From Acetobacterium sp. KB-1 (GTDB taxonomy: Bacteria > Bacillota > Clostridia > Eubacteriales > Eubacteriaceae), in contig NZ_CP030040.1 in the NCBI RefSeq assembly GCF_003260995.1, forward strand, positions 1,052,578-1,116,577: a stretch of DNA of 64,000 nt. Direction: 5' to 3'. The notes beneath the pieces are model-generated. The model did not search any database and had not been told where the DNA came from. It worked only from the letters and a program-made list of their open reading frames with translations. Made by a program: the position numbers and the translations under genes. Every line of letters begins with the position of its first letter. Position 1 is the first letter of the stretch. Shown piece by piece: positions 1-64,000 of the stretch.

Positions 1-297
1 AGTGTTGGGGGAAATTTCTCCGCCACCCGATACCGAAACCACTACTGCCGGCTGTCCCTTTTTAACTGTTTGGATTTTTTTCAGCCATTCTTCAACGGGT
101 TTCGGGGCATTAAATGCATAAACCGGGAAAAGCAAAACTAATAATTCTCCTGAAACAACGGGGTTTACCGCGCCTTTTAATTCTATACGCGTAACGGTTA
201 CTGATCTTTTAACAAATGAACGTTCAAATGCATCAGCAACCCGAGCAGTCCCTCCCGTACCAGTAAAATATACAAGATTTGTGCTTTTAAAATCCAT
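1..297 (-). CDS. Flavodoxin-like protein, N-terminal part (runs off window)
   Basis: The first 99 residues are visible; the C-terminus lies beyond the window edge. The N-terminus reads MDFKSTNLVYFTGTGGTARV, in which a beta strand is followed by FTGTGGTA, the FMN-phosphate loop of flavodoxins. PVYAFNAP and VVSVSGGG match the next strands of the fold. The ATG is preceded by a GAGGAA ribosome site. Family members are electron carriers or, when fused to a C-terminal 2Fe4S domain, EFR1-type proteins. Which of these applies cannot be told from the visible part. Confidence 0.75.
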   Translation of the reverse strand, partial: MDFKSTNLVYFTGTGGTARVADAFERSFVKRSVTVTRIELKGAVNPVVSGELLVLLFPVYAFNAPKPVEEWLKKIQTVKKGQPAVVVSVSGGGEISPNT

Positions 298-600
298 TTT
301 TTCCTCACTATCTATCGTGCTGCTAATTTATCATGTTAATTTCCAGCAGCCTTTATTGATATCATTAATCATTGTCCCACATTATTAAGACGTTTTAAAA
401 TTATTTTCTGTTCCCCCAATAATATAACACTTCAATTAACACAATTATTATCATACTCATAGTTTTTACCCATCAACATTCTGTTTAAACACCACTTTTT
501 AGATAAGATTATGATTAAAAAGCTTTACAGCTAACCACAATCGAGTATAAAATAAAGAAAAGGCAACAATTTCGACGAAACCAGAAAGGAACCCTCAAAC
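298..600. other. Intergenic region between divergent genes
   Basis: About 300 AT-rich bases separate the flavodoxin-like gene from the GGDEF-like gene. I see a plausible plus-strand promoter at its right end (listed separately), no convincing frame and no strong hairpin. Confidence 0.6.
524..551 (+). promoter_or_regulatory. Predicted sigma-A promoter of the GGDEF-like gene
   Basis: TTTACA and TATAAA hexamers are separated by 16 bases, about 50 bases upstream of the ATG at 601. An AGAAAGGAACC ribosome site lies between promoter and start. Confidence 0.5.
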
Positions 601-1167
601 ATGAATGAATTTTTCGATTCCTACAGCGAAGATGGCATGAAAAAGGATGTTTCAACTAACGTCGATCTGGACAGCCTCACCCAGATTGCCAACCGCCAGA
701 AATTTAATATCATGCTGAATGAAGCAGTCAAAAAATCGCATAATACGGTATGCTACTTATCGATTCTCTTGATTGACATTGACTATTTTAAAGAATACAT
801 TGATAAGTATGGCCTTTTATCGGGCAATGACTGCCTTCGTCAGGTAGCTTTTTCACTACAAGGCACCCTGAAAAGAGCCGGGGATTTAGTCGCCCGATGG
901 GATCATGAAAAATTTGTCTGTATTCTCTCAGATACCGACCCTGCTGGTGCTGCAACGATGGCACAGAAAATGAGCCATGCGATTATCGATTTAGCCATTC
1001 CCAATTCAGCCTCTTCTGTGGCAGATGTTATCACAATATCCGTTGGCGTAGTAACATCCATTCTTACAGATGAAATCGCCAGTGACAAGCTTATCAAAAA
1101 AGCAGATCATGCCTTATCTATCGCCATAAAAACGGGTCGAAATAAAATTGCTATCAGTAACAGCTAA
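601..1167 (+). CDS. Degenerate GGDEF domain protein
   Basis: This 188-residue protein is essentially one GGDEF domain. LTQIANRQKF (residues 26-35) matches the usual LTGLxNRR start and LLIDIDYFK (57-64) the metal/GTP-binding LxxDIDxFK stretch. The signature loop that should read RWGGEEF is RWDHEKF (99-105), so both glycines and the first acidic residue are lost. Diguanylate cyclase activity is therefore unlikely; a c-di-GMP or GTP binding or partner role is possible, but that is inference. There is no sensor domain or membrane segment. It converges on a FIST-GGDEF cyclase and shares a terminator with it. Confidence 0.85.
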   Translation: MNEFFDSYSEDGMKKDVSTNVDLDSLTQIANRQKFNIMLNEAVKKSHNTVCYLSILLIDIDYFKEYIDKYGLLSGNDCLRQVAFSLQGTLKRAGDLVARWDHEKFVCILSDTDPAGAATMAQKMSHAIIDLAIPNSASSVADVITISVGVVTSILTDEIASDKLIKKADHALSIAIKTGRNKIAISNS

Positions 1168-1196
1168 AACCGGGTTTACCACCTGGTTTTTTTATT
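1167..1196. terminator. Bidirectional rho-independent terminator
   Basis: AAACCGGG pairs with CCTGGTTT and is followed by a T run on the plus strand; the minus strand also ends in a T stretch. It sits between the stops of two convergent GGDEF-family genes and overlaps the last codons of the minus-strand one. Confidence 0.7.
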
Positions 1197-2955
1197 TTGT
1201 TACCACGCAGTTGCGACCCCTTAATTTCGCTTCATAAAGAGCTTTATCCACCCGATCAATCATACTCTCGATGGATTCACCCTTTTTATAGGCAGTAACA
1301 CCAAAACTGCAGGTTTGAGTGAGCCCTCTTGTAAACTGGGTCTGTTCCACAACAATCCGAATCCGTTCAGCTGTTATCTTGGCTCCATCGCTGTCCGTCA
1401 GCGGCATGATGATCAAAAACTCCTCCCCTCCCCAGCGGCTTAACATATCGATTGTTCGAATTTCCCGCGAGAGCAGATTTACCAGATGAATGAGAATTTC
1501 GTCCCCTAAATTATGTCCAAAGGTGTCATTCACCTTTTTAAAAAAATCCATATCCAGCATGATAATTGAAAACACATGATCATAGCGGTCACATCTTTCT
1601 ATTTCATTTTTTATAAACGCGTGGGCCTTCATGCGATTATATGCCTGGGTCAGATAATCACGCTCTGCTAAACGTCTGGCTTCTGCGTTGGCTTGTTCCA
1701 ACTCTTCTGTTACCACTCTGATAAAATTAACTAATCGGGAAATAATCAGAGAGTGTTGGCTGGAGAATGGATCCAATAGTTTTGGCTTTTCAATCCGCTT
1801 CTCTTGTTTTTTAATCAGTTTATTCCCATTCCGCTCTTTCATGCTGACCGCCACCATGGTGGCATTTAGCAACATCACGTAGTGACCCTGCGAATAAATT
1901 TCGCCATAGGTATAAAAACCCGATGTGGGTGCAATGGACTCAAAGGGTCTGGTTTCCAGATCCACCTCGCTTTGCAACAAATAACGCCGACAAATGCAGG
2001 AGTAAAGAAAAATAGCTTCTGGTTTAAATGCCTGAATACGGTTTTGAATATCATTGGCTTTTTCAATCATTACGGATGGATTACCATAACCAATGCATAC
2101 TTTCTCACCTTCTTTCAACTCAGCGATAAATTTAATGGCTTTTTCCTCATTAACTCTCATGGGAACCTTGGCATACAAAATCCCATTCCGTTTTAGCAAC
2201 AGGGGAAACTCCAAAACATTGAGAAAAAAATCTTCATCATTCTGTATATCCAGATAACGATGAAACACTTCATAAGCTGGCTCATCATCAATCTTCTTTA
2301 CCCAAAGACCGTCGGTTTCAGTAATGACCATTTCTTTACTTAAAGGTTGCCACCCCAAATAAGTATGCATATCGATCTGGATGTCATTTCCCATAAACAC
2401 AACAGCCAGTACTCCTTTTGATGTACACTTCCCATTTAGGGCGATTAGTGGCTCCTGTTCAGCTTCATAATCACCAGCACCACCTCCAAAAACCGGATAC
2501 CTACCGCTTCGAGCGGCAGAAAAACCGTTTAAAAAAACAGAAACATCCATGGTAAAAGGCGTTGCTAAGAGCATAATTCCTGCAATTCCCCGGCAAGAGC
2601 GCTCAATTTTTTTAGCAAAGTTAGTTCCCAAATCTATTTCATTGCCGTCATCACCATTGACTAAAAAACCCATAATTTTAGTTTTTTCTAAAAATGCGAA
2701 GGAAATTACTGTGGTGTTGATCAGCAGGCGGCCGACTGCAATTTCACCCATGGTGGTGGCACCGACAATCACCCCACCGGGCATCGACTCGCGGAGAGTC
2801 GATTCGATCGCCATCATCCAGCAGGGATCGCGCACCGCGGAGAATACTTGTACAAATACTGAAGCCGAGCAATTCAAATGATTCTTGCATTCTTCAGTCA
2901 ACACGTATTCATTTAACATTTCTATCGTATTAATCGTAATTATCTTGCTGATCAT
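1192..2955 (-). CDS. FIST sensor-domain diguanylate cyclase
   Basis: This 587-residue cytoplasmic protein has an N-terminal FIST_N domain (about 30-225), a FIST_C domain (about 230-370), a short helical linker near 400-430 and a GGDEF domain (about 430-585). The cyclase signature RWGGEEF is intact at about 507-513, and LDMDFFKKVND carries the metal-binding aspartate. FIST domains are thought to bind small ligands such as amino acids, so the protein probably couples a small-molecule signal to c-di-GMP synthesis. No EAL domain and no membrane segment are seen. The ATG has an AGGAG site 8 bases upstream. Its neighbours are a degenerate GGDEF protein, a chemoreceptor and an HD-GYP protein. Confidence 0.9.
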   Translation of the reverse strand: MISKIITINTIEMLNEYVLTEECKNHLNCSASVFVQVFSAVRDPCWMMAIESTLRESMPGGVIVGATTMGEIAVGRLLINTTVISFAFLEKTKIMGFLVNGDDGNEIDLGTNFAKKIERSCRGIAGIMLLATPFTMDVSVFLNGFSAARSGRYPVFGGGAGDYEAEQEPLIALNGKCTSKGVLAVVFMGNDIQIDMHTYLGWQPLSKEMVITETDGLWVKKIDDEPAYEVFHRYLDIQNDEDFFLNVLEFPLLLKRNGILYAKVPMRVNEEKAIKFIAELKEGEKVCIGYGNPSVMIEKANDIQNRIQAFKPEAIFLYSCICRRYLLQSEVDLETRPFESIAPTSGFYTYGEIYSQGHYVMLLNATMVAVSMKERNGNKLIKKQEKRIEKPKLLDPFSSQHSLIISRLVNFIRVVTEELEQANAEARRLAERDYLTQAYNRMKAHAFIKNEIERCDRYDHVFSIIMLDMDFFKKVNDTFGHNLGDEILIHLVNLLSREIRTIDMLSRWGGEEFLIIMPLTDSDGAKITAERIRIVVEQTQFTRGLTQTCSFGVTAYKKGESIESMIDRVDKALYEAKLRGRNCVVTK

Positions 2956-3380
2956 TGAATTAACTCCTACTTACTGGTTTTACACTTTGTTTTTTTCCGC
3001 CAACCCATAATCACGCCTGCCGTTGACTCTTTTGTTATTTCGTTTCCCTTATAAGAAAACGTCGTCTATTTTAACTATTGTATCAAGACTAGCTGCATTT
3101 AACCAGTGTTTTCATCTTAAAATTAAATACCAGACAAAATACATAACATTTATGCAGTCATAGCGTCAACTAATCAGATTCCCTACAAGCTGATAAATTT
3201 TTGTTTTTAAACAGTAGATATTTGTTGTAATAAAAGCTATAATAATACAGCGCACAATCGTTTGTGATGCAAGTACGCACTTATACTTAATCGAGTTATA
3301 CCCTGATTAGCAGTACTTCTACTAATTTTATAGAAGTTTGTTGCAGGCTAAACAAAAGATTATATTTGAAAGGGGTTATT
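2956..3380. other. Intergenic region upstream of chemoreceptor 1
   Basis: About 425 AT-rich bases lie between divergent genes. A TATAAT at 3238-3243 with a weak TAGATA 17 bases upstream is a possible promoter for the chemoreceptor and would give a leader of about 130 bases. I looked for a c-di-GMP riboswitch because of the neighbours and could not identify one by eye. Nothing else is evident. Confidence 0.4.
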
Positions 3381-6300
3381 ATGAACGAAAACCAAGAAAA
3401 ATCGATGCCGGTTTCGGAAGCAAGCCATTTAACAGGCACCGCACCAGAACCAGCTGAACCTATGCCAGCCGAAACTCACCGTAAATCGCGAATATCTACG
3501 AAGTTATTGGTATTTACTGTCTCACTAATTACACTGGCAGTGTTTTCCCTTGGGATCATCTCCGTTAATTTGGGGGCCGCTGCACTCACGAGTCAGGCTA
3601 ATACCGATGCCCAAAAATATACCACCGAAGGAGCCTCTCATGTTGGTGCCATTATTAGCGGAAACCTGTCTACCCTTAGTGAAGTAGCCTCCCGAGCCCA
3701 TGTTACTACGATGGACTGGCAAACCCAGGTGGATGCCATTAGTAGCAATATCGAACAATTAGGTTATCAGGATATTGCCGTCATGAGCCTGGAAGGCCAC
3801 GGCAAATACATTAAAGGTGGCGGAGAATTTGATTCTGCTGGTGAGTTCTGGTACGAAGATGGTTTTAAAGGCAATCTTTCTATTTCTGATGTTGCCATCA
3901 GTAAGGTCACCAAGGAACCCGTTGTACTTGATGTCGCTCCGATTAAAAATAATAATCAGGTTGTAGGTCTTCTAATTGGTCGGCGGGACCCGACCTTCTT
4001 AAACAATACGACCAATGCCATGGGCGATGGTGAACGCCAATACGGCTTTGTTGTCAACGAAAACGGTGCCATCATGGCCCACCCTAACGTTGTGATGATT
4101 CTTGATCAAGTTAACGTGTTTGATGACATAAAAACAGATGGCACCTGGAAGAGTTTTGCCTTAGCTCTAAAAGGACTCGATAACCCGACCGCCGGGATGC
4201 TTACTTATACTGTTGATGGCGAAACAAAAATTGGCTCCGCCGCACCCATTCCCGGAACAAACTGGACGCTGATTGTTGCCCAGTATGAAGATGATGTTTT
4301 AGATCCAATCACCAGTTTGAAAAATCTGATCCTGTTGATCTCATTGGTTATTCTCTTAATTGGTGGCGTTGCTGCCTATGTTTTGGCCCAAAAACTCACC
4401 AAGCCCATCATCAGACTCAAAGAAATAGCTGATCAGGTTGCCGTTGGTAAAGTCGATGTTGAAATTGAAATAACAACCCATGATGAAATTGGCGATTTGA
4501 TGAAGTCATTTGAAACGATGATCCAGAACAATAAGGGCATGGCCGAGGCCGCTCACCGTATGGCCCAGGGTGATTTTAAGCTTGCCATCACGCCAAGATC
4601 CGAAGATGACGTTATCACCTACTCAATGATTGCCGTTCTAACTGAAATGAACCGGGTTCACGATGCAATTATGAAAATTGGAACGGCTGCCTTGGAAGGT
4701 CAACTCAATTATCGGGGTAACACCAATGACTTCACCGGCGCTTACAAAGATCTGATTATATCCTTAAATACAGTCATTAATACCTTTGTTAAACCCCTCA
4801 AGGTTGCCAACAAAGCCATCGAGCGCATCGGCAACGGGGTGATTCCGCCCAAAATAACCACTGTTTATAAAGGTGATTTCAACGATCTTAAAAATAATAT
4901 TAACGCTTGTATCGATGGGCTAGGGGCTTTAACCGAAACCGGCGAAGTGCTCCATCGTCTCTTCGTTAATGATTTTTCTGCAAAAATGGAAGGGACCTAT
5001 CTTGGTGTGTTTGGCGATTTAGCTACCTCAGTAAATGAAATCCAATGGAAGCTTAGCTATATTCAGGCCATTGTCAGTCATGTTTCAAATGGCATCATGA
5101 GCGACTACGATGAACTGGTCAATATCGGAAAACGTAGTGATGAAGACGAATTTATACCAACACTGATTCAAATGATTGAGAACATTCACTCCCTGGTTGG
5201 CGAAGCTGATGAAATGACCAAGCTGGCTGTCGAAGGCGATCTGGATCATCGGGGTGACCCCTCTAAATTCATGGGCGAATATGCAAAGGTTATTTCAGGA
5301 TTCAACCAGACCCTTGATGCGGTAATTGAGCCAATCCAGGCTACTTCCGCAGCTCTTAATGAATTGTCAAAGGGTAATCTAAACTTTACTATGAACGGTG
5401 ATTTCAAAGGCCAACACGGGAAGATTAAAGAAGATATGAACCGCACTATCCGCTTCCTGAAGAAGTATGTCGATGAGATTACAACCGTCCTTCAACGTGT
5501 TGGCGATGGTGACCTTAGCCAGGAAATAAAAGCCTATTATCATGGCGATTTTGTTGCGATCAAACTTGCAATTAACGGTATAACCAGCCACTTAAGCGAA
5601 GTGATGAAAGAAATCGATGATGCCGCCGGGCAGGTCGAAGCTGGAGCCATTCAAATTTCTGACGGCGGTCAGGCCTTATCTCAAGGTACTACTGAACAGG
5701 CCTGTGCCATCCAGGAACTCACCGCCTCGATTGAAGAAGTTGCTGCAGAAACAAAGCGAAATGCCAGAAACGCCAATGAAGCGAATGAGCGGGCGATCGA
5801 AGTTCGAACCAACGCCGAAGTGGGCAATTCACAGATGTCAAAAATGGTCACCGCGATGGTGGAAATCAATGAATCATCAAGTAGTATATCCAAAATTATC
5901 AAGGTGATTGACGACATCGCTTTCCAAACCAATATTCTAGCTTTAAATGCTGCCGTGGAAGCTGCCCGGGCCGGACAACATGGCAAGGGTTTTGCCGTTG
6001 TTGCTGAAGAAGTGCGAACCCTCGCTGCCCGCAGCGCTGAAGCCGCTAAAGAAACCACTGGTCTCATTGAAGGCTCCATTGATAAAGTGGAAGTTGGCAC
6101 CAAAATAGCCGATGAAACGGCTGAAAGTCTGATTGAAATTCTCAGCGAAATTGAAAAAGTAACGGGTCTGGTCGGCAAAATTGCCCGCGCTTCCAATGAT
6201 CAGGCATCAGAAATTGCCCAAATCACGAAGGGGATCGAACAAGTCTCGAATGTCGTTCAAACCAACTCAGCCACTGCTGAACAAAGTGCCGCTGCGAGCG

Positions 6301-6473
6301 AGGAACTTTCCGGTCAGGCTGAAATGCTAAAACAAATGGTTGATGCATTTAAATTAAAAACCACAAAAAAGACAACCATTGGAGCAATTACAGCCCAAAC
6401 CGAAACGATCCTTGCTGAGCCCTCCCCTCAGCCAGAAATAATCTTAGATGATCTGGACTTTGATAAGTATTAA
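3381..6473 (+). CDS. Methyl-accepting chemotaxis protein 1 (dCache type)
   Basis: This 1030-residue transmembrane chemoreceptor has a polar N-terminal tail, TM1 at about 42-64, an extracellular dCache-like ligand domain, TM2 at about 315-337, HAMP, then several HAMP-like repeats carrying the recurring motif [19 protein letters not shown], and a cytoplasmic signalling hairpin. The hairpin tip around residues 840-880 contains [18 protein letters not shown], the CheA/CheW interaction region. The last residues LDDLDFDKY resemble the tail of chemoreceptor 2. A TTG-started longer frame exists 15 bases upstream, but AAAGGGG just before the ATG at 3381 favours this start. The ligand is unknown. A strong terminator follows. 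Confidence 0.93.
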
Positions 6474-6518
6474 ATAAGCAACCTAAAAATCTTAGCAGAA
6501 AAAATCTTGTACTTTAAA

Positions 6519-6550
6519 AATCCTGTCTGAGCACTCAGACAGGATTTTTT
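6519..6550 (+). terminator. Rho-independent terminator of chemoreceptor 1
   Basis: A 12-base stem (AATCCTGTCTGA with TCAGACAGGATT) and a 4-base loop are followed by a T run, 46 bases after the stop. The stem also reads as a usable terminator on the minus strand for the HD-GYP gene. Confidence 0.85.
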
Positions 6551-6602
6551 ATTGCAGTTGATACTTATTTTTAATGCTTTCCGTTCCAGTTGATTCTCCC
6601 GA

Positions 6603-7853
6603 TCATGTCAATAGTTTAGCAAAATCATTGTAGCGGATCCTGGCCTTCTTCTGAGCCTTAATTCGGGCATTATTAATGTCATGATAGTAAGTGATAAGCG
6701 TTGCCACAATATCCGCATCAATTTTTTTATCTTCTGCCATTTGCTTTAAAATATTAACAACCTTTTCTTTTTGCATACCTTTACGATAAGGTCTGTTTTC
6801 AGAAACGGCTGTAAAAATATCGGCGACAGCCATGATTCGGGCTCCCAGTGAAAGCTCTGATCCCTTTTTCTTAAACGGATAGCCCGTTCCGTCCAGCCGT
6901 TCATGATGCATGGAGGCAAATTCATTGATTTCTTCAAATCCCGTAACTTGACAGAGTAATACATAGGTATGATAAGTATGTTCTTTCATCACCGCAAATT
7001 CAGCGTGGGAGAGTCCCGCCGGCTTTTCAAGAATTTCAGTCGGTACCGTCAATTTACCAATATCATGGATATATCCGGCCGCCTGAATTTTCTTACAGGT
7101 TAACTCATCACATTTCAAGTGCTGCGCCAAGCGTTTCGCCACAGATGAAACCCCTTCGCTGTGAACTGCGGTAAATCTGCTCCGAAAGTCAATGACCCGG
7201 GCAAAAAGTTTGGTTATACCAATTAATTCATCAATATCCAGTCGTTGATCCTGAAATCGGATATTTTTATAATACCGTCGGGCGCTGGAAATTGATTCCA
7301 GATCGTACCAGAAAAACTCCTTTTCTTTTAGCCTTTCAAAAGCTTTTACATAGTCCGGATTAAATTTTCGACCCGAAGCAGCGGCAATTTTTTCAAAAAT
7401 CCGATCCTTCTGGTAAATGATTTTTTCATCTTTGGATATAAGAGTGGCGATCCGATCTGCCAGATGAATAAGATGACTTTCTGGCATCACCGCTTCTCCA
7501 CAAAACATTAAACCCTCGCCATCGTTCCAATCGACATGGTGAAATTTAATAATTTTAGCGATCTCTGAAAACTCCCGGTAGTCTTTTAAGAGCAACCATC
7601 CAATCCGGGCATGTTGGTGGGGATTGATGGCTTCAAATTTGAGTACCTTTATCCGTTCCTGCATGCTTAAACCGCCAATATCGTGTAAAACGGCAGCGAC
7701 ACAGACTTCATTTAGTTTCTTTTCTTCAAAGTTCAACTCTTCCCCCAAATTATTGGTAATATAGGCGACAAGACGTTGATGATGATGTAATTCCGGGCTT
7801 ACCATATCTGTAGCTCTTGATAGTTGAAGTGTTAACTCTAATAAAGAGACCAT
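6603..7853 (-). CDS. Double-HD protein with C-terminal HD-GYP domain
   Basis: This 416-residue cytoplasmic protein has two HD domains. The first (from about residue 25) has LHDIGG at 56-61. The second is a full HD-GYP domain with HDIGK at 263-267 and HHERLDGTGYP at 316-326, so the metal ligands and the GYP loop that define c-di-GMP phosphodiesterases are retained. It probably degrades c-di-GMP and may oppose the FIST-GGDEF cyclase nearby; that pairing is inferred from location only. A frame 24 bases longer exists, but GGAAAGGA lies 6-7 bases before the ATG at 7853, so that start is chosen. Confidence 0.88.
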   Translation of the reverse strand: MVSLLELTLQLSRATDMVSPELHHHQRLVAYITNNLGEELNFEEKKLNEVCVAAVLHDIGGLSMQERIKVLKFEAINPHQHARIGWLLLKDYREFSEIAKIIKFHHVDWNDGEGLMFCGEAVMPESHLIHLADRIATLISKDEKIIYQKDRIFEKIAAASGRKFNPDYVKAFERLKEKEFFWYDLESISSARRYYKNIRFQDQRLDIDELIGITKLFARVIDFRSRFTAVHSEGVSSVAKRLAQHLKCDELTCKKIQAAGYIHDIGKLTVPTEILEKPAGLSHAEFAVMKEHTYHTYVLLCQVTGFEEINEFASMHHERLDGTGYPFKKKGSELSLGARIMAVADIFTAVSENRPYRKGMQKEKVVNILKQMAEDKKIDADIVATLITYYHDINNARIKAQKKARIRYNDFAKLLT

Positions 7854-7899
7854 ATTTTTTCCTTTCCGATAACGCATCCGTTTTTAATCGTGTCATGAT

Positions 7900-7930
7900 A
7901 TAATAGCATATCTTTGTTACGATTGTAACA
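7900..7930 (-). promoter_or_regulatory. Promoter and overlapping palindrome of the HD-GYP gene
   Basis: On the minus strand TTACAA and TATTAT are separated by 17 bases (7928 down to 7900). The inverted repeat TGTTACGATTGTAACA (7915-7930) covers the -35 hexamer, which is where a repressor would bind. The regulator is not identifiable here. Confidence 0.45.
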
Positions 7931-8088
7931 TAAAACACCATCATTTTTTCGATGGGACTAACTTTTTTTCAGATAATTCAGAACGCTGACTCGTATTTTA
8001 TTGATCTGTATTTTAATCTGGTAAAAAATGTTTTAAAAATATATAATATCAGTAGCATCTAAGTTTAGTTATATGAGGTGAAAAATTT

Positions 8089-9120
8089 ATGATTATTGAT
8101 TTAAGAAGCGATACCGTCACACAGCCAACCCAAGCCATGCGAATTGCCATGGCCAATGCACCCGTGGGTGACGATGTCTATCGGGATGACCCTACGATCA
8201 ACCAGCTCGAACAACTGGCTGCCGAATTGCTGGATAAAGAAGCCGCACTGTTTGTACCATCCGGCACTTTTGGAAATCAACTGGCAATTATGACCCATAC
8301 CCAACGAGGAAATGAGGTTTTAGTCGGTGATGCCTGTCATATCCTGATGCACGAGGTCGGTGCTGCCGCCGTTCTTTCTGGCGTTCAGATTAGAACCTTT
8401 CCGGTTCTTGCTGATGGCATCGATGTGGACAAACTCAAGCTGATGCTTCGGGGCAATGATATCCATTTTCCGAATACTGGTCTGATCTGCATGGAAAATG
8501 CTCAGTCTTCCGGTAAAGTTGTTCCACTCTCCAATATGGAGGCGGTGTATGCGCTGGCAAAGTCTCGAGATATCCCCGTTCATATTGACGGGGCCAGAAT
8601 TTTTAATGCCGCCCTTGCCCTGAGTGTTGAGGCGAAAGAAATAGCTGCGCAGGGAGACTCTGTTAATGTCTGTCTTTCCAAAGGCTTATGCGCACCGGTA
8701 GGCTCATTGCTACTCGGAACTACCAGTTTTATCAAAAAAGCCCGAAAAAACAGAAAGTTGATGGGCGGCGGGCTTCGTCAGGCGGGCATCCTCGCTGCAG
8801 CCGGAATTATCAGCCTAACTGACATGGTCCCCCGCCTGCAAGAAGATCATCAGAATGCTCGTTACCTGGCTAATCGACTGGAAGAAATTGAATCCTGTAT
8901 GGTCATGTGGAATCGTCTCGACATTAATATGGTTTTTTTCACCCTACCCGAATCGGTGATTACCGAATCGACACTGGTTTCCGGGCTATTAGAAAAAAAC
9001 ATAAAAATCAGCGGACAAGAAGACGGTGAGTACCGATTTGTTACCAATCACGGTGTCAGCTCAGATGATATCGACTGGGTCATTGAAAGCATGAAGACGC
9101 TTGTTTCACGATGTTCTTGA
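8089..9120 (+). CDS. ltaE: Low-specificity L-threonine aldolase
   Basis: This 343-residue PLP enzyme cleaves L-threonine or L-allo-threonine to glycine and acetaldehyde. The family start [12 protein letters not shown] (3-14) and [10 protein letters not shown] (27-36) are textbook. FVPSGTFGN (55-63) binds the PLP phosphate, HIDGAR (165-170) holds the aspartate that contacts the pyridine nitrogen, and Lys198 in [10 protein letters not shown] forms the Schiff base. Length is normal. The start has GAGGTG 9 bases upstream, and a TATAAT box lies at 8042-8047. It appears monocistronic. The exact stereospecificity cannot be read from sequence. Confidence 0.93.
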
Positions 9121-9181
9121 TTTTTACCTTTCATTTTCATCGCGTCGATGCATCAAAATCCTTTTATAGTTAGGCTTGACG

Positions 9182-9210
9182 TGGTATACTAAAGTCACTA
9201 CAAATGGAGG
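9182..9210 (+). promoter_or_regulatory. Extended -10 promoter and ribosome site
   Basis: TGGTATACT (9182-9190) is an extended -10 element without a good -35. GGAGG at 9206-9210 precedes the ATG at 9218 by 7 bases, which decides this start against an upstream ATG at 9176 that overlaps the promoter. Confidence 0.45.
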
Positions 9211-9217
9211 ATTCTTT

Positions 9218-10336
9218 ATGACAACCACTTTCTACGGTAACCAAGGTGTTGTGAACAGCATCATACTTGATATGGAAACCGATTTCGAGAAACAATTAAA
9301 ATTTTTAAAGACAATTAAATTCACTGATGACTTCAAGCCTGAATGGCTGCCGGACATTGTCAAAATAAGCTTTATCATTGAGCCGTCACTGGGGCAGTTT
9401 GGCAAACCTAATCTGATCATCATTGCCGAAGAAAAGAGCCTCCAGCGACATGTAATTTTTGTCGAATCAAAAATTTCCGCCTATGATGATGCGTCGGAGA
9501 AACTGAACATAAAACTTTTTCCCAATAAGTACAAAGATATCGGCGATAAACTCAATATTCGTCTGGCTTTGATGTATCGTCTGGCCAAGGCTTATCACCA
9601 TCAGAAGGATGGCGGTTTTATTGAAGATGTGGATGAAGCCTACAAGCTCTATCATGATCTGCCAAAGGTTCTGAAAAAACCTGTCATGATCAAACTTTGT
9701 ATTGACAAATTCGGATACAATCCGGATTTTTTATTTGTCGCCCTAACCAATGATCCCGTCGACATCCAGCCCTTTAAAAACGCCAACTTCCTCCCTCCCA
9801 TTGGTGTCAGTGGCTGGCGAGCCGAAAAGCAATTTTTTGGATTGATTTCCTTTGCCATGCTAGAAGAACAAAACCTTATTAACGCCCGAAAGGGATATTA
9901 TTCTACGGCAAAAGAGAACGTTTTGCATCTGCCCGCAGAAACCGGCTCCAGCAATAACGACCCGACCATCCGGACCATTGTTCTGGACCAATGGCACCCG
10001 GATTTAAAGCTGAATTTGGAGGAATTTTTAGTCTCTCTTGGCGATCGACTCACTACCAGCAAGGTCATTACCTTTAACGGATCTTATAGTATTAAAGCCG
10101 AGGACGGCCGAACGCTCGTGAAACTTTTTGCCGACAAGCAAAAAATGTACATCACCCTGAGAAATGACAATATTCCAATCGCCTTTAAAGATAAACCGCG
10201 AATCAAAATTGGCGTAGGTCTTAACGCCAAGTCTTTTGTCTTAATTTATTCAGGCACCGATGACCTCACCGGGGATCATTTCAATAAACTGGCCATGGAA
10301 CTGATCGAAATTATTGTCGATTTTGTGGAGCAATAA
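9218..10336 (+). CDS. Unrecognised protein, possible PD-(D/E)XK-like N-terminal domain
   Basis: This 372-residue soluble protein has no family I can name. The N-terminal half contains PNLIIIAEEKSLQRHVIFVE followed directly by SKIS. Acidic residues followed by a beta strand and E-S-K resemble the D...ExK core of PD-(D/E)XK nucleases and related DNA-binding proteins. This is a weak, by-eye suggestion. The C-terminal part (about 265-372) looks like an alternating beta-strand domain ending in a helix. There are no membrane segments or signal peptide. It is flanked by its own promoter and terminator, so it is probably monocistronic. Confidence 0.6.
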   Translation: MTTTFYGNQGVVNSIILDMETDFEKQLKFLKTIKFTDDFKPEWLPDIVKISFIIEPSLGQFGKPNLIIIAEEKSLQRHVIFVESKISAYDDASEKLNIKLFPNKYKDIGDKLNIRLALMYRLAKAYHHQKDGGFIEDVDEAYKLYHDLPKVLKKPVMIKLCIDKFGYNPDFLFVALTNDPVDIQPFKNANFLPPIGVSGWRAEKQFFGLISFAMLEEQNLINARKGYYSTAKENVLHLPAETGSSNNDPTIRTIVLDQWHPDLKLNLEEFLVSLGDRLTTSKVITFNGSYSIKAEDGRTLVKLFADKQKMYITLRNDNIPIAFKDKPRIKIGVGLNAKSFVLIYSGTDDLTGDHFNKLAMELIEIIVDFVEQ

Positions 10337-10471
10337 ATAACCTGTCCCAATCTAATTATCATATCAATCTCTTAAATATCGTTCAAGCGCAATTACATGT
10401 TATAAAAAAAATTAATTAACGTTTGAAATGACTGCCCATGGAAGATTTTTTTGCCACGAACAGCCAGATGT

Positions 10472-10516
10472 AAAAGCTGACCACAGCCAATGCTTAATTA
10501 TGGTCAGCTTTTTTTT
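10472..10516 (+). terminator. Rho-independent terminator
   Basis: AAAGCTGACCA pairs with TGGTCAGCTTT, followed by a run of T. It ends the transcript of the unrecognised gene at 9218-10336. Confidence 0.8.
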
Positions 10517-10521
10517 AATAC

Positions 10522-10582
10522 AAAAATACCGACATCAGTCCGCTACGATGCATATTGGCTATCGAAGGACAAATGTCGGTAT
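10522..10582 (-). terminator. Terminator of the pyrimidine operon
   Basis: ATACCGACAT at 10526-10535 pairs with ATGTCGGTAT at 10573-10582 around a loop of about 37 bases that can pair further. On the minus strand the hairpin is followed by TTTTTG. It lies just past the stop of the DJ-1/PfpI gene. Confidence 0.6.
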
Positions 10583-10602
10583 CTTTAATTTAACAGGTCT
10601 GA

Positions 10603-11124
10603 TCAATCCTGAGCTTTCAGGACCTTAATATAATCAATCATATATTCTGGCAGATCCGGAGGCCGACGGCTTGAGACGATGTGACCGTCGATAATCGAAG
10701 GCGTATCATGCCAGATTGCACCGGCATTGGTCATGTCATCTTTGATGCCAGGGGTACTGGTAACATTTTTACCTTTGAGGATGCCAGCAGAAATCAGCAC
10801 CCATCCGGCATGACAGATTTCACCAATGACCCGTTTGCGGCTATCCAGGTTGCGGATCATCTCTAAAACCACCGGGAAACGGCGGATCGCATCCGGTGCC
10901 CAGCCGCCGGGAACCAGAATTCCGTCATAATCGTCAGGATTGATGTCAGTATAAGCCAAGTCGGACACACACGGCACACCGTATTTACCGATGTACTTTT
11001 TGCCGGCTTCCTCCCCAACAACATCAACGGTAACCCCTTCTTCCCGTAAGCGAAGCACGGGGTACCACAATTCAAGATCTTCAAAATCATTACTAATCAG
11101 CGCGATAATCTTTTTGTTTTTCAT
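10603..11124 (-). CDS. DJ-1/PfpI family protein (class I amidotransferase-like)
   Basis: This 173-residue protein has the PfpI/DJ-1 fold. LISNDFEDLELWYP near the N-terminus carries the conserved acidic residue, and GEICHAGWVL contains the nucleophile cysteine at the usual elbow; STPGIKDDMTNAGA follows as in PfpI proteases and general stress protein 18. Members include deglycases, chaperones and peptidases, so activity is open. The start has AGGAGG in front, and the frame 33 bases longer is rejected. It lies 25 bases after pyrE and shares the operon's last terminator, so it is probably co-transcribed with pyrimidine genes, although no role in that pathway is known. Confidence 0.88.
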   Translation of the reverse strand: MKNKKIIALISNDFEDLELWYPVLRLREEGVTVDVVGEEAGKKYIGKYGVPCVSDLAYTDINPDDYDGILVPGGWAPDAIRRFPVVLEMIRNLDSRKRVIGEICHAGWVLISAGILKGKNVTSTPGIKDDMTNAGAIWHDTPSIIDGHIVSSRRPPDLPEYMIDYIKVLKAQD

Positions 11125-11149
11125 CTTGTTTTCCTCCTGTTTTTTATTT

Positions 11150-11725
11150 TTAGACATTCCCTCTGGAACCGGGCTTAACTAGTGCGACTTTACCAGCCTT
11201 ACAAACGGGACAGTCATCCGGGTCCCAGGCGGTGATTTCCAGTTTAATGGCTGAGTAAATGGGCATGTTGATTTCGACACCGGCGGCACGACGGTCGGCG
11301 ATGCAGGCGACACCGAGGACGACCGCTCCCAGTTCTTCAAGCACTTTTTTCGTTTCAATGGTGGATTTTCCGGTGGTGACGACGTCTTCGGTGATAATAA
11401 CCCGTTCGCCGGGTTTTAATTCAAAGCCGCGTCGTAACTCCATCAGCCCATCTTTACGTTCGGTAAAAATGGATTCTTTGCCCAACTGTCGGCCAATTTC
11501 GTAGGACACAATGACACCGCCCATGGCCGGGCCCACAACCTTATCAATTTCGAGTGCCTTTAACTGCTCGACAACCGGCGCTAAGACCTTGGCGGCGGCA
11601 TCCGGGAAGCGCAACACCTTGGCACATTGAACATACTGATCGCTGTGTTTCCCTGATGACAGTAAAAAATGTCCTTCTAAAAAGGCATCGGTTTCTTTAA
11701 GTATTTCTAATATTTCTTGACTCAT
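11150..11725 (-). CDS. pyrE: Orotate phosphoribosyltransferase
   Basis: This 191-residue enzyme joins orotate and PRPP to give orotidine 5'-monophosphate, the fifth step of UMP synthesis. It has LLSSGKHSDQYVQC near the N-terminus, VVGPAMGGV, FTERKDG and the PRPP loop VIITEDVVTTGKST, all typical of the family. The C-terminal CPVCKAG pair of cysteines is common in clostridial members. AGGAATAAG in front of the ATG at 11725 supports this start. It follows pyrD by 26 bases. Confidence 0.95.
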   Translation of the reverse strand: MSQEILEILKETDAFLEGHFLLSSGKHSDQYVQCAKVLRFPDAAAKVLAPVVEQLKALEIDKVVGPAMGGVIVSYEIGRQLGKESIFTERKDGLMELRRGFELKPGERVIITEDVVTTGKSTIETKKVLEELGAVVLGVACIADRRAAGVEINMPIYSAIKLEITAWDPDDCPVCKAGKVALVKPGSRGNV

Positions 11726-11751
11726 CTTATTCCTCATTTCTGTATTTTATA

Positions 11752-12657
11752 TTAAACGATTCCCCGGACTGCGTCGATATTGACAAGGCCTTCGCTAACA
11801 CAATAGGCTTCTAACCCTTCAATGATCTCAATCGGTGCCATCGGGTTATTAAAATTGATGGTGCCGATTTGAACACAGGTTGCCCCGGCCATAATAAATT
11901 CCAGAGCGTCTTTCCAATCGCTGATGCCACCCATAGCCATCACCGGAACTTTCACCGCCCGACAGACCTGATGGGTCATCCGCAGGGCAATGGGTTTCAC
12001 CGCCGGACCGGACAGGCCGGCATAAAGATTATCAAAAACAACGGCTTTTTTCTTGTAATCAATGGCCATTCCCTGTAGCGTATTAATCAGTGAAATCCCT
12101 TGGGCACCGGCATCCTCACAAGCCCGGGCAATGTCAGCCACCGCTTCGCCATTGGGCGATAATTTGACCATAATCGGATGGTGGGAAAGTTCCACCACCT
12201 TTCTGGTAATGTCACCAGCGGTTTGAGCCTTAATGCCATAAGCCATACCCCCAGCTTTCACATTGGGGCATGAAATATTCAGTTCAATCAGCTGGACATC
12301 AATGGCATTGAGTTTCTCAATAGCAGTTAGATAAGATTCTTCATCTTTTCCGCCAACATTGACAATGGTAACAGTATCGATTTCTTTAAGGTGGGGCCAT
12401 TCATTTTCAATAAAGGCGTCAATTCCGGGGTTTTCCAGACCAATACTATTCATCAGTCCGGCCGGGGTTTCCCAGAGTCGCATGCCCGAGTTACCGGATT
12501 TGGGTTCTAAGGTCAACCCTTTAGAGCAGAGGCCGCCAAGCTTAGCCAGATCATAAAAGGCTTCATACTCCCGGCCAAAACCGAAGGTTCCGGAAGCTGG
12601 GATCACCGGATTTTTAAAGCGGATGTCACTAAATTTTGTTTCCAGACATTTAGACAT
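11752..12657 (-). CDS. pyrD: Dihydroorotate dehydrogenase B, catalytic subunit
   Basis: This 301-residue FMN enzyme oxidises dihydroorotate to orotate. The N-terminus has NPVIPASGTFGFG; ELNISCPNV contains the active-site cysteine that marks class 1B enzymes; VKLSPN, MGGISDW and GATCVQIGT give the FMN-binding barrel. Class 1B needs the PyrK subunit, encoded immediately upstream with an 8-base overlap. GAGGAGGTC before the ATG at 12657 fixes the start; a frame 90 bases longer would run far into pyrK. Confidence 0.95.
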   Translation of the reverse strand: MSKCLETKFSDIRFKNPVIPASGTFGFGREYEAFYDLAKLGGLCSKGLTLEPKSGNSGMRLWETPAGLMNSIGLENPGIDAFIENEWPHLKEIDTVTIVNVGGKDEESYLTAIEKLNAIDVQLIELNISCPNVKAGGMAYGIKAQTAGDITRKVVELSHHPIMVKLSPNGEAVADIARACEDAGAQGISLINTLQGMAIDYKKKAVVFDNLYAGLSGPAVKPIALRMTHQVCRAVKVPVMAMGGISDWKDALEFIMAGATCVQIGTINFNNPMAPIEIIEGLEAYCVSEGLVNIDAVRGIV

Positions 12658-13351
12658 AAAAGACCTCCTCGCGGACAAACACAGGGCCGTCCTTACAGAC
12701 CTTTTTATTGCCAGATCGGGTTTCACAGCTGCACCCCAGACAAGCACCGATCCCGCAGGCCATATGGGCTTCTAGCGAAACATACACGCGATTCTCTTTT
12801 GGCACGGCTTTAGCTACCGCTTCCATCATAATTTCCGGGCCGCAGGTCACCACGGTTTCGCCGGGTAAAACCGCAAGTTTGTGGGTGATAATCCCCCCAA
12901 CATCAAGAATCATTTCATCTGCCAGCACTTCAAAGGCGTCAACCCCGTAAGCGATATCCCGAAAGCCCAGATAAACCCGACATTTACCAAGGGGGTTTTG
13001 ATTACGGTAATGGCGTACCAGATAATATAGGGGTGCTGTCCCGATACCGCCGCCAACCACACACAAGTCGCCGGTTATTTCGGGAAAACCATTGCCATAA
13101 GGACCCTGAATGGTCACATCGTCATCGGTCTGAAGCCGGGCTAAGATTTCGGTTCCTTTTCCCACCACCTGATACAAAAAGGTAAGCAGACCGGGTTCGT
13201 AATCGTGAACGCTGATCGGTCGGGATAGTAGCGGGTCCTTGTCCCAGGCTCGCAGCATAAAGAATTGCCCTGGTTTTACTGCTCCGGTAAAGGCAACCGT
13301 CATTTTATAAATTCCCGGTGACACAAGCGTATTACTTCGGATTAAAGCCAT
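12650..13351 (-). CDS. pyrK: Dihydroorotate dehydrogenase B, electron-transfer subunit
   Basis: This 233-residue iron-sulfur flavoprotein passes electrons from PyrD to NAD. RPIS (44-47) binds FAD, GGGIGTAPL (100-108) belongs to the NAD-binding domain, and Cys199, 204, 207 and 219 in CGIGACLGC...C bind a 2Fe-2S cluster. Length is slightly short of the usual 250-260. It overlaps pyrF by 10 bases and pyrD by 8. Confidence 0.95.
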   Translation of the reverse strand: MALIRSNTLVSPGIYKMTVAFTGAVKPGQFFMLRAWDKDPLLSRPISVHDYEPGLLTFLYQVVGKGTEILARLQTDDDVTIQGPYGNGFPEITGDLCVVGGGIGTAPLYYLVRHYRNQNPLGKCRVYLGFRDIAYGVDAFEVLADEMILDVGGIITHKLAVLPGETVVTCGPEIMMEAVAKAVPKENRVYVSLEAHMACGIGACLGCSCETRSGNKKVCKDGPVFVREEVFYV

Positions 13352-14202
13352 TTAAGAATATCCTCCTGCATTGCCAGGGTTGCATTTCTAATCTGTTCTG
13401 CAAAGCCCTCATCTTCACAGCCAGCCTTTTGATGAGCGGTAATCAATCCCCGCGATGAGTTTACGACCGCACAACGGGATGCTTTTAGGATCTTGGCAAT
13501 GTCCTCACCGGTTCCGCCCTGGGCGCCGTAGCCCGGCACTAAAAAGAAGGTATGGGGACAACGGGCCCGAATCGCTTCGAATTCTTCCGGACGGGTCAGT
13601 CCTACTACTGAACCAATGGCTGAAAAGCCATTTTCTCCGCGGAAGGCGCTTCCCCAGGCTTCGATTTTGTCTCCCATGATTTCGTAGATGGTATCATCAC
13701 CCACCGTCAGGTTCTGAAGATCCACCGCTGACGGGTTGGATGTTCGTTGGAGGATAAAAAGCCCCTTGTTGTTTTCTTTAATATACTTGTAATAAGGTGA
13801 TACCGCGTCAACGCCCATATAGGCGTTAACGGTCATGATGTCTACCTCAAAATCACCAGTGAAATGACCTTTGGCATACTGATCGCCGGTGGACGAAATA
13901 TCGCCTCGTTTCACATCACCAATAACGACAATACCTTTGCTCCGGGCATATTTAACCGTTTCGCTATAGGCCTTCATACCGTCTAGTCCCAGTGACTCGT
14001 AACAGGCAATCTGTACCTTGTAGCAGGCTGCCAGATCTGCAGTCGCATCGATTATTTTTTTATTGAATTCGGTTATTTTCTCACCATCGGAGCAGTCTTT
14101 ACTAAGTAGATATTTGGGTAAGAATTTTAAGGTTGAGTCCAGACCCACACAGATCGGTCCTTTTTTTACAGCTTCATGATAGAGCCTGTCCATTATCATC
14201 AT
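13342..14202 (-). CDS. pyrF: Orotidine 5'-phosphate decarboxylase
   Basis: This 286-residue enzyme makes UMP from OMP. It belongs to the longer type 2 subfamily: ICVGLDSTLKFLP near the N-terminus and VIGDVKRGDISSTGDQYA with the catalytic Lys/Asp array. FLVPGYGAQGG binds phosphate. Two in-frame ATGs lie at 14202 and 14193; GGGAGAAATTAA sits 9 bases from the first. It overlaps the end of pyrC by 29 bases, consistent with coupled translation. Confidence 0.94.
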   Translation of the reverse strand: MMIMDRLYHEAVKKGPICVGLDSTLKFLPKYLLSKDCSDGEKITEFNKKIIDATADLAACYKVQIACYESLGLDGMKAYSETVKYARSKGIVVIGDVKRGDISSTGDQYAKGHFTGDFEVDIMTVNAYMGVDAVSPYYKYIKENNKGLFILQRTSNPSAVDLQNLTVGDDTIYEIMGDKIEAWGSAFRGENGFSAIGSVVGLTRPEEFEAIRARCPHTFFLVPGYGAQGGTGEDIAKILKASRCAVVNSSRGLITAHQKAGCEDEGFAEQIRNATLAMQEDILKWL

Positions 14203-15349
14203 ATTTAATTTCTCCCTTCACCATGGTCATCATTACTTTTCCTTTTAGGGTCTCACCACCAAAGGGATTATTTTTACTTTTTGAGACAAATTCTTTGGGG
14301 TTTAATTTCCCTTCCCAGTTTAAATCCACCAGAACCAGATCCGCTGGATACCGTTCTTTGATGAGCCCCGTTTTAAGACCTAAGCGTTTGGCCGGGGCGT
14401 CGCTGAGCATCTCACTGAGTTTCTCCAAACCGATACCGTTCTGATCAAAGACCGTGAAATACATCGCAAAAGCCATTTCGAAATTGTTGATTCCCGGAGC
14501 CCCTTTTAGCTTATCCTCTTCCGAGTGGGGGGCATGATCAGTGCCACACATGTCAATGCTGCCATCTTTTATCCCCTCAATTAACGCACGACGATCAGGA
14601 TAAGTCCGAAACGGCGGATTGACCTTATAGTCCATGGCCGAAGCAAAGATATGATGGGGGGTGACCTCGCAGGTGACATCCAGACCTTTTTCCTTAGCTT
14701 CTACAATCAGATCCAAAGTAACTTTCTTACTGATATGACAAACATGAAGATGTCCGCCAATTTCTTCGAGCAACTTGACATCCCGACTTACCAGTTCAGT
14801 TTCCGGCTGACAATGGGTTAATAAAATAAAATCCTGTTCACTTGAAGCCTTCAGCCCTGCCACCATGATGTCCGAATTCAGAATCGAAACTCCGTCGTTG
14901 GAAAATACTGGCGTCAATTGCCGCAGTACTTCTAAATCAACTAAATCGGCATCATTAAAGCCCTTTGTCAGGGCCGCCACCTGGATCAGGTTACATAGGT
15001 TTAGTGCCTCGGCTTTATCCAGATTGGTTTTCAGAGCTTCTGCTTCATCAATAATGGGCTTTGTATTAGCCATCGCCACCAGTGTCGTATACCCACCTTT
15101 TAGTGCCGCCTGCATACCGGTTTCCATGGTTTCTTTATATTCATAGCCAGGGTCTCGCAAATGACAGTGCATATCAATAAATCCCGGCATCAGCTGATAG
15201 CCCCGGCCGTCGATTTCCTTGTCATATGCTGTTTTAACAGTCCCTTTTTCTTTATACACTTTTTTTATTTTTCCGTCTTCAATCAATACCTTGCCAAACC
15301 GTCTTCCGTTAGCATCAACCATTTCAACGTTCTTGATTAAGGTTTTCAT
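14174..15349 (-). CDS. pyrC: Dihydroorotase
   Basis: This 391-residue zinc enzyme cyclises carbamoyl aspartate. MPGFIDMHCHLRDPGYEYKE contains the HxH metal ligands and substrate arginine; MANTKPII, the LTHCQPE histidine, VCHISKK, and CGTDHAPHSEEDK with the catalytic aspartate are all in place, as in type I bacterial dihydroorotases. The start has a GGAGGAAAC site. Confidence 0.95.
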   Translation of the reverse strand: MKTLIKNVEMVDANGRRFGKVLIEDGKIKKVYKEKGTVKTAYDKEIDGRGYQLMPGFIDMHCHLRDPGYEYKETMETGMQAALKGGYTTLVAMANTKPIIDEAEALKTNLDKAEALNLCNLIQVAALTKGFNDADLVDLEVLRQLTPVFSNDGVSILNSDIMVAGLKASSEQDFILLTHCQPETELVSRDVKLLEEIGGHLHVCHISKKVTLDLIVEAKEKGLDVTCEVTPHHIFASAMDYKVNPPFRTYPDRRALIEGIKDGSIDMCGTDHAPHSEEDKLKGAPGINNFEMAFAMYFTVFDQNGIGLEKLSEMLSDAPAKRLGLKTGLIKERYPADLVLVDLNWEGKLNPKEFVSKSKNNPFGGETLKGKVMMTMVKGEIKYDDNGQALS

Positions 15350-15363
15350 GTTTCCTCCTTTTG

Positions 15364-15798
15364 TTATTCTTCTTCAATAAAAGTGGTGTAGGCGTCGCAG
15401 TATTCACAGCGGTATTGTCTTTTCTCTTCGTTCACCAGAAAAAATTTAATATCCTGCACATCCTCATATTGGGTGATGCAACGGGGATTTTTGCAGGTCA
15501 TAATGCCGTTGACAACCTTTGGAAGGGTCAAACTTATTTTTTTGTACAATTCACCATTCTTGACAAAGTTAATCGTGACATTCGGATCAATCAGACCCAA
15601 AACAGTCATATCAATCTGCATGTCGGTTTCGATTTTAATTAAGTCCTTTTGCTTCATTTTCTTGCTGGGAATGTTTTTTAGCAGCACCACCACATCATCA
15701 ATGTCATTGAGATGGAGCTCCTTGTATATCTCAAATCCGTGACCTGCCTCGATATGGTCGATGATGATGCCCTTTTTTAGTTTCGATACATTGATCAT
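15364..15798 (-). CDS. pyrI: Aspartate carbamoyltransferase regulatory chain
   Basis: This 144-residue regulatory subunit binds nucleotide effectors and holds the catalytic trimers together. [13 protein letters not shown] is the typical start of the allosteric domain. The zinc domain has CKNPRC and CEYC (the C-x4-C and C-x2-C pairs). Its start overlaps the pyrB stop in an ATGA arrangement. Its presence suggests feedback control of enzyme activity, in addition to any control at the leader. Confidence 0.95.
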
Positions 15799-16721
15799 TT
15801 TCTATCCTCCACTCCCAAAAGCTTGGTAATGAGTGCCATACGCACATACATTCCGTATTTAGCCTGAGTAAAATAAACAGCCCGGGGATCTTCGTCAACT
15901 TCGGTAGCAATTTCATTAACTCGGGGCAACGGATGCATAACTATCATATCCTGTTTGGCGCCCTTCATTTTCTTCTTATCCAGAATATAATAGTTTTTTA
16001 ACCGCAGGTATTCTTCTTCGCTGACAAACCGTTCCCGCTGAACCCGGGACATGTAGAGAATATCCAGTTCGCCGATAACCTCATCCAAACTGGTCGTTTC
16101 ATTATAGGTTTTTGAATCCAGCTGATTTAAGATATGAGTCGGCATTTTCAATTCTGTCGGAGAAATAAAAACAAACCGAACACCCTTATAACGATTCAGC
16201 ATTTTAACCAGAGAATGAATGGTACGGCCAAAAAGCAAATCGCCACAAACCCCTACCACATGGTTGTCGCAGCCGCCTTTGAATTTCCTGATCGTCAGTA
16301 GATCGGTTAAGGTCTGGGTAGGATGTTCATGGCCGCCATCGCCAGCATTGATAATCGGCATTTCGTTGGCAAATTTAGAGACCAGCCGAGCCGTTCCTTC
16401 CCGGGGATGCCGAATCACAGCGATATCGGAATAGCACTCGATCGTCCTGATGGTGTCCCCCAGACTTTCTCCCTTGGACACCGACGAATTATTTGGATCA
16501 TCAAACCCGATGATTTCCCCGCCTAGACGAAGCATCGCCGCTTCAAAACTGAATCGTGTCCGGGTGGAAGGCTCATAAAAAAGGCTGGCTAATAATTTAC
16601 CTTTGCAAACCAAAGAATAACCCTCAGGGTCTGCAATAATATTATCAGCCAGCTGCATAATCGATTCAATTTCGTTTAGTTGAAAGTCTCCAGGCTCGAT
16701 TAAATGTCTTCCTTTTAACAT
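15795..16721 (-). CDS. pyrB: Aspartate carbamoyltransferase catalytic chain
   Basis: This 308-residue enzyme makes carbamoyl aspartate, the committed pyrimidine step. [13 protein letters not shown] (about 48-60) binds carbamoyl phosphate; [12 protein letters not shown] and [10 protein letters not shown] complete the active site. ATAGGAGGAACAAT in front of the ATG at 16721 fixes the start, and a frame 42 bases longer is rejected. It is the first gene of the pyrBICFKDE operon. Confidence 0.95.
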
Positions 16722-16754
16722 ATTGTTCCTCCTATAATAAACACAATTATGGGC

Positions 16755-16785
16755 AAAAAACAAGCCGCTTTATAAAAATAGCGGC
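16755..16785 (-). promoter_or_regulatory. Hairpin with T run in the pyrB leader (possible attenuator)
   Basis: On the minus strand GCCGCT pairs with AGCGGC and is followed by TTGTTTTTT, about 35 bases upstream of pyrB and about 90 after the predicted transcription start. Upstream in the leader AGGCAT and ATGCCT can pair, and AGTATGC occurs twice, so alternative folds are possible. I do not see a clear PyrR-binding loop, and no pyrR gene lies in the window. Confidence 0.55.
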
Positions 16786-16879
16786 ATACTTTCAAACAGG
16801 CATTTTCCCCCATTAAATGTATCGTTTCTTTTGCACCATTATGCCTCGCTTTACAAAGCCTGCATACTTAATTACAGTA

Positions 16880-16908
16880 ATCATAATTTAATTAGGCAGA
16901 ATTGTCAA
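16880..16908 (-). promoter_or_regulatory. Promoter of the pyr operon
   Basis: On the minus strand TTGACA and TATGAT are separated by 17 bases, an almost consensus sigma-A promoter, giving a leader of about 150 bases before pyrB. The gene-free stretch 16722-17043 holds this promoter, the leader hairpin and, at 17010-17018, an extended -10 TGGTATGAT for the plus-strand gene at 17044. Confidence 0.85.
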
Positions 16909-17043
16909 TGGGCTTTGATTAAAAGAAACCGTTAACTTAAGATAATATTTCGACTTCTGGTTCAATAGGCGCAAGCGTAAGGATTTAACTGGAATTTGGG
17001 AGCGGATAATGGTATGATGAGAAGAAAAAAGGAGGCGTTTTAA

Positions 17044-17937
17044 ATGTATTTCGTAACGTATCAATATAACGCTTTTAGTGAAGGCGGCGTTCTAACCGCC
17101 GATGAAACAAAGGTCTTACCAATTACAACCATTGGTAAGCTAATGGGTCTTAAATTTCCGGAGCTTTTAATCGAGTTTATTCCCATGGCTACCGACGAAC
17201 TACTGACTGATATGGAGAAAGTCATGACTGAGCATCAGAATCTGGGGATTAATCTGGGTCTGGTAAAACTGCTGGCGCCGATTCCCAAACCACCAAGAAA
17301 TATTTTTTGTCTTGGCAAAAACTATGCTGATCACGCTAAAGAAATTAAGAACATCCCCTCCTTAGGCGACGTGCCGGAAAATCCGATCTATTTTTCAAAA
17401 CTGCCGACCGCGGTTACTGGTCCGGATACCGTGATTTTATCCCATGCTAAGGCGACCAAACAGATCGACTACGAGGTGGAACTGGCCATTGTCATTGGTA
17501 GAAAAGGCTGCGATATTTTAAAAGAAGAAGCTGAGGATTATATTTTCGGCTATACCATCGCCAATGACATCACCGCCCGGGACCTTCAAAAAAAGCACTC
17601 CCAATGGTATAAGGGCAAATCGCTGGATACTTTTTGTCCCCTGGGCCCCAGAATCCTACATAAAAATGATTTAAAAATCCCCTTCGATCTTGACATCACC
17701 TGCCGGGTCAACGGTGAGATACGACAGCACTCCAATACGGGTCAGATGATTTTTGATATCCCCGCCATTATCAGTGACCTGTCCCAGGGTATGACCCTGC
17801 TTCCGGGCGATATCATTCTTACCGGAACCCCTGCCGGTGTCGGCTTTGCCCTTAATCCGCCACAATTTCTTAAACATGGAGATCTGATTGAAGCAGAAAT
17901 TGAACGAATCGGCATCTTGCGAAACACCATCGAATAA
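17044..17937 (+). CDS. Fumarylacetoacetate hydrolase family protein
   Basis: This 297-residue enzyme belongs to the family that cleaves or hydrates acylpyruvates and 2-keto-4-pentenoates. It has an N-terminal cap domain, then PRNIFCLGKNYADHAKE at about 87-103, the metal site DYEVELAIVIG with two glutamates, ANDITARDLQ, and GDIILTGTPAGVG near the C-terminus. The substrate cannot be assigned. AAAGGAGGCG lies just before the start. It stands alone, divergent from the pyr operon, and is followed by a hairpin terminator. Confidence 0.9.
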   Translation: MYFVTYQYNAFSEGGVLTADETKVLPITTIGKLMGLKFPELLIEFIPMATDELLTDMEKVMTEHQNLGINLGLVKLLAPIPKPPRNIFCLGKNYADHAKEIKNIPSLGDVPENPIYFSKLPTAVTGPDTVILSHAKATKQIDYEVELAIVIGRKGCDILKEEAEDYIFGYTIANDITARDLQKKHSQWYKGKSLDTFCPLGPRILHKNDLKIPFDLDITCRVNGEIRQHSNTGQMIFDIPAIISDLSQGMTLLPGDIILTGTPAGVGFALNPPQFLKHGDLIEAEIERIGILRNTIE

Positions 17938-17949
17938 ATTAATATATTA

Positions 17950-17993
17950 AGCTAGCATCACCCGGGTCAGACTCGAGGCGATGCTGGCTTTTT
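17950..17993 (+). terminator. Rho-independent terminator
   Basis: AGCTAGCATC pairs with GATGCTGGCT, followed by TTTTT, 12 bases after the stop of the fumarylacetoacetate hydrolase family gene. Confidence 0.75.
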
Positions 17994-18051
17994 ATGGCGC
18001 ATAATATTAAATATTGTTTGCTTCCAAAACAGTCAAACGATTATTAATCAT

Positions 18052-18852
18052 TTAAGCCGGCAAACGTTTCAGGCTAAAAACACTTATTGCAGCCACAAAT
18101 AATACCACAATAAAAATGCTGAATCCACCGATAATCAGGCTGATATTCGCCTGTCCATTGACGATGGCAAGGCCATCAAAAGCATTGTACAGGGAGAATT
18201 TTCCTAAAAAGGCAGTTCGCTCGGACAATTTGCTAAGTGTATTTAGGATAAAGAATCCAACCGGAATCAGAGCACCAAAGAACAATGATAGCTTGGTGCT
18301 ATTGAACAAACAGGAAAAGAAAAAACAAAACATGCCAATCGTCATCGTCATTAAACAGGCCCCGACATTCAGTTTCAGAAAGACTCGCACTTCCAGCATT
18401 CCTGGAAAAAACTTTTCACTCATGCCATAGCCGACTAGAAAAAGCACTACAAATAAAACCGCAATGGATGACAGCAGATAAATTCCCTGAGTCACAATGA
18501 TTTTAATCCGACTGTTTGGGGTACACAATAAACTGGTAAAGGAACCCTCATAAACCCATTTTGCCACCAACCGATTGGCCAGAATAATGCAATAAACCAT
18601 GGGAAATAGATAAATCAGAAAGCCATAGAACAAACTGGCAATAAATCCGGTCAGACCACTGTCAATAGTACCAAAGCCCATGGCATTAACCAGAGTCGTC
18701 GGTAAGATGGACATCATATCCACCATTGCCCCTATCCCATTGGGATCATAGATATAGATAATAACAGCCAGATAAATGGACATCAGAGCAATAAAAACCA
18801 GCAGTAGCAGGGTGTTGTTCTTGATATTTTTTAGAAACAATGGAATACTCAT
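18052..18852 (-). CDS. ABC-2 type transporter permease
   Basis: This 266-residue membrane protein has about six hydrophobic segments (near 15-35, 60-85, 105-125, 140-165, 175-200 and 235-260). The arrangement matches the ABC-2 permease family used for export of drugs, peptides or lipids. It overlaps the upstream ATPase gene in ATGA fashion, so the two make one transporter. The substrate is unknown. Confidence 0.85.
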   Translation of the reverse strand: MSIPLFLKNIKNNTLLLLVFIALMSIYLAVIIYIYDPNGIGAMVDMMSILPTTLVNAMGFGTIDSGLTGFIASLFYGFLIYLFPMVYCIILANRLVAKWVYEGSFTSLLCTPNSRIKIIVTQGIYLLSSIAVLFVVLFLVGYGMSEKFFPGMLEVRVFLKLNVGACLMTMTIGMFCFFFSCLFNSTKLSLFFGALIPVGFFILNTLSKLSERTAFLGKFSLYNAFDGLAIVNGQANISLIIGGFSIFIVVLFVAAISVFSLKRLPA

Positions 18853-19877
18853 ACTTTTTTCCCCTCTCTGACTTTTTCTTCCTGATCAGGCCGAGCTTTG
18901 CCTTTCGCCACTTTTTCCTTAATCAATTTACGCTTCTGTTCCGGTTTTTCTTCTTTGTTCCGCACTTCTTTTTTGATTGCTTCATGATGGACTTCCTTCT
19001 GGTAATGTTGCTGGAAAATTTCTTCCAGGGACTGGTTTTTAGAATTAAATACTAATACCTTTTCATGAGACAAAACCTTCATCAAGACGTCAATCCGATC
19101 ACCAGGAGAAAATATTTCGTAGTCACTTTGCGAAAACTGCTGATAGCCGAAACCGTATTTCTTAATCTGCTCAAGATTTGGCGGAGCTGCAAATTTAACC
19201 AGATAGGCCTTGGTTTCGTCGGCTCGCAGACTGACAATATCGCGGTCTTCGACCAGATGACCTTCCTTGAGAACCCCCACCCGGTCACAGGTTCGTTCCA
19301 CTTCTTCAAATCGATGGGTCGAAAGTAGCACTGTTTTCCCACGGCGTTTTTCTTCCAGCACAAGGTCTAAAAATCGCGACTGCATCAGCGGGGTTAAGTT
19401 GATGGTCGGTTCATCCAAAATTAACGTTTGAGGATCATGCATCAGACCTGTGACAATGGACAGTCTTTTTTTCATGCCCATTGACATGTTTTCAATTTTC
19501 CCGCGCGTTTCGACCTCGAATCGTTCAATCAGTGAATCTCTGTGTCTGTTATCTTTTTGTCCAAACATCCCACGCATCTGGGAGATAAAATTGAGGTACT
19601 CTTTCACCCGCATGTTTTCGAAAAGAACCACATCTTCGGGCACATATCCCAAATTTTTTTGAATCGCTGAAGCTCGAAAAAAGCAGTTTAGTCCATCGAT
19701 GGTGGCACTGCCCCGTCCCGCCCGGATCAACCCCATGAGCATCCGTATGGTGGTTGTTTTTCCGGCGTCGTCAGGCCCAACATATCCAAACGCCTCACCT
19801 TTTTCAACTTTAAAATTCAAGTTGAAAATGCCTCTAGAGCTTGAATATTTAAGGGTAACATCCTTTAATTCAATCAT
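18849..19877 (-). CDS. ABC transporter ATPase with charged C-terminal tail
   Basis: This 342-residue ATPase has Walker A as GPDDAGKTT (where GPNGAGKTT is usual), Walker B as TLILDEPT, and STHRFEEVE for the H-loop. The signature motif, normally LSGGQ, reads MSMGM, which is unusual and may lower activity or reflect a family variant. After the nucleotide domain (about 1-225) comes a typical export-ATPase C-terminal extension, and from about residue 300 a highly charged Lys/Glu-rich tail of about 40 residues. It pairs with the permease downstream. rsmA lies 40 bases upstream on the same strand and may be co-transcribed. Confidence 0.87.
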   Translation of the reverse strand: MIELKDVTLKYSSSRGIFNLNFKVEKGEAFGYVGPDDAGKTTTIRMLMGLIRAGRGSATIDGLNCFFRASAIQKNLGYVPEDVVLFENMRVKEYLNFISQMRGMFGQKDNRHRDSLIERFEVETRGKIENMSMGMKKRLSIVTGLMHDPQTLILDEPTINLTPLMQSRFLDLVLEEKRRGKTVLLSTHRFEEVERTCDRVGVLKEGHLVEDRDIVSLRADETKAYLVKFAAPPNLEQIKKYGFGYQQFSQSDYEIFSPGDRIDVLMKVLSHEKVLVFNSKNQSLEEIFQQHYQKEVHHEAIKKEVRNKEEKPEQKRKLIKEKVAKGKARPDQEEKVREGKKV

Positions 19878-19917
19878 TTTTTTCTCCTTACAAACATTAT
19901 TCTTGCTTTTTTATAGG

Positions 19918-20790
19918 TTAAACCGATTTGTCAACCCGTTTGTTCAGTTCATTAGCGATTCGGCCAAAATCTGATCCGGTAAGGGTTTCTCCCCGGATCC
20001 CCGGTGCTATATTACAGACCTCCAGAACTTCAAGCAAAACGTCTTTTTCAAATGGGGTATTCATGGTCAGCCCATTAATTAAAGTTTTTCGCCGATTCAA
20101 AAAACTGGCTTTGACAATTGATAAAAACAATTCCTTGTTTTCCAGTTCAATTCTGGGAACCGTCAGTTTTTTCAGGGTTACAACAATGGAATCAACCTTG
20201 GGCTTAGGGATAAACACTTGGGAAGGTACATCAAAATCTATGGAAATATCGGCATAAAACTGTGCTACAATGCTCAAAGATCCATAAGCTTTGGTGCTGG
20301 GAACCCCACACAAACGCTCACCCACCTCTTTTTGAATCAAGAAGGTCATGCTCTCTATAGGCAGGTCCGATTCCAGAAAACCCATAATAATGGGAGTGGT
20401 AATATAATAGGGTAAATTTGCCACGATCTTAAGAGGCATGGTAGCAAGATCTTCTCCCAATATCTCTTTTACGTTGGTTTTTAAAATATCGCCTTGAACG
20501 ATTTCGACATTGTCACACGCTTTTAATGTCTCCCGGAGTACCGGTATCAGTTTTTTATCAATTTCAACTGTGATAACCTTGCCCGCATGTTCACTAAGCG
20601 CCTGGGTCATGGTTCCAATCCCCGGACCAATTTCCAACACCAGATCCCTTTCATTTACATCTCCAGCTTTTACAATTTTTTGAACAATATTTTCATCAAT
20701 TAAAAAATTCTGTCCAAAACGTTTATTGAAGTGGAGATCGTATTTTTTTAACAATGCTTCAATGACTCTTGGTGATGTTAATTTTTCCAT
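19918..20790 (-). CDS. rsmA: 16S rRNA dimethyladenosine transferase
   Basis: This 290-residue enzyme (KsgA) dimethylates two adjacent adenosines near the 3' end of 16S rRNA. FGQNFLIDENIVQKIV, the SAM loop VLEIGPGIGTMTQ, VEIDKKL and the catalytic NLPYYITTPI motif are all present, followed by the small C-terminal helical domain. GAAAGGAAATGA precedes the start. Resistance to kasugamycin results when it is lost in other bacteria. Confidence 0.95.
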   Translation of the reverse strand: MEKLTSPRVIEALLKKYDLHFNKRFGQNFLIDENIVQKIVKAGDVNERDLVLEIGPGIGTMTQALSEHAGKVITVEIDKKLIPVLRETLKACDNVEIVQGDILKTNVKEILGEDLATMPLKIVANLPYYITTPIIMGFLESDLPIESMTFLIQKEVGERLCGVPSTKAYGSLSIVAQFYADISIDFDVPSQVFIPKPKVDSIVVTLKKLTVPRIELENKELFLSIVKASFLNRRKTLINGLTMNTPFEKDVLLEVLEVCNIAPGIRGETLTGSDFGRIANELNKRVDKSV

Positions 20791-21456
20791 TCATTTCCTT
20801 TCTGTTTAACAAATATTTACACGCTATGAATGATCCTGTGTGGCTTCATTCATAACTTAACTATTATACACTTTATTTAATCCTGCGGGAAGACCTTATC
20901 ACCAATTCAATACGGAAAGAATCAACCTTTTAAACATTTAACCAATACTTTGCGAGATCTTCAAACATTATCCTGTCAAATGTTTAATTTGCAATTTTAA
21001 ATCTGTCAAAAGCCCTTCATTGGTCCACTGACAGGCAACATTCCTGAATAATTAAATTTTTTAGCGGATTTATTTGAAAGCGGATGTCATTTAGTTAAAA
21101 AAGTAAACGTCTCCATGTCTCATGTAAAGCTCCACTCTTTACTTTTTGACAAGTCATTTCATTTTAACTTAAAGCTAAATTAATCATTTTTACAAATGAT
21201 TCCGATATCGTTATAACTCCCTTTCTTCAGTGTCGTAAATATTTACCATTCTAAAGCCGTTTCATCATACTATCTAACTCTCTTATTAAACCTTATAACT
21301 GCGTTTTCTTAAACGTATTTAACGATGGCCTTGCAAAATATCCATGTATAATGTATTATACGCATTGCCAATTTGTAAATAAATTGCAACAATCAATGAT
21401 GCATTTAAGTCACAACAAAAATAGTGACACCATCATGTTTTGACATTGGAGGTCAA
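20791..21456. other. Intergenic region of about 660 bases
   Basis: This AT-rich stretch separates divergent rsmA and the CHAP-protein gene. Apart from the promoter at 21331-21359 I see short frames without ribosome sites and one weak pair, CTGTCA at about 21000 with TGACAG at about 21030. No tRNA or strong structured RNA is recognisable. Confidence 0.5.
21331..21359 (+). promoter_or_regulatory. Promoter of the CHAP-protein gene
   Basis: TTGCAA and TATTAT are separated by 17 bases, about 95 bases upstream of the start at 21457. A second TATAAT overlaps the spacer but lacks a -35. Confidence 0.6.
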
Positions 21457-22395
21457 ATGAAGAAAAACTTAATAAAAAGCGCATGCGTAAGTCTTGCCTT
21501 TGTTTTATGCCTGGGTATAGCGCCAGGCACTGTTATGGCAAAAGAAGCCGCAGTGGATTTAACCCAAATCACCCAGGCAGTTGAGACGGCGAAAAACACC
21601 GCTCCCCTGCCCAGCTTGTTCGTAGCGCGAACAACAGCACCGAGTGCTGATAATCCTTATTTCTTTGCCAACAATCCTTATGCCCAGGGTGGCTACGGTA
21701 TGCCGAATTGTACCGCCTACGCTTTTGGCCGGGCGTATGAAATTTTAGGAACCGCCCCAAATTTACATATGGGTAATGCGAATTCATGGTGGGCCGATAA
21801 TCAAAGCAATGGTTATTACCCCTCCGGATCCACCCCCAAACTGGGCGCCGTGATCTGTTGGGGTGGCAGTTCAGATGGACACGTGGCAATTGTTGAAGCG
21901 ATCAACGGCGATACGGTTACCCTATCCGAATCCACCTATAGTGGCGTATACTTCCAGAATTACACCTATACCATTGGTGCTGAGGATGCTACCTCGGTGG
22001 GCGGTTTTCAAGGTTATATCTACATCGGCGACTACATTGATGCCACATCGGACATAACACCACCGTCTTTATCAGATGTACTGGTTACTGACTATCAAAG
22101 CGAAGGAATCAAAGTCACCGCTCTGGTTTCTGATGACTTAAGCGGGATCAGCCAGGTTTACTTTCCCGTCTGGACCGAAAACGGTGGGCAGGATGATTTA
22201 ATCTGGCATGAAGGAAGCGTTTCTGACAATGTGGCCAGTTGTTTTATTCCATACAGTGATCACAATACCGAGCTTGGTGACTACAATGTCCATGTTTATG
22301 CTTATGACAACGCCGGTCACTACACCATGACCGCCACAACCATTACAAAAGCCGACACCTTTACCAGCCTGGGTGAAGTTGTTCACACAAACTAA
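21457..22395 (+). CDS. Secreted CHAP-domain hydrolase with C-terminal Bsp-like repeat
   Basis: This 312-residue exported protein has a signal peptide that probably ends after VMA28. A CHAP domain (about 65-195) has the catalytic Cys85 in PNCTAYAFGRA and His142 in DGHVAIVEA, the pattern of amidases or endopeptidases that cut peptidoglycan. The C-terminal 100 residues match the GBS Bsp-like repeat, thought to act at the cell surface. GGAGG lies 4 bases before the ATG at 21457, so a longer frame from 21424 is rejected. No membrane anchor or sorting signal follows. Likely role: cell-wall turnover. Confidence 0.9.
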   Translation: MKKNLIKSACVSLAFVLCLGIAPGTVMAKEAAVDLTQITQAVETAKNTAPLPSLFVARTTAPSADNPYFFANNPYAQGGYGMPNCTAYAFGRAYEILGTAPNLHMGNANSWWADNQSNGYYPSGSTPKLGAVICWGGSSDGHVAIVEAINGDTVTLSESTYSGVYFQNYTYTIGAEDATSVGGFQGYIYIGDYIDATSDITPPSLSDVLVTDYQSEGIKVTALVSDDLSGISQVYFPVWTENGGQDDLIWHEGSVSDNVASCFIPYSDHNTELGDYNVHVYAYDNAGHYTMTATTITKADTFTSLGEVVHTN

Positions 22396-22413
22396 GTAAC
22401 TTACTTTTAAAGA

Positions 22414-22460
22414 AAAAGCCTTTCAGATGACGTCTACAAACATCACTGGAAGGCTTTTTT
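22414..22460 (+). terminator. Rho-independent terminator of the CHAP-protein gene
   Basis: AAAAAGCCTT and AAGGCTTTTTT form the stem around a 25-base loop that contains further pairing, with a T run at the end. Confidence 0.75.
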
Positions 22461-22522
22461 CTAGGATAAGCTATTTTTCAGAATAAGCTTAAGATGCATC
22501 AATGTCATTAGCACCGATCTTT

Positions 22523-25500
22523 TTAGTATTTGTCTATATCATCAAGTTGAATTTGTGGTTCTGCTGGTTGATGCGCGACCTGTTCTTCTCTTATTTGAGG
22601 ATTTGCAGAAGCATCTTTTCTCGTGCTTGCTTCATTACTTGTTTTACTCTTTAACTTGAATTCAGAAACCATATTCTTTAGCAGTTCAGCCTGACCAGAA
22701 AGCTCTTCGCTGGCGGCAGCACTCTCTTCGGCCGTTGCCGAATTAGTCTGTACCACTTGGGAAACCTGTTCAATCCCCTGGGTGATCTGGGCAATGCTGG
22801 TGGCCTGATCATTCGATGCGACAGCGATGTTGCTGACCAGATCGGTTACTTTGGCCACTGATTTTAAGATCCCTTCTAAACTGTCGGCGGTATCATTGGC
22901 AATTTTTGTACCCGTTTCTACCTTATCAATGGAGCCTTCAATCAGACCGGTTGTTTCCCGGGCGGCTTCGGCACTCCGCGCCGCTAATGATCGAACCTCT
23001 TCGGCGACCACAGCAAAACCTTTCCCATGTTGACCAGCCCGGGCGGCTTCGACCGCGGCATTCAGAGCCAGAATATTGGTTTGGAAGGCAATGTCATCAA
23101 TGACTTTAATAATCTTGGAAATACTATTGGAGGATTCATTGATTTCTTCCATGGCGTTAACCATATCCCCCATCTGTTTGTTGCCTGCTTCGGCCGTCGT
23201 CCGAACCTCAAGGGTTCGTTCATTAGCGGCATTGGCATTTTGGGCGTTTTTCTTAGTTTCTTCCGCCACTTCCTCAATGGAAGCCGACAATTGCTGGATT
23301 GCACTGGCTTGCTCGGTTGTTCCCTGGGCCAGCGCCTGGCCACCATCGGATATTTGGCGGGAGCCTGCTTCCACCTGATTGGCCGAGTTCCCAATCTCGG
23401 TCAAGATTTCACTAAGATGGGCGGTAATATCATTAATGGCATATTTAATATTAACAAAATCACCCAGATAGTTGGCGGTAATTTCCTGGTTAAAATCACC
23501 ATTGCTGACCTTTTCCAGTTTTTCTGAAATTTCCTGGACATATTGTTTCAGGAATGTAATGGTTTTATTCATGTCCTCTTTGATCTGACCGTTTTGTCCC
23601 AAGTAATCGCCAGTCATCGCCGTACTCAGATTACCCTGAGCCAACTCATTTAGCACCTGGGAGGCTTCCTGCATCGGTTCGGTTAGGGCATCCAGAGTGT
23701 TATTAAAACCGTTGATTACTTTGGCATAATCTCCCGGGAATCGGGATGCATGAGCCCGATTATCGAGATCCCCGGCCACGGCGGCTTTAGCCATACTGTC
23801 CGATTCTTCAAGTAACATGATGATGTTTTCCATCAGCTTGATAAAACCCGGTATTAAGCGATCATTTTCGCTAAGTGGTCCCGTTGCCTTTAATCCATCC
23901 AGCATTTTCATATCTCCATTTGAGATATCATCCACCGCTTTGACCACGATCATTAAAGAATCTTGAATCGTATTGATGGATTGGGCAATTTCCCCATAAA
24001 TTCCGGAGTAATTCGCATCGATTCGTTGGGTTAGATCATTCTTGCTCATCAAAGCCAAAACTTCCCTGCCTTCTATCAAAGCCCCTAAGCCATCAATACA
24101 AGAATTAATGCTGTTTATCAAATCGGCAAAATCACCCTTGGCTTCTGAGTTTATCTTTTCGGGGATTTCTCCTTTTCCAATTCTATCGATATAACCCGAT
24201 GCCATGTTCAGTGGTCCAATTACAGCGTCCAATGTTGCGTTAACACCTTCGATGATATCCCGGTAACCTCCGTTTAACGTTTCAGTATTCCCACGAACAG
24301 ATAACTTGCCTGCTACTGCGGCTTCGGTCAACATTTCAGTTTCCTGAATCAGTTCCCGCAACGACTTGATCATATCAGCCATGCTGATTCCCAATACGTC
24401 TTGATCGGATCTTGGGATAACGTCCATTGTCAAATCTCCTGTTGCGATCCGTTGTGCAGCCATTGCCTGCTCCCTGGTATTCTTCGCCATCTCACTAAAT
24501 GCCGCTGTCAGTTCTGTCGTTTCACTGCTGATGGCTGCGATGCCATCGATATTCACGTCCACATTGCCGACCGCCAACTTTTTGGCGATCCCCGCCAACA
24601 TATTGATTGGTTTTGCGATTTTTCTGGATGTAAAGACGGTGAGTAACACCATCCCGGCAATAACGATCAGCATAATGATAAAAGTAATGAACTGAATTAA
24701 ATTATAGGCACTGTTAAACTCTTTATCAGGCAGGCCAGTAATTATCGTCCAACCAGTATTGCCAACCATCGCAACATAGCCGTGATTGTGTGAGCCACCA
24801 CTGGTATATTCGATGGCCCCAGTGTTTTGATTCAAAACGGCTTCTTTAATGTTATCCGACATATCCGAATCATTGATATGGGTATTGATATACTCCTGGT
24901 TGGTATGATAGATCATCTGTCCGTCAGCGCTGGCCAGAATAAAAAATCCCGTCTCACCCAGTTTATATTCACTCATCATTGCTGAAACACTATCCAGAGT
25001 GAAATCCAACCCGGCGGCACTAATGACATCCTTTGTACCCGTTCGATAAATTGGTGAAACTGCCGTTACCACCATTTTTCCGGTCAATGCATCCACGTAG
25101 GGCGACGTCATCGTTGTCCCACCAACGTCCATCATTTGAATATACCACGGCCGTTCAACCATGATCCAATCGGGACTAGAATGAACGCCCTTTGACAAAA
25201 GTAGCTGATTCGTATCGCGTTCACCTACCCAGGCATCAAGAATATTTGGATCAGATGACTTGATACCGAAAAGCGACTTTTCTGATTTTGCAAATCCCTG
25301 AGCTGTCATTGCATCCATGCCTGGCGTAATCTCATCTGTCACATCTTCAAATTGGCTGTTAACAGCCATTTGTCTTGTGATTTCGAGATATTTGTTAAAC
25401 ACTCCTGCTATTTCACTGGCGGCCGCGTCAGATTCTGCTTCTAGCTGTTTCTCAGTTAGATCGGTAATCGATGTATTCACATTGTATAAGGTGATGAATG

Positions 25501-25600
25501 ATGAAACACCATAAATAATTACAATCGGAATACCGATGTAAATAAGTATCCGGGTTAGTAGATTCATTTGTTTTTTTTGTGTAGTTCGAGTTTTCTCCAT
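22523..25600 (-). CDS. Methyl-accepting chemotaxis protein 2 (dCache type)
   Basis: This 1025-residue chemoreceptor has TM1 at about 14-34, an extracellular dCache domain (GETGFFILASADGQMIYH is the typical second Cache strand pair), TM2 at about 299-322, HAMP, three HAMP-like repeats and a signalling hairpin with [18 protein letters not shown] near residue 835. It is highly similar to chemoreceptor 1 in the signalling domain and ends in LDDIDKY, like that protein's [15 protein letters not shown] sits 8 bases before the ATG. It is monocistronic; the ligand is unknown. Confidence 0.93.
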   Translation of the reverse strand: MEKTRTTQKKQMNLLTRILIYIGIPIVIIYGVSSFITLYNVNTSITDLTEKQLEAESDAAASEIAGVFNKYLEITRQMAVNSQFEDVTDEITPGMDAMTAQGFAKSEKSLFGIKSSDPNILDAWVGERDTNQLLLSKGVHSSPDWIMVERPWYIQMMDVGGTTMTSPYVDALTGKMVVTAVSPIYRTGTKDVISAAGLDFTLDSVSAMMSEYKLGETGFFILASADGQMIYHTNQEYINTHINDSDMSDNIKEAVLNQNTGAIEYTSGGSHNHGYVAMVGNTGWTIITGLPDKEFNSAYNLIQFITFIIMLIVIAGMVLLTVFTSRKIAKPINMLAGIAKKLAVGNVDVNIDGIAAISSETTELTAAFSEMAKNTREQAMAAQRIATGDLTMDVIPRSDQDVLGISMADMIKSLRELIQETEMLTEAAVAGKLSVRGNTETLNGGYRDIIEGVNATLDAVIGPLNMASGYIDRIGKGEIPEKINSEAKGDFADLINSINSCIDGLGALIEGREVLALMSKNDLTQRIDANYSGIYGEIAQSINTIQDSLMIVVKAVDDISNGDMKMLDGLKATGPLSENDRLIPGFIKLMENIIMLLEESDSMAKAAVAGDLDNRAHASRFPGDYAKVINGFNNTLDALTEPMQEASQVLNELAQGNLSTAMTGDYLGQNGQIKEDMNKTITFLKQYVQEISEKLEKVSNGDFNQEITANYLGDFVNIKYAINDITAHLSEILTEIGNSANQVEAGSRQISDGGQALAQGTTEQASAIQQLSASIEEVAEETKKNAQNANAANERTLEVRTTAEAGNKQMGDMVNAMEEINESSNSISKIIKVIDDIAFQTNILALNAAVEAARAGQHGKGFAVVAEEVRSLAARSAEAARETTGLIEGSIDKVETGTKIANDTADSLEGILKSVAKVTDLVSNIAVASNDQATSIAQITQGIEQVSQVVQTNSATAEESAAASEELSGQAELLKNMVSEFKLKSKTSNEASTRKDASANPQIREEQVAHQPAEPQIQLDDIDKY

Positions 25601-25716
25601 ATTGGTTCTCCTTAAAATTTACAAAATACCGTGATAATCCTTTCCTAACGGATCGTTTAAACTAGCTGTTTTCTTCCGGAAATTTTCGTTTATCGCTATT
25701 GCTCATTGCTCGCTTA

Positions 25717-25751
25717 ATAAAAGCATTAAAAGCATTAAAAGCATTAAAATC
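25717..25751. repeat. 10-base tandem repeat
   Basis: The unit AAAAGCATTA occurs three times in a row with a partial copy at each side, about 120 bases upstream of chemoreceptor 2. It is a possible slippage site; no function is evident. Confidence 0.8.
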
Positions 25752-26069
25752 ATAACTTCTAAAATAAGGCTACATAAATAAACAGTACACCTCGCATCGT
25801 TGAGTGCCACCAACTTAAAAAAGCAAACCATTTCACTCATCAGTTTTAAAAGGCACGTTTTGCTGGTCACACTGTAATGCTAAGTCCATTACAAAACTAG
25901 TTTTATAATACTGACTCATAATATTTACATGAATTTATCCCTATTAAACTATCGACTAAACCACTACCTTTTAAAGGGTAATATTTCATCTTCAATAAGA
26001 CATTATCGGTTAATGGTTTGTTGCATAAACATAAATATGGTATACGCTATCAAAAAAATTATATTTTTC

Positions 26070-26098
26070 TTGTCACACCCCATTAAACACTATAAAAT
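26070..26098 (+). promoter_or_regulatory. Promoter of the 107-residue gene
   Basis: TTGTCA and TAAAAT are separated by 17 bases, 42 bases upstream of the start codon. Confidence 0.5.
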
Positions 26099-26139
26099 GA
26101 GTATATCATTAATCATACCAAATTTTAAGGAGGTAGCTA

Positions 26140-26463
26140 ATGAAAGGGCCATCTAGCCATTTAGATTTACCTACAGCAGACGATTCGGTGATCCGTATTC
26201 AAGACGATCTTAATTTGATTAAAAACTACTTAACCCCTGCATTTCTAAAAAAAAACACTGTTTTTTCCTGCCTTGAAGATTTTTTACAATCCGCTGGATT
26301 TTCCGCTGTCACTCAGGAGGATTTTGAGTCGATCCCAGTTACCGCAATGGATTCATGGGTACGACAAAACAGCAAGTTTCTTGACTGGTCAGATATGATT
26401 TCTTGTGCCGCCGATTTCTACTTTGATACCCAGATGAAAGCCATAAAATTCAAATCTATCTAA
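26140..26463 (+). CDS. Hypothetical protein, 107 residues
   Basis: I do not recognise this protein. It is soluble and acidic in its first half, with no signal peptide or membrane segment. Aromatic and acidic residues cluster in WVRQNSKFLDWSDMI. A near-perfect AAGGAGGT site lies 6 bases before the ATG, and it has its own promoter and a strong terminator, so it is very probably expressed. There is no neighbour within 100 bases to suggest a role. Confidence 0.7.
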   Translation: MKGPSSHLDLPTADDSVIRIQDDLNLIKNYLTPAFLKKNTVFSCLEDFLQSAGFSAVTQEDFESIPVTAMDSWVRQNSKFLDWSDMISCAADFYFDTQMKAIKFKSI

Positions 26464-26477
26464 ATTAAAAACGATCC

Positions 26478-26520
26478 CAATAAAAAACAACGATGTGACC
26501 GCATCGTTGTTTTTATTGGT
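26478..26520. terminator. Bidirectional terminator
   Basis: CCAATAAAAAACAACGATG pairs with CATCGTTGTTTTTATTGG around a 5-base loop. It serves the 107-residue gene and possibly also the convergent UPF0316 gene. Confidence 0.8.
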
Positions 26521-26601
26521 GTTTATCTTTTTTGATAAAACGGTTATATTTTCTTAATCTTTCTAAAACATTTATTTTTTTATTTCTGTAACTGTATTTT
26601 T

Positions 26602-27237
26602 CTAATCCTCAAACCAATCATTTTTAAGCGTCTCCGTTTCGGTTTTTATCTCTTCTACTGTTTTCTCGATCACACTTTTTAATTCTTCCTGCTCACGACT
26701 TTTTTTATGCATCTTCATTTTCAACCGCATATTCATCATTTCAGTTAGATAGCCGCCGCGAAACATTTTAGGTTCAAAAGACATAATAAATGCTCTCGGT
26801 TCGTATTCATCAATAATCCGCAATAACCTTTTCTCGCACTTACGCTTGGTAAGAATATCTAAATTGGTGCGTTTTCCATATTTTCCTTGACCATAGTAGG
26901 CGGTAACACCAAATCCTTCTTTTCTCAACACTTCAATCAAGGTGGCGTTTTCCTGTTCGATATTAACTTGAATACTGGTGAATCCGATCGCTAATTTTTG
27001 TTCAATGTATATGCCCAAGGTTAAGCCCACTGCAAAACCGATGGCGTAAACAACCATCTCCAAAATACTTTGATCTCCTGATAATACAATCGCCAAGCCA
27101 AAAATATAAATCAGTGCTTCCATGAATCCAAAAATGCCAGTTAACACCTTCAAATTTTTAACCATACAAATGGTGCGTAGTGTCAACATGGGAACATAAA
27201 GTAACTGAATAAAAATAATTAAAAATAATCGCGTCAT
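26602..27237 (-). CDS. UPF0316 / DUF2179 membrane protein
   Basis: This 211-residue protein has three N-terminal hydrophobic segments (about 3-22, 32-55 and 60-80) followed by a cytoplasmic DUF2179-like domain (about 85-165) and a charged C-terminal tail. The order matches the UPF0316 family of Bacillus and clostridia; the function is not established. A GTG at 27243 and an ATG at 27237 are both possible starts; GGAG is 5 bases from the ATG. Confidence 0.8.
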   Translation of the reverse strand: MTRLFLIIFIQLLYVPMLTLRTICMVKNLKVLTGIFGFMEALIYIFGLAIVLSGDQSILEMVVYAIGFAVGLTLGIYIEQKLAIGFTSIQVNIEQENATLIEVLRKEGFGVTAYYGQGKYGKRTNLDILTKRKCEKRLLRIIDEYEPRAFIMSFEPKMFRGGYLTEMMNMRLKMKMHKKSREQEELKSVIEKTVEEIKTETETLKNDWFED

Positions 27238-27649
27238 CGCCACTCCTTTTTTTAGAACGAGAATGGATCATTTGATTCCGTCTAGATTCGATTGCTCCGA
27301 TTTATCAAACAAAACTCCCAGAATTTTTCTTGCTAACATCGCTATTACTTTTCATTGTAACAGATGTGAATCATAATATGAAGGGTTCAAGAAAAATATA
27401 AAAATTCCAGATGTTTAAGGCACTAAATTTTGTCGTAACCGCACCAAATACTAACAATAAAATGATAAAACCCTCCACCTGTTAAGCTTAAGAAAGTCAA
27501 TTTTGTTTGACAAACTTGATTTTCTTTGCTATTATGATACATATTATCAAACAAACATTATGTGAAGTATATGTATTGAGTAATTCTATTTGTGAGCTTA
27601 TTTACGTGTCTAAGTAAATGTGGAAATAAGTAAGCCGATTATTAATCCA
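27238..27649. other. Intergenic region before the isolated transcription unit
   Basis: AT-rich, with no frame that has a ribosome site. The consensus promoter at 27507-27535 lies at its right end. From 27594 GCTTATTTAC can pair with stretches of the following 40 bases (GTAAAT and AAATAAG...TAAGC), giving a structured 5' part to the predicted RNA. Confidence 0.45.
27507..27535 (+). promoter_or_regulatory. Consensus sigma-A promoter of the isolated unit
   Basis: A perfect TTGACA, 17 bases, then TATTAT. The predicted RNA would start near 27542 and end at the terminator at 27830, about 290 bases in all. Confidence 0.8.
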
Positions 27650-27778
27650 ATGAAATTTACATTGAAAAACATCCTGGATAGAACTGGGGCTTGTATAGGA
27701 TCAACATGGTCATATACTATACTATTCTGCCTGATATTTATTGGGTATTATGAATGGTGTAAGGTGAGTTATTTTTAG
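27650..27778 (+). CDS. Candidate 42-residue membrane peptide
   Basis: A short frame starting MKFTLKNILDRTGACIGSTW and ending in TAG has a basic N-terminus and one hydrophobic stretch (about residues 20-35, rich in aromatic residues), as in small membrane peptides. It lies wholly within the promoter-terminator unit 27507-27830. No good ribosome site is seen (only AAGTAAG about 20 bases upstream), so translation is uncertain and the RNA itself may be the product. Confidence 0.35.
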   Translation: MKFTLKNILDRTGACIGSTWSYTILFCLIFIGYYEWCKVSYF

Positions 27779-27786
27779 CGAAACCT

Positions 27787-27830
27787 ATGCACTCTAACTC
27801 TGTAAACGCAGAGTTAGAGTGCATTTTTTT
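27787..27830 (+). terminator. Very strong rho-independent terminator
   Basis: A perfect 16-base stem (ATGCACTCTAACTCTG with its complement at 27809-27824) with a 6-base loop and seven T. It closes the isolated unit and separates it from kamA, which starts 98 bases later. Confidence 0.93.
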
Positions 27831-27927
27831 ATATTTTATTCATAGCGATAAAAAGATGCGCCTCTATTTCACACCCCCCCATTCACCCAAATATAGTTAA
27901 TAATACATAATCTGAAAGGAACAAAAC

Positions 27928-29256
27928 ATGCAAGAAGCAATTAAATTAACACAGGAACATCTAAATACCAGCCAATCTTCCGATTACTTAATGGATAAAT
28001 GGACCGACTGGCGCTGGCAACTAAAAAATACGATTCGAAAAGTTGAAACATTTGAAAAAATTATGGGAATTAAATTTTCTGATGAAAAGAAAAAAGAGAT
28101 TAATGAAACCATTGATAAATTTCCAATGGCGATTACACCTTACTACTTATCATTAATCGACGAAGATGATTTTGAAACGGATCCGGTTTTCAAACAGAGT
28201 TTTCCAAGTATTGACGAATTGATCATCTCATCCATTGATATGGAAGATCCGCTCCATGAGGACAAGGATAGTCCTATCTGTGGAATTACCCATCGATATC
28301 CGGACCGGGTCCTTTTTCACGTCAGTAATGTGTGCGCGATGTATTGCCGTCATTGTACCCGAAAAAGAAAAGTTGGCGATGTGGACTCCGTTCCTTCTGA
28401 TGAAATGATTGCCGCGGGTATCGACTATATTAAGAATACACCCACCGTACGGGACGTTCTTCTTTCCGGTGGAGATCCATTTCTTTTGTCCGACGAAAAG
28501 CTAGACCATATTCTCGGACTTGTTGCTGCAATTCCCCATGTTGAAGTAATTCGTATTGGCACACGAACACCGGTCGTTCTTCCCTATCGGATCACAGACA
28601 AGCTCATAAAAGTCCTCAGTAAATATGATAATCTCTGGATCAACACTCACTACAATCATCCCCGGGAAATTACCAAAACCTCAATTAATGCGCTAAAAAA
28701 ACTAACTGGTGCGGGAATTCCTTTAGGCAACCAATCAGTGTTATTAAAAGACGTCAATGACTGCCCGCAAATCATGAAAAAACTGGTTCATAAATTAGTA
28801 GCAAACCGCGTGCGCCCGTACTATTTATATCAATGTGATTTATCTGAAGGGCTTGAACATTTTAGAACCAATGTTGGTAAAGGCATTGAAATAATGGAGA
28901 GTTTAAGAGGTCATACCAGTGGCTTCGCCATTCCAACTTATGTTATTGATGCCCCTGGTGGCGGTGGTAAAATCCCGGTGATGCCTAACTACCTCATTTC
29001 CTGGTCGACTAACAAGGTTATCTTAAGAAATTATGAAGGCGTCATCACCACATATCAGATGCCAGACACCTATGAACACACAGCCTGTGATTTAAACTGT
29101 ACGAATTGCAAGCTCCAATTAAAACTAAATAACGAGGAAAGTGATCGCAAACCGATCGGCATTTCCAAATTGCTTTGCGATTATGAAGAAACCATCACAC
29201 TGGTTCCTGAAAACCTTGAACGCGACCAAAGAAATCAAAGTGATGAGGCAATATAA
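27928..29256 (+). CDS. kamA: Lysine 2,3-aminomutase
   Basis: This 442-residue radical-SAM, PLP enzyme converts L-lysine to L-beta-lysine. CAMYCRHC (Cys136, 140 and 143) binds the 4Fe-4S cluster, RKRKVGD follows as in characterised enzymes, GGDPFLLSD binds SAM, and Lys348 in PGGGGKIPV holds PLP. The C-terminal cysteines ([12 protein letters not shown]) match the zinc site of the clostridial enzyme. GAAAGGAAC precedes the start. Its stop overlaps the ablB start, so its product most probably feeds N-acetyl-beta-lysine (compatible-solute) synthesis rather than lysine fermentation; in this setting the gene is often named ablA. Confidence 0.95.
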
Positions 29257-30101
29257 TGACTGACATCATTGAACCCTATGGTCATAGTCTGATTCAGCAC
29301 GGAAAAAACAGCAATCGGATTTACTTAATGAAATGTGATGCTGCCGAGGCTGACTCGCTTATCACACACATGAACCAACTGGCACATGATAAAAATTACT
29401 CAAAAATAGTTGCCAAGATTCCAGAATCCCAAGATCCCGTTTTTAAAGCCGATGGTTACAAAGAAGAAGCCGCGATACCCGGCTTTTACCGGGGTCAGGA
29501 AACATGTAAATTATTGAGCAAGTACCTTTGTCCTAAAAGAGAAAACCTAACTAATGACATGGAAATCAAGCAAATTCTTGACGATGCAATAAAAAAGCGT
29601 GCCGAAGCTGCAACCCAAGCCCTGCCAGAAGAATTCAAAATTAGAGAATTAGGGCCATCAGATATACCCGCACTCGCACAAATTTATGGCACAGTTTTTA
29701 AAAGCTATCCCTTTCCTATTTTTGATGCAGACTATCTTCTCGAAACCATGTCTGATCACGTTACCTACTTTGGTGTATTTCACAATAATCATCTAGTCGC
29801 CGTCTCTTCCAGCGAAACTGATTTGGACAATTTAAATTCTGAGATGACCGATTTTGCAGTATTACCAGCGTATCGGGGTCATAAGCTGGCCCTCCATCTC
29901 CTTAATGAAATGGAAAAATATATGATTAACGCAGGATTTCGACTGCTCTATACCATTGCCAGAGCATCGTCTTATGGAATGAATAGAACCTTTGCCCGAG
30001 CAAATTATCAATATGGTGGCACCCTTAATAATAATACCCAGATTTCAGGATCAATCGAATCCATGAATATCTGGTATAAAGACATCGGCGCAGCTAAATA
30101 A
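29256..30101 (+). CDS. ablB: Beta-lysine N6-acetyltransferase
   Basis: This 281-residue GNAT enzyme acetylates the side-chain amine of beta-lysine to give N-epsilon-acetyl-beta-lysine, an osmolyte known from methanogens and also encoded in some bacteria. The N-terminal part (1-125) is the AblB-specific domain; the GNAT domain follows with DFAVLPAYRGHKLALHLL binding acetyl-CoA. Start and kamA stop share a base (TAATG), indicating translational coupling. A hairpin overlaps its end. Confidence 0.93.
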   Translation: MTDIIEPYGHSLIQHGKNSNRIYLMKCDAAEADSLITHMNQLAHDKNYSKIVAKIPESQDPVFKADGYKEEAAIPGFYRGQETCKLLSKYLCPKRENLTNDMEIKQILDDAIKKRAEAATQALPEEFKIRELGPSDIPALAQIYGTVFKSYPFPIFDADYLLETMSDHVTYFGVFHNNHLVAVSSSETDLDNLNSEMTDFAVLPAYRGHKLALHLLNEMEKYMINAGFRLLYTIARASSYGMNRTFARANYQYGGTLNNNTQISGSIESMNIWYKDIGAAK

Positions 30102-30123
30102 TTAAGCAGCACCGATGTCTTTG
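30077..30123 (+). terminator. Hairpin terminator after ablB
   Basis: TAAAGACATCGG pairs with CCGATGTCTTT, with inner CAGCT/AAGCAG partial pairing. The stem begins inside the last codons of ablB. The T run is short (TTTG), so it may be leaky. Confidence 0.6.
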
Positions 30124-30143
30124 CAAACTGTATGCAAATTTAG

Positions 30144-30172
30144 TTGTGCTTAATTCGTCGTCATTATATAAT
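30144..30172 (+). promoter_or_regulatory. Promoter of the 2-hydroxyacid dehydrogenase gene
   Basis: TTGTGC and TATAAT are separated by 17 bases. A GGAGG site follows, 7 bases before a GTG start at 30203. Confidence 0.7.
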
Positions 30173-30202
30173 ACTAGTAATTAACATAATGGAGGTATCC
30201 CT

Positions 30203-31192
30203 GTGACAAAGGTTCTGATTCTAACTTCGACGAAACGCGTGGACAAATTTTCAGATTTATCCGGTATCCCAAAAGACTGGGAATTAATTTTTGGCGAGGA
30301 TCTAAATACTGATCAGGCAGTGCTACAAGCTGCTGGTGATGCTGATTTTATTTTTGCGGATGCCATTCGGGAAGTCAGCAAAAACCTGATTGATAGCATG
30401 CCCAATCTCAAACTTATCCATTCCGAAGGTGTGGGTTATAATAAAATTGATAGCGCTGCTGCTAAAGAAAAAAAAATTTACGTTTGTAACAATACCGCCG
30501 CCAACTCCAGTGCGGTAGCAGAGCAAACCATCCTGCTGATGCTAGGCCTCCAGCGACGACTCCTGGAAGGTGATCAGATGGTTCGCGATGGTCGGCAGAT
30601 TCAGGCCAAAGGTTCATTTATTCTAGATGGTATTCCAGAGCTTGGCTCCTGTCATGTGGGGCTGGTTGGCATGGGTTCTATTGCCTTTGAAACCGCTAAG
30701 CGTTTGAAGTCATTTGGTTCGAGGCTCAGTTATTTTAACCGTTCTAGAAAAAGTGCGGCTGAGCACAAATTGGGGCTTAGCTATCTGCCTCTGGAAGACC
30801 TTTGCAAGCAGTGTGATATCATCAGCCTCCATTTACCGGTCACCCTGGAAACAACCGGCCTAATCAATTCTGAACTGCTGTCACTGATGAAACCGTCATC
30901 CCTACTTATTAATACTGCCCGCGGAGAGCTGGTTGTCCAGGAAGATCTGGTCGCCGCATTATCAGCCGGACTGATTGCCGGGGCTGGTCTGGACACGCTG
31001 TACCCGGAACCGGTTATGACCGATAATCCACTCCTTAATCTACCAGAAAGCTGTCGTTATAAACTGCTTTTCAGCCCCCACATTGGCGGTACCACCAAAC
31101 CGGCTTTTGAAAAAATGCATAAAACGGTCTGGACAAACATTCTGGCGGTATCAAAAGGTGAATGCCCTATAAATATTGTTAACGGATTATAA
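30203..31192 (+). CDS. D-2-hydroxyacid dehydrogenase family protein
   Basis: This 329-residue NAD(P)-dependent dehydrogenase interconverts a 2-keto acid and a D-2-hydroxyacid. VGLVGMGSIAFETAKRL is the Rossmann loop (GxGxxA). The catalytic Arg (NTARGELV), Glu (TLYPEPV) and His (SPHIGGTT) are all present. The substrate is not predictable; phosphoglycerate, hydroxypyruvate and lactate enzymes share these residues. The start is GTG with a clear GGAGG. Its own promoter separates it from ablB. Confidence 0.9.
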   Translation: MTKVLILTSTKRVDKFSDLSGIPKDWELIFGEDLNTDQAVLQAAGDADFIFADAIREVSKNLIDSMPNLKLIHSEGVGYNKIDSAAAKEKKIYVCNNTAANSSAVAEQTILLMLGLQRRLLEGDQMVRDGRQIQAKGSFILDGIPELGSCHVGLVGMGSIAFETAKRLKSFGSRLSYFNRSRKSAAEHKLGLSYLPLEDLCKQCDIISLHLPVTLETTGLINSELLSLMKPSSLLINTARGELVVQEDLVAALSAGLIAGAGLDTLYPEPVMTDNPLLNLPESCRYKLLFSPHIGGTTKPAFEKMHKTVWTNILAVSKGECPINIVNGL

Positions 31193-31199
31193 TCCTTAA

Positions 31200-31247
31200 A
31201 AAAGGAACCAACCGCCATCAACGTAATGGTGGTTGGTTCTTTTTTTA
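31200..31247. terminator. Bidirectional terminator
   Basis: AAGGAACCAACCGCCAT pairs with ATGGTGGTTGGTTCTT with T runs on both strands. It serves the 2-hydroxyacid dehydrogenase gene and the convergent DUF3592 gene. Confidence 0.85.
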
Positions 31248-31286
31248 ATTATTCAAACCTCAACGGATCAAGGTAATGATGTCTTT

Positions 31287-31697
31287 TTAAAAATATTGCA
31301 TCAATAAAAAAAACAGGATTTCTAACATTATCCCAGCGACACCAATTAAGACTGGATTAAAATAATACCGCCGATCTCCAAGAATTAATAACTCTTCAGG
31401 GTCATCCGGTTTACAGCGGATTTGAACAATATCGCCCATATCGTAGCGTTTATCACCTTGGGAAGCCAATGCGGCTTTATGATAGACCTTTTGGGCAATC
31501 GTGTATTCCAGAATCGGAGTGTATTCATCGTAAACTTGTCGTCCATTCCGCACCTTGTTTTCTTTAATGTGCACCACTACCGCTTCAACGTCAACTCCAT
31601 TAAGTTCTATCTTTTTTAATTGTATCAATCTGACAATTGAAAAAATGATAAGTACAATTCCTGCATATCTCAATATATCCAGTATCAACGCTATCAT
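31287..31697 (-). CDS. DUF3592-like membrane protein
   Basis: This 136-residue protein has one hydrophobic segment at each end (about 5-25 and 113-134) around a beta-rich soluble domain containing the pattern YDMGDIVQIRCKPDDPEELL, typical of DUF3592 proteins. The function is unknown. It lies downstream of the FMN-binding gene but separated by about 150 bases. Confidence 0.75.
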   Translation of the reverse strand: MIALILDILRYAGIVLIIFSIVRLIQLKKIELNGVDVEAVVVHIKENKVRNGRQVYDEYTPILEYTIAQKVYHKAALASQGDKRYDMGDIVQIRCKPDDPEELLILGDRRYYFNPVLIGVAGIMLEILFFLLMQYF

Positions 31698-31851
31698 CGA
31701 ACTTCACGACCTTTCGCTCCCAAATTTGAGGCAACCCATCAACACCATAACTATGTTGTCGATCATTTCTATTCATTATATAATAAAATCACCCAAAAAG
31801 GATCTTTTTATAATAAAAAGTAAAAGCGCTTTAGTTGCAGGAGACATCTTG

Positions 31852-32250
31852 TTATTTTTGAAGGAGAGCATTCTCAATCGCTTTTTTAATCACTTTACTT
31901 GAATTAGTCGCTCCAGTAACAGCATCCACATCTATCGTTTGTTCCTTAACAATGGTGTCAGTAATCACCTCAGCGGAAGAACCTCGTTCGTTCTGATGCT
32001 CAATCAGGTTGATGGTCTTAATTACTCCATTAGCAACAATAACTTCAGCTTTTGCCGATATATAACCGACATCATATGAGCCATCATAAACACCATCTGG
32101 AATTCGCGATAGATCAATGTTGGCAATTGTAATGCTGGCAACCGCTTTTTTATAGTTGTTTACATCACTAAGATAACAGGCACCAGAAAAGATTCCGATA
32201 ATCAGAATCGAAATGATTAGTGGTAAAACAATCGTTTTTATTTTAAACAT
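31852..32250 (-). CDS. FMN-binding domain protein, membrane-anchored
   Basis: This 132-residue exported protein has a hydrophobic N-terminus (7-25), followed by a cysteine in FSGAC that could be a weak lipobox, and an FMN-binding domain. DAVTGATNSS (109-118) matches the flavinylation motif in which a threonine (here Thr115) receives FMN from an ApbE-type transferase; such proteins carry electrons outside the cell membrane. No apbE gene is in the window. It overlaps the upstream TetR gene by 8 bases and is probably controlled by it. Confidence 0.85.
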   Translation of the reverse strand: MFKIKTIVLPLIISILIIGIFSGACYLSDVNNYKKAVASITIANIDLSRIPDGVYDGSYDVGYISAKAEVIVANGVIKTINLIEHQNERGSSAEVITDTIVKEQTIDVDAVTGATNSSKVIKKAIENALLQK

Positions 32251-32887
32251 TTTGTTTCTCCTTCAGAATCGAATTCAGCAAGGTATCAAAGCTGTATTTC
32301 AAGAAATCTTTTTTTGTTGTATTCATCGCCTGTTCAATGTATTGCTGTTTTTTCCAGGCCATCAGAATGATCCCCGATAGACTAGCCCAGAACATAAACA
32401 CGGTCTCCGGGATTTTAATATCTGAACGAAAAACACCCTGCTTAATCCCATCCACAAAAAATGTACCGATCAGTTCATTGATTTGCTCGCCCAATTCAAA
32501 TATTTCTCGAAAAACCATTGGCGTATCTTCATTATTAACATCCACATTAATTTCTTGAAGTACGGTTTGAAAATACAAAGGATAGTCATCACAATAGGCG
32601 GTAAGTTCATTGCAAATTACATAATATCTTGCAAATAGGTCATTCCCCGGTTGGGTTGCAGTTTGAATGCGATCATAAAGCATTTTCATGCTTTTAAATA
32701 TAATGCAATTGACAATTTCTTCTTTGTTTTTAAAATACACGTATAAGGTTGCCTTACTATATTCGGCTTCCCTTGCGATGTCATTCATTGTCGTATTGTC
32801 AACGCCATTTTTTTTAAAGAGTGTTTCCGCAATTGTTATAATGCTGTCTCTGTGAAAATCAGCTAGTTCTTTTTTTCGTCTTCCCAT
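32243..32887 (-). CDS. TetR family transcriptional regulator
   Basis: This 214-residue regulator has an N-terminal helix-turn-helix (TTMNDIAREAEYSKATLYVYF, split here as TTMNDIAREAE and YSKATLYVYF, about residues 32-52) and a helical ligand-binding C-terminal domain. It is co-transcribed with the FMN-binding gene and may regulate its own operon. Confidence 0.9.
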   Translation of the reverse strand: MGRRKKELADFHRDSIITIAETLFKKNGVDNTTMNDIAREAEYSKATLYVYFKNKEEIVNCIIFKSMKMLYDRIQTATQPGNDLFARYYVICNELTAYCDDYPLYFQTVLQEINVDVNNEDTPMVFREIFELGEQINELIGTFFVDGIKQGVFRSDIKIPETVFMFWASLSGIILMAWKKQQYIEQAMNTTKKDFLKYSFDTLLNSILKEKQNV

Positions 32888-32924
32888 ATCAAACCCTCAT
32901 TTCGTTATTTATACTCTGGGTTTA

Positions 32925-32953
32925 ATTATACCTGCTCGTCTATCATTAATCAA
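32925..32953 (-). promoter_or_regulatory. Promoter of the TetR / FMN-binding operon
   Basis: On the minus strand TTGATT and TATAAT are separated by 17 bases, about 35 bases upstream of the TetR start. Confidence 0.7.
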
Positions 32954-32974
32954 GTTGTTTACAAAAAACAATAT

Positions 32975-33004
32975 CCAAAAAAATCCCCAGATTATCCGGG
33001 GATG
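32975..33004 (-). terminator. Terminator behind the truncated flavodoxin frame
   Basis: On the minus strand ATCCCC pairs with GGGGAT and is followed by seven T. Confidence 0.75.
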
Positions 33005-33010
33005 AAGTTT

Positions 33011-33124
33011 TTATAGTATCTCTATTTCGATCTCGTCCAAACGAGAGAGTTCAACTTCGATCTTCTGTACGATCTCAAAACCCTTCCCTTTGTGGGGACT
33101 TCCCATGATTGCAATAACTTTCAT
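33011..33124 (-). pseudogene. Truncated flavodoxin-like reductase remnant
   Basis: A 37-residue frame begins MKVIAIMGSPHKGKGFEIVQ, the N-terminal strand and FMN-phosphate loop of the NAD(P)H-dependent flavodoxin-fold reductases (normally about 180-200 residues), and ends after the second element at a TAA. A good GTGAGG ribosome site and a terminator flank it. Most likely it is a gene with an internal deletion, in which the original control regions remain. A functional micro-protein cannot be excluded. Confidence 0.6.
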
Positions 33125-33204
33125 GCTGACCTCACTTTTTTTTATAATTTTTGATTCCATTGATTATTCTTGCCAAATTTTCAAGAAGACCCCTGCTTTT
33201 TTTC

Positions 33205-33233
33205 TTGTTATACGGTTTTCATCATGATACAAT
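33205..33233 (+). promoter_or_regulatory. Promoter of the glycerophosphodiesterase gene
   Basis: TTGTTA and TACAAT are separated by 17 bases, giving a leader of about 115 bases before the start at 33355. Confidence 0.6.
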
Positions 33234-33354
33234 CACAAAAGCATGACTCCATGTATCTGCCTGAGATTCTTCCAGTTTAAAATCAATTCCGACAGTGAAA
33301 AGTTCATTGCACTTTTCCGCAAAATACTTTTTTAACGAGAAAGGACTGATCATC

Positions 33355-35202
33355 ATGGATAAAAAGGAATCTAGTATTTTTAGTCGAACCAAAGAAATAC
33401 TCACGCTTATTCAGTTTAATTTTCTGCATCTGCTCTTTTTTGAAGCTATCTATACCGTTGCCGGCACTATGATCATTTATCCCGGTGGATTTTTTTTGTT
33501 TAATAAAGCCATAACACTGTTGGGTTTTCCATATTTAAGCGGTTCAAATTTTACTCAAGCCTTAACTAACCCCCTTTTTCTGCTAACTTTTATTTGCTTT
33601 GCTTTGCTCGTCGCTTTTTTTGGTCTGCTGGAATTCACCACATTAATCATTCTTTTTAATGAAAGTCATTTCCGACGAAAAGTTCAACTGATTCCATTAT
33701 GTATAGAGGGAACTAAACGAGCACTCAAAATAGTCAAGGCTAAAAATTTACCATTCGTGATTTTTATTCTTATCATTATTCCTTTAACTGAGTTTTCATT
33801 ATCTTCTAATTTCATTTCGGAAATATCAATTCCTGAATTTATTATGAGTTATATCGCCGCCAGTCCATTGTACTCAATCGGTTTTACGGTACTGTCGTTG
33901 TTTTTGTTTTTGCTCTCAGTCATCTGGATTTTTTCATTTCACTATTTCACTTTGGAAAACAGTGATTTCTTCCCGGCAATTAAAAAAAGCAGCATTCTAA
34001 TAAAAGGACATTTTTGGAAAACTATTTTCTTTGTAATACTTTTTAATCTCCTGATTGTGATATTGCTCGTTATTGTTGTGCTTGTTCTTGAAGTCATCGC
34101 TTTCTTTATCTTAGGTCAGATCCTGGAACACCCGCTGGCTTTATCCATTTTTATTGCTACTTTCGGTTTTTTGGTGTCTGGGTTGTTTACCATCTTTCAA
34201 TTGCTCACCACATCCATCAATTTGGCGGTAGTTTCCCAGTTTTACTATACATATTCAGCATCGACCCACTTAAAGGTTAATTCTGAATCGCTAGTCAAAG
34301 ATAAATACAAAGCAAAAGTAAAACGAAAAACAATTGTGACAATCAGTATAATCATGGTTTTCTTATTTACAACAATAAATAGCATTGTAATTTTCAACAC
34401 CTTTTCTGAAGCCTTCAACGACCAGTTTTTAACGGGTCCACAAATAACTGCTCACCGTGGAGGTTCTAATCTTGCCCCAGAAAACACGCTGGCCGCTTTA
34501 CAAAAAGCTATTGATCAAAGCGCTGATTATGCTGAAATTGATGTGGCTCAAACTAAAGACGGAATAATTGTTGTCTCTCACGATAATAATCTTAAGCGCA
34601 TATCTGGAAAGGATTTGAATATCTGGTCATCAAACTACGTGGATATCGAAGATCTGGACATCGGTAGTTGGTTTGATCCGCAGTTTAAAAATGAACATAT
34701 CCCCACCCTAGATGAAGCGATTAAACTTTGCAAAGGAAAAATACGTTTAAACATTGAGCTTAAGCCTACCGGGCATGAAGCAAGTTTGGTGGAGTCGACT
34801 GTTGATATTATCGATCAAAATGATTTTTCTAACCAGTGTGTCCTTGCCTCCCTGGATTATCCAACCTTAGAAAAAGTCGCCTCCATAAATCCAGATTTGA
34901 AACGGGCTTATATTACCGCTTTGGCCATTGGGGACATTCAAAAACTGCCAGTCGATATTTACAGCATTGAGTCATCCTTCATCACCCCGGAGATCGTTGC
35001 TACCATCCATCGAGAGAAGAAAGAAGTTTTAGCCTGGACAGTAGAATCTCAGGAATTGACCGAAAAGATGGTTAAAATTGGTGTTGACAACATTATTACC
35101 GACGACGTGACCCAAACCAGGAAGACCATTGAACAAATGCTTGAACCACGAGAATTGATTGACCGCATCAATGATTATATTTTTGCAGATCTACTGTCAT
35201 AA
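33355..35202 (+). CDS. Membrane-anchored glycerophosphodiester phosphodiesterase
   Basis: This 615-residue protein has an N-terminal membrane domain of about seven or eight hydrophobic segments (residues 15-350; a GDPD-associated membrane domain) followed by a GDPD catalytic domain (about 362-600). TAHRGG (His367, Arg368), APENTLAA, EIDVAQTKDG and VSHDNNL give the metal and catalytic residues, and NIELKP is the second metal ligand. It hydrolyses glycerophosphodiesters to glycerol 3-phosphate and alcohol, probably lipid- or teichoic-acid-derived. GAAAGGACTG before the ATG at 33355 sets the start; a frame 60 bases longer is rejected. Confidence 0.92.
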   Translation: MDKKESSIFSRTKEILTLIQFNFLHLLFFEAIYTVAGTMIIYPGGFFLFNKAITLLGFPYLSGSNFTQALTNPLFLLTFICFALLVAFFGLLEFTTLIILFNESHFRRKVQLIPLCIEGTKRALKIVKAKNLPFVIFILIIIPLTEFSLSSNFISEISIPEFIMSYIAASPLYSIGFTVLSLFLFLLSVIWIFSFHYFTLENSDFFPAIKKSSILIKGHFWKTIFFVILFNLLIVILLVIVVLVLEVIAFFILGQILEHPLALSIFIATFGFLVSGLFTIFQLLTTSINLAVVSQFYYTYSASTHLKVNSESLVKDKYKAKVKRKTIVTISIIMVFLFTTINSIVIFNTFSEAFNDQFLTGPQITAHRGGSNLAPENTLAALQKAIDQSADYAEIDVAQTKDGIIVVSHDNNLKRISGKDLNIWSSNYVDIEDLDIGSWFDPQFKNEHIPTLDEAIKLCKGKIRLNIELKPTGHEASLVESTVDIIDQNDFSNQCVLASLDYPTLEKVASINPDLKRAYITALAIGDIQKLPVDIYSIESSFITPEIVATIHREKKEVLAWTVESQELTEKMVKIGVDNIITDDVTQTRKTIEQMLEPRELIDRINDYIFADLLS

Positions 35203-35322
35203 TAGTTTGTGATCAAAAATACTTCAACCAAATTCTCTTATGTGCCAAGTAAGTGACGACCGCGATTGTCCTGAAATACTGTCGTTTTAAATGGAGCACT
35301 AAAGCTGTTTTTATTGACGCTC

Positions 35323-35580
35323 TTATTTTAAGTTTTCTTTGTTTTTCTTGATGAGATTGATAAATAATTTTTCATTTGAAGACAACGCTTCGATTTTAGC
35401 TGTCTTTAAATGATTGTAATAAGCATCCATACTTTTTAATTGATCAATCAGTTTTAATAAGCTGTTATGCGCTTCCTGATCTTCTGGTGTTTGCGGTTTT
35501 ACCTGGTCGAAGATGTTTTCCAGATCTTTTTTAGCTTGATTCATAATCGTTTGTGCATCGATGTATTCCTGATTTAACAT
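35323..35580 (-). CDS. Hypothetical helical protein, 85 residues
   Basis: I do not recognise a family. The sequence is almost wholly predicted helix, rich in Lys, Glu and Asn, with one proline-containing turn at about 28-33 (VKPQTPED). There is no signal peptide or membrane segment. The ribosome site (AGAAAGAAG) is modest. It lies downstream of the structured element at 35693-35892. Confidence 0.6.
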   Translation of the reverse strand: MLNQEYIDAQTIMNQAKKDLENIFDQVKPQTPEDQEAHNSLLKLIDQLKSMDAYYNHLKTAKIEALSSNEKLFINLIKKNKENLK

Positions 35581-35692
35581 ATTATTCTTCTTTCTGACTG
35601 TATTTTGTACTGATATAATATTCTATTTTAAAACATTACAAATGAATAATATCACAAAACCAGGATGGTTGTGAACTAAATCTAACTCTCAC

Positions 35693-35727
35693 TTAAAAAA
35701 AGCGTATCAAACTTAGGTTTGATACGC
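35693..35727 (-). terminator. Terminator-like hairpin at one end of the repeat element
   Basis: GCGTATCAAAC pairs with GTTTGATACGC (11 bases, TTAG loop on the plus strand). On the minus strand it is followed by seven T. It would end transcripts coming from the exporter operon, or a small RNA made from the element. Confidence 0.75.
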
Positions 35728-35892
35728 GAGGTTGCGCTAAACTACCGTACCGACCAATTGTTAATCTGTTGTTCGCCGCGGAGTCGGACAGACGATGTCG
35801 TGTCCGCTCCGATGCGTACAACATGATGTAACAATTGTCGGTACTGGGTTATCTTTTGACAGTCTAACGTATCAAACTCAGGTCTGATACGC
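35702..35892. repeat. Nested inverted-repeat element of about 190 bases
   Basis: From outside in: two near-identical palindromes (35702-35727 and 35868-35891; cores GCGTATCAAAC and CGTATCAAAC) in the same orientation; then GTACCGACCAATTGTTA (35747-35763), paired with TAACAATTGTCGGTAC (35829-35844); then an inner stem GGAG-CGGACA with TGTCCG-CTCC. The GC content of the centre exceeds that of the flanks. It resembles a structured non-coding RNA or an interspersed repeat. No protein frame. Confidence 0.7.
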
Positions 35893-35902
35893 AATCACAA
35901 GT

Positions 35903-36913
35903 TTAGAGCCGACGGTATTTCTTTAATGCGGTCACATTCACTAAAAATAACACCCCAATAAAGATGACCGATCCAACTAACCAGGGCCATATCGCTAAAA
36001 ATCCCTTGCCCTGAATCATAATCATTTCCAGGGCTGTGCAGCCATAATAAATTGGCGTTAGATAACACAGGTTTCCCAGCCCAAAGGGAATGGTATCAAT
36101 CGGGATCAGTCCGGAAAAAAAGATCTGTGGAATGATGATTACCGGAATAAACTGAACCAATTGTAATTCATTGTTGGCAAAGATGGATACCAGCGCGCCA
36201 ACGGAAACCGCCGAAAACGCCATCAAAATCATCACCAACGTACATAAGGCGACCGATCCTTCCACCTGAAGTTGCAGTACATAAACGGCGTACAAAATAA
36301 TCACCACACTTTGAATCGCTGCCAGTAAACCATACCCCAGGGTATAACCCCCGATGACATCGATCCGGCTGATCGGGGTCATCAGCATCCGTTCTAAGGT
36401 CTGTCCGAAACGCTCCCGAACAAATGACATCTCGGAAAGAATAAAGACAAAGAAAAATGAGATCACACCCAGAAAAACATAGGCAAGCGAATCCAGTTGA
36501 TTATCCCCCGATGTTTCATAAACATAATCCATGATCAGCTCGTTTTGTGCGGGTTGTAAGGCTTTATTGGTATCCGTAATGGCTTTTATGGCAGCGGCGG
36601 ACTTGGAATTTTTCTCCAGTAATTCAATGTGCGTTCCCTCGCTATCGCTCCAGATCAGCGCATCGATTCCATTAATCTCCAAATAATCTACGGCCTCGGG
36701 TTTTTCTGTTTCTTCACTGACAGCGGCATGATTCTCAAGCTCAGTGACAAATTTTTCATTCATATCATAGACAGCAATCTTCGGCAGATAATTGGAATCA
36801 CCGAGGATAAAAAATAACAGCGTTAAAACCAGCAGCGGTGCAAATAAAAGCAACCCCAATGATCGCTGATCGTTTTTCATTTGGCCAATGATCCGTTTGA
36901 CAATGCTTAACAC
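35903..36913 (-). CDS. ABC-2 type exporter permease
   Basis: This 336-residue permease has one N-terminal membrane segment (about 19-37), a large extracellular domain (40-125) and five more segments near 135-330, the layout of ABC2_membrane_3 drug or natural-product exporters. GETLERMLMTPISR in the first cytoplasmic loop region (as GQTLERMLMTPISRI) is the coupling motif typical of the family. It overlaps the ATPase gene by 7 bases. Confidence 0.9.
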   Translation of the reverse strand: MLSIVKRIIGQMKNDQRSLGLLLFAPLLVLTLLFFILGDSNYLPKIAVYDMNEKFVTELENHAAVSEETEKPEAVDYLEINGIDALIWSDSEGTHIELLEKNSKSAAAIKAITDTNKALQPAQNELIMDYVYETSGDNQLDSLAYVFLGVISFFFVFILSEMSFVRERFGQTLERMLMTPISRIDVIGGYTLGYGLLAAIQSVVIILYAVYVLQLQVEGSVALCTLVMILMAFSAVSVGALVSIFANNELQLVQFIPVIIIPQIFFSGLIPIDTIPFGLGNLCYLTPIYYGCTALEMIMIQGKGFLAIWPWLVGSVIFIGVLFLVNVTALKKYRRL

Positions 36914-37638
36914 GATGTGACCTCCGCTTCTGACTGATTGTCGATAAAAAATAATTCTTCAATGTTTCCGTCTGAAGTCTGGGCGATTAAATTTTTAACC
37001 GTATCCCTGGCAATGATATGACCATTACGAAGCAAGGCGGCATCATCACATTGGGTAACCTCATCCATGACATGGGTGGTAACCAAAATGGTTGTTCCTT
37101 CATTTCGGAGCTGCCTGAGATATAGCCATATTTTGCGCCGCAGCACCGGATCAACCCCAACTGTTGGCTCATCCAGCACCAGCAGCTTTGGTTTGTGAAT
37201 TAACGCTACCGCCAACGATATGCGTTTTTTCATCCCACCGGAACAATCGCGGACTAACTTGTTTTTACACGCTGCCATATCGACAATCTGGAGTAGTTCT
37301 TCGGCATTTGCTTCAAATGTTTTACGACTTTGCCGATGCAGACCGGCAAAAAACTTCAGATTCTCCCAGGCTGACAACTCTTCGTACAGGGCTTCATTCT
37401 GCGGCATATAACCCATCTGTGCAAGCAGCTGACGGTTTGGCACGGCGATACCGCCGATTGTTACCATTCCGCCATCCGTTGGAATGGCACCCATCATGAT
37501 TCGCAGCAAGGTTGTTTTTCCTGAACCGGATGCCCCCAGCAGACAGAAGATCCGACCCGAATCAATCGTCAAACTAATCTGTTCTAAAACACGCTGTTTT
37601 TTGAATGATTTATCAACTTCTAAAATTTCAATTCTCAT
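36907..37638 (-). CDS. ABC exporter ATPase
   Basis: This 243-residue ATPase has Walker A GASGSGKTT (about 34-42), Q-loop YMPQNEALYEEL, signature CSGGMKKR, Walker B LLVLDEPTVGVDP and H-loop VTTHVMDE. It powers the ABC-2 permease encoded just downstream. It is divergent from a TetR gene, which probably represses it. Confidence 0.92.
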   Translation of the reverse strand: MRIEILEVDKSFKKQRVLEQISLTIDSGRIFCLLGASGSGKTTLLRIMMGAIPTDGGMVTIGGIAVPNRQLLAQMGYMPQNEALYEELSAWENLKFFAGLHRQSRKTFEANAEELLQIVDMAACKNKLVRDCSGGMKKRISLAVALIHKPKLLVLDEPTVGVDPVLRRKIWLYLRQLRNEGTTILVTTHVMDEVTQCDDAALLRNGHIIARDTVKNLIAQTSDGNIEELFFIDNQSEAEVTSC

Positions 37639-37674
37639 TTCTAAGTCCCTCTTCTTTATTTTATGATTATCCCC

Positions 37675-37703
37675 ATTTTAGCCCTGTTCCTTTTTAAATT
37701 CAA
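37675..37703 (-). promoter_or_regulatory. Promoter of the ABC exporter operon
   Basis: On the minus strand TTGAAT and TAAAAT are separated by 17 bases. The -35 abuts the palindrome at 37704-37728. Confidence 0.6.
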
Positions 37704-37728
37704 CCAACAGTCTTTTTCAAGCTGTTGG
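37704..37728. promoter_or_regulatory. Candidate TetR operator
   Basis: CCAACAG at 37704-37710 and CTGTTGG at 37722-37728 are perfect inverted 7-base arms with an 11-base spacer, lying between the two divergent promoters. Position and symmetry fit the operator of the adjacent TetR protein. Confidence 0.55.
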
Positions 37729-37734
37729 ATTTTC

Positions 37735-37763
37735 TTGTTTATCCCAGCGGCTTCGTTTATAAT
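37735..37763 (+). promoter_or_regulatory. Promoter of the TetR gene
   Basis: TTGTTT and TATAAT are separated by 17 bases, 37 bases upstream of the ATG at 37800. Confidence 0.65.
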
Positions 37764-37799
37764 CAAAATGAATGATCCCGTGAATGAGGTAAAACTGAC

Positions 37800-38399
37800 A
37801 TGAAGACGACTTTATCAACCACCGCCAAAGTTACCCGCCAAAACTTAATTGATTCATTTTGGCTGTTATATTGCAAAAAAAGCATTGAGAAGATCGCCGT
37901 CAAGGAAATCTGTGACGTAGCCGGCTATAATCGCTCAACTTTTTATGTTTATTTTAAAGATGCCTATGAAATTCTGGCAGAAATTGAAGAACAGACCATT
38001 ACAGTGGAGGATTTTAAGAACATTGTTATTAAGAACCTTTTTTATTGTAATCTTTCTCATGATCATCGCAAGGAAGCCATTTTAAAATTAATTCTTGAAT
38101 TTTTCGAGAAAAACAAGACTTATCTCCCGGTTTTATTAGGTGAAAACGGTGATCCCCACTTCAGGCAAAAGGTCTTGAAAAAGCTCACCTCGACAGTGCT
38201 ATCAATATATAAAAAACTGTCCCCTCAGGAACTGATGGAAGTAAGCTATTTAATGGAATACCAGAGTGCCGCGATGCTCAGCATGATTGCAAAGTGGTAT
38301 GCCAATGACAAAGACCTGCCGACCGAACAATTCCTGGAGTTGCTGCTGGCCGTGACAACCAACGGCGTTCAAAGCGAGCTATCAAAATACCGAGGCTAA
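37800..38399 (+). CDS. TetR family transcriptional regulator
   Basis: This 199-residue regulator has a helix-turn-helix at about 30-50 (IAVKEICDVAGYNRSTFYVY) and a helical C-terminal domain with an aromatic-rich end. It is divergent from the ABC exporter operon with a palindrome between them, the classic layout for an exporter-specific repressor. The effector is unknown. Confidence 0.9.
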   Translation: MKTTLSTTAKVTRQNLIDSFWLLYCKKSIEKIAVKEICDVAGYNRSTFYVYFKDAYEILAEIEEQTITVEDFKNIVIKNLFYCNLSHDHRKEAILKLILEFFEKNKTYLPVLLGENGDPHFRQKVLKKLTSTVLSIYKKLSPQELMEVSYLMEYQSAAMLSMIAKWYANDKDLPTEQFLELLLAVTTNGVQSELSKYRG

Positions 38400-38419
38400 A
38401 TTGAATCACTTAACAAGCC

Positions 38420-38457
38420 AAACCGATTCTCTTGAAAATTGAGGGTCGGTTTTTTTG
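38420..38457 (+). terminator. Terminator of the TetR gene
   Basis: AAACCGA pairs with TCGGTTT, with inner CTC/GAG, followed by seven T. Confidence 0.75.
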
Positions 38458-38471
38458 TTGCTACAACCTGA

Positions 38472-38520
38472 ACTAAAACAGCCCTTAAATAGTCGACGAC
38501 TACTTAAAGGCTGTTTTAGT
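38472..38520. terminator. Long hairpin between convergent genes
   Basis: ACTAAAACAGCC...TAGTC pairs with GACTA...GGCTGTTTTAGT with few mismatches over 23 bases. On the minus strand it follows the stop of the thymidylate-synthase-like gene and ends TTTTAGTT, so it may be that gene's terminator. Confidence 0.6.
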
Positions 38521-38540
38521 GTTCTATTTTTAAAGCTGTA

Positions 38541-39287
38541 TTAATGATTCTTTTTCTCCTGGGCATTTTTTAGGCTGATTGCATTTTCTCGGCATTCATC
38601 GGCATAATCTTCATAGGCTTCCCGATAATCTTCATAATCGATGGTGCAATCGCGGTCTTCAAAAGATTTGCAATAGCCTTCCAGCGCTTTCCAATCCCGG
38701 CTGTAGGCGTGAAAACTCAGGGCATGATGGGTATAGGAACCCAGTTCTTTAATCCCGACTTCCCGGGCAATCGTTCTTGACAGTTCGATAAGAGCGAAAA
38801 CATTCATGGCGACTGCCTTAACTCCATCATTGCTTCTAAATACCACGTCGGTATTTAATTTGCCGTCTTTAACAGTGTAATGAATAAGCTGCAGGCAGGG
38901 TGGATGATTTAGTTTGGCGGCCTCCTGATTGGCCACATGTAGGGTTGCCTGTCTGGTACCGGGATCTTCTTTTAATTTATTGATAACAAAATCAATGTTT
39001 TTGGAAAACAGATCGTGATAGGTATACCCATACATATCTTTTTCAAAATCCTTGGTGCCTTCAACAATTTCCAGGACGTAGTCGACCAGGGTTTCCAGCC
39101 CGGTTGGCATGGCCATGGTAATTCTTATATCCTGTACGCTGTCGATATCCATCAGAAGGTGAATTTCTTTTAAACTGTCTTCGCGATCCTGATTCTTCCC
39201 CATAACAACATCGGCCTGGTTTAAAGCCTTCATCGCCGCCTCAATGCCCTTATGCAGTTCGGTTTCGTGAATGTAAGTAACCATCAT
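38541..39287 (-). CDS. Divergent thymidylate-synthase-like protein
   Basis: In this protein of about 248 residues the middle aligns with ThyA: KEDPGTRQATLHVANQE (Arg112, phosphate), HPPCLQL with the nucleophile Cys131, RSND (Arg151, Ser152, Asp154), MNVFAL (Asn162) and HAY (His193, Tyr195), in the same order and spacing as in E. coli ThyA. The N-terminal folate-side motifs and the standard C-terminus are not recognisable; instead there is a Tyr/Glu/Asp-rich tail. It could be an atypical thymidylate synthase or a pyrimidine-nucleotide C5 hydroxymethylase. The start is uncertain (GTG 39293, ATG 39287 or 39284; weak ribosome site). Confidence 0.75.
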   Translation of the reverse strand: MMVTYIHETELHKGIEAAMKALNQADVVMGKNQDREDSLKEIHLLMDIDSVQDIRITMAMPTGLETLVDYVLEIVEGTKDFEKDMYGYTYHDLFSKNIDFVINKLKEDPGTRQATLHVANQEAAKLNHPPCLQLIHYTVKDGKLNTDVVFRSNDGVKAVAMNVFALIELSRTIAREVGIKELGSYTHHALSFHAYSRDWKALEGYCKSFEDRDCTIDYEDYREAYEDYADECRENAISLKNAQEKKNH

Positions 39288-39482
39288 TTTCACATCGTAT
39301 CAGCTGATCTCTAACTCTCAAACCGCTAATACGAGATCCTTTCTATATAATAATACGTATTCGTTTATCTGCTTCATTGATGATCATACCATATCTTTCG
39401 GTAGATTTCATCTTTGTAAAAATCAAAATTAAATCCCATAATGTTTTCTATTTTAAATAGCTGATCATATTTTACGGCTGAA

Positions 39483-40121
39483 CTAGAATTTTTTTAGAAA
39501 GTCTTCCGTCACGACGCCTCTTTTTATTGGCATTCCATGGGAGGGGCAAATCGAATCGTATTGGAGCTCTTTGATGATTGAAATTGATCGGTTCGCTTCC
39601 TCTTTATTCCAGATATAAAACTGGGGCAATTGTTTTAATTTTCCCTTAGACTCCTGAAATAAATCGCCAATAAATAATACATTCTTATAATGAAAAATCG
39701 AGTGTCCTGGAGTATGACCCGGAGCGTGAATCACACGAACCGCTCCAAAACTTTGATTCTCCTGATAGACGCCAGAAATACTGGGTTTTTGAGGGTGCAC
39801 AACTGCTTGCATGATTCGTTTGATTCCCGGTCGATTTTTTTCGCCCATAATATAGGGCACATCTTGCTGGGGTGCCCAAACCTCAGCTTGAGTTGCTTCC
39901 TGCAAGGCTTTAGCATTGCCGATATGATCAATATCATGGTGGGTCAGCAGTATTTTCGTTATACTTTGAATCGCTACATCCAAACTTTTCAGTTCCGCCA
40001 GAATTTGCTCTGCCAACCCCGGCATACCCGTATCAATGAGTATCCCTTCATCCGAACGAATAAAAAACACATGCCCATGGCTGGCACAATCAAGCTGATA
40101 AACATTTTCGATAATTTCCAT
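39483..40121 (-). CDS. Metallo-beta-lactamase fold hydrolase
   Basis: This 212-residue protein has THHDIDHIG (the HxHxDH metal site), HAPGHTPGHS with the third histidine, FIGDLF with the bridging aspartate and CPSHG near the C-terminus. This is the glyoxalase II-like or general MBL hydrolase layout; the substrate is unknown. GGGAG lies 10 bases before the start. Confidence 0.88.
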   Translation of the reverse strand: MEIIENVYQLDCASHGHVFFIRSDEGILIDTGMPGLAEQILAELKSLDVAIQSITKILLTHHDIDHIGNAKALQEATQAEVWAPQQDVPYIMGEKNRPGIKRIMQAVVHPQKPSISGVYQENQSFGAVRVIHAPGHTPGHSIFHYKNVLFIGDLFQESKGKLKQLPQFYIWNKEEANRSISIIKELQYDSICPSHGMPIKRGVVTEDFLKKF

Positions 40122-40160
40122 CTTGTTACGCTCCCAAAAGTTATTTTTTTATCAGATCCA

Positions 40161-40188
40161 TAAAAGAAAAGCGGCCAGAACGGCCGCT
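40161..40188 (-). terminator. Terminator of the surface-protein gene
   Basis: GCGGCC and GGCCGC around AGAAC form a short GC-rich hairpin; on the minus strand TTTTCTTTT follows. Confidence 0.7.
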
Positions 40189-40233
40189 ACACAGTGTCGA
40201 TAATTATCGATTCAGCCCTCTATTCGCAAAATT

Positions 40234-41511
40234 TCAGACCTGTGCCTCTCGTTTTCCGACAGCAACAGCAAGTCCGATCAGCATGATCAGGACTGCTCCC
40301 GCCACAGCCGCTTCTGATGTGCTAGTGTCTACCCCAGTTTTGGGATTGGCTGAACTGGCATGCTGTTTTTTGAATGTTTGCGCCGAAAGCGGTTCCAGAT
40401 ACAAACAGGTCGCATCACGGTCGACATCCCCATAAATCGGACTGATATCAATGCTGCCTTCGGCCACAAGAGCCTTAGCGACGGCTCCCGATGTGCATAA
40501 ATCAAGAATGCCATTGTTAATAATAATTTTATTATAGGAGAATAAAGCGCCGGCATCGCCATGATCAGCAATCGATTCGACGACCGTATAGCCGCCGTTG
40601 AATACCAGTTCATCATAAGCTCCGATACCGCGGCTGTAACTGGTTGGACTATCGGTAAAAACATCAATATTTCCGCTATTGACAATTAGATCGCCAAAAG
40701 CAAACAAACCAAAAGCACCGGCATAATCACTATTATAAGCGGTCACAGCAATGTTTCCCCCGTTGATGGTGAGATTTCCCGGTGTGATATCCTCAGCATT
40801 ATTACCTGCCAAAATTCCAACGGCGGAGCTGGAACTTTCATATCCAACGGCTGCAATATCATAGGTTCCGCTGTCAATCACCAGGTTTCCAACAACATTG
40901 ATTCCACCACCCATTAAATCAGGGGTCGCCTGTCCCTTCGCAATCAGCGTACCTGTCCCGCTAGCATTCATATCAGCTTCCGCTTTGACGGCAAAACCAT
41001 TATCGGTTGTAATAACATTGGTACCAAGTAGGACGAGTTTAAAAGGAACTGCTGTCGATTCGACATCCAGCTTTTCTCCTACAAAATTATTTAATGTCAG
41101 TTCGTTGGCAGCTGTATCATATGAATAATCGGATCCGCTATTGGTGGCCAGGACATCAATGATCACGCCATTCTGGGTTAAGCACAAATATGTGGCCGCC
41201 TGGGTTTCTATCTTTTCTGGTTCAAGGTTTGCTATTACCGGTTGCTCTGAAACGACCTCGACTTCCATACTATTGTCGGCAGGAGCTGTTGCGACCGCTG
41301 GCCGCGGGGCAATTTCGGTACTGCCTGCTGTTTCTTCTGTTACTACAGTCTCTGTATCGACTGCTTCAGTTGTTACTAAAACCAGACCTAATTCGTTGGT
41401 TGGTTCTTTTTCACTTACCGCTTCTCCAGCGGCAAAAGCTGAGACCGGAATTAGCATTGACAACATCGCCGCAACCATCAGCAGGGATAAAAACTTTGAT
41501 ATTCGCTTCAT
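40234..41511 (-). CDS. Cell-wall-anchored surface protein (NPKTG sorting signal)
   Basis: This 425-residue exported protein has a signal peptide (basic MKRISKF, hydrophobic core, probable cleavage after SAFA), a Thr/Val/Glu-rich region (30-100), a beta-rich region with repeated patterns such as GGNIAVTAYNSD and GDLIVNSGNIDV suggesting a beta-helix (about 130-370), then NPKTG (389-393), a hydrophobic segment and the basic end KREAQV. That is a sortase sorting signal of the NPKTG kind. No sortase gene lies in the window. The ATG at 41511 has GGAGAAG in front and is preferred to the one 12 bases upstream. Confidence 0.88.
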   Translation of the reverse strand: MKRISKFLSLLMVAAMLSMLIPVSAFAAGEAVSEKEPTNELGLVLVTTEAVDTETVVTEETAGSTEIAPRPAVATAPADNSMEVEVVSEQPVIANLEPEKIETQAATYLCLTQNGVIIDVLATNSGSDYSYDTAANELTLNNFVGEKLDVESTAVPFKLVLLGTNVITTDNGFAVKAEADMNASGTGTLIAKGQATPDLMGGGINVVGNLVIDSGTYDIAAVGYESSSSAVGILAGNNAEDITPGNLTINGGNIAVTAYNSDYAGAFGLFAFGDLIVNSGNIDVFTDSPTSYSRGIGAYDELVFNGGYTVVESIADHGDAGALFSYNKIIINNGILDLCTSGAVAKALVAEGSIDISPIYGDVDRDATCLYLEPLSAQTFKKQHASSANPKTGVDTSTSEAAVAGAVLIMLIGLAVAVGKREAQV

Positions 41512-41708
41512 TTTCTTCTCCATTTCAAACCGTATTTTGATGAATTGTTGAGATTGGCAGCTATTCTTTAAAATCTTTAGTATCGTACCATTCTGTTTTT
41601 ACTCGTTTACATCATCGCATATGATTAAGATACCACAATCACAGAAAAATGTCGATGGATTGTTCGATATTTCTTGCATGGCAACTGTCCAGTTATCAGA
41701 ACAAATGC

Positions 41709-41736
41709 AAAAAACCGCCCACTGGCGGTTTTTTGT
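41709..41736. terminator. Bidirectional terminator
   Basis: AAAAAACCGCC and GGCGGTTTTTT around CACT, with T runs on both strands. It lies in the 314-base gap 41512-41825 downstream of the flavoenzyme gene. I see nothing else there; an 83-codon plus-strand frame at 41621 spans the terminator and is not called. Confidence 0.8.
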
Positions 41737-41825
41737 TAATATGAACGCGTTTTATTTATCACATTTCATTTATTTAGTACGGCTTTTTAAATTGCTTAAT
41801 CAGATTTTTTCGATTCTAATTCGAA

Positions 41826-43775
41826 TCAGATATCCAGGGCTGCGTGGTAACCCTGATAAATGGCAGTCGTAATGGTGGATGCTTTAACACAATCCCCAAT
41901 TTCGATAACATATGGGGCACAATCTACCAAAGTTTCGGCAATATTGCGACGCGGCTTTTGTCCCAGAGCACAGATGGCTGTCGTTCCTGGAACCAGTACT
42001 TCCTTGCCATTGGCATCTTCACAGACAACCCCCTGATCGGTAACCTGCAATCCTTTTAATTCAGTATGGACGGTAATACCACATTTTGCGATTTCATTCA
42101 TCATCAGCGGACGATGGCGCAAATTTGCGTCTGGTGCCAATTCCGTTCTCATTTCGATGAGGTTAACGGTCTTCCCTTCCCGGGCAAAATGGATGGCTGC
42201 TTCACAACCGGCCAAACCGCCACCTAATACAACCACGGTATCCCCGACCTGATCTTTTTTCTTGTAGTAGTCATTGACGACAATCACATTGTCGCCGTCC
42301 AGACCGGGAATTGCTGGAACGATCGGTTCCGAGCCGACTGCTACAATCAGGGCATCAACGTTTTCCTGATCGACATATTCTTTTGTTACCGGTGTGTTTA
42401 AGCGAATCTCTACACCGGCATCTCTGGCCAATTTTTCCAGAGTAACACCCAGCTCGTACATTTCATATTTAAATGGTATTGCCTGTTCACCTTTTAAGAT
42501 TCCACCTAAGGTATCGCCTTTTTCACAAAGAATAACCTGGTGCCCCCGTTTGGCCGCCGTTAACGCCGCTTCCAGTCCGGCTGGTCCGCCGCCTGCTACC
42601 AATACTTTTACCGGGTTGGCAGTGGGAATAATTTCAGTTCCATCCATTTCCCGGCCAATTAAAGGATTAACGGTACAGCGCCGCGTGGATGTGACTGCCC
42701 GTTCGGCCATGCAGGTAAAGCAGCGCAGACATTTAACAATATCGGCATCCTGATTGCTCATAACTTTTCGCGGCAGGAAGGGGTCCGCCAACAGTGCCCG
42801 AGCCATTTCGACAATATCAGCTTGCCCGGAAGCAATAATCTCTTCCATCATCGCAGGATCATTCAGTCCGCCAAGGGTAGCCACCGGAACTGAAACATGT
42901 TTTTTAATTTCTGCAGCTAAATAGACATTTCGGCCATGAGGTTCAAACATCGATGGATGCGTTAAACCAAATCCACTTTGGTAAGTACCGGCAGTAATAT
43001 GGAGTAGATCGACCTTGGATTCAACCAGTTTGGCGATTTCAACACCCTCTTCAAGGGTATAGCCACCTTCAAAAAATTCAGAGCCACTCATTCGAAACTC
43101 AATCGGGAAACCTGATCCCACAGCTTCACGAACACTGTCCAGAACTTCCAGGGCCAGACGCGCCCGGTTTTCTAGCGGACCGCCATATTTGTCGGTTCGG
43201 TGGTTAAAAAAGGGTGAAAGAAACTGGTTCAGTAGCCAGCCGTGACCGCCATGAACCATGATCATTTCAAATCCTGCCCGTTTTGCCAATCCAGCCACCC
43301 GCCCATAAGCGGCGACAATATCATCAATGAGTTCCTGGGTCAGTTCTTTAACCGGTCTTCCATCAGGACGGGTTCCGGCGCTGGGTCCCCACTGAGCCAT
43401 GCCACCTTTTTTATCTTTGTCGGTTAGATAGGTGCCGGCATATTGTCCGGAATGAGAGAGTTCAACACTGGGAATGGCGCCATGACGACGGATTGCATCG
43501 GCTGTATAGGTAAAGCTCGACAGTGAATCAACCGTTTGCAGATCAAGGTGATACATATGGGAGCCTTCTGTTTCAGGATGAACTACACATTCACTAACAG
43601 TGACAGAGGCGGCACCACCTTTGGCTCTGAGTTCATAAAAAGCTTTCGATTTAGGACCGATGGTACAATCGGCTGTAATGTCGGTGCCTCCCATGGGTGC
43701 ACCAAACATTCTGTTTCTGAAGGTTACATTACCAATTTTAATCGGTTTACATAAATTTGGGTATTTTCGTTGCAT
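41826..43775 (-). CDS. Enoate reductase / 2,4-dienoyl-CoA reductase type flavoenzyme
   Basis: This 649-residue protein has an old-yellow-enzyme barrel (1-360) binding FMN, a 4Fe-4S site of Cys349, 352, 355 and 367 (CLRCFTC and a later C before TVNP), and a C-terminal FAD/NAD(P) module with two Rossmann loops (VLVAGGGPAGLEAAL and VVVLGGGLAGCEAAI). Such enzymes reduce activated C=C bonds with NAD(P)H. Which enoate or steroid-like substrate is used is unknown. AAGGAGAATT before the ATG at 43775 sets the start; a frame 123 bases longer would cover the promoter. Confidence 0.92.
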   Translation of the reverse strand: MQRKYPNLCKPIKIGNVTFRNRMFGAPMGGTDITADCTIGPKSKAFYELRAKGGAASVTVSECVVHPETEGSHMYHLDLQTVDSLSSFTYTADAIRRHGAIPSVELSHSGQYAGTYLTDKDKKGGMAQWGPSAGTRPDGRPVKELTQELIDDIVAAYGRVAGLAKRAGFEMIMVHGGHGWLLNQFLSPFFNHRTDKYGGPLENRARLALEVLDSVREAVGSGFPIEFRMSGSEFFEGGYTLEEGVEIAKLVESKVDLLHITAGTYQSGFGLTHPSMFEPHGRNVYLAAEIKKHVSVPVATLGGLNDPAMMEEIIASGQADIVEMARALLADPFLPRKVMSNQDADIVKCLRCFTCMAERAVTSTRRCTVNPLIGREMDGTEIIPTANPVKVLVAGGGPAGLEAALTAAKRGHQVILCEKGDTLGGILKGEQAIPFKYEMYELGVTLEKLARDAGVEIRLNTPVTKEYVDQENVDALIVAVGSEPIVPAIPGLDGDNVIVVNDYYKKKDQVGDTVVVLGGGLAGCEAAIHFAREGKTVNLIEMRTELAPDANLRHRPLMMNEIAKCGITVHTELKGLQVTDQGVVCEDANGKEVLVPGTTAICALGQKPRRNIAETLVDCAPYVIEIGDCVKASTITTAIYQGYHAALDI

Positions 43776-43836
43776 CGTCAATTCTCCTTTAGAATTTTGA
43801 TTGGTTCCGTCAATATTAAGCGGTCGATTTGATAAA

Positions 43837-43865
43837 ATCTTAACATGATCTTTTAGTGATGTCAA
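43837..43865 (-). promoter_or_regulatory. Promoter of the flavoenzyme gene
   Basis: On the minus strand TTGACA and TAAGAT are separated by 17 bases, about 60 bases upstream of the start at 43775. Confidence 0.75.
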
Positions 43866-43871
43866 TAAAAT

Positions 43872-43899
43872 CATGTAAATATTTACATGTTTAAACATG
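43872..43899. promoter_or_regulatory. Overlapping palindromes between divergent promoters
   Basis: CATGTAAATATTTACATG (43872-43889) is a perfect 18-base palindrome and CATGTTTAAACATG (43886-43899) a perfect 14-base one; they share CATG. They lie directly upstream of the -35 of the flavoenzyme promoter, where an activator or a repressor of either gene would bind. Confidence 0.6.
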
Positions 43900-43930
43900 C
43901 AACATTTTGCAGAATAACAACGTTTTATCC

Positions 43931-43959
43931 TTGACGTTTATTTAAAAGATGGTTATCAT
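43931..43959 (+). promoter_or_regulatory. Promoter of the 123-residue gene
   Basis: TTGACG and TATCAT are separated by 17 bases, 27 bases before the ATG at 43987; an AGAGGGA ribosome site lies between. Confidence 0.6.
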
Positions 43960-43986
43960 TAAAAAAAACATGAAAAGAGGGACCTT

Positions 43987-44358
43987 ATGATCTCAGAAAA
44001 ATTGCTTGAAGAAATCAGGAAGCTCTGTAAAGATCTAGATAGTTTGACCCAGGAGAACTTTGATAAGGGCATAAAAATTTTCGCAGCTAATAAGTCCAAA
44101 GCTCATACTAGCCAAGTGGTTGATGTCATCAGTAAGAAAGAATATGAACGGCTTTCAAAAAATCCTGAATATACCGAGGCCGCCGAGCTTATCACCAACA
44201 CCCTTACCCTGCTGGAAGAACTGGATAATTTGGAATGGGTTTATAATGACCTGATTCGAAAACTTTATCATTGTAGACCTGACCAACCACAAACAACCGA
44301 TGACGATACCGTTTTTAACCTTGAACCACCATTTTCCCGTTCGAAATTCTTAAATTAA
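43987..44358 (+). CDS. Hypothetical protein, 123 residues
   Basis: I do not recognise a family. Residues 1-95 are predicted mostly helical with regular hydrophobic spacing (LLEELDNLEWVYNDLIRKLY). The C-terminal 25 residues are polar and proline-rich. There is no membrane segment or signal peptide. It is divergent from the flavoenzyme gene, sharing the palindrome-bearing promoter region. Confidence 0.65.
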   Translation: MISEKLLEEIRKLCKDLDSLTQENFDKGIKIFAANKSKAHTSQVVDVISKKEYERLSKNPEYTEAAELITNTLTLLEELDNLEWVYNDLIRKLYHCRPDQPQTTDDDTVFNLEPPFSRSKFLN

Positions 44359-44379
44359 AACAGCAATATACTTGGATCG

Positions 44380-45186
44380 TTACCAGTAAAGCTCCAATCC
44401 GACCCCCACCTCACCCACAGGAATATGTGAGTGAATGGCTGCTTTGACGGCAAAGGTGGTGCAGTGGCAGGGATAGATCTGTTCGATTTGATGGTTTTTA
44501 AAATAATCGATGGTCTGTACTACCCGGTCATTGACCTCAAATAGATGGAATCCGCCGATAACTCCACGAACTCGTTGGTCTCCGGTGACGGCTTTGGCGT
44601 ATTCTATAATATTACAGATACCGCTGTGAGAGCATCCAGTGATAATGAAAATTCCCGCTTCGCCCTGATAGACCAGAGCGGAATCATCCAGCAGATAATC
44701 ATCGGTCAGTTCATCACCTACTTGCTGTTTTCCAATCGGTTCTGCTTTCTCAAAATCGATCACCCGAGGAATTTCACCCAGAAAGGTGATGTTCTCGGTA
44801 ACCTTTACCGGAGTCCGAGTGAGTTTCAGCTGGCAACTTTCTGCCAGTTCTGTTCGGGTAAATGGGATTGATATTTTCAGACCGTTATACTCTTTATAAT
44901 TCAGGGCATCAGGATGAGCGATAATATGAAATGGTTGCTTTCTCTTGATATCCAATAGGCTTTTTAAGCCTCGAGTATGGTCATCGTGGCCGTGAGAAAG
45001 TACAAGGGTATTAATCTTATTCAAATCAATATTCATGGCTGTGGCATTTTTAATGAACAGATCCGAGTAGCCCACGTCAAAAAGAAAGGCTTCTTCCCCG
45101 TCCTCAATATAATAGCACACCCCGGGCTCACCCCAGTAATATTCGTCGATAATGGTGTTGTTATCAACAATGACTTTTAGCCGCAT
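44380..45186 (-). CDS. Metallo-beta-lactamase fold protein, dihydropterin-synthase-like subgroup
   Basis: This 268-residue protein has LSHGHDDHTRG (metal ligands) and TGCSHSGICNI with the downstream histidine, and YPCHCT near the end. The GCSHSGICN pattern is typical of the subgroup related to the RFA-P (methanopterin pathway) enzyme, often annotated by similarity only. The function here is unknown. GGAGG just before the ATG at 45186 rejects the start 12 bases upstream. Confidence 0.85.
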   Translation of the reverse strand: MRLKVIVDNNTIIDEYYWGEPGVCYYIEDGEEAFLFDVGYSDLFIKNATAMNIDLNKINTLVLSHGHDDHTRGLKSLLDIKRKQPFHIIAHPDALNYKEYNGLKISIPFTRTELAESCQLKLTRTPVKVTENITFLGEIPRVIDFEKAEPIGKQQVGDELTDDYLLDDSALVYQGEAGIFIITGCSHSGICNIIEYAKAVTGDQRVRGVIGGFHLFEVNDRVVQTIDYFKNHQIEQIYPCHCTTFAVKAAIHSHIPVGEVGVGLELYW

Positions 45187-45208
45187 TCTAGCCTCCATTT
45201 GTTATGAT

Positions 45209-46765
45209 TTAAAAAACCTTGGTCGTCCATTGGGAGCAATCCCAGACTTCATTAACAAAGCTTTCGTAGAATTCCGGTTCATGGCAGACCATCAGAATGC
45301 CGCCATTATAGGCTTCTAACGCCCGCTTCAGTTCAGCTTTGGCATCGGCATCGAGATGATTAGTGGGCTCATCCAGAACCAGAATGTTGGTTTCCCGATT
45401 GATCAGTTTGCATAGTCGGACCTTGGCCTGTTCGCCACCGCTTAAAACCTTGACCATACTTTCAATATGTTTACGCGTTAAACCGCATTGAGCCAGGGCT
45501 GAACGGACCTCATTCTGATTCAGAGACGGAAACTCGTTCCATACCTCGTCAATACAACTGGTTCGGATATCCTGATCCATTTCCTGTTCATAATAACCGA
45601 CTTGCAGTTTTTCCCCTTGTAATACGGTGCCGGTGATCGGTGGAATCAATCCTAACAGGCTTTTTAACAGGGTTGTTTTTCCAATACCATTCGTACCTTT
45701 TAAAACGATTTTCTTTTTCCGTTCCATGACTAAATTTAGTGGTTTGGACAGGGGTTCATCATAACCGATGATCAGATCTTCAGTTTCAAAAACCCGGCGC
45801 CCAGTGGTACCGGCTTCCTTAAAATTAAACCGCGGTTTGGGCTTTTCGGATGCCAGCTCAATGATGTCCATTTTATCCAGTTTTTTTTGTCGGGACATAG
45901 CCATATTCCGGGTAGCTACCCGGGCCTTGTTTCGGGCCACAAAGTCTTTAAGATCGGCAATTTCATTTTGTTGTTTAGTATAAGCAGCCTGTTCCTGAGC
46001 CTTCTTTGCTTCTAACACTTCCTGGAACTTAGCATAATCCCCTACATAACGAGTCAGTTTTTGGTTATCCATATGATAAATAAGATTAATCACGGAATTG
46101 ACAAAGGGCAGATCATGGGAAATCAGAATAAAGGCATTTTCATAGTCATTGAGATAGCGCTTTAACCACTCAATATGCTGCTCATCGAGATAGTTAGTGG
46201 GCTCATCCAACAGTAGGATGTCCGGTTTTTCCAGCAGCAGTTTTCCCAACAACACCTTGGTACGCTGGCCGCCGCTGAGTTCGGTGATGTCCTTATCCAT
46301 ACCAATGTCGTTGAGACCCAGGGCATTGCCTACTTCTTCGACCTTTGAATCCACCAGATAAAAGTCATGAAACTCCAGCAATTCCTGAAGGTCACCCACT
46401 TCTTCTAAACTCTTTTCCACTTCTTCCGGACTGTCCTCACCCATTTTTTCATAAAGATAACCAATCCGGCTCTCAATATCCAGTAGAAAATCAAAGGCTG
46501 AGGTCAGCACGTCCCGGACGGTCATTCCCGATTGCAAAACCGCATGCTGATCCAGATAACCGATCCGCACATTTTTGGCCCATTCCACCTTGCCCTCATC
46601 TGGCATCAGCCTGTCGGTAACGATATTCATAAAGGTAGACTTACCTTCTCCGTTTGGTCCAATTAAACCGATATGCTCTCCCTTTAATAACCGAAACGAT
46701 ACCTGATTAAAAATCGCCCGATCACCAAAACCGTGAGAAAGATTCTCGACATTTAAAATACTCAT
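45209..46765 (-). CDS. ABC-F family ATPase
   Basis: This 518-residue soluble protein has two ABC domains: Walker A GPNGEGKS (about 36) and GTNGIGKT (about 350), signatures LSGGQR and LSGGEQ, and Walker B LLLDEPTNYLD and LVLDEPTNHLD. There is no membrane domain. A charged linker lies between them (about 245-300). ABC-F proteins act on the ribosome, as translation factors or as antibiotic-protection proteins. The linker is not long enough by eye to claim a resistance class. A hairpin with T run lies in front of it on the same strand. Confidence 0.92.
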   Translation of the reverse strand: MSILNVENLSHGFGDRAIFNQVSFRLLKGEHIGLIGPNGEGKSTFMNIVTDRLMPDEGKVEWAKNVRIGYLDQHAVLQSGMTVRDVLTSAFDFLLDIESRIGYLYEKMGEDSPEEVEKSLEEVGDLQELLEFHDFYLVDSKVEEVGNALGLNDIGMDKDITELSGGQRTKVLLGKLLLEKPDILLLDEPTNYLDEQHIEWLKRYLNDYENAFILISHDLPFVNSVINLIYHMDNQKLTRYVGDYAKFQEVLEAKKAQEQAAYTKQQNEIADLKDFVARNKARVATRNMAMSRQKKLDKMDIIELASEKPKPRFNFKEAGTTGRRVFETEDLIIGYDEPLSKPLNLVMERKKKIVLKGTNGIGKTTLLKSLLGLIPPITGTVLQGEKLQVGYYEQEMDQDIRTSCIDEVWNEFPSLNQNEVRSALAQCGLTRKHIESMVKVLSGGEQAKVRLCKLINRETNILVLDEPTNHLDADAKAELKRALEAYNGGILMVCHEPEFYESFVNEVWDCSQWTTKVF

Positions 46766-46795
46766 TTATTCTCCATTTCTTATTTTTTCAATTAA

Positions 46796-46838
46796 AAACA
46801 CTTCCAGATTTGTGGTGCAGATCAGGAAGTGTTTTATT
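46796..46838 (-). terminator. Terminator hairpin in front of the ABC-F gene
   Basis: AAAACACTTCC pairs with GGAAGTGTTTTT, followed on the minus strand by TTTTTAATT, 30 bases upstream of the ABC-F start. A TATAAT (minus strand, 46856-46861) lies just upstream of it, so the hairpin is either the terminator of the preceding membrane-protein gene or an attenuator within the ABC-F leader. Confidence 0.65.
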
Positions 46839-46929
46839 TATCCTACGATTCTTGCATTATAGTATACCCCATATGCCCGATGATTATACCAGACTGCCTG
46901 GTCAGTTTCACAGCTTCATATTAAACCAT

Positions 46930-47523
46930 TTATTTTTTATTCGTCCGCTTTTTGACCCTTTGATTATTACTCTTTGGTCTTCTTTTTCGTTTGCTTGTAG
47001 CTATATTAAAGTAGAGAATTGCCTGCATCAAGGTTACCAACCCCATAATTATTTTCTCAAACCAGGTGGCCCCCAACAGATTTCCCAGGGTATTTAAACA
47101 GGCAAACATAAAGGATAACCAAAGATAAACTTTCGAAAACAGGTTAAACTCTTTATCGTCAATGGCACCTGCTGCCACAGCAATCAGGGGGATGCCGAAA
47201 CACACCACAATCACACCCGTGATCGAAGATTCATAAATAAGAACGACAATTAACACCAATGCAAAAAAGAGCCAGCCTTTATAGAAGTTTCTATAGTCTT
47301 TTACTCGGATCAGCCCGGATGCCGCGGCAATTACCGGGATCCCATAGATCAACATAATTATGCTGGTGGAGGCTGCTTGAACGGCCGCATCATAACTTTC
47401 CAGTAGTCCACCACTGATGAATTCATAGGGAAGAATTTTTAGTATCACCAACAGAAAGACAAACATTGTGAAAATGTTCAAGGCAATAATTCCCTTGCCG
47501 GCCGTTTTTCTGTTTATTCTCAT
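46930..47523 (-). CDS. Membrane protein of unknown function
   Basis: This 197-residue protein has about six hydrophobic segments (near 13-32, 52-70, 82-97, 100-120, 130-148 and 155-172) and a strongly basic C-terminal tail (KRKRRPKSNNQRVKKRTNKK). I do not recognise a family. It probably sits in the cytoplasmic membrane with the tail inside. Confidence 0.7.
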   Translation of the reverse strand: MRINRKTAGKGIIALNIFTMFVFLLVILKILPYEFISGGLLESYDAAVQAASTSIIMLIYGIPVIAAASGLIRVKDYRNFYKGWLFFALVLIVVLIYESSITGVIVVCFGIPLIAVAAGAIDDKEFNLFSKVYLWLSFMFACLNTLGNLLGATWFEKIIMGLVTLMQAILYFNIATSKRKRRPKSNNQRVKKRTNKK

Positions 47524-47558
47524 GATTCCTCCCTTGAAGACGTATTGTGTGACAATGA

Positions 47559-48089
47559 CTAAAAATATTCCGGAATCCGATCAATCGAAACCCTGATCAG
47601 TTTATCCCAACACATCTCCCCGCACCTGACCATACATGGGCTTTGCACTTTTTTCTGAAGTTCTTGTGGAAGTAATCGAAATCCCAGTCGACGATAAAAA
47701 TCCGGATCAATATCTGAGTAAAGAAAAATAAATGCGTCCTCATCTTTTTCGATCTTAGAAATACGATTTTCTAAAAGAATGGTCGCGTAGCCTTTGCCAG
47801 TGTGGGGTTTTGGTGTGAGAACCGAACCAATACCGTAAACCTTTTTCCCCATAATCGGTTCTAATTTCAACACAATCAATGAGCTGACGAGCTGCCCGTC
47901 TTGATCGATGACAAAACGTGTTCCAAAGGCATCTTCTTTTGAATTATCCTTGATGTACTCTTCCAGAGTTCTGCTTTTATGCCAGACTTGATACGCCTTG
48001 CGAAATAGAAATTCCCGTTCCTGTTTTGTTGCTTCTCTAATTATCATCCTTCGGGAACTGGCACTGTCCCCAATCGCTGCACCCAGCAT
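47559..48089 (-). CDS. GNAT family acetyltransferase
   Basis: This 176-residue protein has the GNAT pattern: VYGIGSVLTPKPHTGKGYATILL (beta4 and the acetyl-CoA loop) and DPDFYRRLGFRLLP near the end. The substrate is unknown. GGGGAGGGTGATT before the ATG at 48089 is the best ribosome site; upstream ATGs at 48164 and 48128 lack one. Confidence 0.8.
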   Translation of the reverse strand: MLGAAIGDSASSRRMIIREATKQEREFLFRKAYQVWHKSRTLEEYIKDNSKEDAFGTRFVIDQDGQLVSSLIVLKLEPIMGKKVYGIGSVLTPKPHTGKGYATILLENRISKIEKDEDAFIFLYSDIDPDFYRRLGFRLLPQELQKKVQSPCMVRCGEMCWDKLIRVSIDRIPEYF

Positions 48090-48278
48090 AATCACCCTCC
48101 CCAAACTGTCAAAATTAACCTTAATCATGGTTTTAACGTTATTTATATTATACCATAAATCCATCGTTATTCAAAAAACATCGTACAAACCAACCAAAGC
48201 CAATGTCACTTTGACTATTTTCATAGTTACATATAATAAAATGAATATGGCAGATAATCATTAATTCTGAGTCGTTAG

Positions 48279-48602
48279 TTAATGTTTCGCATTGTTTGGT
48301 GCTGGTGCTTTCACAACAATTAGTTCTAATGTTTCGGTGTGCATATTCTTGACATTCATTTTGGTTTGAAGTGGTATTTTTAATAGCGTTCCTGCTTCGT
48401 ATTCATGAACCTCCTGATCGTCAAGTCCAATTGAGAGTGTTCCTCTGACCACAGTCATGTAGACGTTGGAATTGGAAAAATGCTCAGGAAGTCCTTCCTC
48501 TTTATTAAATACCATATGCAGATAATGAACGTTCTCATCAAATATTACTTTCTCCACCGCCTTATCATTACCTCTCGACAGTTTAAAAATTTGTTCCACC
48601 AT
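48279..48602 (-). CDS. Small cupin-fold protein
   Basis: This 107-residue single-domain protein has the beta-strand order of cupins: VYMTVVRGTLSIGLDDQEVH and EAGTLLKIPLQTKM, with PEHFSNSN replacing the usual HxH metal ligands; only one histidine is retained there. It may therefore bind a ligand without a metal. AAGGAGG before the ATG at 48602 sets the start. Confidence 0.75.
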   Translation of the reverse strand: MVEQIFKLSRGNDKAVEKVIFDENVHYLHMVFNKEEGLPEHFSNSNVYMTVVRGTLSIGLDDQEVHEYEAGTLLKIPLQTKMNVKNMHTETLELIVVKAPAPNNAKH

Positions 48603-48744
48603 TTTATTGTCCTCCTTTTTTCTATCATACAATTAGGGAATCCCAAAACATCTCTTTTTTTACAGTATTTTGCAAGCGCCTATGTTATAGGATATACCCA
48701 TCTAATCACCAACTATTGATTAACGCTTTTATTTTTGCCTTTCA

Positions 48745-49530
48745 TTATACATTTTTAATTATTTTCTCTAGAATATTCACAAATCGCGTATTGCTGATGG
48801 GATGATGACTAATGAGTTTCCCGTCAAAAATAATGCCAAATGTTCCAAAGGGGCAGGGCGAATTTTGTGCCGTCGCCGCATCAGAAAGATTAATTAACTG
48901 TGCCTCTAAATGGAATCGATCCTTGGCTGTTGCCATTATCTCGTTAACATTTTTCTCTGTGTAGGGGCATTGTGGTGAACGTAAAATTGTTAAGCCTGAT
49001 CCGAATTTTTTCAGATTTTCCTGCATAGCTTCCTTGAATTTCGGATCATTTGTTTTAACATCGAACTTTTTGACCATTAAATGAAAATCTGGTTTTACTT
49101 GATCCACAACTTCAAATCCCATTTTTGAGAAAATCGCATCATTTGCCATGAATGAACCTTTTCGAGTCACCACCGCCACACCTTTTTTTTCAGTTTTTTT
49201 CGCATCCTCGAGACAGGCCTGAATCAACGCTGTCCCATAACCTTTCCCTTTATATTGTTTTTTCAGCCCAACATAAAGACAGTGAATAAACAAATACCCA
49301 TCTGCTTCAACGGGTCGATGGGCATAACTTCCGGGAATGTACTCAATCATCCCCTGGTAGCCCCCTTCATCACTCAGCACCGCCTTGATTCTCAGACCTT
49401 TCGAATAATAATCGGTAAACCACTGAATTTTATTTCGTAGCTCCACATGTTTCTTGATATCTTTATAACCGCATACTCCATAGTCCGCAATATTATCGGG
49501 AGTCAAGTCTATTATTTCAAACGCACTCAT
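48745..49530 (-). CDS. YoaP-like acetyltransferase (GNAT plus YoaP domain)
   Basis: This 261-residue protein has a GNAT domain (1-150; HCLYVGLKKQYKGKGYGTAL is the acetyl-CoA loop) and a C-terminal YoaP domain (about 170-260) with LRSPQCPYTEKNV and NSPCPFGTFGIIFDGKLI. The C-x2-Y and C-P-F cysteines look thioredoxin-like. The two-domain order is that of Bacillus YoaP, whose role is not established. The start at 49530 (AGGATTAAGG upstream) is preferred to 49578. Confidence 0.85.
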   Translation of the reverse strand: MSAFEIIDLTPDNIADYGVCGYKDIKKHVELRNKIQWFTDYYSKGLRIKAVLSDEGGYQGMIEYIPGSYAHRPVEADGYLFIHCLYVGLKKQYKGKGYGTALIQACLEDAKKTEKKGVAVVTRKGSFMANDAIFSKMGFEVVDQVKPDFHLMVKKFDVKTNDPKFKEAMQENLKKFGSGLTILRSPQCPYTEKNVNEIMATAKDRFHLEAQLINLSDAATAQNSPCPFGTFGIIFDGKLISHHPISNTRFVNILEKIIKNV

Positions 49531-49597
49531 CCTAGCCTTAATCCTTTCTATTTTTAATTCATGAGATTTCTTTCCCAATCAGACATAATCGAGCGTA

Positions 49598-50107
49598 TTA
49601 AACTTTGAGAATAGATTCACCGTCTAATTGACAGATCATCAGATATTCCTGATCTAGTTCATCAATCACAAAAAAGCCAACCGCCTGATACATACTCAGA
49701 GCATAATTGTCTTTCTGCACGGCTAACGACACCTGTCGGTAGCCCTTTATTGTCAAGTGTTGCAGCATTTGTTTCATGAGTGCGGTGCCGATGCCACTAT
49801 TACGGTATTCCGGATACAGTGAGATCGCAAATTCCGGTGTTTCGTCATCCACATTTCCAAATCCCCGAACCGCTCCAGCTATGATGCGGGTCCACACGGC
49901 ACCAACAATTTTATTATCACACTCGGCAACCAGGCAATAGTCATCCGTTCCGCCGAAGTTTTCGATGTAAACCTGCAGTTCCGGCTGCTTGATCACATCC
50001 CTTGGCAGTCGGTTTTGCTCGTCTGGCTGAAAAATGGCCTCATATAAAAAATCAGCAAGCAATGGTATCTCTGAAGGTTTAATTTCCCGAATAGTATAGT
50101 CTTTCAT
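49598..50107 (-). CDS. GNAT family acetyltransferase
   Basis: This 169-residue protein has FAISLYPEYRNSGIGTALM, the acetyl-CoA loop, and NYALSMYQAVGF, typical of the RimI-like subgroup. GAAAGGATAAC precedes the start. It lies 67 bases upstream of the YoaP-like gene on the same strand. The substrate is unknown. Confidence 0.85.
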   Translation of the reverse strand: MKDYTIREIKPSEIPLLADFLYEAIFQPDEQNRLPRDVIKQPELQVYIENFGGTDDYCLVAECDNKIVGAVWTRIIAGAVRGFGNVDDETPEFAISLYPEYRNSGIGTALMKQMLQHLTIKGYRQVSLAVQKDNYALSMYQAVGFFVIDELDQEYLMICQLDGESILKV

Positions 50108-50175
50108 GTTATCCTTTCCGATGTTTGGAAAGGATTGACCGCATTAATCGCTGTCAATCGATCCCATCCACCGTT

Positions 50176-51123
50176 TTAATTCGAAATAAACATTTGGGTC
50201 CAGTAATGACTGTATCCAGAACCTGATTGGGCATAACCTACTCCTAGCTTGTTAAATCCCGGATTTAAAATATTCGCTCGATGGCCCTCTGAATTCATCC
50301 AGCCATTCATAACCGCTTCCGGACTGGAATAACCGGCGGCAATATTTTCACCAGCGCCCTGGTAATTAATCCCTAGTTCTGTCAGGACGGTAAAGCAGCT
50401 GCTTTGATTTGGTCGAGTGTGTGAGAATAACTGGATAATTTCTTCTGCCCTGATTTGCGCTGCCCGTGTTAAAGTGGCCTCACTGCTTACCAGGCCAAGA
50501 TTTCTGGAAGCCCGTTCCTGATTGACCAGAGCGATCACCTGAGCTTCAAAAGAAGGCGTGGTTGCCTCGATAAATGGCGTATCCGTCTTTCCCGGAGCAG
50601 CGGTTCCCTTGGGCTGAACAACAATATAAATCCCTTCAAGGCGATAAGAATAACCCTGGGAACCTGCACTTTCACCATTTTTTGCCCAATCCAGCCAGCC
50701 ATAGTTTTGGACATGAACCTGATAGTAAACGTCAAACTGCTCGGCATCCGCCCCGGTGAGTTTGATCTGGATCCCTTCCAGACGAAGGCTTTGGCCGGAG
50801 GTTCCGCTCATTCCCCCGTTACTTTTCCAGCCTCTGGCGGTATCGGCCTCCCAGCCGATATTCTGAATATGGGTTTGATAGGTAATCCCCAAATCGGTTA
50901 CGGGGGAATCAAGTTTGATTTCAATCCCCTCCAGGCGCAGACTTAAACCAGAGGTTCCACTCATCTTGCCATTTGACACAAAATCCTGCCAGCCTACATT
51001 TTGAACATGGGTGCGATAACTGACATTTGGGGTGCTGGCGGCCAATATATTATTAGGCATAATCCCGATGCTAAGTACGAATGCAAATAAAAAATAGAAA
51101 CACCATTTTGCAACTTGCTTCAT
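50176..51123 (-). CDS. Secreted ChW-repeat and CAP/SCP domain protein
   Basis: This 315-residue exported protein has a signal peptide (cleavage probably after NILAA at about 29) and three ChW repeats, each centred on HVQNVGW, HIQNIGW or HVQNYGW and closing with LRLEGIEI-like strands (about 34-170). A CAP/SCP domain (about 190-315) has FSHTRPN, GENIAAGY and NSEGHRANILNPGFNKLGVG, giving the conserved His and Glu residues. ChW repeats are known mainly from clostridial surface proteins. It is probably secreted or wall-associated. Confidence 0.92.
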   Translation of the reverse strand: MKQVAKWCFYFLFAFVLSIGIMPNNILAASTPNVSYRTHVQNVGWQDFVSNGKMSGTSGLSLRLEGIEIKLDSPVTDLGITYQTHIQNIGWEADTARGWKSNGGMSGTSGQSLRLEGIQIKLTGADAEQFDVYYQVHVQNYGWLDWAKNGESAGSQGYSYRLEGIYIVVQPKGTAAPGKTDTPFIEATTPSFEAQVIALVNQERASRNLGLVSSEATLTRAAQIRAEEIIQLFSHTRPNQSSCFTVLTELGINYQGAGENIAAGYSSPEAVMNGWMNSEGHRANILNPGFNKLGVGYAQSGSGYSHYWTQMFISN

Positions 51124-51267
51124 CTTACTTTTCGGATGATCTAATCAAACGGTCATCCATCTCCTTTTTTATGTTATCTGTATTAATACCGATTATCGCA
51201 TTAAATAATTAATCCTGAGTCGCAATGAACTTATACTTCTGATTTTATTAATAGCCGTTTTGATCTT

Positions 51268-51831
51268 TTATCCCATTTTAAAAAATGAGATTACCCTGTC
51301 TGCCATTTGCCGATGGCCCGCCGGGCTCTGATGAATCCCATCCAGATACAGATCCTTGTCGGTCCAGTCGATGGCAGCTCTGAAATCCAGAGCTTTGATC
51401 CGGGATAATGCCGGATCATCTCTTAACCACTGGCAGTAAGCCTCGATCATCCCCGCCGATTTTTTAAAATCGACTACCACCCCCCCTTCTTTAAAGGTCA
51501 CCAGCAGATGAATCGGTGGCGGGATGGCAACAAAGACCTGAAGACCATTAGCGCTGGACTGATCAACCATGGTGATCATATTTTGGGCGGCACACTCCCA
51601 ACTGTGATTAAAAAAGATATCGTTATAGCCACCCATCAGGATCACCCCATCAGGTTTTGCATTAAAGACCTGTTTCTGGATTCGGTTTCGCATCCCGTCA
51701 GTGGTATCCCCGCTAACCCCGCGATTGATCATCCGGATTCCGGTTTTTTCTTCTGCAATTACATGCCATTTTTCTTCCCGGGACACCTGATAACCAAAGG
51801 TCAGACTGTCCCCTAAACATATTATTTTCAC
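51268..51831 (-). CDS. SGNH/GDSL-family hydrolase
   Basis: This 187-residue esterase-like protein has blocks I GDSLTFGY (Ser), II NRGVSGDTT, III GGYNDIF (Asn) and V DGIHQSPAGH (Asp, His), the full SGNH set. There is no signal peptide, so it is probably cytoplasmic. The substrate is unknown. GGAGAAAAATC precedes the start. Confidence 0.9.
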   Translation of the reverse strand: MKIICLGDSLTFGYQVSREEKWHVIAEEKTGIRMINRGVSGDTTDGMRNRIQKQVFNAKPDGVILMGGYNDIFFNHSWECAAQNMITMVDQSSANGLQVFVAIPPPIHLLVTFKEGGVVVDFKKSAGMIEAYCQWLRDDPALSRIKALDFRAAIDWTDKDLYLDGIHQSPAGHRQMADRVISFFKMG

Positions 51832-51920
51832 GATTTTTCTCCTTATAAACTGGCCTTATCTTAAGCTTTCAGCGGTTATTATTTAACCATGTCTATGATA
51901 GCATAAACGGTCTGACAATA

Positions 51921-51952
51921 ACAGAGACCACCTTGTAAAAGGTGGTCTCTGT
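51921..51952 (-). terminator. Terminator of chemoreceptor 3
   Basis: A perfect 14-base stem (ACAGAGACCACCTT and complement) with a 4-base loop. The T run is weak on both strands. It lies 35 bases after the stop of the chemoreceptor gene. Confidence 0.65.
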
Positions 51953-51986
51953 TTGATTAAAATTAGATTATCTTTATAAAAGACGG

Positions 51987-54900
51987 CTAGCCCTTTCTAA
52001 TCTTAAACTGATCAATCATCTGTTTTAATAGAACCGACTGGCCAGAAAGCTCTTCACTGGCGGCGGCACTTTGTTCGGCAGTGGCCGAATTCTGCTGGAC
52101 CACCTGGGCGACCTGTTCAACCCCCATATTGATCTGGGCGATGCCGGTGGCCTGTTCATTGGAAGCACCGGCAATATTGCCAATTAAACTGGTAACCTTG
52201 CCAATTCCCGAAACAATTTCATCAAGAGCGCCAGCAGTATCGTCAGCTATTTTTGTCCCTTCCTGAACAGTGTTGATCGAACCTTCAATCAAAATCGCGG
52301 TTTCTTTGGCAGCTTCGGCGCTTCTGGCCGCTAAGGTTCGAACTTCTTCGGCAACTACCGCAAAACCCTTGCCATGCTGTCCAGCCCGGGCAGCTTCGAC
52401 CGCAGCATTGAGCGCCAGGATATTAGTCTGGAAAGCAATGTCATCAATAACCTTGATAATTTTGGAAATGTCCTCGGATGATTTATTGATTTCCACCATC
52501 GATTGCTGCATTTCGGTCATCTGGCGATTCCCTTTTTCTGCATTGCCCATCACATCAGTAGCCAGTTCTCTGGCTTTGTTGGCATCAACAGCATTATTTT
52601 TGGTCTGATCAGCAATTTCAGTAATGGCAGCGGTCAGTTCCTGAATTGAGCTGGCCTGTTCGGTCGAACCCTGAGCCAATCCCTGGCTGCTGTCTGACAC
52701 CTGATTGGCGCCGACATTCACCTGCTCAGCGGCGATATTGATATCACCCATAACTTCATTGAGCGAATGAATAATCACATTCAGGGCGTTGGAAATGGTC
52801 ACAAAATCGCCACTGAAAGCTTGAGCATTTTCAATATCCAGATTCCCCTGGGATAATTGTTCGATTTTTTCAGTAATTTCCCCGACGACGCCATCCAACA
52901 GTGTGGCAGTGGAATTGACGCTCTGTTTGAGTAAATCCACATCCCCCCGATACTCACCATTAATCCGTACCTGAAGATTACCATTAGAGATGGCGGCCAT
53001 GACTTCCATCACTTCGCCCAGTGGTTTGTTCAGTTCTTCCAGAATGGCATTCATGCCGCCGACCACTTGCCGCCATGCTCCCTGGAAGTTACTGGCATCG
53101 GCTCTGATTTGGAGATTTCCATCTATGACGGCATTGGTAATCATGGTGGCATCATCAATCAAGGTGCCAATTGATTCTTTGACCAGCATCAGGCTGTTAT
53201 TGATTTCATTAAACTGAGCGCTGACTTCTGAGGTATAGGCATCCGCGGCATTGCAATTTAAGTCAAAGTCCAGATTTCCTTCTGCCAGGCGCATCAGGTT
53301 TTCACCCAGACGAGCTACTTCTGCTTTGGTATAGTCACTGACCCGAATCATCGGTGTTAAATCGGTAACTACTTCAATGAATCCAACGTTTTCCCCATTT
53401 CTGTTTTTGAGGTAAGCGGTCGCCTGTTTGTTGCTGCGGCCAACCCAGTCAAAGTAGCTTTCCGACACGCCCTGATCCACTAGTTGCCTGATTCCACAGC
53501 TCTGTGTTTGACAAATGCTGGTTCTGGAATTATGGCAGTCCATTCCACAGGCAGAAACGCGATCCTTAATTACGCCGTTTTCAATCATCAGATCTTCAAA
53601 CGCACGGTTCATAAAGGTCCATTTCATATCATTGTCGGTAACATGAACCGGAAATGGAATCCCGTCGATGATGGCTTCATACCAGAACATCTTGTCAACC
53701 ACAGTATCGAGGGTTTGATTGACACCGGAAATAACTTGGGCATACTCACCAGAGTGTCTGTCCAATGCTGCTCGTCTGGTGAAATCGCCACGAATGGCAG
53801 CGTCCGAAAGCATAATGGTGTCTGAGACAAGGTTACCAATTGACTCTTTAATTAAAACCATACTGTTGCCCAAAACATCCTCTGACGATTTAGGCTGAAT
53901 GTCGATGGACAAATCACCTTTGGCAAAAGATTGAGCGGCTTCAGCCTGTTCCCTGATGTTTTCGGCCATATTCACAAAGGATCGTGTCAGATCACCAATT
54001 TCATCTTCTCTAACATCCTGCGCCATCGACTGATCGATGTCCACATCTCCCAATGCCAGACGATCAGCCGCTTTGGCCAGTCGGGTTATGGGTCGGACGA
54101 AGTTACCGGTGGAAATTACAAGAATTCCCACAATGATAATGAGTCCCAGTCCAAAAATAAGTAACATCATGGTGAGAATTCCGGCAAAAGTACTGTTGAA
54201 TTCGGTTGTTGGCAATCCTGTGGCCAGTACCCACCCGGTATCGCCAATTTCAGCAACATACCCCCTGCTTTCGGTACCTCCAGTTGAATAGGAGATTGGT
54301 CCAGCAACTTTGTCCATCAGTGCGGTAATAATATTCTCTGACATATCCGTATCGCTGAGTAGACCGTTATTATAATCTGGATTAGGATGATCAAAAACCA
54401 TGCCACTATCGGTAGAAACCACAAAGAACCCGGAGTCACCAATTTTATTCTCAGCAACAATCTCCTTAATCCGATCGATAGAGACATCCACACAGGTGGC
54501 CCCCACCAACTCTTGGGTTCCCGGTTTAAACACCGGAGCAACGACGCTGACGATAATTTTCTGGGTAGTAATATCCACATAAGGCTCCGAAATAAAAGCC
54601 TTCTTTTTTGCTACCAGTTCCATAAACCAGGGCCGGACATTAATGTCATAGGATGGGTCCGAAACCACTCCATCTGATTGGGTAAACTGACTGGAGTCCA
54701 CATCAGCAATCCAGGTTACCTGAATGTTCTCCGGGTCGGTCGCAGCCACATTATCTAAATGTTGCTTGATCTCCGGAAAGTTAGCTGTCGATGTAATGCC
54801 GACCCCTGGTGTCACCTGATTAAACAGACTCTGAATTTCCGGGTTTGTCGCCAATTGACTGGCATCCTCCAGATATTTTGTAAAGTATGTCTCAATTTGA

Positions 54901-55070
54901 TTTGAAACCGATTCAGACTGGGCTGATAATTCGTTGACTTTAATCTCTGCAATGGCCTGATCCACAACATACAGCACAATTCCGGCGACAATTGCAAAAA
55001 TAATTGCCACCGGTAGCCCGATGCTTAACAACATTCGGACAAGTAAACCTCTCTTATTATTCATTCTCAT
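51987..55070 (-). CDS. Methyl-accepting chemotaxis protein 3 with Cys-rich PAS domain
   Basis: This 1027-residue chemoreceptor has TM1 (about 10-32), an extracellular dCache domain, TM2 (about 294-317), HAMP, a HAMP-like unit, a cytoplasmic PAS domain (about 455-560), two more HAMP-like units and a signalling hairpin ([18 protein letters not shown] near 875). The PAS has [20 protein letters not shown] followed by Cys508, Cys512, Cys520 and Cys525 (CGMDC, ICQTQSC), a spacing seen in some redox or metal-binding PAS receptors. Unlike receptors 1 and 2 it lacks the acidic LDD(I/L)D tail. Ribosome site weak. Confidence 0.93.
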
Positions 55071-55426
55071 TCACTTATGATATCCCTCGATATCATTTCT
55101 ACCTTTCTTTAAGATGTGTTTTTTTACCTACTTATAACTATTGTAGGTATCCTAGCATAAATTGATCGACTCGTTTTCATTGTGAGACAATTTTTACTTT
55201 TATTTAACAATTATGCTATTTACTTATTTCTTAGAAAGCAGAACAAAAAAAGAGCGCAAAAAAAACCATCACTCGCGGCTTCTTTGCACTCATCTCATGT
55301 CTTGAATTGATATTTATTTATATCTTATAACAGATCAAATAAAAAGGCAACTGACTTTTATCAGACTTGTTCATGAAAGCGATTTCTATTTATTTTAGTC
55401 ATGATTAATTTTTATAACTCTGTTTA
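55071..55426. other. Gene-free region of about 355 bases
   Basis: AT-rich stretch between the chemoreceptor and the interrupted methyltransferase gene, both on the minus strand. It holds the terminator at 55242-55292 and, further right toward the chemoreceptor, a TACAAT box without a good -35. No frame with a ribosome site. Confidence 0.5.
55242..55292 (-). terminator. Terminator downstream of the methyltransferase gene
   Basis: On the minus strand GAGTGCAAA pairs with TTTGCGCTC (one wobble), followed by seven T. Confidence 0.65.
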
Positions 55427-56059
55427 TTAAATGTGATCATTCTTTTTCAAGACCATCACCTTACTGTAATCACAATGAATTGTTTGAGTTATTTCAAAAC
55501 CAAACCGAAAAAAATACCGATGCATTTCGCACTTTAGAAAATCCTCAAAGCCGATCGGTTCCGTTTTTTTAATGAGATAAAACGGGATTTTTTTTAGCAA
55601 ACTGGCAGGTTCTTCCCACTCCACAACAATCACTTTTCCGGCTGTTTTTAACACTCTTCGAGCTTCCAAAAGCAGTTGCTCTGCCAGATCAGGACTTGAC
55701 TCATGCAAAACCAGAGAGATCAGTACCACATCAAATTTCTCGCCTGGAAACTACATCTTTGTCGCATCCATATGAATCAGCTTGACATTGGGTATCGCCT
55801 CTTTCTCCACTTTAGCTGCTGCTTTTTGTAACATTGCATCCGAAATATCAATCCCGATCACTTTGGCATTGCTTCTTGTCCCGGCAATGGCAATCGCATT
55901 GGTCCCTGTTCCGGTACACATATCCAAAACCGTTAATAGTTCATCCCCCAATAACGAAATAACGGCATTCCGAGGGCTTGAGACGGCCTTTCTAAAGTAG
56001 GTTCGGTCCAATACATCATAAATCTTTGCACTATTTTGATAGCTTTCATCCGTTCCCAT
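55427..56059 (-). pseudogene. SAM-dependent methyltransferase interrupted by an in-frame TAG
   Basis: The frame starts MGTDESYQNSAKIYD, has the SAM loop VLDMCTGTGTNAIAIAG and VIGIDIS, and reaches DATKM, then TAG (55753-55751). The same frame continues without shift: FPGEKFDVVLISLVLHES, the class I methyltransferase strand 4, then a normal C-terminal half to 55427. The whole would be 210 residues, a usual length. A single CAG-to-TAG change explains it. A sequencing error, a young pseudogene, or UAG readthrough or recoding are the alternatives; I see no second copy. Confidence 0.8.
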
Positions 56060-56133
56060 TTTTTCTCACTTTCACTCATAAATCAATATTCTTATGATAG
56101 GATTTCCCGGAATCCAATTTTTCCGATTTTTCT

Positions 56134-56658
56134 TTACCTAAATTCTTCTCTGGTAATGGAATAAGCCTTAACATCGCGGATTTCACCCGTGTATATCTTT
56201 TCTGCCTGGCGGATTGTTCCTTCATAAAGAAAACCGCATTTCTCAATAACACGCTGGGATCCCAGGTTAAACGGGTAGTGTACTGCCGAGATCAGATCAA
56301 GACCCAGAGTGTCAAAACCGTATGTCAGCACCGCTTTAGCCGCTTCTGTCATAATGCCTTGCCCCCAATAATCTTCGCTCAGTGCATAGCCAAGCATCCG
56401 TGCCTGATCGTTTTGGCGATGGGGATCTTCAATCAACCCGATTGAACCGATAATCCTTTTATTATATTCAATCCCCCAGATATTTTCCTGACCAACAAAG
56501 ATTGTCTCCATGATCACTTCTGTTTCTTCAATGGTTTCGTGGGGTTTCCAGCCGGCCCGCGGACCGACATTTTTATTTTTGGAATAATCAAAAACGTCAT
56601 TGGTGTCATCCAGGGTCAGGGGTCTTAACACCAGGTTTTTCGTAATAATGTTCTTCAT
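56134..56658 (-). CDS. RimJ/RimL-type GNAT acetyltransferase
   Basis: This 174-residue protein has LVLRPLTLDDTNDVFDY at its start, YALSEDYWGQGIMTEAAKAV as the acetyl-CoA loop and NLGSQRVIEKCGF, the order of the protein N-terminal or ribosomal-protein acetyltransferases. The substrate is not assignable. AGAGGAAAAAA precedes the start. Confidence 0.88.
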   Translation of the reverse strand: MKNIITKNLVLRPLTLDDTNDVFDYSKNKNVGPRAGWKPHETIEETEVIMETIFVGQENIWGIEYNKRIIGSIGLIEDPHRQNDQARMLGYALSEDYWGQGIMTEAAKAVLTYGFDTLGLDLISAVHYPFNLGSQRVIEKCGFLYEGTIRQAEKIYTGEIRDVKAYSITREEFR

Positions 56659-56783
56659 TTTTTTCCTCTCTTTTTAAAAATTGATCTGCTTTTCGAAAAG
56701 TGTGTGATCCGCAGAAATTCCATGTCCATTTCGCTGCCTTTCTTATTCTATCTTAAGAACACTCGGCCCGCAATTATAATCGT

Positions 56784-56830
56784 TAAAAAAGCTAACATCC
56801 GAGGTGTATTTCTCGGATGTCAGCTTTTTA
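56784..56830 (-). terminator. Terminator of the FMN reductase gene
   Basis: AAAAAAGCTAACATCCGAG pairs with CTCGGATGTCAGCTTTTT; T runs lie on both strands. It also separates the acetyltransferase gene that follows on the minus strand. Confidence 0.8.
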
Positions 56831-56879
56831 GATTATAACCTTAGCGACCAAACTGCTATCGTTTTATAAAATGATTGTA

Positions 56880-57437
56880 CTAAACCCGCAAGGTTTTTAA
56901 TGCACCACTCCAGGTAATCACCTGATCAAAGACATCATTAAGCGATTCCTCATGACGTGGGTCAGGGGTGAAAACGCTCATGTTTTCAAAATCGGTAAAC
57001 AGGTTTAGCATCACCTGAGCCCGGACATCGGCCATATGGAGTTCCCCGGCAACAAGGCGGAGCGCTTCAACGGCTCTCGTCCCACCGGCGCTGCCATATG
57101 CTACAAATCCAACGGCTTTATTTTTCCATTCCACATTCAAATAGTCAATCGCATTTTTTAATGCGCCGGGGATGCTGTGATTATATTCTGCAGATACAAA
57201 GATAAAACCATCAAATTCACTGATTTTTTTTGACCACGCTTTGGTATGTTCTTTTGTGTATTGTTGCATCATGGCCGGATATGGCTCATCCAAAAGCGGT
57301 AGATTATAGTCTGCAATATCCACCAACTCAAATGTGGCGTCTGATCGCTTCTGTGCCAGTTTTTCAACCCACTTAGCAACCGCTTCCCCATTTCGTCCTG
57401 GTCGGGTGCTACCTAAAATAATTCCAATTTTTGCCAT
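56880..57437 (-). CDS. NADPH-dependent FMN reductase
   Basis: This 185-residue flavodoxin-fold enzyme has GIILGSTRPGRNGEAVAKW (FMN-phosphate loop), DYNLPLLDEP, FVSAEYNHSIPGALKNAID and GFVAYGSAGG, the motif set of the azobenzene/FMN reductase family. It reduces flavins or quinones with NADPH. Two ATGs (57440, 57437) follow AGGAGG; the second has the better spacing. Confidence 0.9.
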   Translation of the reverse strand: MAKIGIILGSTRPGRNGEAVAKWVEKLAQKRSDATFELVDIADYNLPLLDEPYPAMMQQYTKEHTKAWSKKISEFDGFIFVSAEYNHSIPGALKNAIDYLNVEWKNKAVGFVAYGSAGGTRAVEALRLVAGELHMADVRAQVMLNLFTDFENMSVFTPDPRHEESLNDVFDQVITWSGALKTLRV

Positions 57438-57542
57438 CATAAACCTCCTGGTATTCTATATCGTTTAACCAATATTAAATTGATTTAATATAATTGTACC
57501 CGTTTAAAGATGAACTAAACAGCTTCTTTATTATTTTAAGTC

Positions 57543-59306
57543 TTAAACAACGCTTCTTTTAATCTGCCACTGTTGCTTTTTATTGAGCGTTTTTACATAG
57601 CCGGCATAAATCCCGTTGCCCTGTAACAATTGCTGATGGTTTCCCCTTTCAACAATCCGCCCGTCAGCAATTAAAAGAATCTGATCGGCATTCTTAATGG
57701 TATGAATGCGGTGAGCAATGACCAGCAGGGTTTTTCCCTTGACCAGTTCACTGATGGCTTCTTGAATATAGCGTTCATTGTCCCGGTCAACACTGGCAGT
57801 TGCTTCATCCAGAATAACTATCGGAGCATCTTTGAGAATACACCGGGCAATCGAAACACGTTGTTTTTCACCACCGGACAAACTGGCTCCACCTTCGCCC
57901 ACCAGGGTATCAAAGCCATCGGGCAGCGCCATGATAAAATCATAACAGCGGGCTTTTCTGGCGGCTTCTGTCACCTCTTCCCGGGTTGCGTCCTGGCGAC
58001 CCATGGCAATATTGTTGTAGATGGTATCCTTGAATAAATAAACGCGCTGAAAAACCATGCTGATTTGTTCCATTAATTGCGCGAGGGGAACCGTTTTTAG
58101 ATCCACGCCCCGGATCATAATTTCGCCCTGTCTGACATCCCAAAACCGTGCCAGCAGATTGGCCACGGTTGTTTTTCCACCGCCTGACGGGCCAACCAGT
58201 GCAGTCATGGTCTGGCTTTTTAACTCACAGGAAATGTCGTCCAATACCAGCTCCTCACCATAGCCAAAGCGGACGTTCTTAAATGCGACTTCAATGCCAT
58301 CGGCGGCCTGCTGCGGGAGGGTTTGCTGGCCGCCGTCATCCAGTTCCGGTTCATCGAGTACCGCTTCAATGCGATCAAGACAGCAATTCATAATATTCAG
58401 TACCGGAGCTTCCAGGTACAACGCCTTCAGGGGCCCAAACATCTCAAAGACAAAAAGTAGTACTCCCAACAGATAAGGCAAACCGAGCTCACCATTGACG
58501 GTGAGGAAAATTGACATCCCGAATACCCCGGTTATGCCAATGGCAAGGACAACAAACAAACCAACAATCCAGGGGGACATGGCACTTTCAAAGTCAATGT
58601 TTTTGTCCATGGAGCGCTTGAAATTCTGACGAAGCTCCCCGGATTTTTCACCCAGAAGATTATAGCTTTTAATCACGGCAATCCCCTCAACAAAGGCTAG
58701 CACCGCATCAGTAAGTAATTCACTTTGTTGCTGACGCAAAACTGACTCCTGGGCCGATACTTTTTTTTGCATCTGCTCTCCCACTACCACCGCAACACCG
58801 GTGGTGACCAGAGCGATAACACCCAGGCGCCAGTCAAGCAGACACATAAAGAGCAGCATTACTGCGGCTGAAAAAATAAAGCTCATGATATTTCCCAGCT
58901 TATGCATAATATTTTCTTCAATAAACGCCATATCAGTACTTAAAACCGAGCTGATTTTACCAATATTCCCCTCGGTAAAATATCCCATCGGCATTTTACG
59001 AAGATGATTCCCCAATTCAATCCGTTTATCCGCAAACAGCAGATAGCCGGCGCCACTTTGCAATTCGTCGGTTACCCGATGAACAATCATCTGAATCAGC
59101 AGTGTCACCACTAGTGCAATCCCCACATAAAGACAATCGGTAGCAGTGATGCTGTTATCATAGAATCGGGATAACAACATAAAACCGTAGTAGATGGGCA
59201 TTTTTGAAAGAATGGCCTCAATCACGGCGAAAACAAAAGCGCCTTTGATGCGCCAGCTGTATTTTCCGGACAGCTTGATAATCCGCTTGATCATTTTTCT
59301 AATCAT
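57543..59306 (-). CDS. ABC transporter, half-size (membrane plus ATPase), second of pair
   Basis: This 587-residue protein has a six-helix ABC exporter-type membrane domain (about 15-305) and an ATPase domain (about 335-575) with GPSGGGKTT, LSGGEKQR and VILDEATASVD. It overlaps the preceding ABC gene by 8 bases, so the two probably form a heterodimer. Proteins of this fold in siderophore loci (IrtAB, YbtPQ) import metal chelates despite the exporter fold. Import here is inferred from the ECF genes alongside. Confidence 0.9.
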   Translation of the reverse strand: MIRKMIKRIIKLSGKYSWRIKGAFVFAVIEAILSKMPIYYGFMLLSRFYDNSITATDCLYVGIALVVTLLIQMIVHRVTDELQSGAGYLLFADKRIELGNHLRKMPMGYFTEGNIGKISSVLSTDMAFIEENIMHKLGNIMSFIFSAAVMLLFMCLLDWRLGVIALVTTGVAVVVGEQMQKKVSAQESVLRQQQSELLTDAVLAFVEGIAVIKSYNLLGEKSGELRQNFKRSMDKNIDFESAMSPWIVGLFVVLAIGITGVFGMSIFLTVNGELGLPYLLGVLLFVFEMFGPLKALYLEAPVLNIMNCCLDRIEAVLDEPELDDGGQQTLPQQAADGIEVAFKNVRFGYGEELVLDDISCELKSQTMTALVGPSGGGKTTVANLLARFWDVRQGEIMIRGVDLKTVPLAQLMEQISMVFQRVYLFKDTIYNNIAMGRQDATREEVTEAARKARCYDFIMALPDGFDTLVGEGGASLSGGEKQRVSIARCILKDAPIVILDEATASVDRDNERYIQEAISELVKGKTLLVIAHRIHTIKNADQILLIADGRIVERGNHQQLLQGNGIYAGYVKTLNKKQQWQIKRSVV

Positions 59307-61044
59307 TATCTTTTACCTCTTTCATCTGCCAGTCCGCACTTTTCTGATTATGCATCCATAATTTTTGATACAAAGAAGAAGTTTCAAGTAATTCCTGATG
59401 GGTGCCATGGGCTGAAATGGAACCACTTTCAAGCACATAGATCTGATCGGCACCCATTACAGAAGTCAGTCGGTGGGCAATAACAAAGGTTGTTTTATCG
59501 TGCACCAGCGCTGACAAGGCAGCTTCCATTTTTTCCTCGTTTTCCGGGTCGGCAAAAGCGGTTGCTTCATCCAGCACCAGAATCGGCGCATTTTTAAGAA
59601 TCGCCCGGGCCAGGGTGATCCGCTGTTTCTGCCCGCCGGATAGCTGATTACCGCAATCCCCGGCGAAGGTATCGATGCCGTTTGGCAACTGCCGGATAAA
59701 TTCCAGGCACTGGGCTTTTTCAGCGGCCAGTAGAATCGCTTCATCCCCAGCCTCCGGTTTGCCCAGACGGATGTTTTCCCGGATACTGGTATTAAATAAA
59801 AACTGATCCTGGGCTACGTATGAAATGCAATCATTCAAAGCTTCCAGACTCATGGTACAGATATTTTGTCCGCCAATGCTAATTTCACCATCATTGACAT
59901 CGTAATAATGGACCAGTAATTTGGCCAGAGTGCTTTTCCCTGAACCGGATTCGCCCACCAACGCAATGGTTTCACCTGGTTTGGCCGCTAAGTTGATGTG
60001 ATGAATCACCGTAGCATCCTGATAACCAAAGCTTACATCGGTAAATAAAACGGAATGATCGGTTCCTAAAAAAGACGCCGTCCCGGCCTTTAGCGGCGTT
60101 GCATCGATAACACTTTCAACTTCAGCAAGTTTATAATTGAGCTGTGGTAATGCCGACATAAACGACAGCGCCCGTAAAAGCGGGATCCCCAGAGCCATCG
60201 ACATACACATCGTAAGGATCAGATCCGGCAGGGTGGAATAGCCCTGAAGGACAAAATAAGATCCCAGCGGCAGGGTCAGAATCAGGGTATAGGGCAACAG
60301 ACAGCCATAGACGGCCATCCATGGCCAGCAGGCTTTAAACCACTTTAAGGTAAAATCCCGGTAATTTTTTACATCGGTTTTAAAGTGTCGATAAGATTCG
60401 CCTTCCCGGTTAAACACTTTGACTACTTCCATACCATTGATATATTCAATGATGGTGTTATTCATCGTTTGACCAGCGGTAAAATATTCCCCCATTCGAT
60501 TCATACCAATGCTGTACATGGCCATCATCGCCAATAAGCTTAGTGGTACCGAGGCCATCGCCATGAGTGCCAATTTCCAGTCTACGATAATCAGAGCGCC
60601 GTAGATGACCACCGGAACCATCACGTTGGCAAATCCCTCAGGGATGGCATGAGCCAACAGTGTTTCGAGACTGTCAACATCGTCCACAAAGAGTTTTTTC
60701 AGTCGGCCGGTGCCTTTTTGTTCAATCACGCCAAGGGGCAAGTTTTCCATTTTTTCCTGAAGAGAGATCCGGATGTTTTTTAAGGTGCCATAAGCGGCTT
60801 TATGGGAAAGATCCAATCCAACCCCCATAAATACGGCCTGGAAAACAAGAAAAAACAATACCATGCCGACCCGAATCAGAATGACGCTGGTTGCCAGGGT
60901 ATCGCCATTAATTAACGGAGTAATGATTTGATAGACCATTAAAAATGGAAACACGCCAGCCAGAACACTTAGGATTAGAAGAATAGTGGCAAACAGCATT
61001 TTCGTTTTCTGGTCTTCGGCATAAATGATGATTCTTTTAAACAT
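59299..61044 (-). CDS. ABC transporter, half-size (membrane plus ATPase), first of pair
   Basis: This 581-residue protein has a six-helix membrane domain (about 20-300) and an ATPase domain (about 330-560) with GESGSGKST, LSGGQKQR and LVLDEATAFAD. The LDEATA(F/S) pattern and the pairing with the next gene fit the IrtAB/YbtPQ type. AGAAGG before the ATG at 61044 rejects a frame 30 bases longer. It overlaps the EcfA stop by 8 bases. Confidence 0.9.
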   Translation of the reverse strand: MFKRIIIYAEDQKTKMLFATILLILSVLAGVFPFLMVYQIITPLINGDTLATSVILIRVGMVLFFLVFQAVFMGVGLDLSHKAAYGTLKNIRISLQEKMENLPLGVIEQKGTGRLKKLFVDDVDSLETLLAHAIPEGFANVMVPVVIYGALIIVDWKLALMAMASVPLSLLAMMAMYSIGMNRMGEYFTAGQTMNNTIIEYINGMEVVKVFNREGESYRHFKTDVKNYRDFTLKWFKACWPWMAVYGCLLPYTLILTLPLGSYFVLQGYSTLPDLILTMCMSMALGIPLLRALSFMSALPQLNYKLAEVESVIDATPLKAGTASFLGTDHSVLFTDVSFGYQDATVIHHINLAAKPGETIALVGESGSGKSTLAKLLVHYYDVNDGEISIGGQNICTMSLEALNDCISYVAQDQFLFNTSIRENIRLGKPEAGDEAILLAAEKAQCLEFIRQLPNGIDTFAGDCGNQLSGGQKQRITLARAILKNAPILVLDEATAFADPENEEKMEAALSALVHDKTTFVIAHRLTSVMGADQIYVLESGSISAHGTHQELLETSSLYQKLWMHNQKSADWQMKEVKDND

Positions 61045-62545
61045 ATAAACCTTCTTTCTGCAATTGTTTCTCATAGAGATTAATAAATAGGGTTCTGGTT
61101 TTTTTTATGCCAGCTTCATCTAGCGGGTAAAGATCCATGCTTAAATCCCGATTAAGCAGCAGCACCTCATCGGCACAACCTAGAATCAGCTCCAGATCAT
61201 GGGTAATAATCACCGTGACATCGACCACCTCCCGATTTTCTAGAATCAGTTGACAAAATGCTTCCATTGATTGGCGATCCAAACCGCTTGTGGGTTCATC
61301 AAAAAAAAGGTATTTCTTTTGTCCGTAAATGGCGGAAGCAATCGCTAAGCGCTGTTTTTGCCCTCCGGAAAGAGAAGCCGGATGGCGTTGGGACAGGTCG
61401 CTCAGCCCCAATTGATCGAGGATGGCATGGGCTTTCTTTACATCCGGGGATTTAACCCCAAGCAGCACTTCATCAAGAACCGTTCGGGCAAAGAGCTGAC
61501 TGTTTACATCCTGCATCACCAGGAAACTCTCAGCCTGTCTGGCCCGCTTATTTTTTTTAGATCCATTTAAAAGGATATCGCCCTGGTAATTTAAGAAGCC
61601 CATGACGCAGGCAATCAGACTCGACTTGCCGACGCCATTTTCGCCTACAATGGCCAGCACTGTATTTTTTCTGATTTGAAGATTCGCCATCTTCAAAATC
61701 GTCTGCTTGTTACGGCGCACCAAAAGCTGCTGAAAGCCCATGGCCACTTCCTTAAGCGGTTGCTTTGCGACTCTTTTTGAGTCAACCTGGTCGAAGTCCA
61801 GGGTTCTCAGGCCCATTTTCCGTTTATCGGCCTCTGAAACAGCTTCAAGCTCTGCGGGACGATATTCGTTTAGGATTTTTCCATCTTCAAGAAAGATATA
61901 TCGGGTCGCCAGATTCTTTAAATAGTGAAGCCGATGTTCTGAAATAATAATGGTTTTACCCTGGGATTTCAACTGTTTTAAAATGTTGTGAAGCTGTCCG
62001 ATCGACTGGAGATCCAGATTGGATGAGGGTTCATCCAATACGTAAATATCCGGGTTCATGGCGTAAATCGAACCACAGGCAATCCGCTGTTTTTCGCCTC
62101 CGGAGAGCCTGAAAATATCGCGGTTGATGAGCTTTTCCAAGCTGAAATCCTGGACGCTCTGCTTTAGACGATGGTGGATTGCATCCCGGCTTAAATCCTG
62201 ATTCTCGCAGCCAAAGGCCAGTTCGCCGGTGGTATCGACGTTGAAAAATTGAGATTTGGGATTCTGAAAAACACTGCCCACAAATTGGGAGATCTCCCGA
62301 ATGGTCATATCCAGAGTGTTTTTCCCCATTAGCATCACCTCGCCTTGTAGCCCGGCGGGATAAAACATCGGAATCAGGCCGTTGAGCAGCCGAGTAATTG
62401 TGGTTTTGCCACAGCCGCTTTTGCCACACAAAACAATACATTCGCCTTTTTCAATGGTGAGGGAAATATTGTCCAGAGCATTTTGATGACTGGGGTTGTC
62501 TTGTCCACCTTCATAAGCAACTGAGATATTATTTAGCCGAATCAT
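61037..62545 (-). CDS. ECF transporter ATPase, two domains fused
   Basis: This 502-residue protein has two ABC ATPase domains in one chain: CGKSGCGKTT with LSGGEKQRIA and VLDEPSSNLD; then GENGVGKSS with LSGGQKQRLAIA and FFDEPTSGLD. This is the fused EcfA-type ATPase of group I/II ECF transporters. The ATG at 62545 overlaps the EcfT stop as ATGA, so it is preferred to 62554. It energises uptake through EcfT and the S component. Confidence 0.92.
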   Translation of the reverse strand: MIRLNNISVAYEGGQDNPSHQNALDNISLTIEKGECIVLCGKSGCGKTTITRLLNGLIPMFYPAGLQGEVMLMGKNTLDMTIREISQFVGSVFQNPKSQFFNVDTTGELAFGCENQDLSRDAIHHRLKQSVQDFSLEKLINRDIFRLSGGEKQRIACGSIYAMNPDIYVLDEPSSNLDLQSIGQLHNILKQLKSQGKTIIISEHRLHYLKNLATRYIFLEDGKILNEYRPAELEAVSEADKRKMGLRTLDFDQVDSKRVAKQPLKEVAMGFQQLLVRRNKQTILKMANLQIRKNTVLAIVGENGVGKSSLIACVMGFLNYQGDILLNGSKKNKRARQAESFLVMQDVNSQLFARTVLDEVLLGVKSPDVKKAHAILDQLGLSDLSQRHPASLSGGQKQRLAIASAIYGQKKYLFFDEPTSGLDRQSMEAFCQLILENREVVDVTVIITHDLELILGCADEVLLLNRDLSMDLYPLDEAGIKKTRTLFINLYEKQLQKEGLYV

Positions 62546-63264
62546 CCTAGCCATCCTTTCTTCATTAAAATAAAAATGATAATGACACCTGCCATCAGGG
62601 TGTAGTCCGGTAACCTTAATTTAACATCCGCCAGATTGGACCGGACTGAATCCCGGTCCAGGCCCCGGGTCATAGCTGCTGCGGCCAACTCGTCCATCAC
62701 GCCTGCCGATGAGATCAGCAAGGGCACCATCACATATTCCAGGGTCATAAACGGTTTAAACAACACTGCTTGTATCCCCATGGGGATGCCCCGATAAGAC
62801 ATGGCTTGAACGATGGCCTGGTACTCTTCTTTTACGGTTGGCACAAAGCGTACCATCACCGCAAAGGGAATGATAAAGCCCATCGGTAGATGCGCTTTTT
62901 GAAAAGCTGCAATAAATTCACTTACCGTGGTGTTTTTCATCAGCACGGTAAAGCACATCACCATTGGTAAAAAAAGGCGAATCATCCGACTGGCGATGAT
63001 CAAACCCTGGCCAATCGGAGTGGACACCTGTAGTCCATAGCCGCTGTCAATGGCTAGTAGCAGAAAGAAGAGACCCCCATAAAGCAGGGTCTCTTTAATC
63101 AACCTTCCATTAAGTAGAAGCAAGCAGGAAATTCCGGCCAGCAGCACTTCAACCATTATCGGTTTTCTCCCCATCATCATGATATTGATCAGGACAAATA
63201 GAACCAGTTTGGTTCGGGGATCAATTTTCACCACTGAATTTGACTGCAGTGTAATGGCAGGCAT
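62542..63264 (-). CDS. ECF transporter T component (CbiQ/EcfT family)
   Basis: This 240-residue membrane protein has about five or six hydrophobic segments and IDPRTKLVLFVLINIMMMG, the typical CbiQ start. YRGIPMGIQ and AAAMTRGLD stand in the two cytoplasmic coupling-helix positions, where A-R-G motifs contact the ATPases. Start and S-component stop share one base (TAATG). It joins the S component to the ATPase. Confidence 0.92.
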   Translation of the reverse strand: MPAITLQSNSVVKIDPRTKLVLFVLINIMMMGRKPIMVEVLLAGISCLLLLNGRLIKETLLYGGLFFLLLAIDSGYGLQVSTPIGQGLIIASRMIRLFLPMVMCFTVLMKNTTVSEFIAAFQKAHLPMGFIIPFAVMVRFVPTVKEEYQAIVQAMSYRGIPMGIQAVLFKPFMTLEYVMVPLLISSAGVMDELAAAAMTRGLDRDSVRSNLADVKLRLPDYTLMAGVIIIFILMKKGWLG

Positions 63265-63842
63265 TAGACAATTCCTGCTCGTTTAAAGTGATGCTTCAGG
63301 GCTTTGTTTCCGAGTACCCCACCGATTATGCCGCCGATAAATCCGGAGAGAATTAATCCCAGGATGATCCCCTCGGGAGCAAGGCTGGCAAAATTTGCAA
63401 CATAGGCTTCGCCGTAATATTGGGTCATGGACTTAAAGAACGCTTCTTTTGCAAAAATGATCGACAAAAATGGCCCTACAAACATTGACGAAAAAAAGCC
63501 GTATCCCAGTACATTGTGCTTTGGCGATTCGAAATTCCCCAGACCCGATGTCACCTCCGCCGCTAATCCGCAGAGTAGCGAAAAAAGCAGGGGATAAAAC
63601 GAGGTACTCGACATCACCAGACCGCACAATGCCGCAAGAATCAAAATGGCGCCTCTTTTGGGGACCTTGTTGATATAGAGCATATAAATTGGGCCCAGCA
63701 CAATGCCCGTTAAAAATGCCACCATTAAAAAGGTAATCGGCGTAAACCCGGTAATCACCGCCATCGCGATTAACCCCATAACAAAAATAGCCGCGAAAGC
63801 ACCTGCCAGAATCAACTCTTTTGTTGATAATTTCTTTTTCAT
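63264..63842 (-). CDS. ECF substrate-binding (S) component, MptS/Trep_Strep-type
   Basis: This 192-residue, very hydrophobic protein has about six membrane segments, starting MKKKLSTKELILAGAFAAIF. By location and pattern (SSTSFYPLLFSLLCGLAAE, conserved GNFESPKHN loop) it resembles the Trep_Strep/MptS family of S components, whose substrate is not settled. TTGGAGGTTAGT before the ATG at 63842 sets the start; an ATG 12 bases upstream overlaps the ribosome site. It is the first gene of the operon 63842-57543. Confidence 0.85.
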   Translation of the reverse strand: MKKKLSTKELILAGAFAAIFVMGLIAMAVITGFTPITFLMVAFLTGIVLGPIYMLYINKVPKRGAILILAALCGLVMSSTSFYPLLFSLLCGLAAEVTSGLGNFESPKHNVLGYGFFSSMFVGPFLSIIFAKEAFFKSMTQYYGEAYVANFASLAPEGIILGLILSGFIGGIIGGVLGNKALKHHFKRAGIV

Positions 63843-63856
63843 ACTAACCTCCAAAT

Positions 63857-63894
63857 AAAATGCGTATGTTAGATAATTCTAACATACGCATTTT
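63857..63894. promoter_or_regulatory. 38-base palindrome in front of the ECF operon
   Basis: AAAATGCGTATGTTAGA and its exact complement flank TAAT. It lies 14 bases before the S-component start, overlapping the 5' leader. The inner GTTAGATAATTCTAAC has the symmetry of a repressor box; as RNA on the minus strand it is followed by TTTTATTT, so it could alternatively be a terminator or attenuator. Confidence 0.7.
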
Positions 63895-63904
63895 ATCATT
63901 GACA

Positions 63905-64000
63905 CTATTTCACTTCTACTCTTTCAGACTCCGAATAGTCATGCTGGACATTTTTCTTGCTGATGATTTTTCTTTCTGAAATCTTTCGGTAGCAGCCCAT
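63905..64000 (-). other. Possible C-terminal end of a gene outside the window
   Basis: On the minus strand one frame is open from the window edge to a TAG at 63905 (31 residues, Lys/Ser-rich, reading KISERKIISKKNVQ), and another to 63916. No family is recognisable and nothing decides between the frames, so this may be untranslated. Confidence 0.2.

Follow-up and report, generated by a model that had tools for sequence, protein, structure and literature searches.

The window analysed here is a stretch of 64,000 nucleotides from Acetobacterium sp. KB-1, whose genome is a single contig of 3,988,268 bases. All its features described below lie on the forward strand. A sigma-A type promoter, TTGACA-17-TATTAT, was found by sequence scan at 27507..27535; TG precedes its second hexamer, forming an extended -10. 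An earlier note on this DNA called the promoter perfect, and both hexamers are indeed present at the stated spacing, but they match the consensus at 11 of 12 positions. The intrinsic terminator described in the same note is there as well (27787..27831), with a stem at 27787-27824 of 17 pairs, a 4-base loop and a T run. Judged from the positions of promoter and terminator, a short leader transcript of about 290 nt would be expected at 27543..27831, and inspection of open reading frames agrees that no long gene lies in between. Directly downstream, again as noted earlier, are kamA (ablA, lysine 2,3-aminomutase, 27928..29256; TIGR03820, 746.9 bits), which is the presumed regulated gene, and ablB (beta-lysine N-acetyltransferase, 29256..30101; TIGR03827, 336 bits), both HMM matches above cut-off. 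Another promoter-like sequence, TTCACA-18-TATAGT, is located at 27868-27897 between the terminator and kamA, so kamA could have a second, local start in the window.

The 27507 promoter has the top score among 28 promoter-like sites in 8 kb, where 25.3 are expected at the lower threshold of the scan. It is conservation, not the promoter scan, that lifts the observation above chance: the promoter recurs upstream of the relatives' elements, and promoter, leader, terminator and downstream gene recur jointly.

The conserved structured element extends over 27563..27828 (covariance model R2 match, 207 bits). It begins with conserved TGAAGTA (27563..27569), placed by alignment opposite GAAAAA (27664-27669) across the base of helix P1. 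The two strands of P1, 27571..27577 and 27656..27662, are identified by covariation, and five of their seven pairs form in the window. Conserved AGTA (27579..27582, from the alignment) faces GAAA (27652-27655); such AGTA/GAA oppositions, including AGUA/GAA at the P1 base, presumably resemble loop-E (S-turn) motifs. Further inside follow P1b (27583..27585 with 27649-27651, from the covariation scan), the weakly supported P2 (27586..27592 with 27635-27640, register uncertain, 75.4% of cells paired in alignment A1) and P3 (27597..27610 with 27617-27630). P3 is the GCTTATTTAC pairing that had already been noticed in the 5' part, now supported by covariation. Downstream of P1 lies the conserved core TAGAACTGGGGC (27679..27690, covariation and alignment), of which 27679-27683 would be the 5' arm of an antiterminator. 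Three hairpins succeed it: P4 at 27693..27717 (27693-27702 with 27708-27717, 100% of cells paired in A1), P5 at 27718..27761 (27718-27725 with 27754-27761) and P6 at 27762..27786 (27762-27765 with 27783-27786 and 27769-27771 with 27776-27778, around a GA-rich internal loop), the latter two from covariation. The terminator closes the element, and stem scan and strand conservation place conserved CACTCTAACTCT on its 5' strand (27790-27801). Near-invariant unpaired blocks are found between the helices, namely TGAAGTA, AGTA, YGAG, GTAAR, RAAA, GAAAAAY and RGARCTGGGG, to which the 5' strand of the terminator has to be added.

This fold is based on comparison of related elements. Alignment A1 comprises 30 of 31 listed elements (L067 was excluded as divergent), aligned without structure; the helices P1, P2, P3, P4, P5, P6a/P6b and terminator P7, 62 pairs altogether, were written onto it by hand. 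Its source list omits the near-identical copies L005, L010 and L044-L046 and the incomplete L019/L051/L073 and L068. In A1, 92.8% of cells are paired vs 34-50% when the partners are slid, and changes on both sides occur in 37 of the 62 pairs vs 21.0 in shuffles; 0 of 500 shuffles reach any of five measures. Covariance model R1 was refined once into R2, which aligned 60 matches; unlike A1, this alignment is fitted to the structure. Its cells are paired in 92.5%, both sides change in 53 of 62 pairs, and double-change cells number 850, vs 282 in shuffled and 145-183 in slid controls. Two further alignments were restricted as follows: A3 excludes L004, L011, L077, L081 and L101, and for A4, 59 sources were chosen, a selection that omits most of the near-identical copies from Acetobacterium. 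Helix P1b, located between P1 and P2, emerged from a mutual-information scan and is 86.3% paired vs 24-46% slid. The leader RNA of the window folds 5.1 standard deviations better than dinucleotide shuffles, the terminator being included in the fold. A possible pseudoknot between YGAGY and GGGYYU was considered and set aside, the columns concerned showing little variation. The covariation analysis that the earlier note had called for thus finds an RNA structure kept with compensatory changes, and by this comparative measure the element is a conserved structured RNA domain of the sort that riboswitches possess.

The same part of the leader had been proposed to encode a 42-residue membrane peptide, either alone or within a dual-function RNA. 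The ATG frame does exist at 27650..27778, within a 52-aa GTG frame, and an evident ribosome site is absent, just as had been remarked. In the window, the frame is open and includes a hydrophobic stretch. When 61 genomes were searched in six frames with the peptide, eight relatives of the same genus gave matches at E < 1e-5, and four of these are free of stops, although two of the four (G002 and G008) span only 30 and 29 of the 42 residues. The other four (G007, G009, G010, G017) contain stop codons, and at the element's second copy, elsewhere in the same genome as the window, the search found no match. Moreover, the frame coincides in position with P4 to P6, helices whose variation is compensatory. 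Conservation in close relatives, which the earlier note had set as its own test, is thus found for the RNA structure and not for the peptide; the conserved reading frame that a small membrane protein should have is missing. We judge that the frame is not a gene and give the peptide reading hardly any credit.

The terminator seems to have a competitor. In a mutual-information scan (54 rows, left after L142, L201, L205, L206, L209 and duplicates were dropped), columns 225/430, one in the core and one in the terminator, rank 21st of all pairs, unprompted. They belong to a putative alternative helix, in which KRGAR of the core RGARCUGGGG pairs with YUCUM at the end of the terminator 5' strand. In the window, the 3' arm of this antiterminator would be 27798..27802, assigned by covariation; four of its five pairs with 27679-27683 form, and the pairing and the terminator are mutually exclusive. 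Among the top 60 column pairs of the scan, 33 are model pairs and the others include non-pairing columns; because many ranked pairs of columns do not base-pair, relatedness adds background to this list. We also scanned 23,117 five-pair blocks (55 rows, without L142, L205, L206, L209 and duplicates) with an analyst-chosen filter of at least 88% paired and at least 30 double-change cells. Twenty blocks pass, 19 of them on or extending model helices, and the remaining one, 224-228/427-440, shares four of the five pairs of the alternative helix. In its own register, 225-229/426-430, the helix has 40 double-change cells and is 83.6% paired, which is under the 88% line, so only the form shifted by one passes. 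Considered alone in 59 sequences, it is 83.5% paired vs 37-60% slid and has 42 double-change cells vs 20.2 shuffled; most cells of its inner pair 229/426 are unpaired (36 of 57), and its number of pair types does not rise above shuffles (279 of 500). L179 retains the helix through simultaneous changes on both sides in several pairs.

Conservation of the terminator strands points in a similar direction. The 5' strand has a mean entropy of 0.32 bits vs 0.61 bits for the 3' strand and is more conserved at 11 of 12 positions (the same 55 rows), whereas in the same comparison the strands of P1, P3, P4, P5 and P6a are nearly symmetric. This asymmetry suggests a further function for the terminator's 5' strand. 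Antiterminator pairing seems to account for that function partly, and participation in the sensing core would account for it fully. Another antiterminator, between the 5' AGTA and the terminator, had been suggested by folding of truncated leaders; we dropped it because compensations are few (at most one case by eye) and because the internal loop opposite GAAA accounts for AGTA better. As predicted from covariation, then, the element carries an expression platform with mutually exclusive structures, which is a further property of riboswitches.

The genes that follow the element are of a limited number of kinds. First downstream genes of 80 elements, classed by comparison with reference proteins, are KamA (36), amino-acid-type solute-binding protein (30), ProV (4), BCCT (3), a fusion of PLP enzyme and GNAT acetyltransferase (2), AblB (2), OpuCA (1), HPRT (1) and ammonium transporter (1). 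When four weak elements (37-57 bits) are set aside, namely L142 (KamA), L205 (HPRT), L206 (ammonium transporter) and L209 (PLP-GNAT fusion), each of the 76 stronger ones is followed, on its own strand, by a gene for synthesis or uptake: beta-lysine synthesis in 37 cases, an amino-acid-type ABC transporter in 30, betaine or osmoprotectant transporters in eight and the PLP-enzyme/acetyltransferase fusion in one. These 76 include two partial elements, L101 (without terminator) and L102 (at a contig end), and they fall into 60 similarity clusters by shared 8-mers, with 20 elements coming from the genus of the window, so the counts do not represent independent events. HMM searches with representatives agree with the classes: ProV subfamily (465.5 and 471.8 bits), OpuCA-like (408.1 bits) accompanied by an OsmF-like binding protein (141.9 bits, below the family cut-off), BCCT (460.3 and 572.1 bits), AblA and AblB of a distant family (615.4 and 236.7 bits), PALP plus acetyltransferase domains in the fusion, and SBP_bac_3 in the amino-acid-type transporters. 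The element is thus a 5' leader of functionally related genes, as riboswitches are, with 30 of these genes being amino-acid-type transporters of unassigned substrate. The hint of the earlier note at the downstream osmolyte genes is borne out by this context, and its regulatory structured RNA is supported. An N-acetyl-beta-lysine operon is described in one study as rising in an acetate-adapted acetogen (PMC9768041).

The arrangement around the element is equally constant. Of 79 elements, 65 have a promoter-like site (at least 10 of 12 matches) in the 90 nt before them, vs 4% of mononucleotide shuffles of these stretches, and a T run marks the 3' end in 74 of 79. In 33 of the 76 stronger elements, no more than 60 nt separate the element from the start codon; in three, the distance to the first gene is about 400 nt. 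One of the 76 has a promoter-like match (10/12) between terminator and gene, and this is the element of the window (gaps shorter than about 28 nt cannot hold one). As the only recurring promoter sits upstream of the terminator, the layout is that of attenuation. What had been taken for an isolated transcription unit is therefore better described as a 5' leader, with its terminator standing between the conserved promoter and the gene. One could still imagine a trans-acting small RNA that merely neighbours kamA, for the strong promoter and the terminator should yield an abundant transcript of about 290 nt. Such an RNA would hardly be expected to stand in front of a same-strand gene for synthesis or uptake in 76 of 76 cases, and a pairing exclusive with the terminator speaks against it too; we consider it very improbable. 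That kamA-ablB transcription is controlled by a cis-acting leader RNA via attenuation is, in our opinion, quite probable.

Several individual loci deserve mention. In Alkalibacter mobilis (L051/L073, element L101), the 5' parts and the core are kept, and the terminator-bearing 3' part is replaced by repeat-like sequence before kamA. In G010 (genome of 4,044,777 bases; L006:1780-2260), the kamA between element and ablB seems to be cut to about 14 first and 11 last codons, recognised by weak tblastn matches (E 0.012 and 0.15), and ablB remains. A threonine-synthase-like PLP enzyme fused to a GNAT acetyltransferase stands behind the RNA at L140:3727-5103 and L209:5680-7047 (the L209 element being weak); by analogy with KamA plus AblB, this fusion may make an acetylated amino-acid solute. 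Behind the weak element of L142, an octopine-dehydrogenase-type gene comes after the KamA-like gene (L142:220-1413), possibly another solute pathway.

As to distribution, a DNA search covering 61 genomes returned long matches from 14 of the 19 that belong to the genus, and partial ones from other genera of the order; the second copy in the window's own genome is at G000:C1:1240234-1240503. The core pattern (GAACTGGGGYNTNNNNARGATC..GGTCNT), searched in 84,980 species genomes, occurs in 31 stretches, among them Acetobacterium (A. paludosum, wieringae, dehalogenans, bakii), Alkalibaculum, Alkalibacter, Anaerosacchariphilus, Mobilitalea, Anaeromicropila and Anaerotalea. Its 0 matches in viral contigs led us to reject a viral or mobile origin. 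Model R1 found the element in 15 of 391 genomes at class level and in 14 of 19 at genus level, and model R2 in 32 of 398 genomes of the phylum (three of the matches weak, 25-57 bits), representing 24 of 267 genera, in 19 of 67 genomes of the order, in 4 of 146 from the family to which G099 belongs (one weak, 37 bits) and in 7 of 10 from the class of G443. The genome sets searched (genus, family, order, class, phylum) overlap. Matches to the reverse strand across the terminator (about 25-40 bits) were ignored, and so were four weak ones (23-29 bits) at other places in G008 and G010. Within the genus, ablB is above cut-off in 11 of 19 genomes, and all 11 have the element before kamA-ablB. Three genomes (G001, G004, G012) possess the RNA and have no ablB above cut-off; there, its only copy precedes an ABC carrier. 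The five genomes of the genus without the RNA are also without ablB above cut-off. One contig filed under a Paludibacter MAG (L066, JAQUWU010000104.1) has kamA and an element that clusters with Acetobacterium copies; it is probably mis-binned.

On the element, none of the Rfam families attains its gathering score, be it in the window, in ten loci of relatives or in 36 wider loci. Permissive scans (E <=10 for the element of the window, E <=1 in 17 loci) find no riboswitch family on it; the matches touching it are to hairpin models of miRNA type and to a small number of others, none of which attains its gathering score. The same scans do detect tRNAs, T-boxes and purine and azaaromatic riboswitch elsewhere in the loci. 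The covariance models of the c-di-AMP riboswitch (RF00379), the Na+-I riboswitch (RF03071) and the T-box (RF00230) have no match on the element, RF03071 has none in the whole genome of the window, and the lysine riboswitch, whose accession we take to be RF00168, has none on the element in the all-family Rfam scans. T-box and lysine (L-box) leaders are long, attenuating, provided with terminators and placed before amino-acid genes. They differ in being absent among the Rfam matches of the element, even though T-boxes turn up in the very same loci. The literature searched, with most subscription papers and preprints outside its coverage, contained no published description of this RNA.

Among known classes, two come near in function. 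The Na+-I riboswitch (DUF1646 motif) is, according to the accessible part of its description, a leader before ablA and eam tied to osmotic stress, and it occurs in tandem with c-di-AMP riboswitches before a Dehalobacter lysine 2,3-aminomutase (PMC9337991). It is alike in having an intrinsic terminator and in its position before ablA (PMC9337991, same part), but its model has 55 positions vs 251 in the new element. In the genus, RF03071 is detected in 6 of 19 genomes at E <=0.001 (four above cut-off), and five of the six are exactly the RNA-less ones. Its copies lie before rnfC in five genomes (L210, L212-L215) and before nhaA in one (L211), as read from the translations; one gene of each kind was verified by HMM (rnfC, TIGR01945, 530.9 bits; nhaA, TIGR00773, 407.6 bits). 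In spite of this nearly complementary presence, we do not claim that Na+-I replaces the new RNA in these five genomes, since the downstream genes, rnfC and nhaA, differ. The c-di-AMP riboswitch (ydaO/yuaA, RF00379) is alike in controlling osmolyte and related genes through a terminator platform, as stated in the accessible part of PMC9337991, but the family is present in 0 of 19 genomes of the genus.

Three published candidates resemble the element in position and were compared by their descriptions only, as far as these are accessible. The proX motif (SRC-29-1) precedes a glycine betaine/proline betaine transporter gene, but it has 17 representatives, mostly from Spiribacter, and control is translational (PMC8632094). 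The trpB and opuB motifs precede amino-acid-type or Opu-type ABC transporters, and trpB is likewise found in Firmicutes with terminator and antiterminator (PMC11109978). They differ in that trpB has at least two hairpins and an antiterminator in the right shoulder of P1, and opuB belongs mostly to Enterobacteriaceae and has a Shine-Dalgarno sequence in P1; in the accessible part of PMC11109978, neither is described with kamA, BCCT or ProV. The kind of element we report is thus a known one (attenuating leader, candidate riboswitch), and its family and regulon appear to be new, being set apart from trpB, opuB and proX by descriptions.

The recurring order in many Bacillota is promoter, multi-helix RNA of about 250 nt, intrinsic terminator and a gene for osmolyte synthesis or solute uptake. 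Comparative evidence of this kind argues that the element is a real, widespread and uncatalogued cis-regulatory RNA. It is best read as a new transcription-attenuation leader, and probably as a riboswitch class of the osmolyte regulon. We suggest the following course of events. When osmotic stress is lacking, the nascent RNA would end at the terminator by default. Under stress, a cellular signal would stabilise the core that brings GARCUGGGG and CACUCUAACUCU together; the stabilised core would block the terminator, and polymerase would read into kamA-ablB. The signal might be one shared by the whole regulon, an ion or a small molecule, and not a single solute, because the solutes served by the regulon are unrelated. 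Alkali cations, c-di-AMP and a common solute are candidates, none of which we rate above an even chance.

There are two important aspects in which this model could be altered. Firstly, the sign may be reversed: a ligand such as c-di-AMP or the accumulated solute would bind the core and free the terminator strand, turning the genes off when osmotic needs are met. The core GARCUGGGG itself is the antiterminator arm, so its ligand-bound form could release the terminator. Furthermore, a diadenylate cyclase domain is present in 19 of 19 genomes of the genus and the known c-di-AMP riboswitch in 0 of 19, which leaves the niche of a c-di-AMP sensor open there; the known class is an OFF switch that can precede lysine 2,3-aminomutase (PMC9337991, accessible part). 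Against this stands the near invariance of terminator-strand columns 419 and 422-424, which are unpaired in the alternative helix and suit a role in the bound core better. The reversed sign is a tentative alternative that we regard as rather unlikely. As the 5' strand of the terminator is conserved beyond the need of either pairing, as if it were part of the sensing core, we lean slightly towards ON polarity.

Secondly, the leader might be bound by a protein, an antiterminator or terminator factor, in place of a small ligand. Structured leaders with terminators are protein targets too, and ligand binding is putative here. The size of the element, its many near-invariant unpaired bases and its spread over 24 of 267 genera nevertheless resemble riboswitch aptamers, and a recurrent regulator is absent among the downstream genes listed (a statement on the downstream side only). 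We find a protein-bound leader improbable, more so than the reversed sign. Direct binding of the signal by the RNA, i.e. a riboswitch, is the likeliest form of the attenuating leader, and we consider it probable. In its broadest version, to which we give about an even chance, a single large riboswitch class across Bacillota senses a general osmotic-stress signal (alkali cation, c-di-AMP or common solute) and antiterminates a whole osmolyte regulon, consisting of N-acetyl-beta-lysine synthesis, betaine uptake of BCCT, ProU/OpuA and OpuC type, an amino-acid-type ABC carrier and the PLP-enzyme/acetyltransferase fusion. The latter, unstudied so far, may in that case make a new solute.

Taken together, the leader probably decides the reading of protective-solute genes under salt stress in many Bacillota. 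To our knowledge, the way from osmotic signal to transcription of solute genes is only partly known, and few RNA sensors (for c-di-AMP and Na+) have been linked to it. A single structured leader in front of several unrelated routes of osmoprotection presents a directly testable candidate for an RNA osmosensor. It would also be a marker that places uncharacterised transporters and enzymes in the osmolyte regulon, and it would offer a control element for use in Acetobacterium and other acetogens, organisms investigated with a view to gas fermentation.
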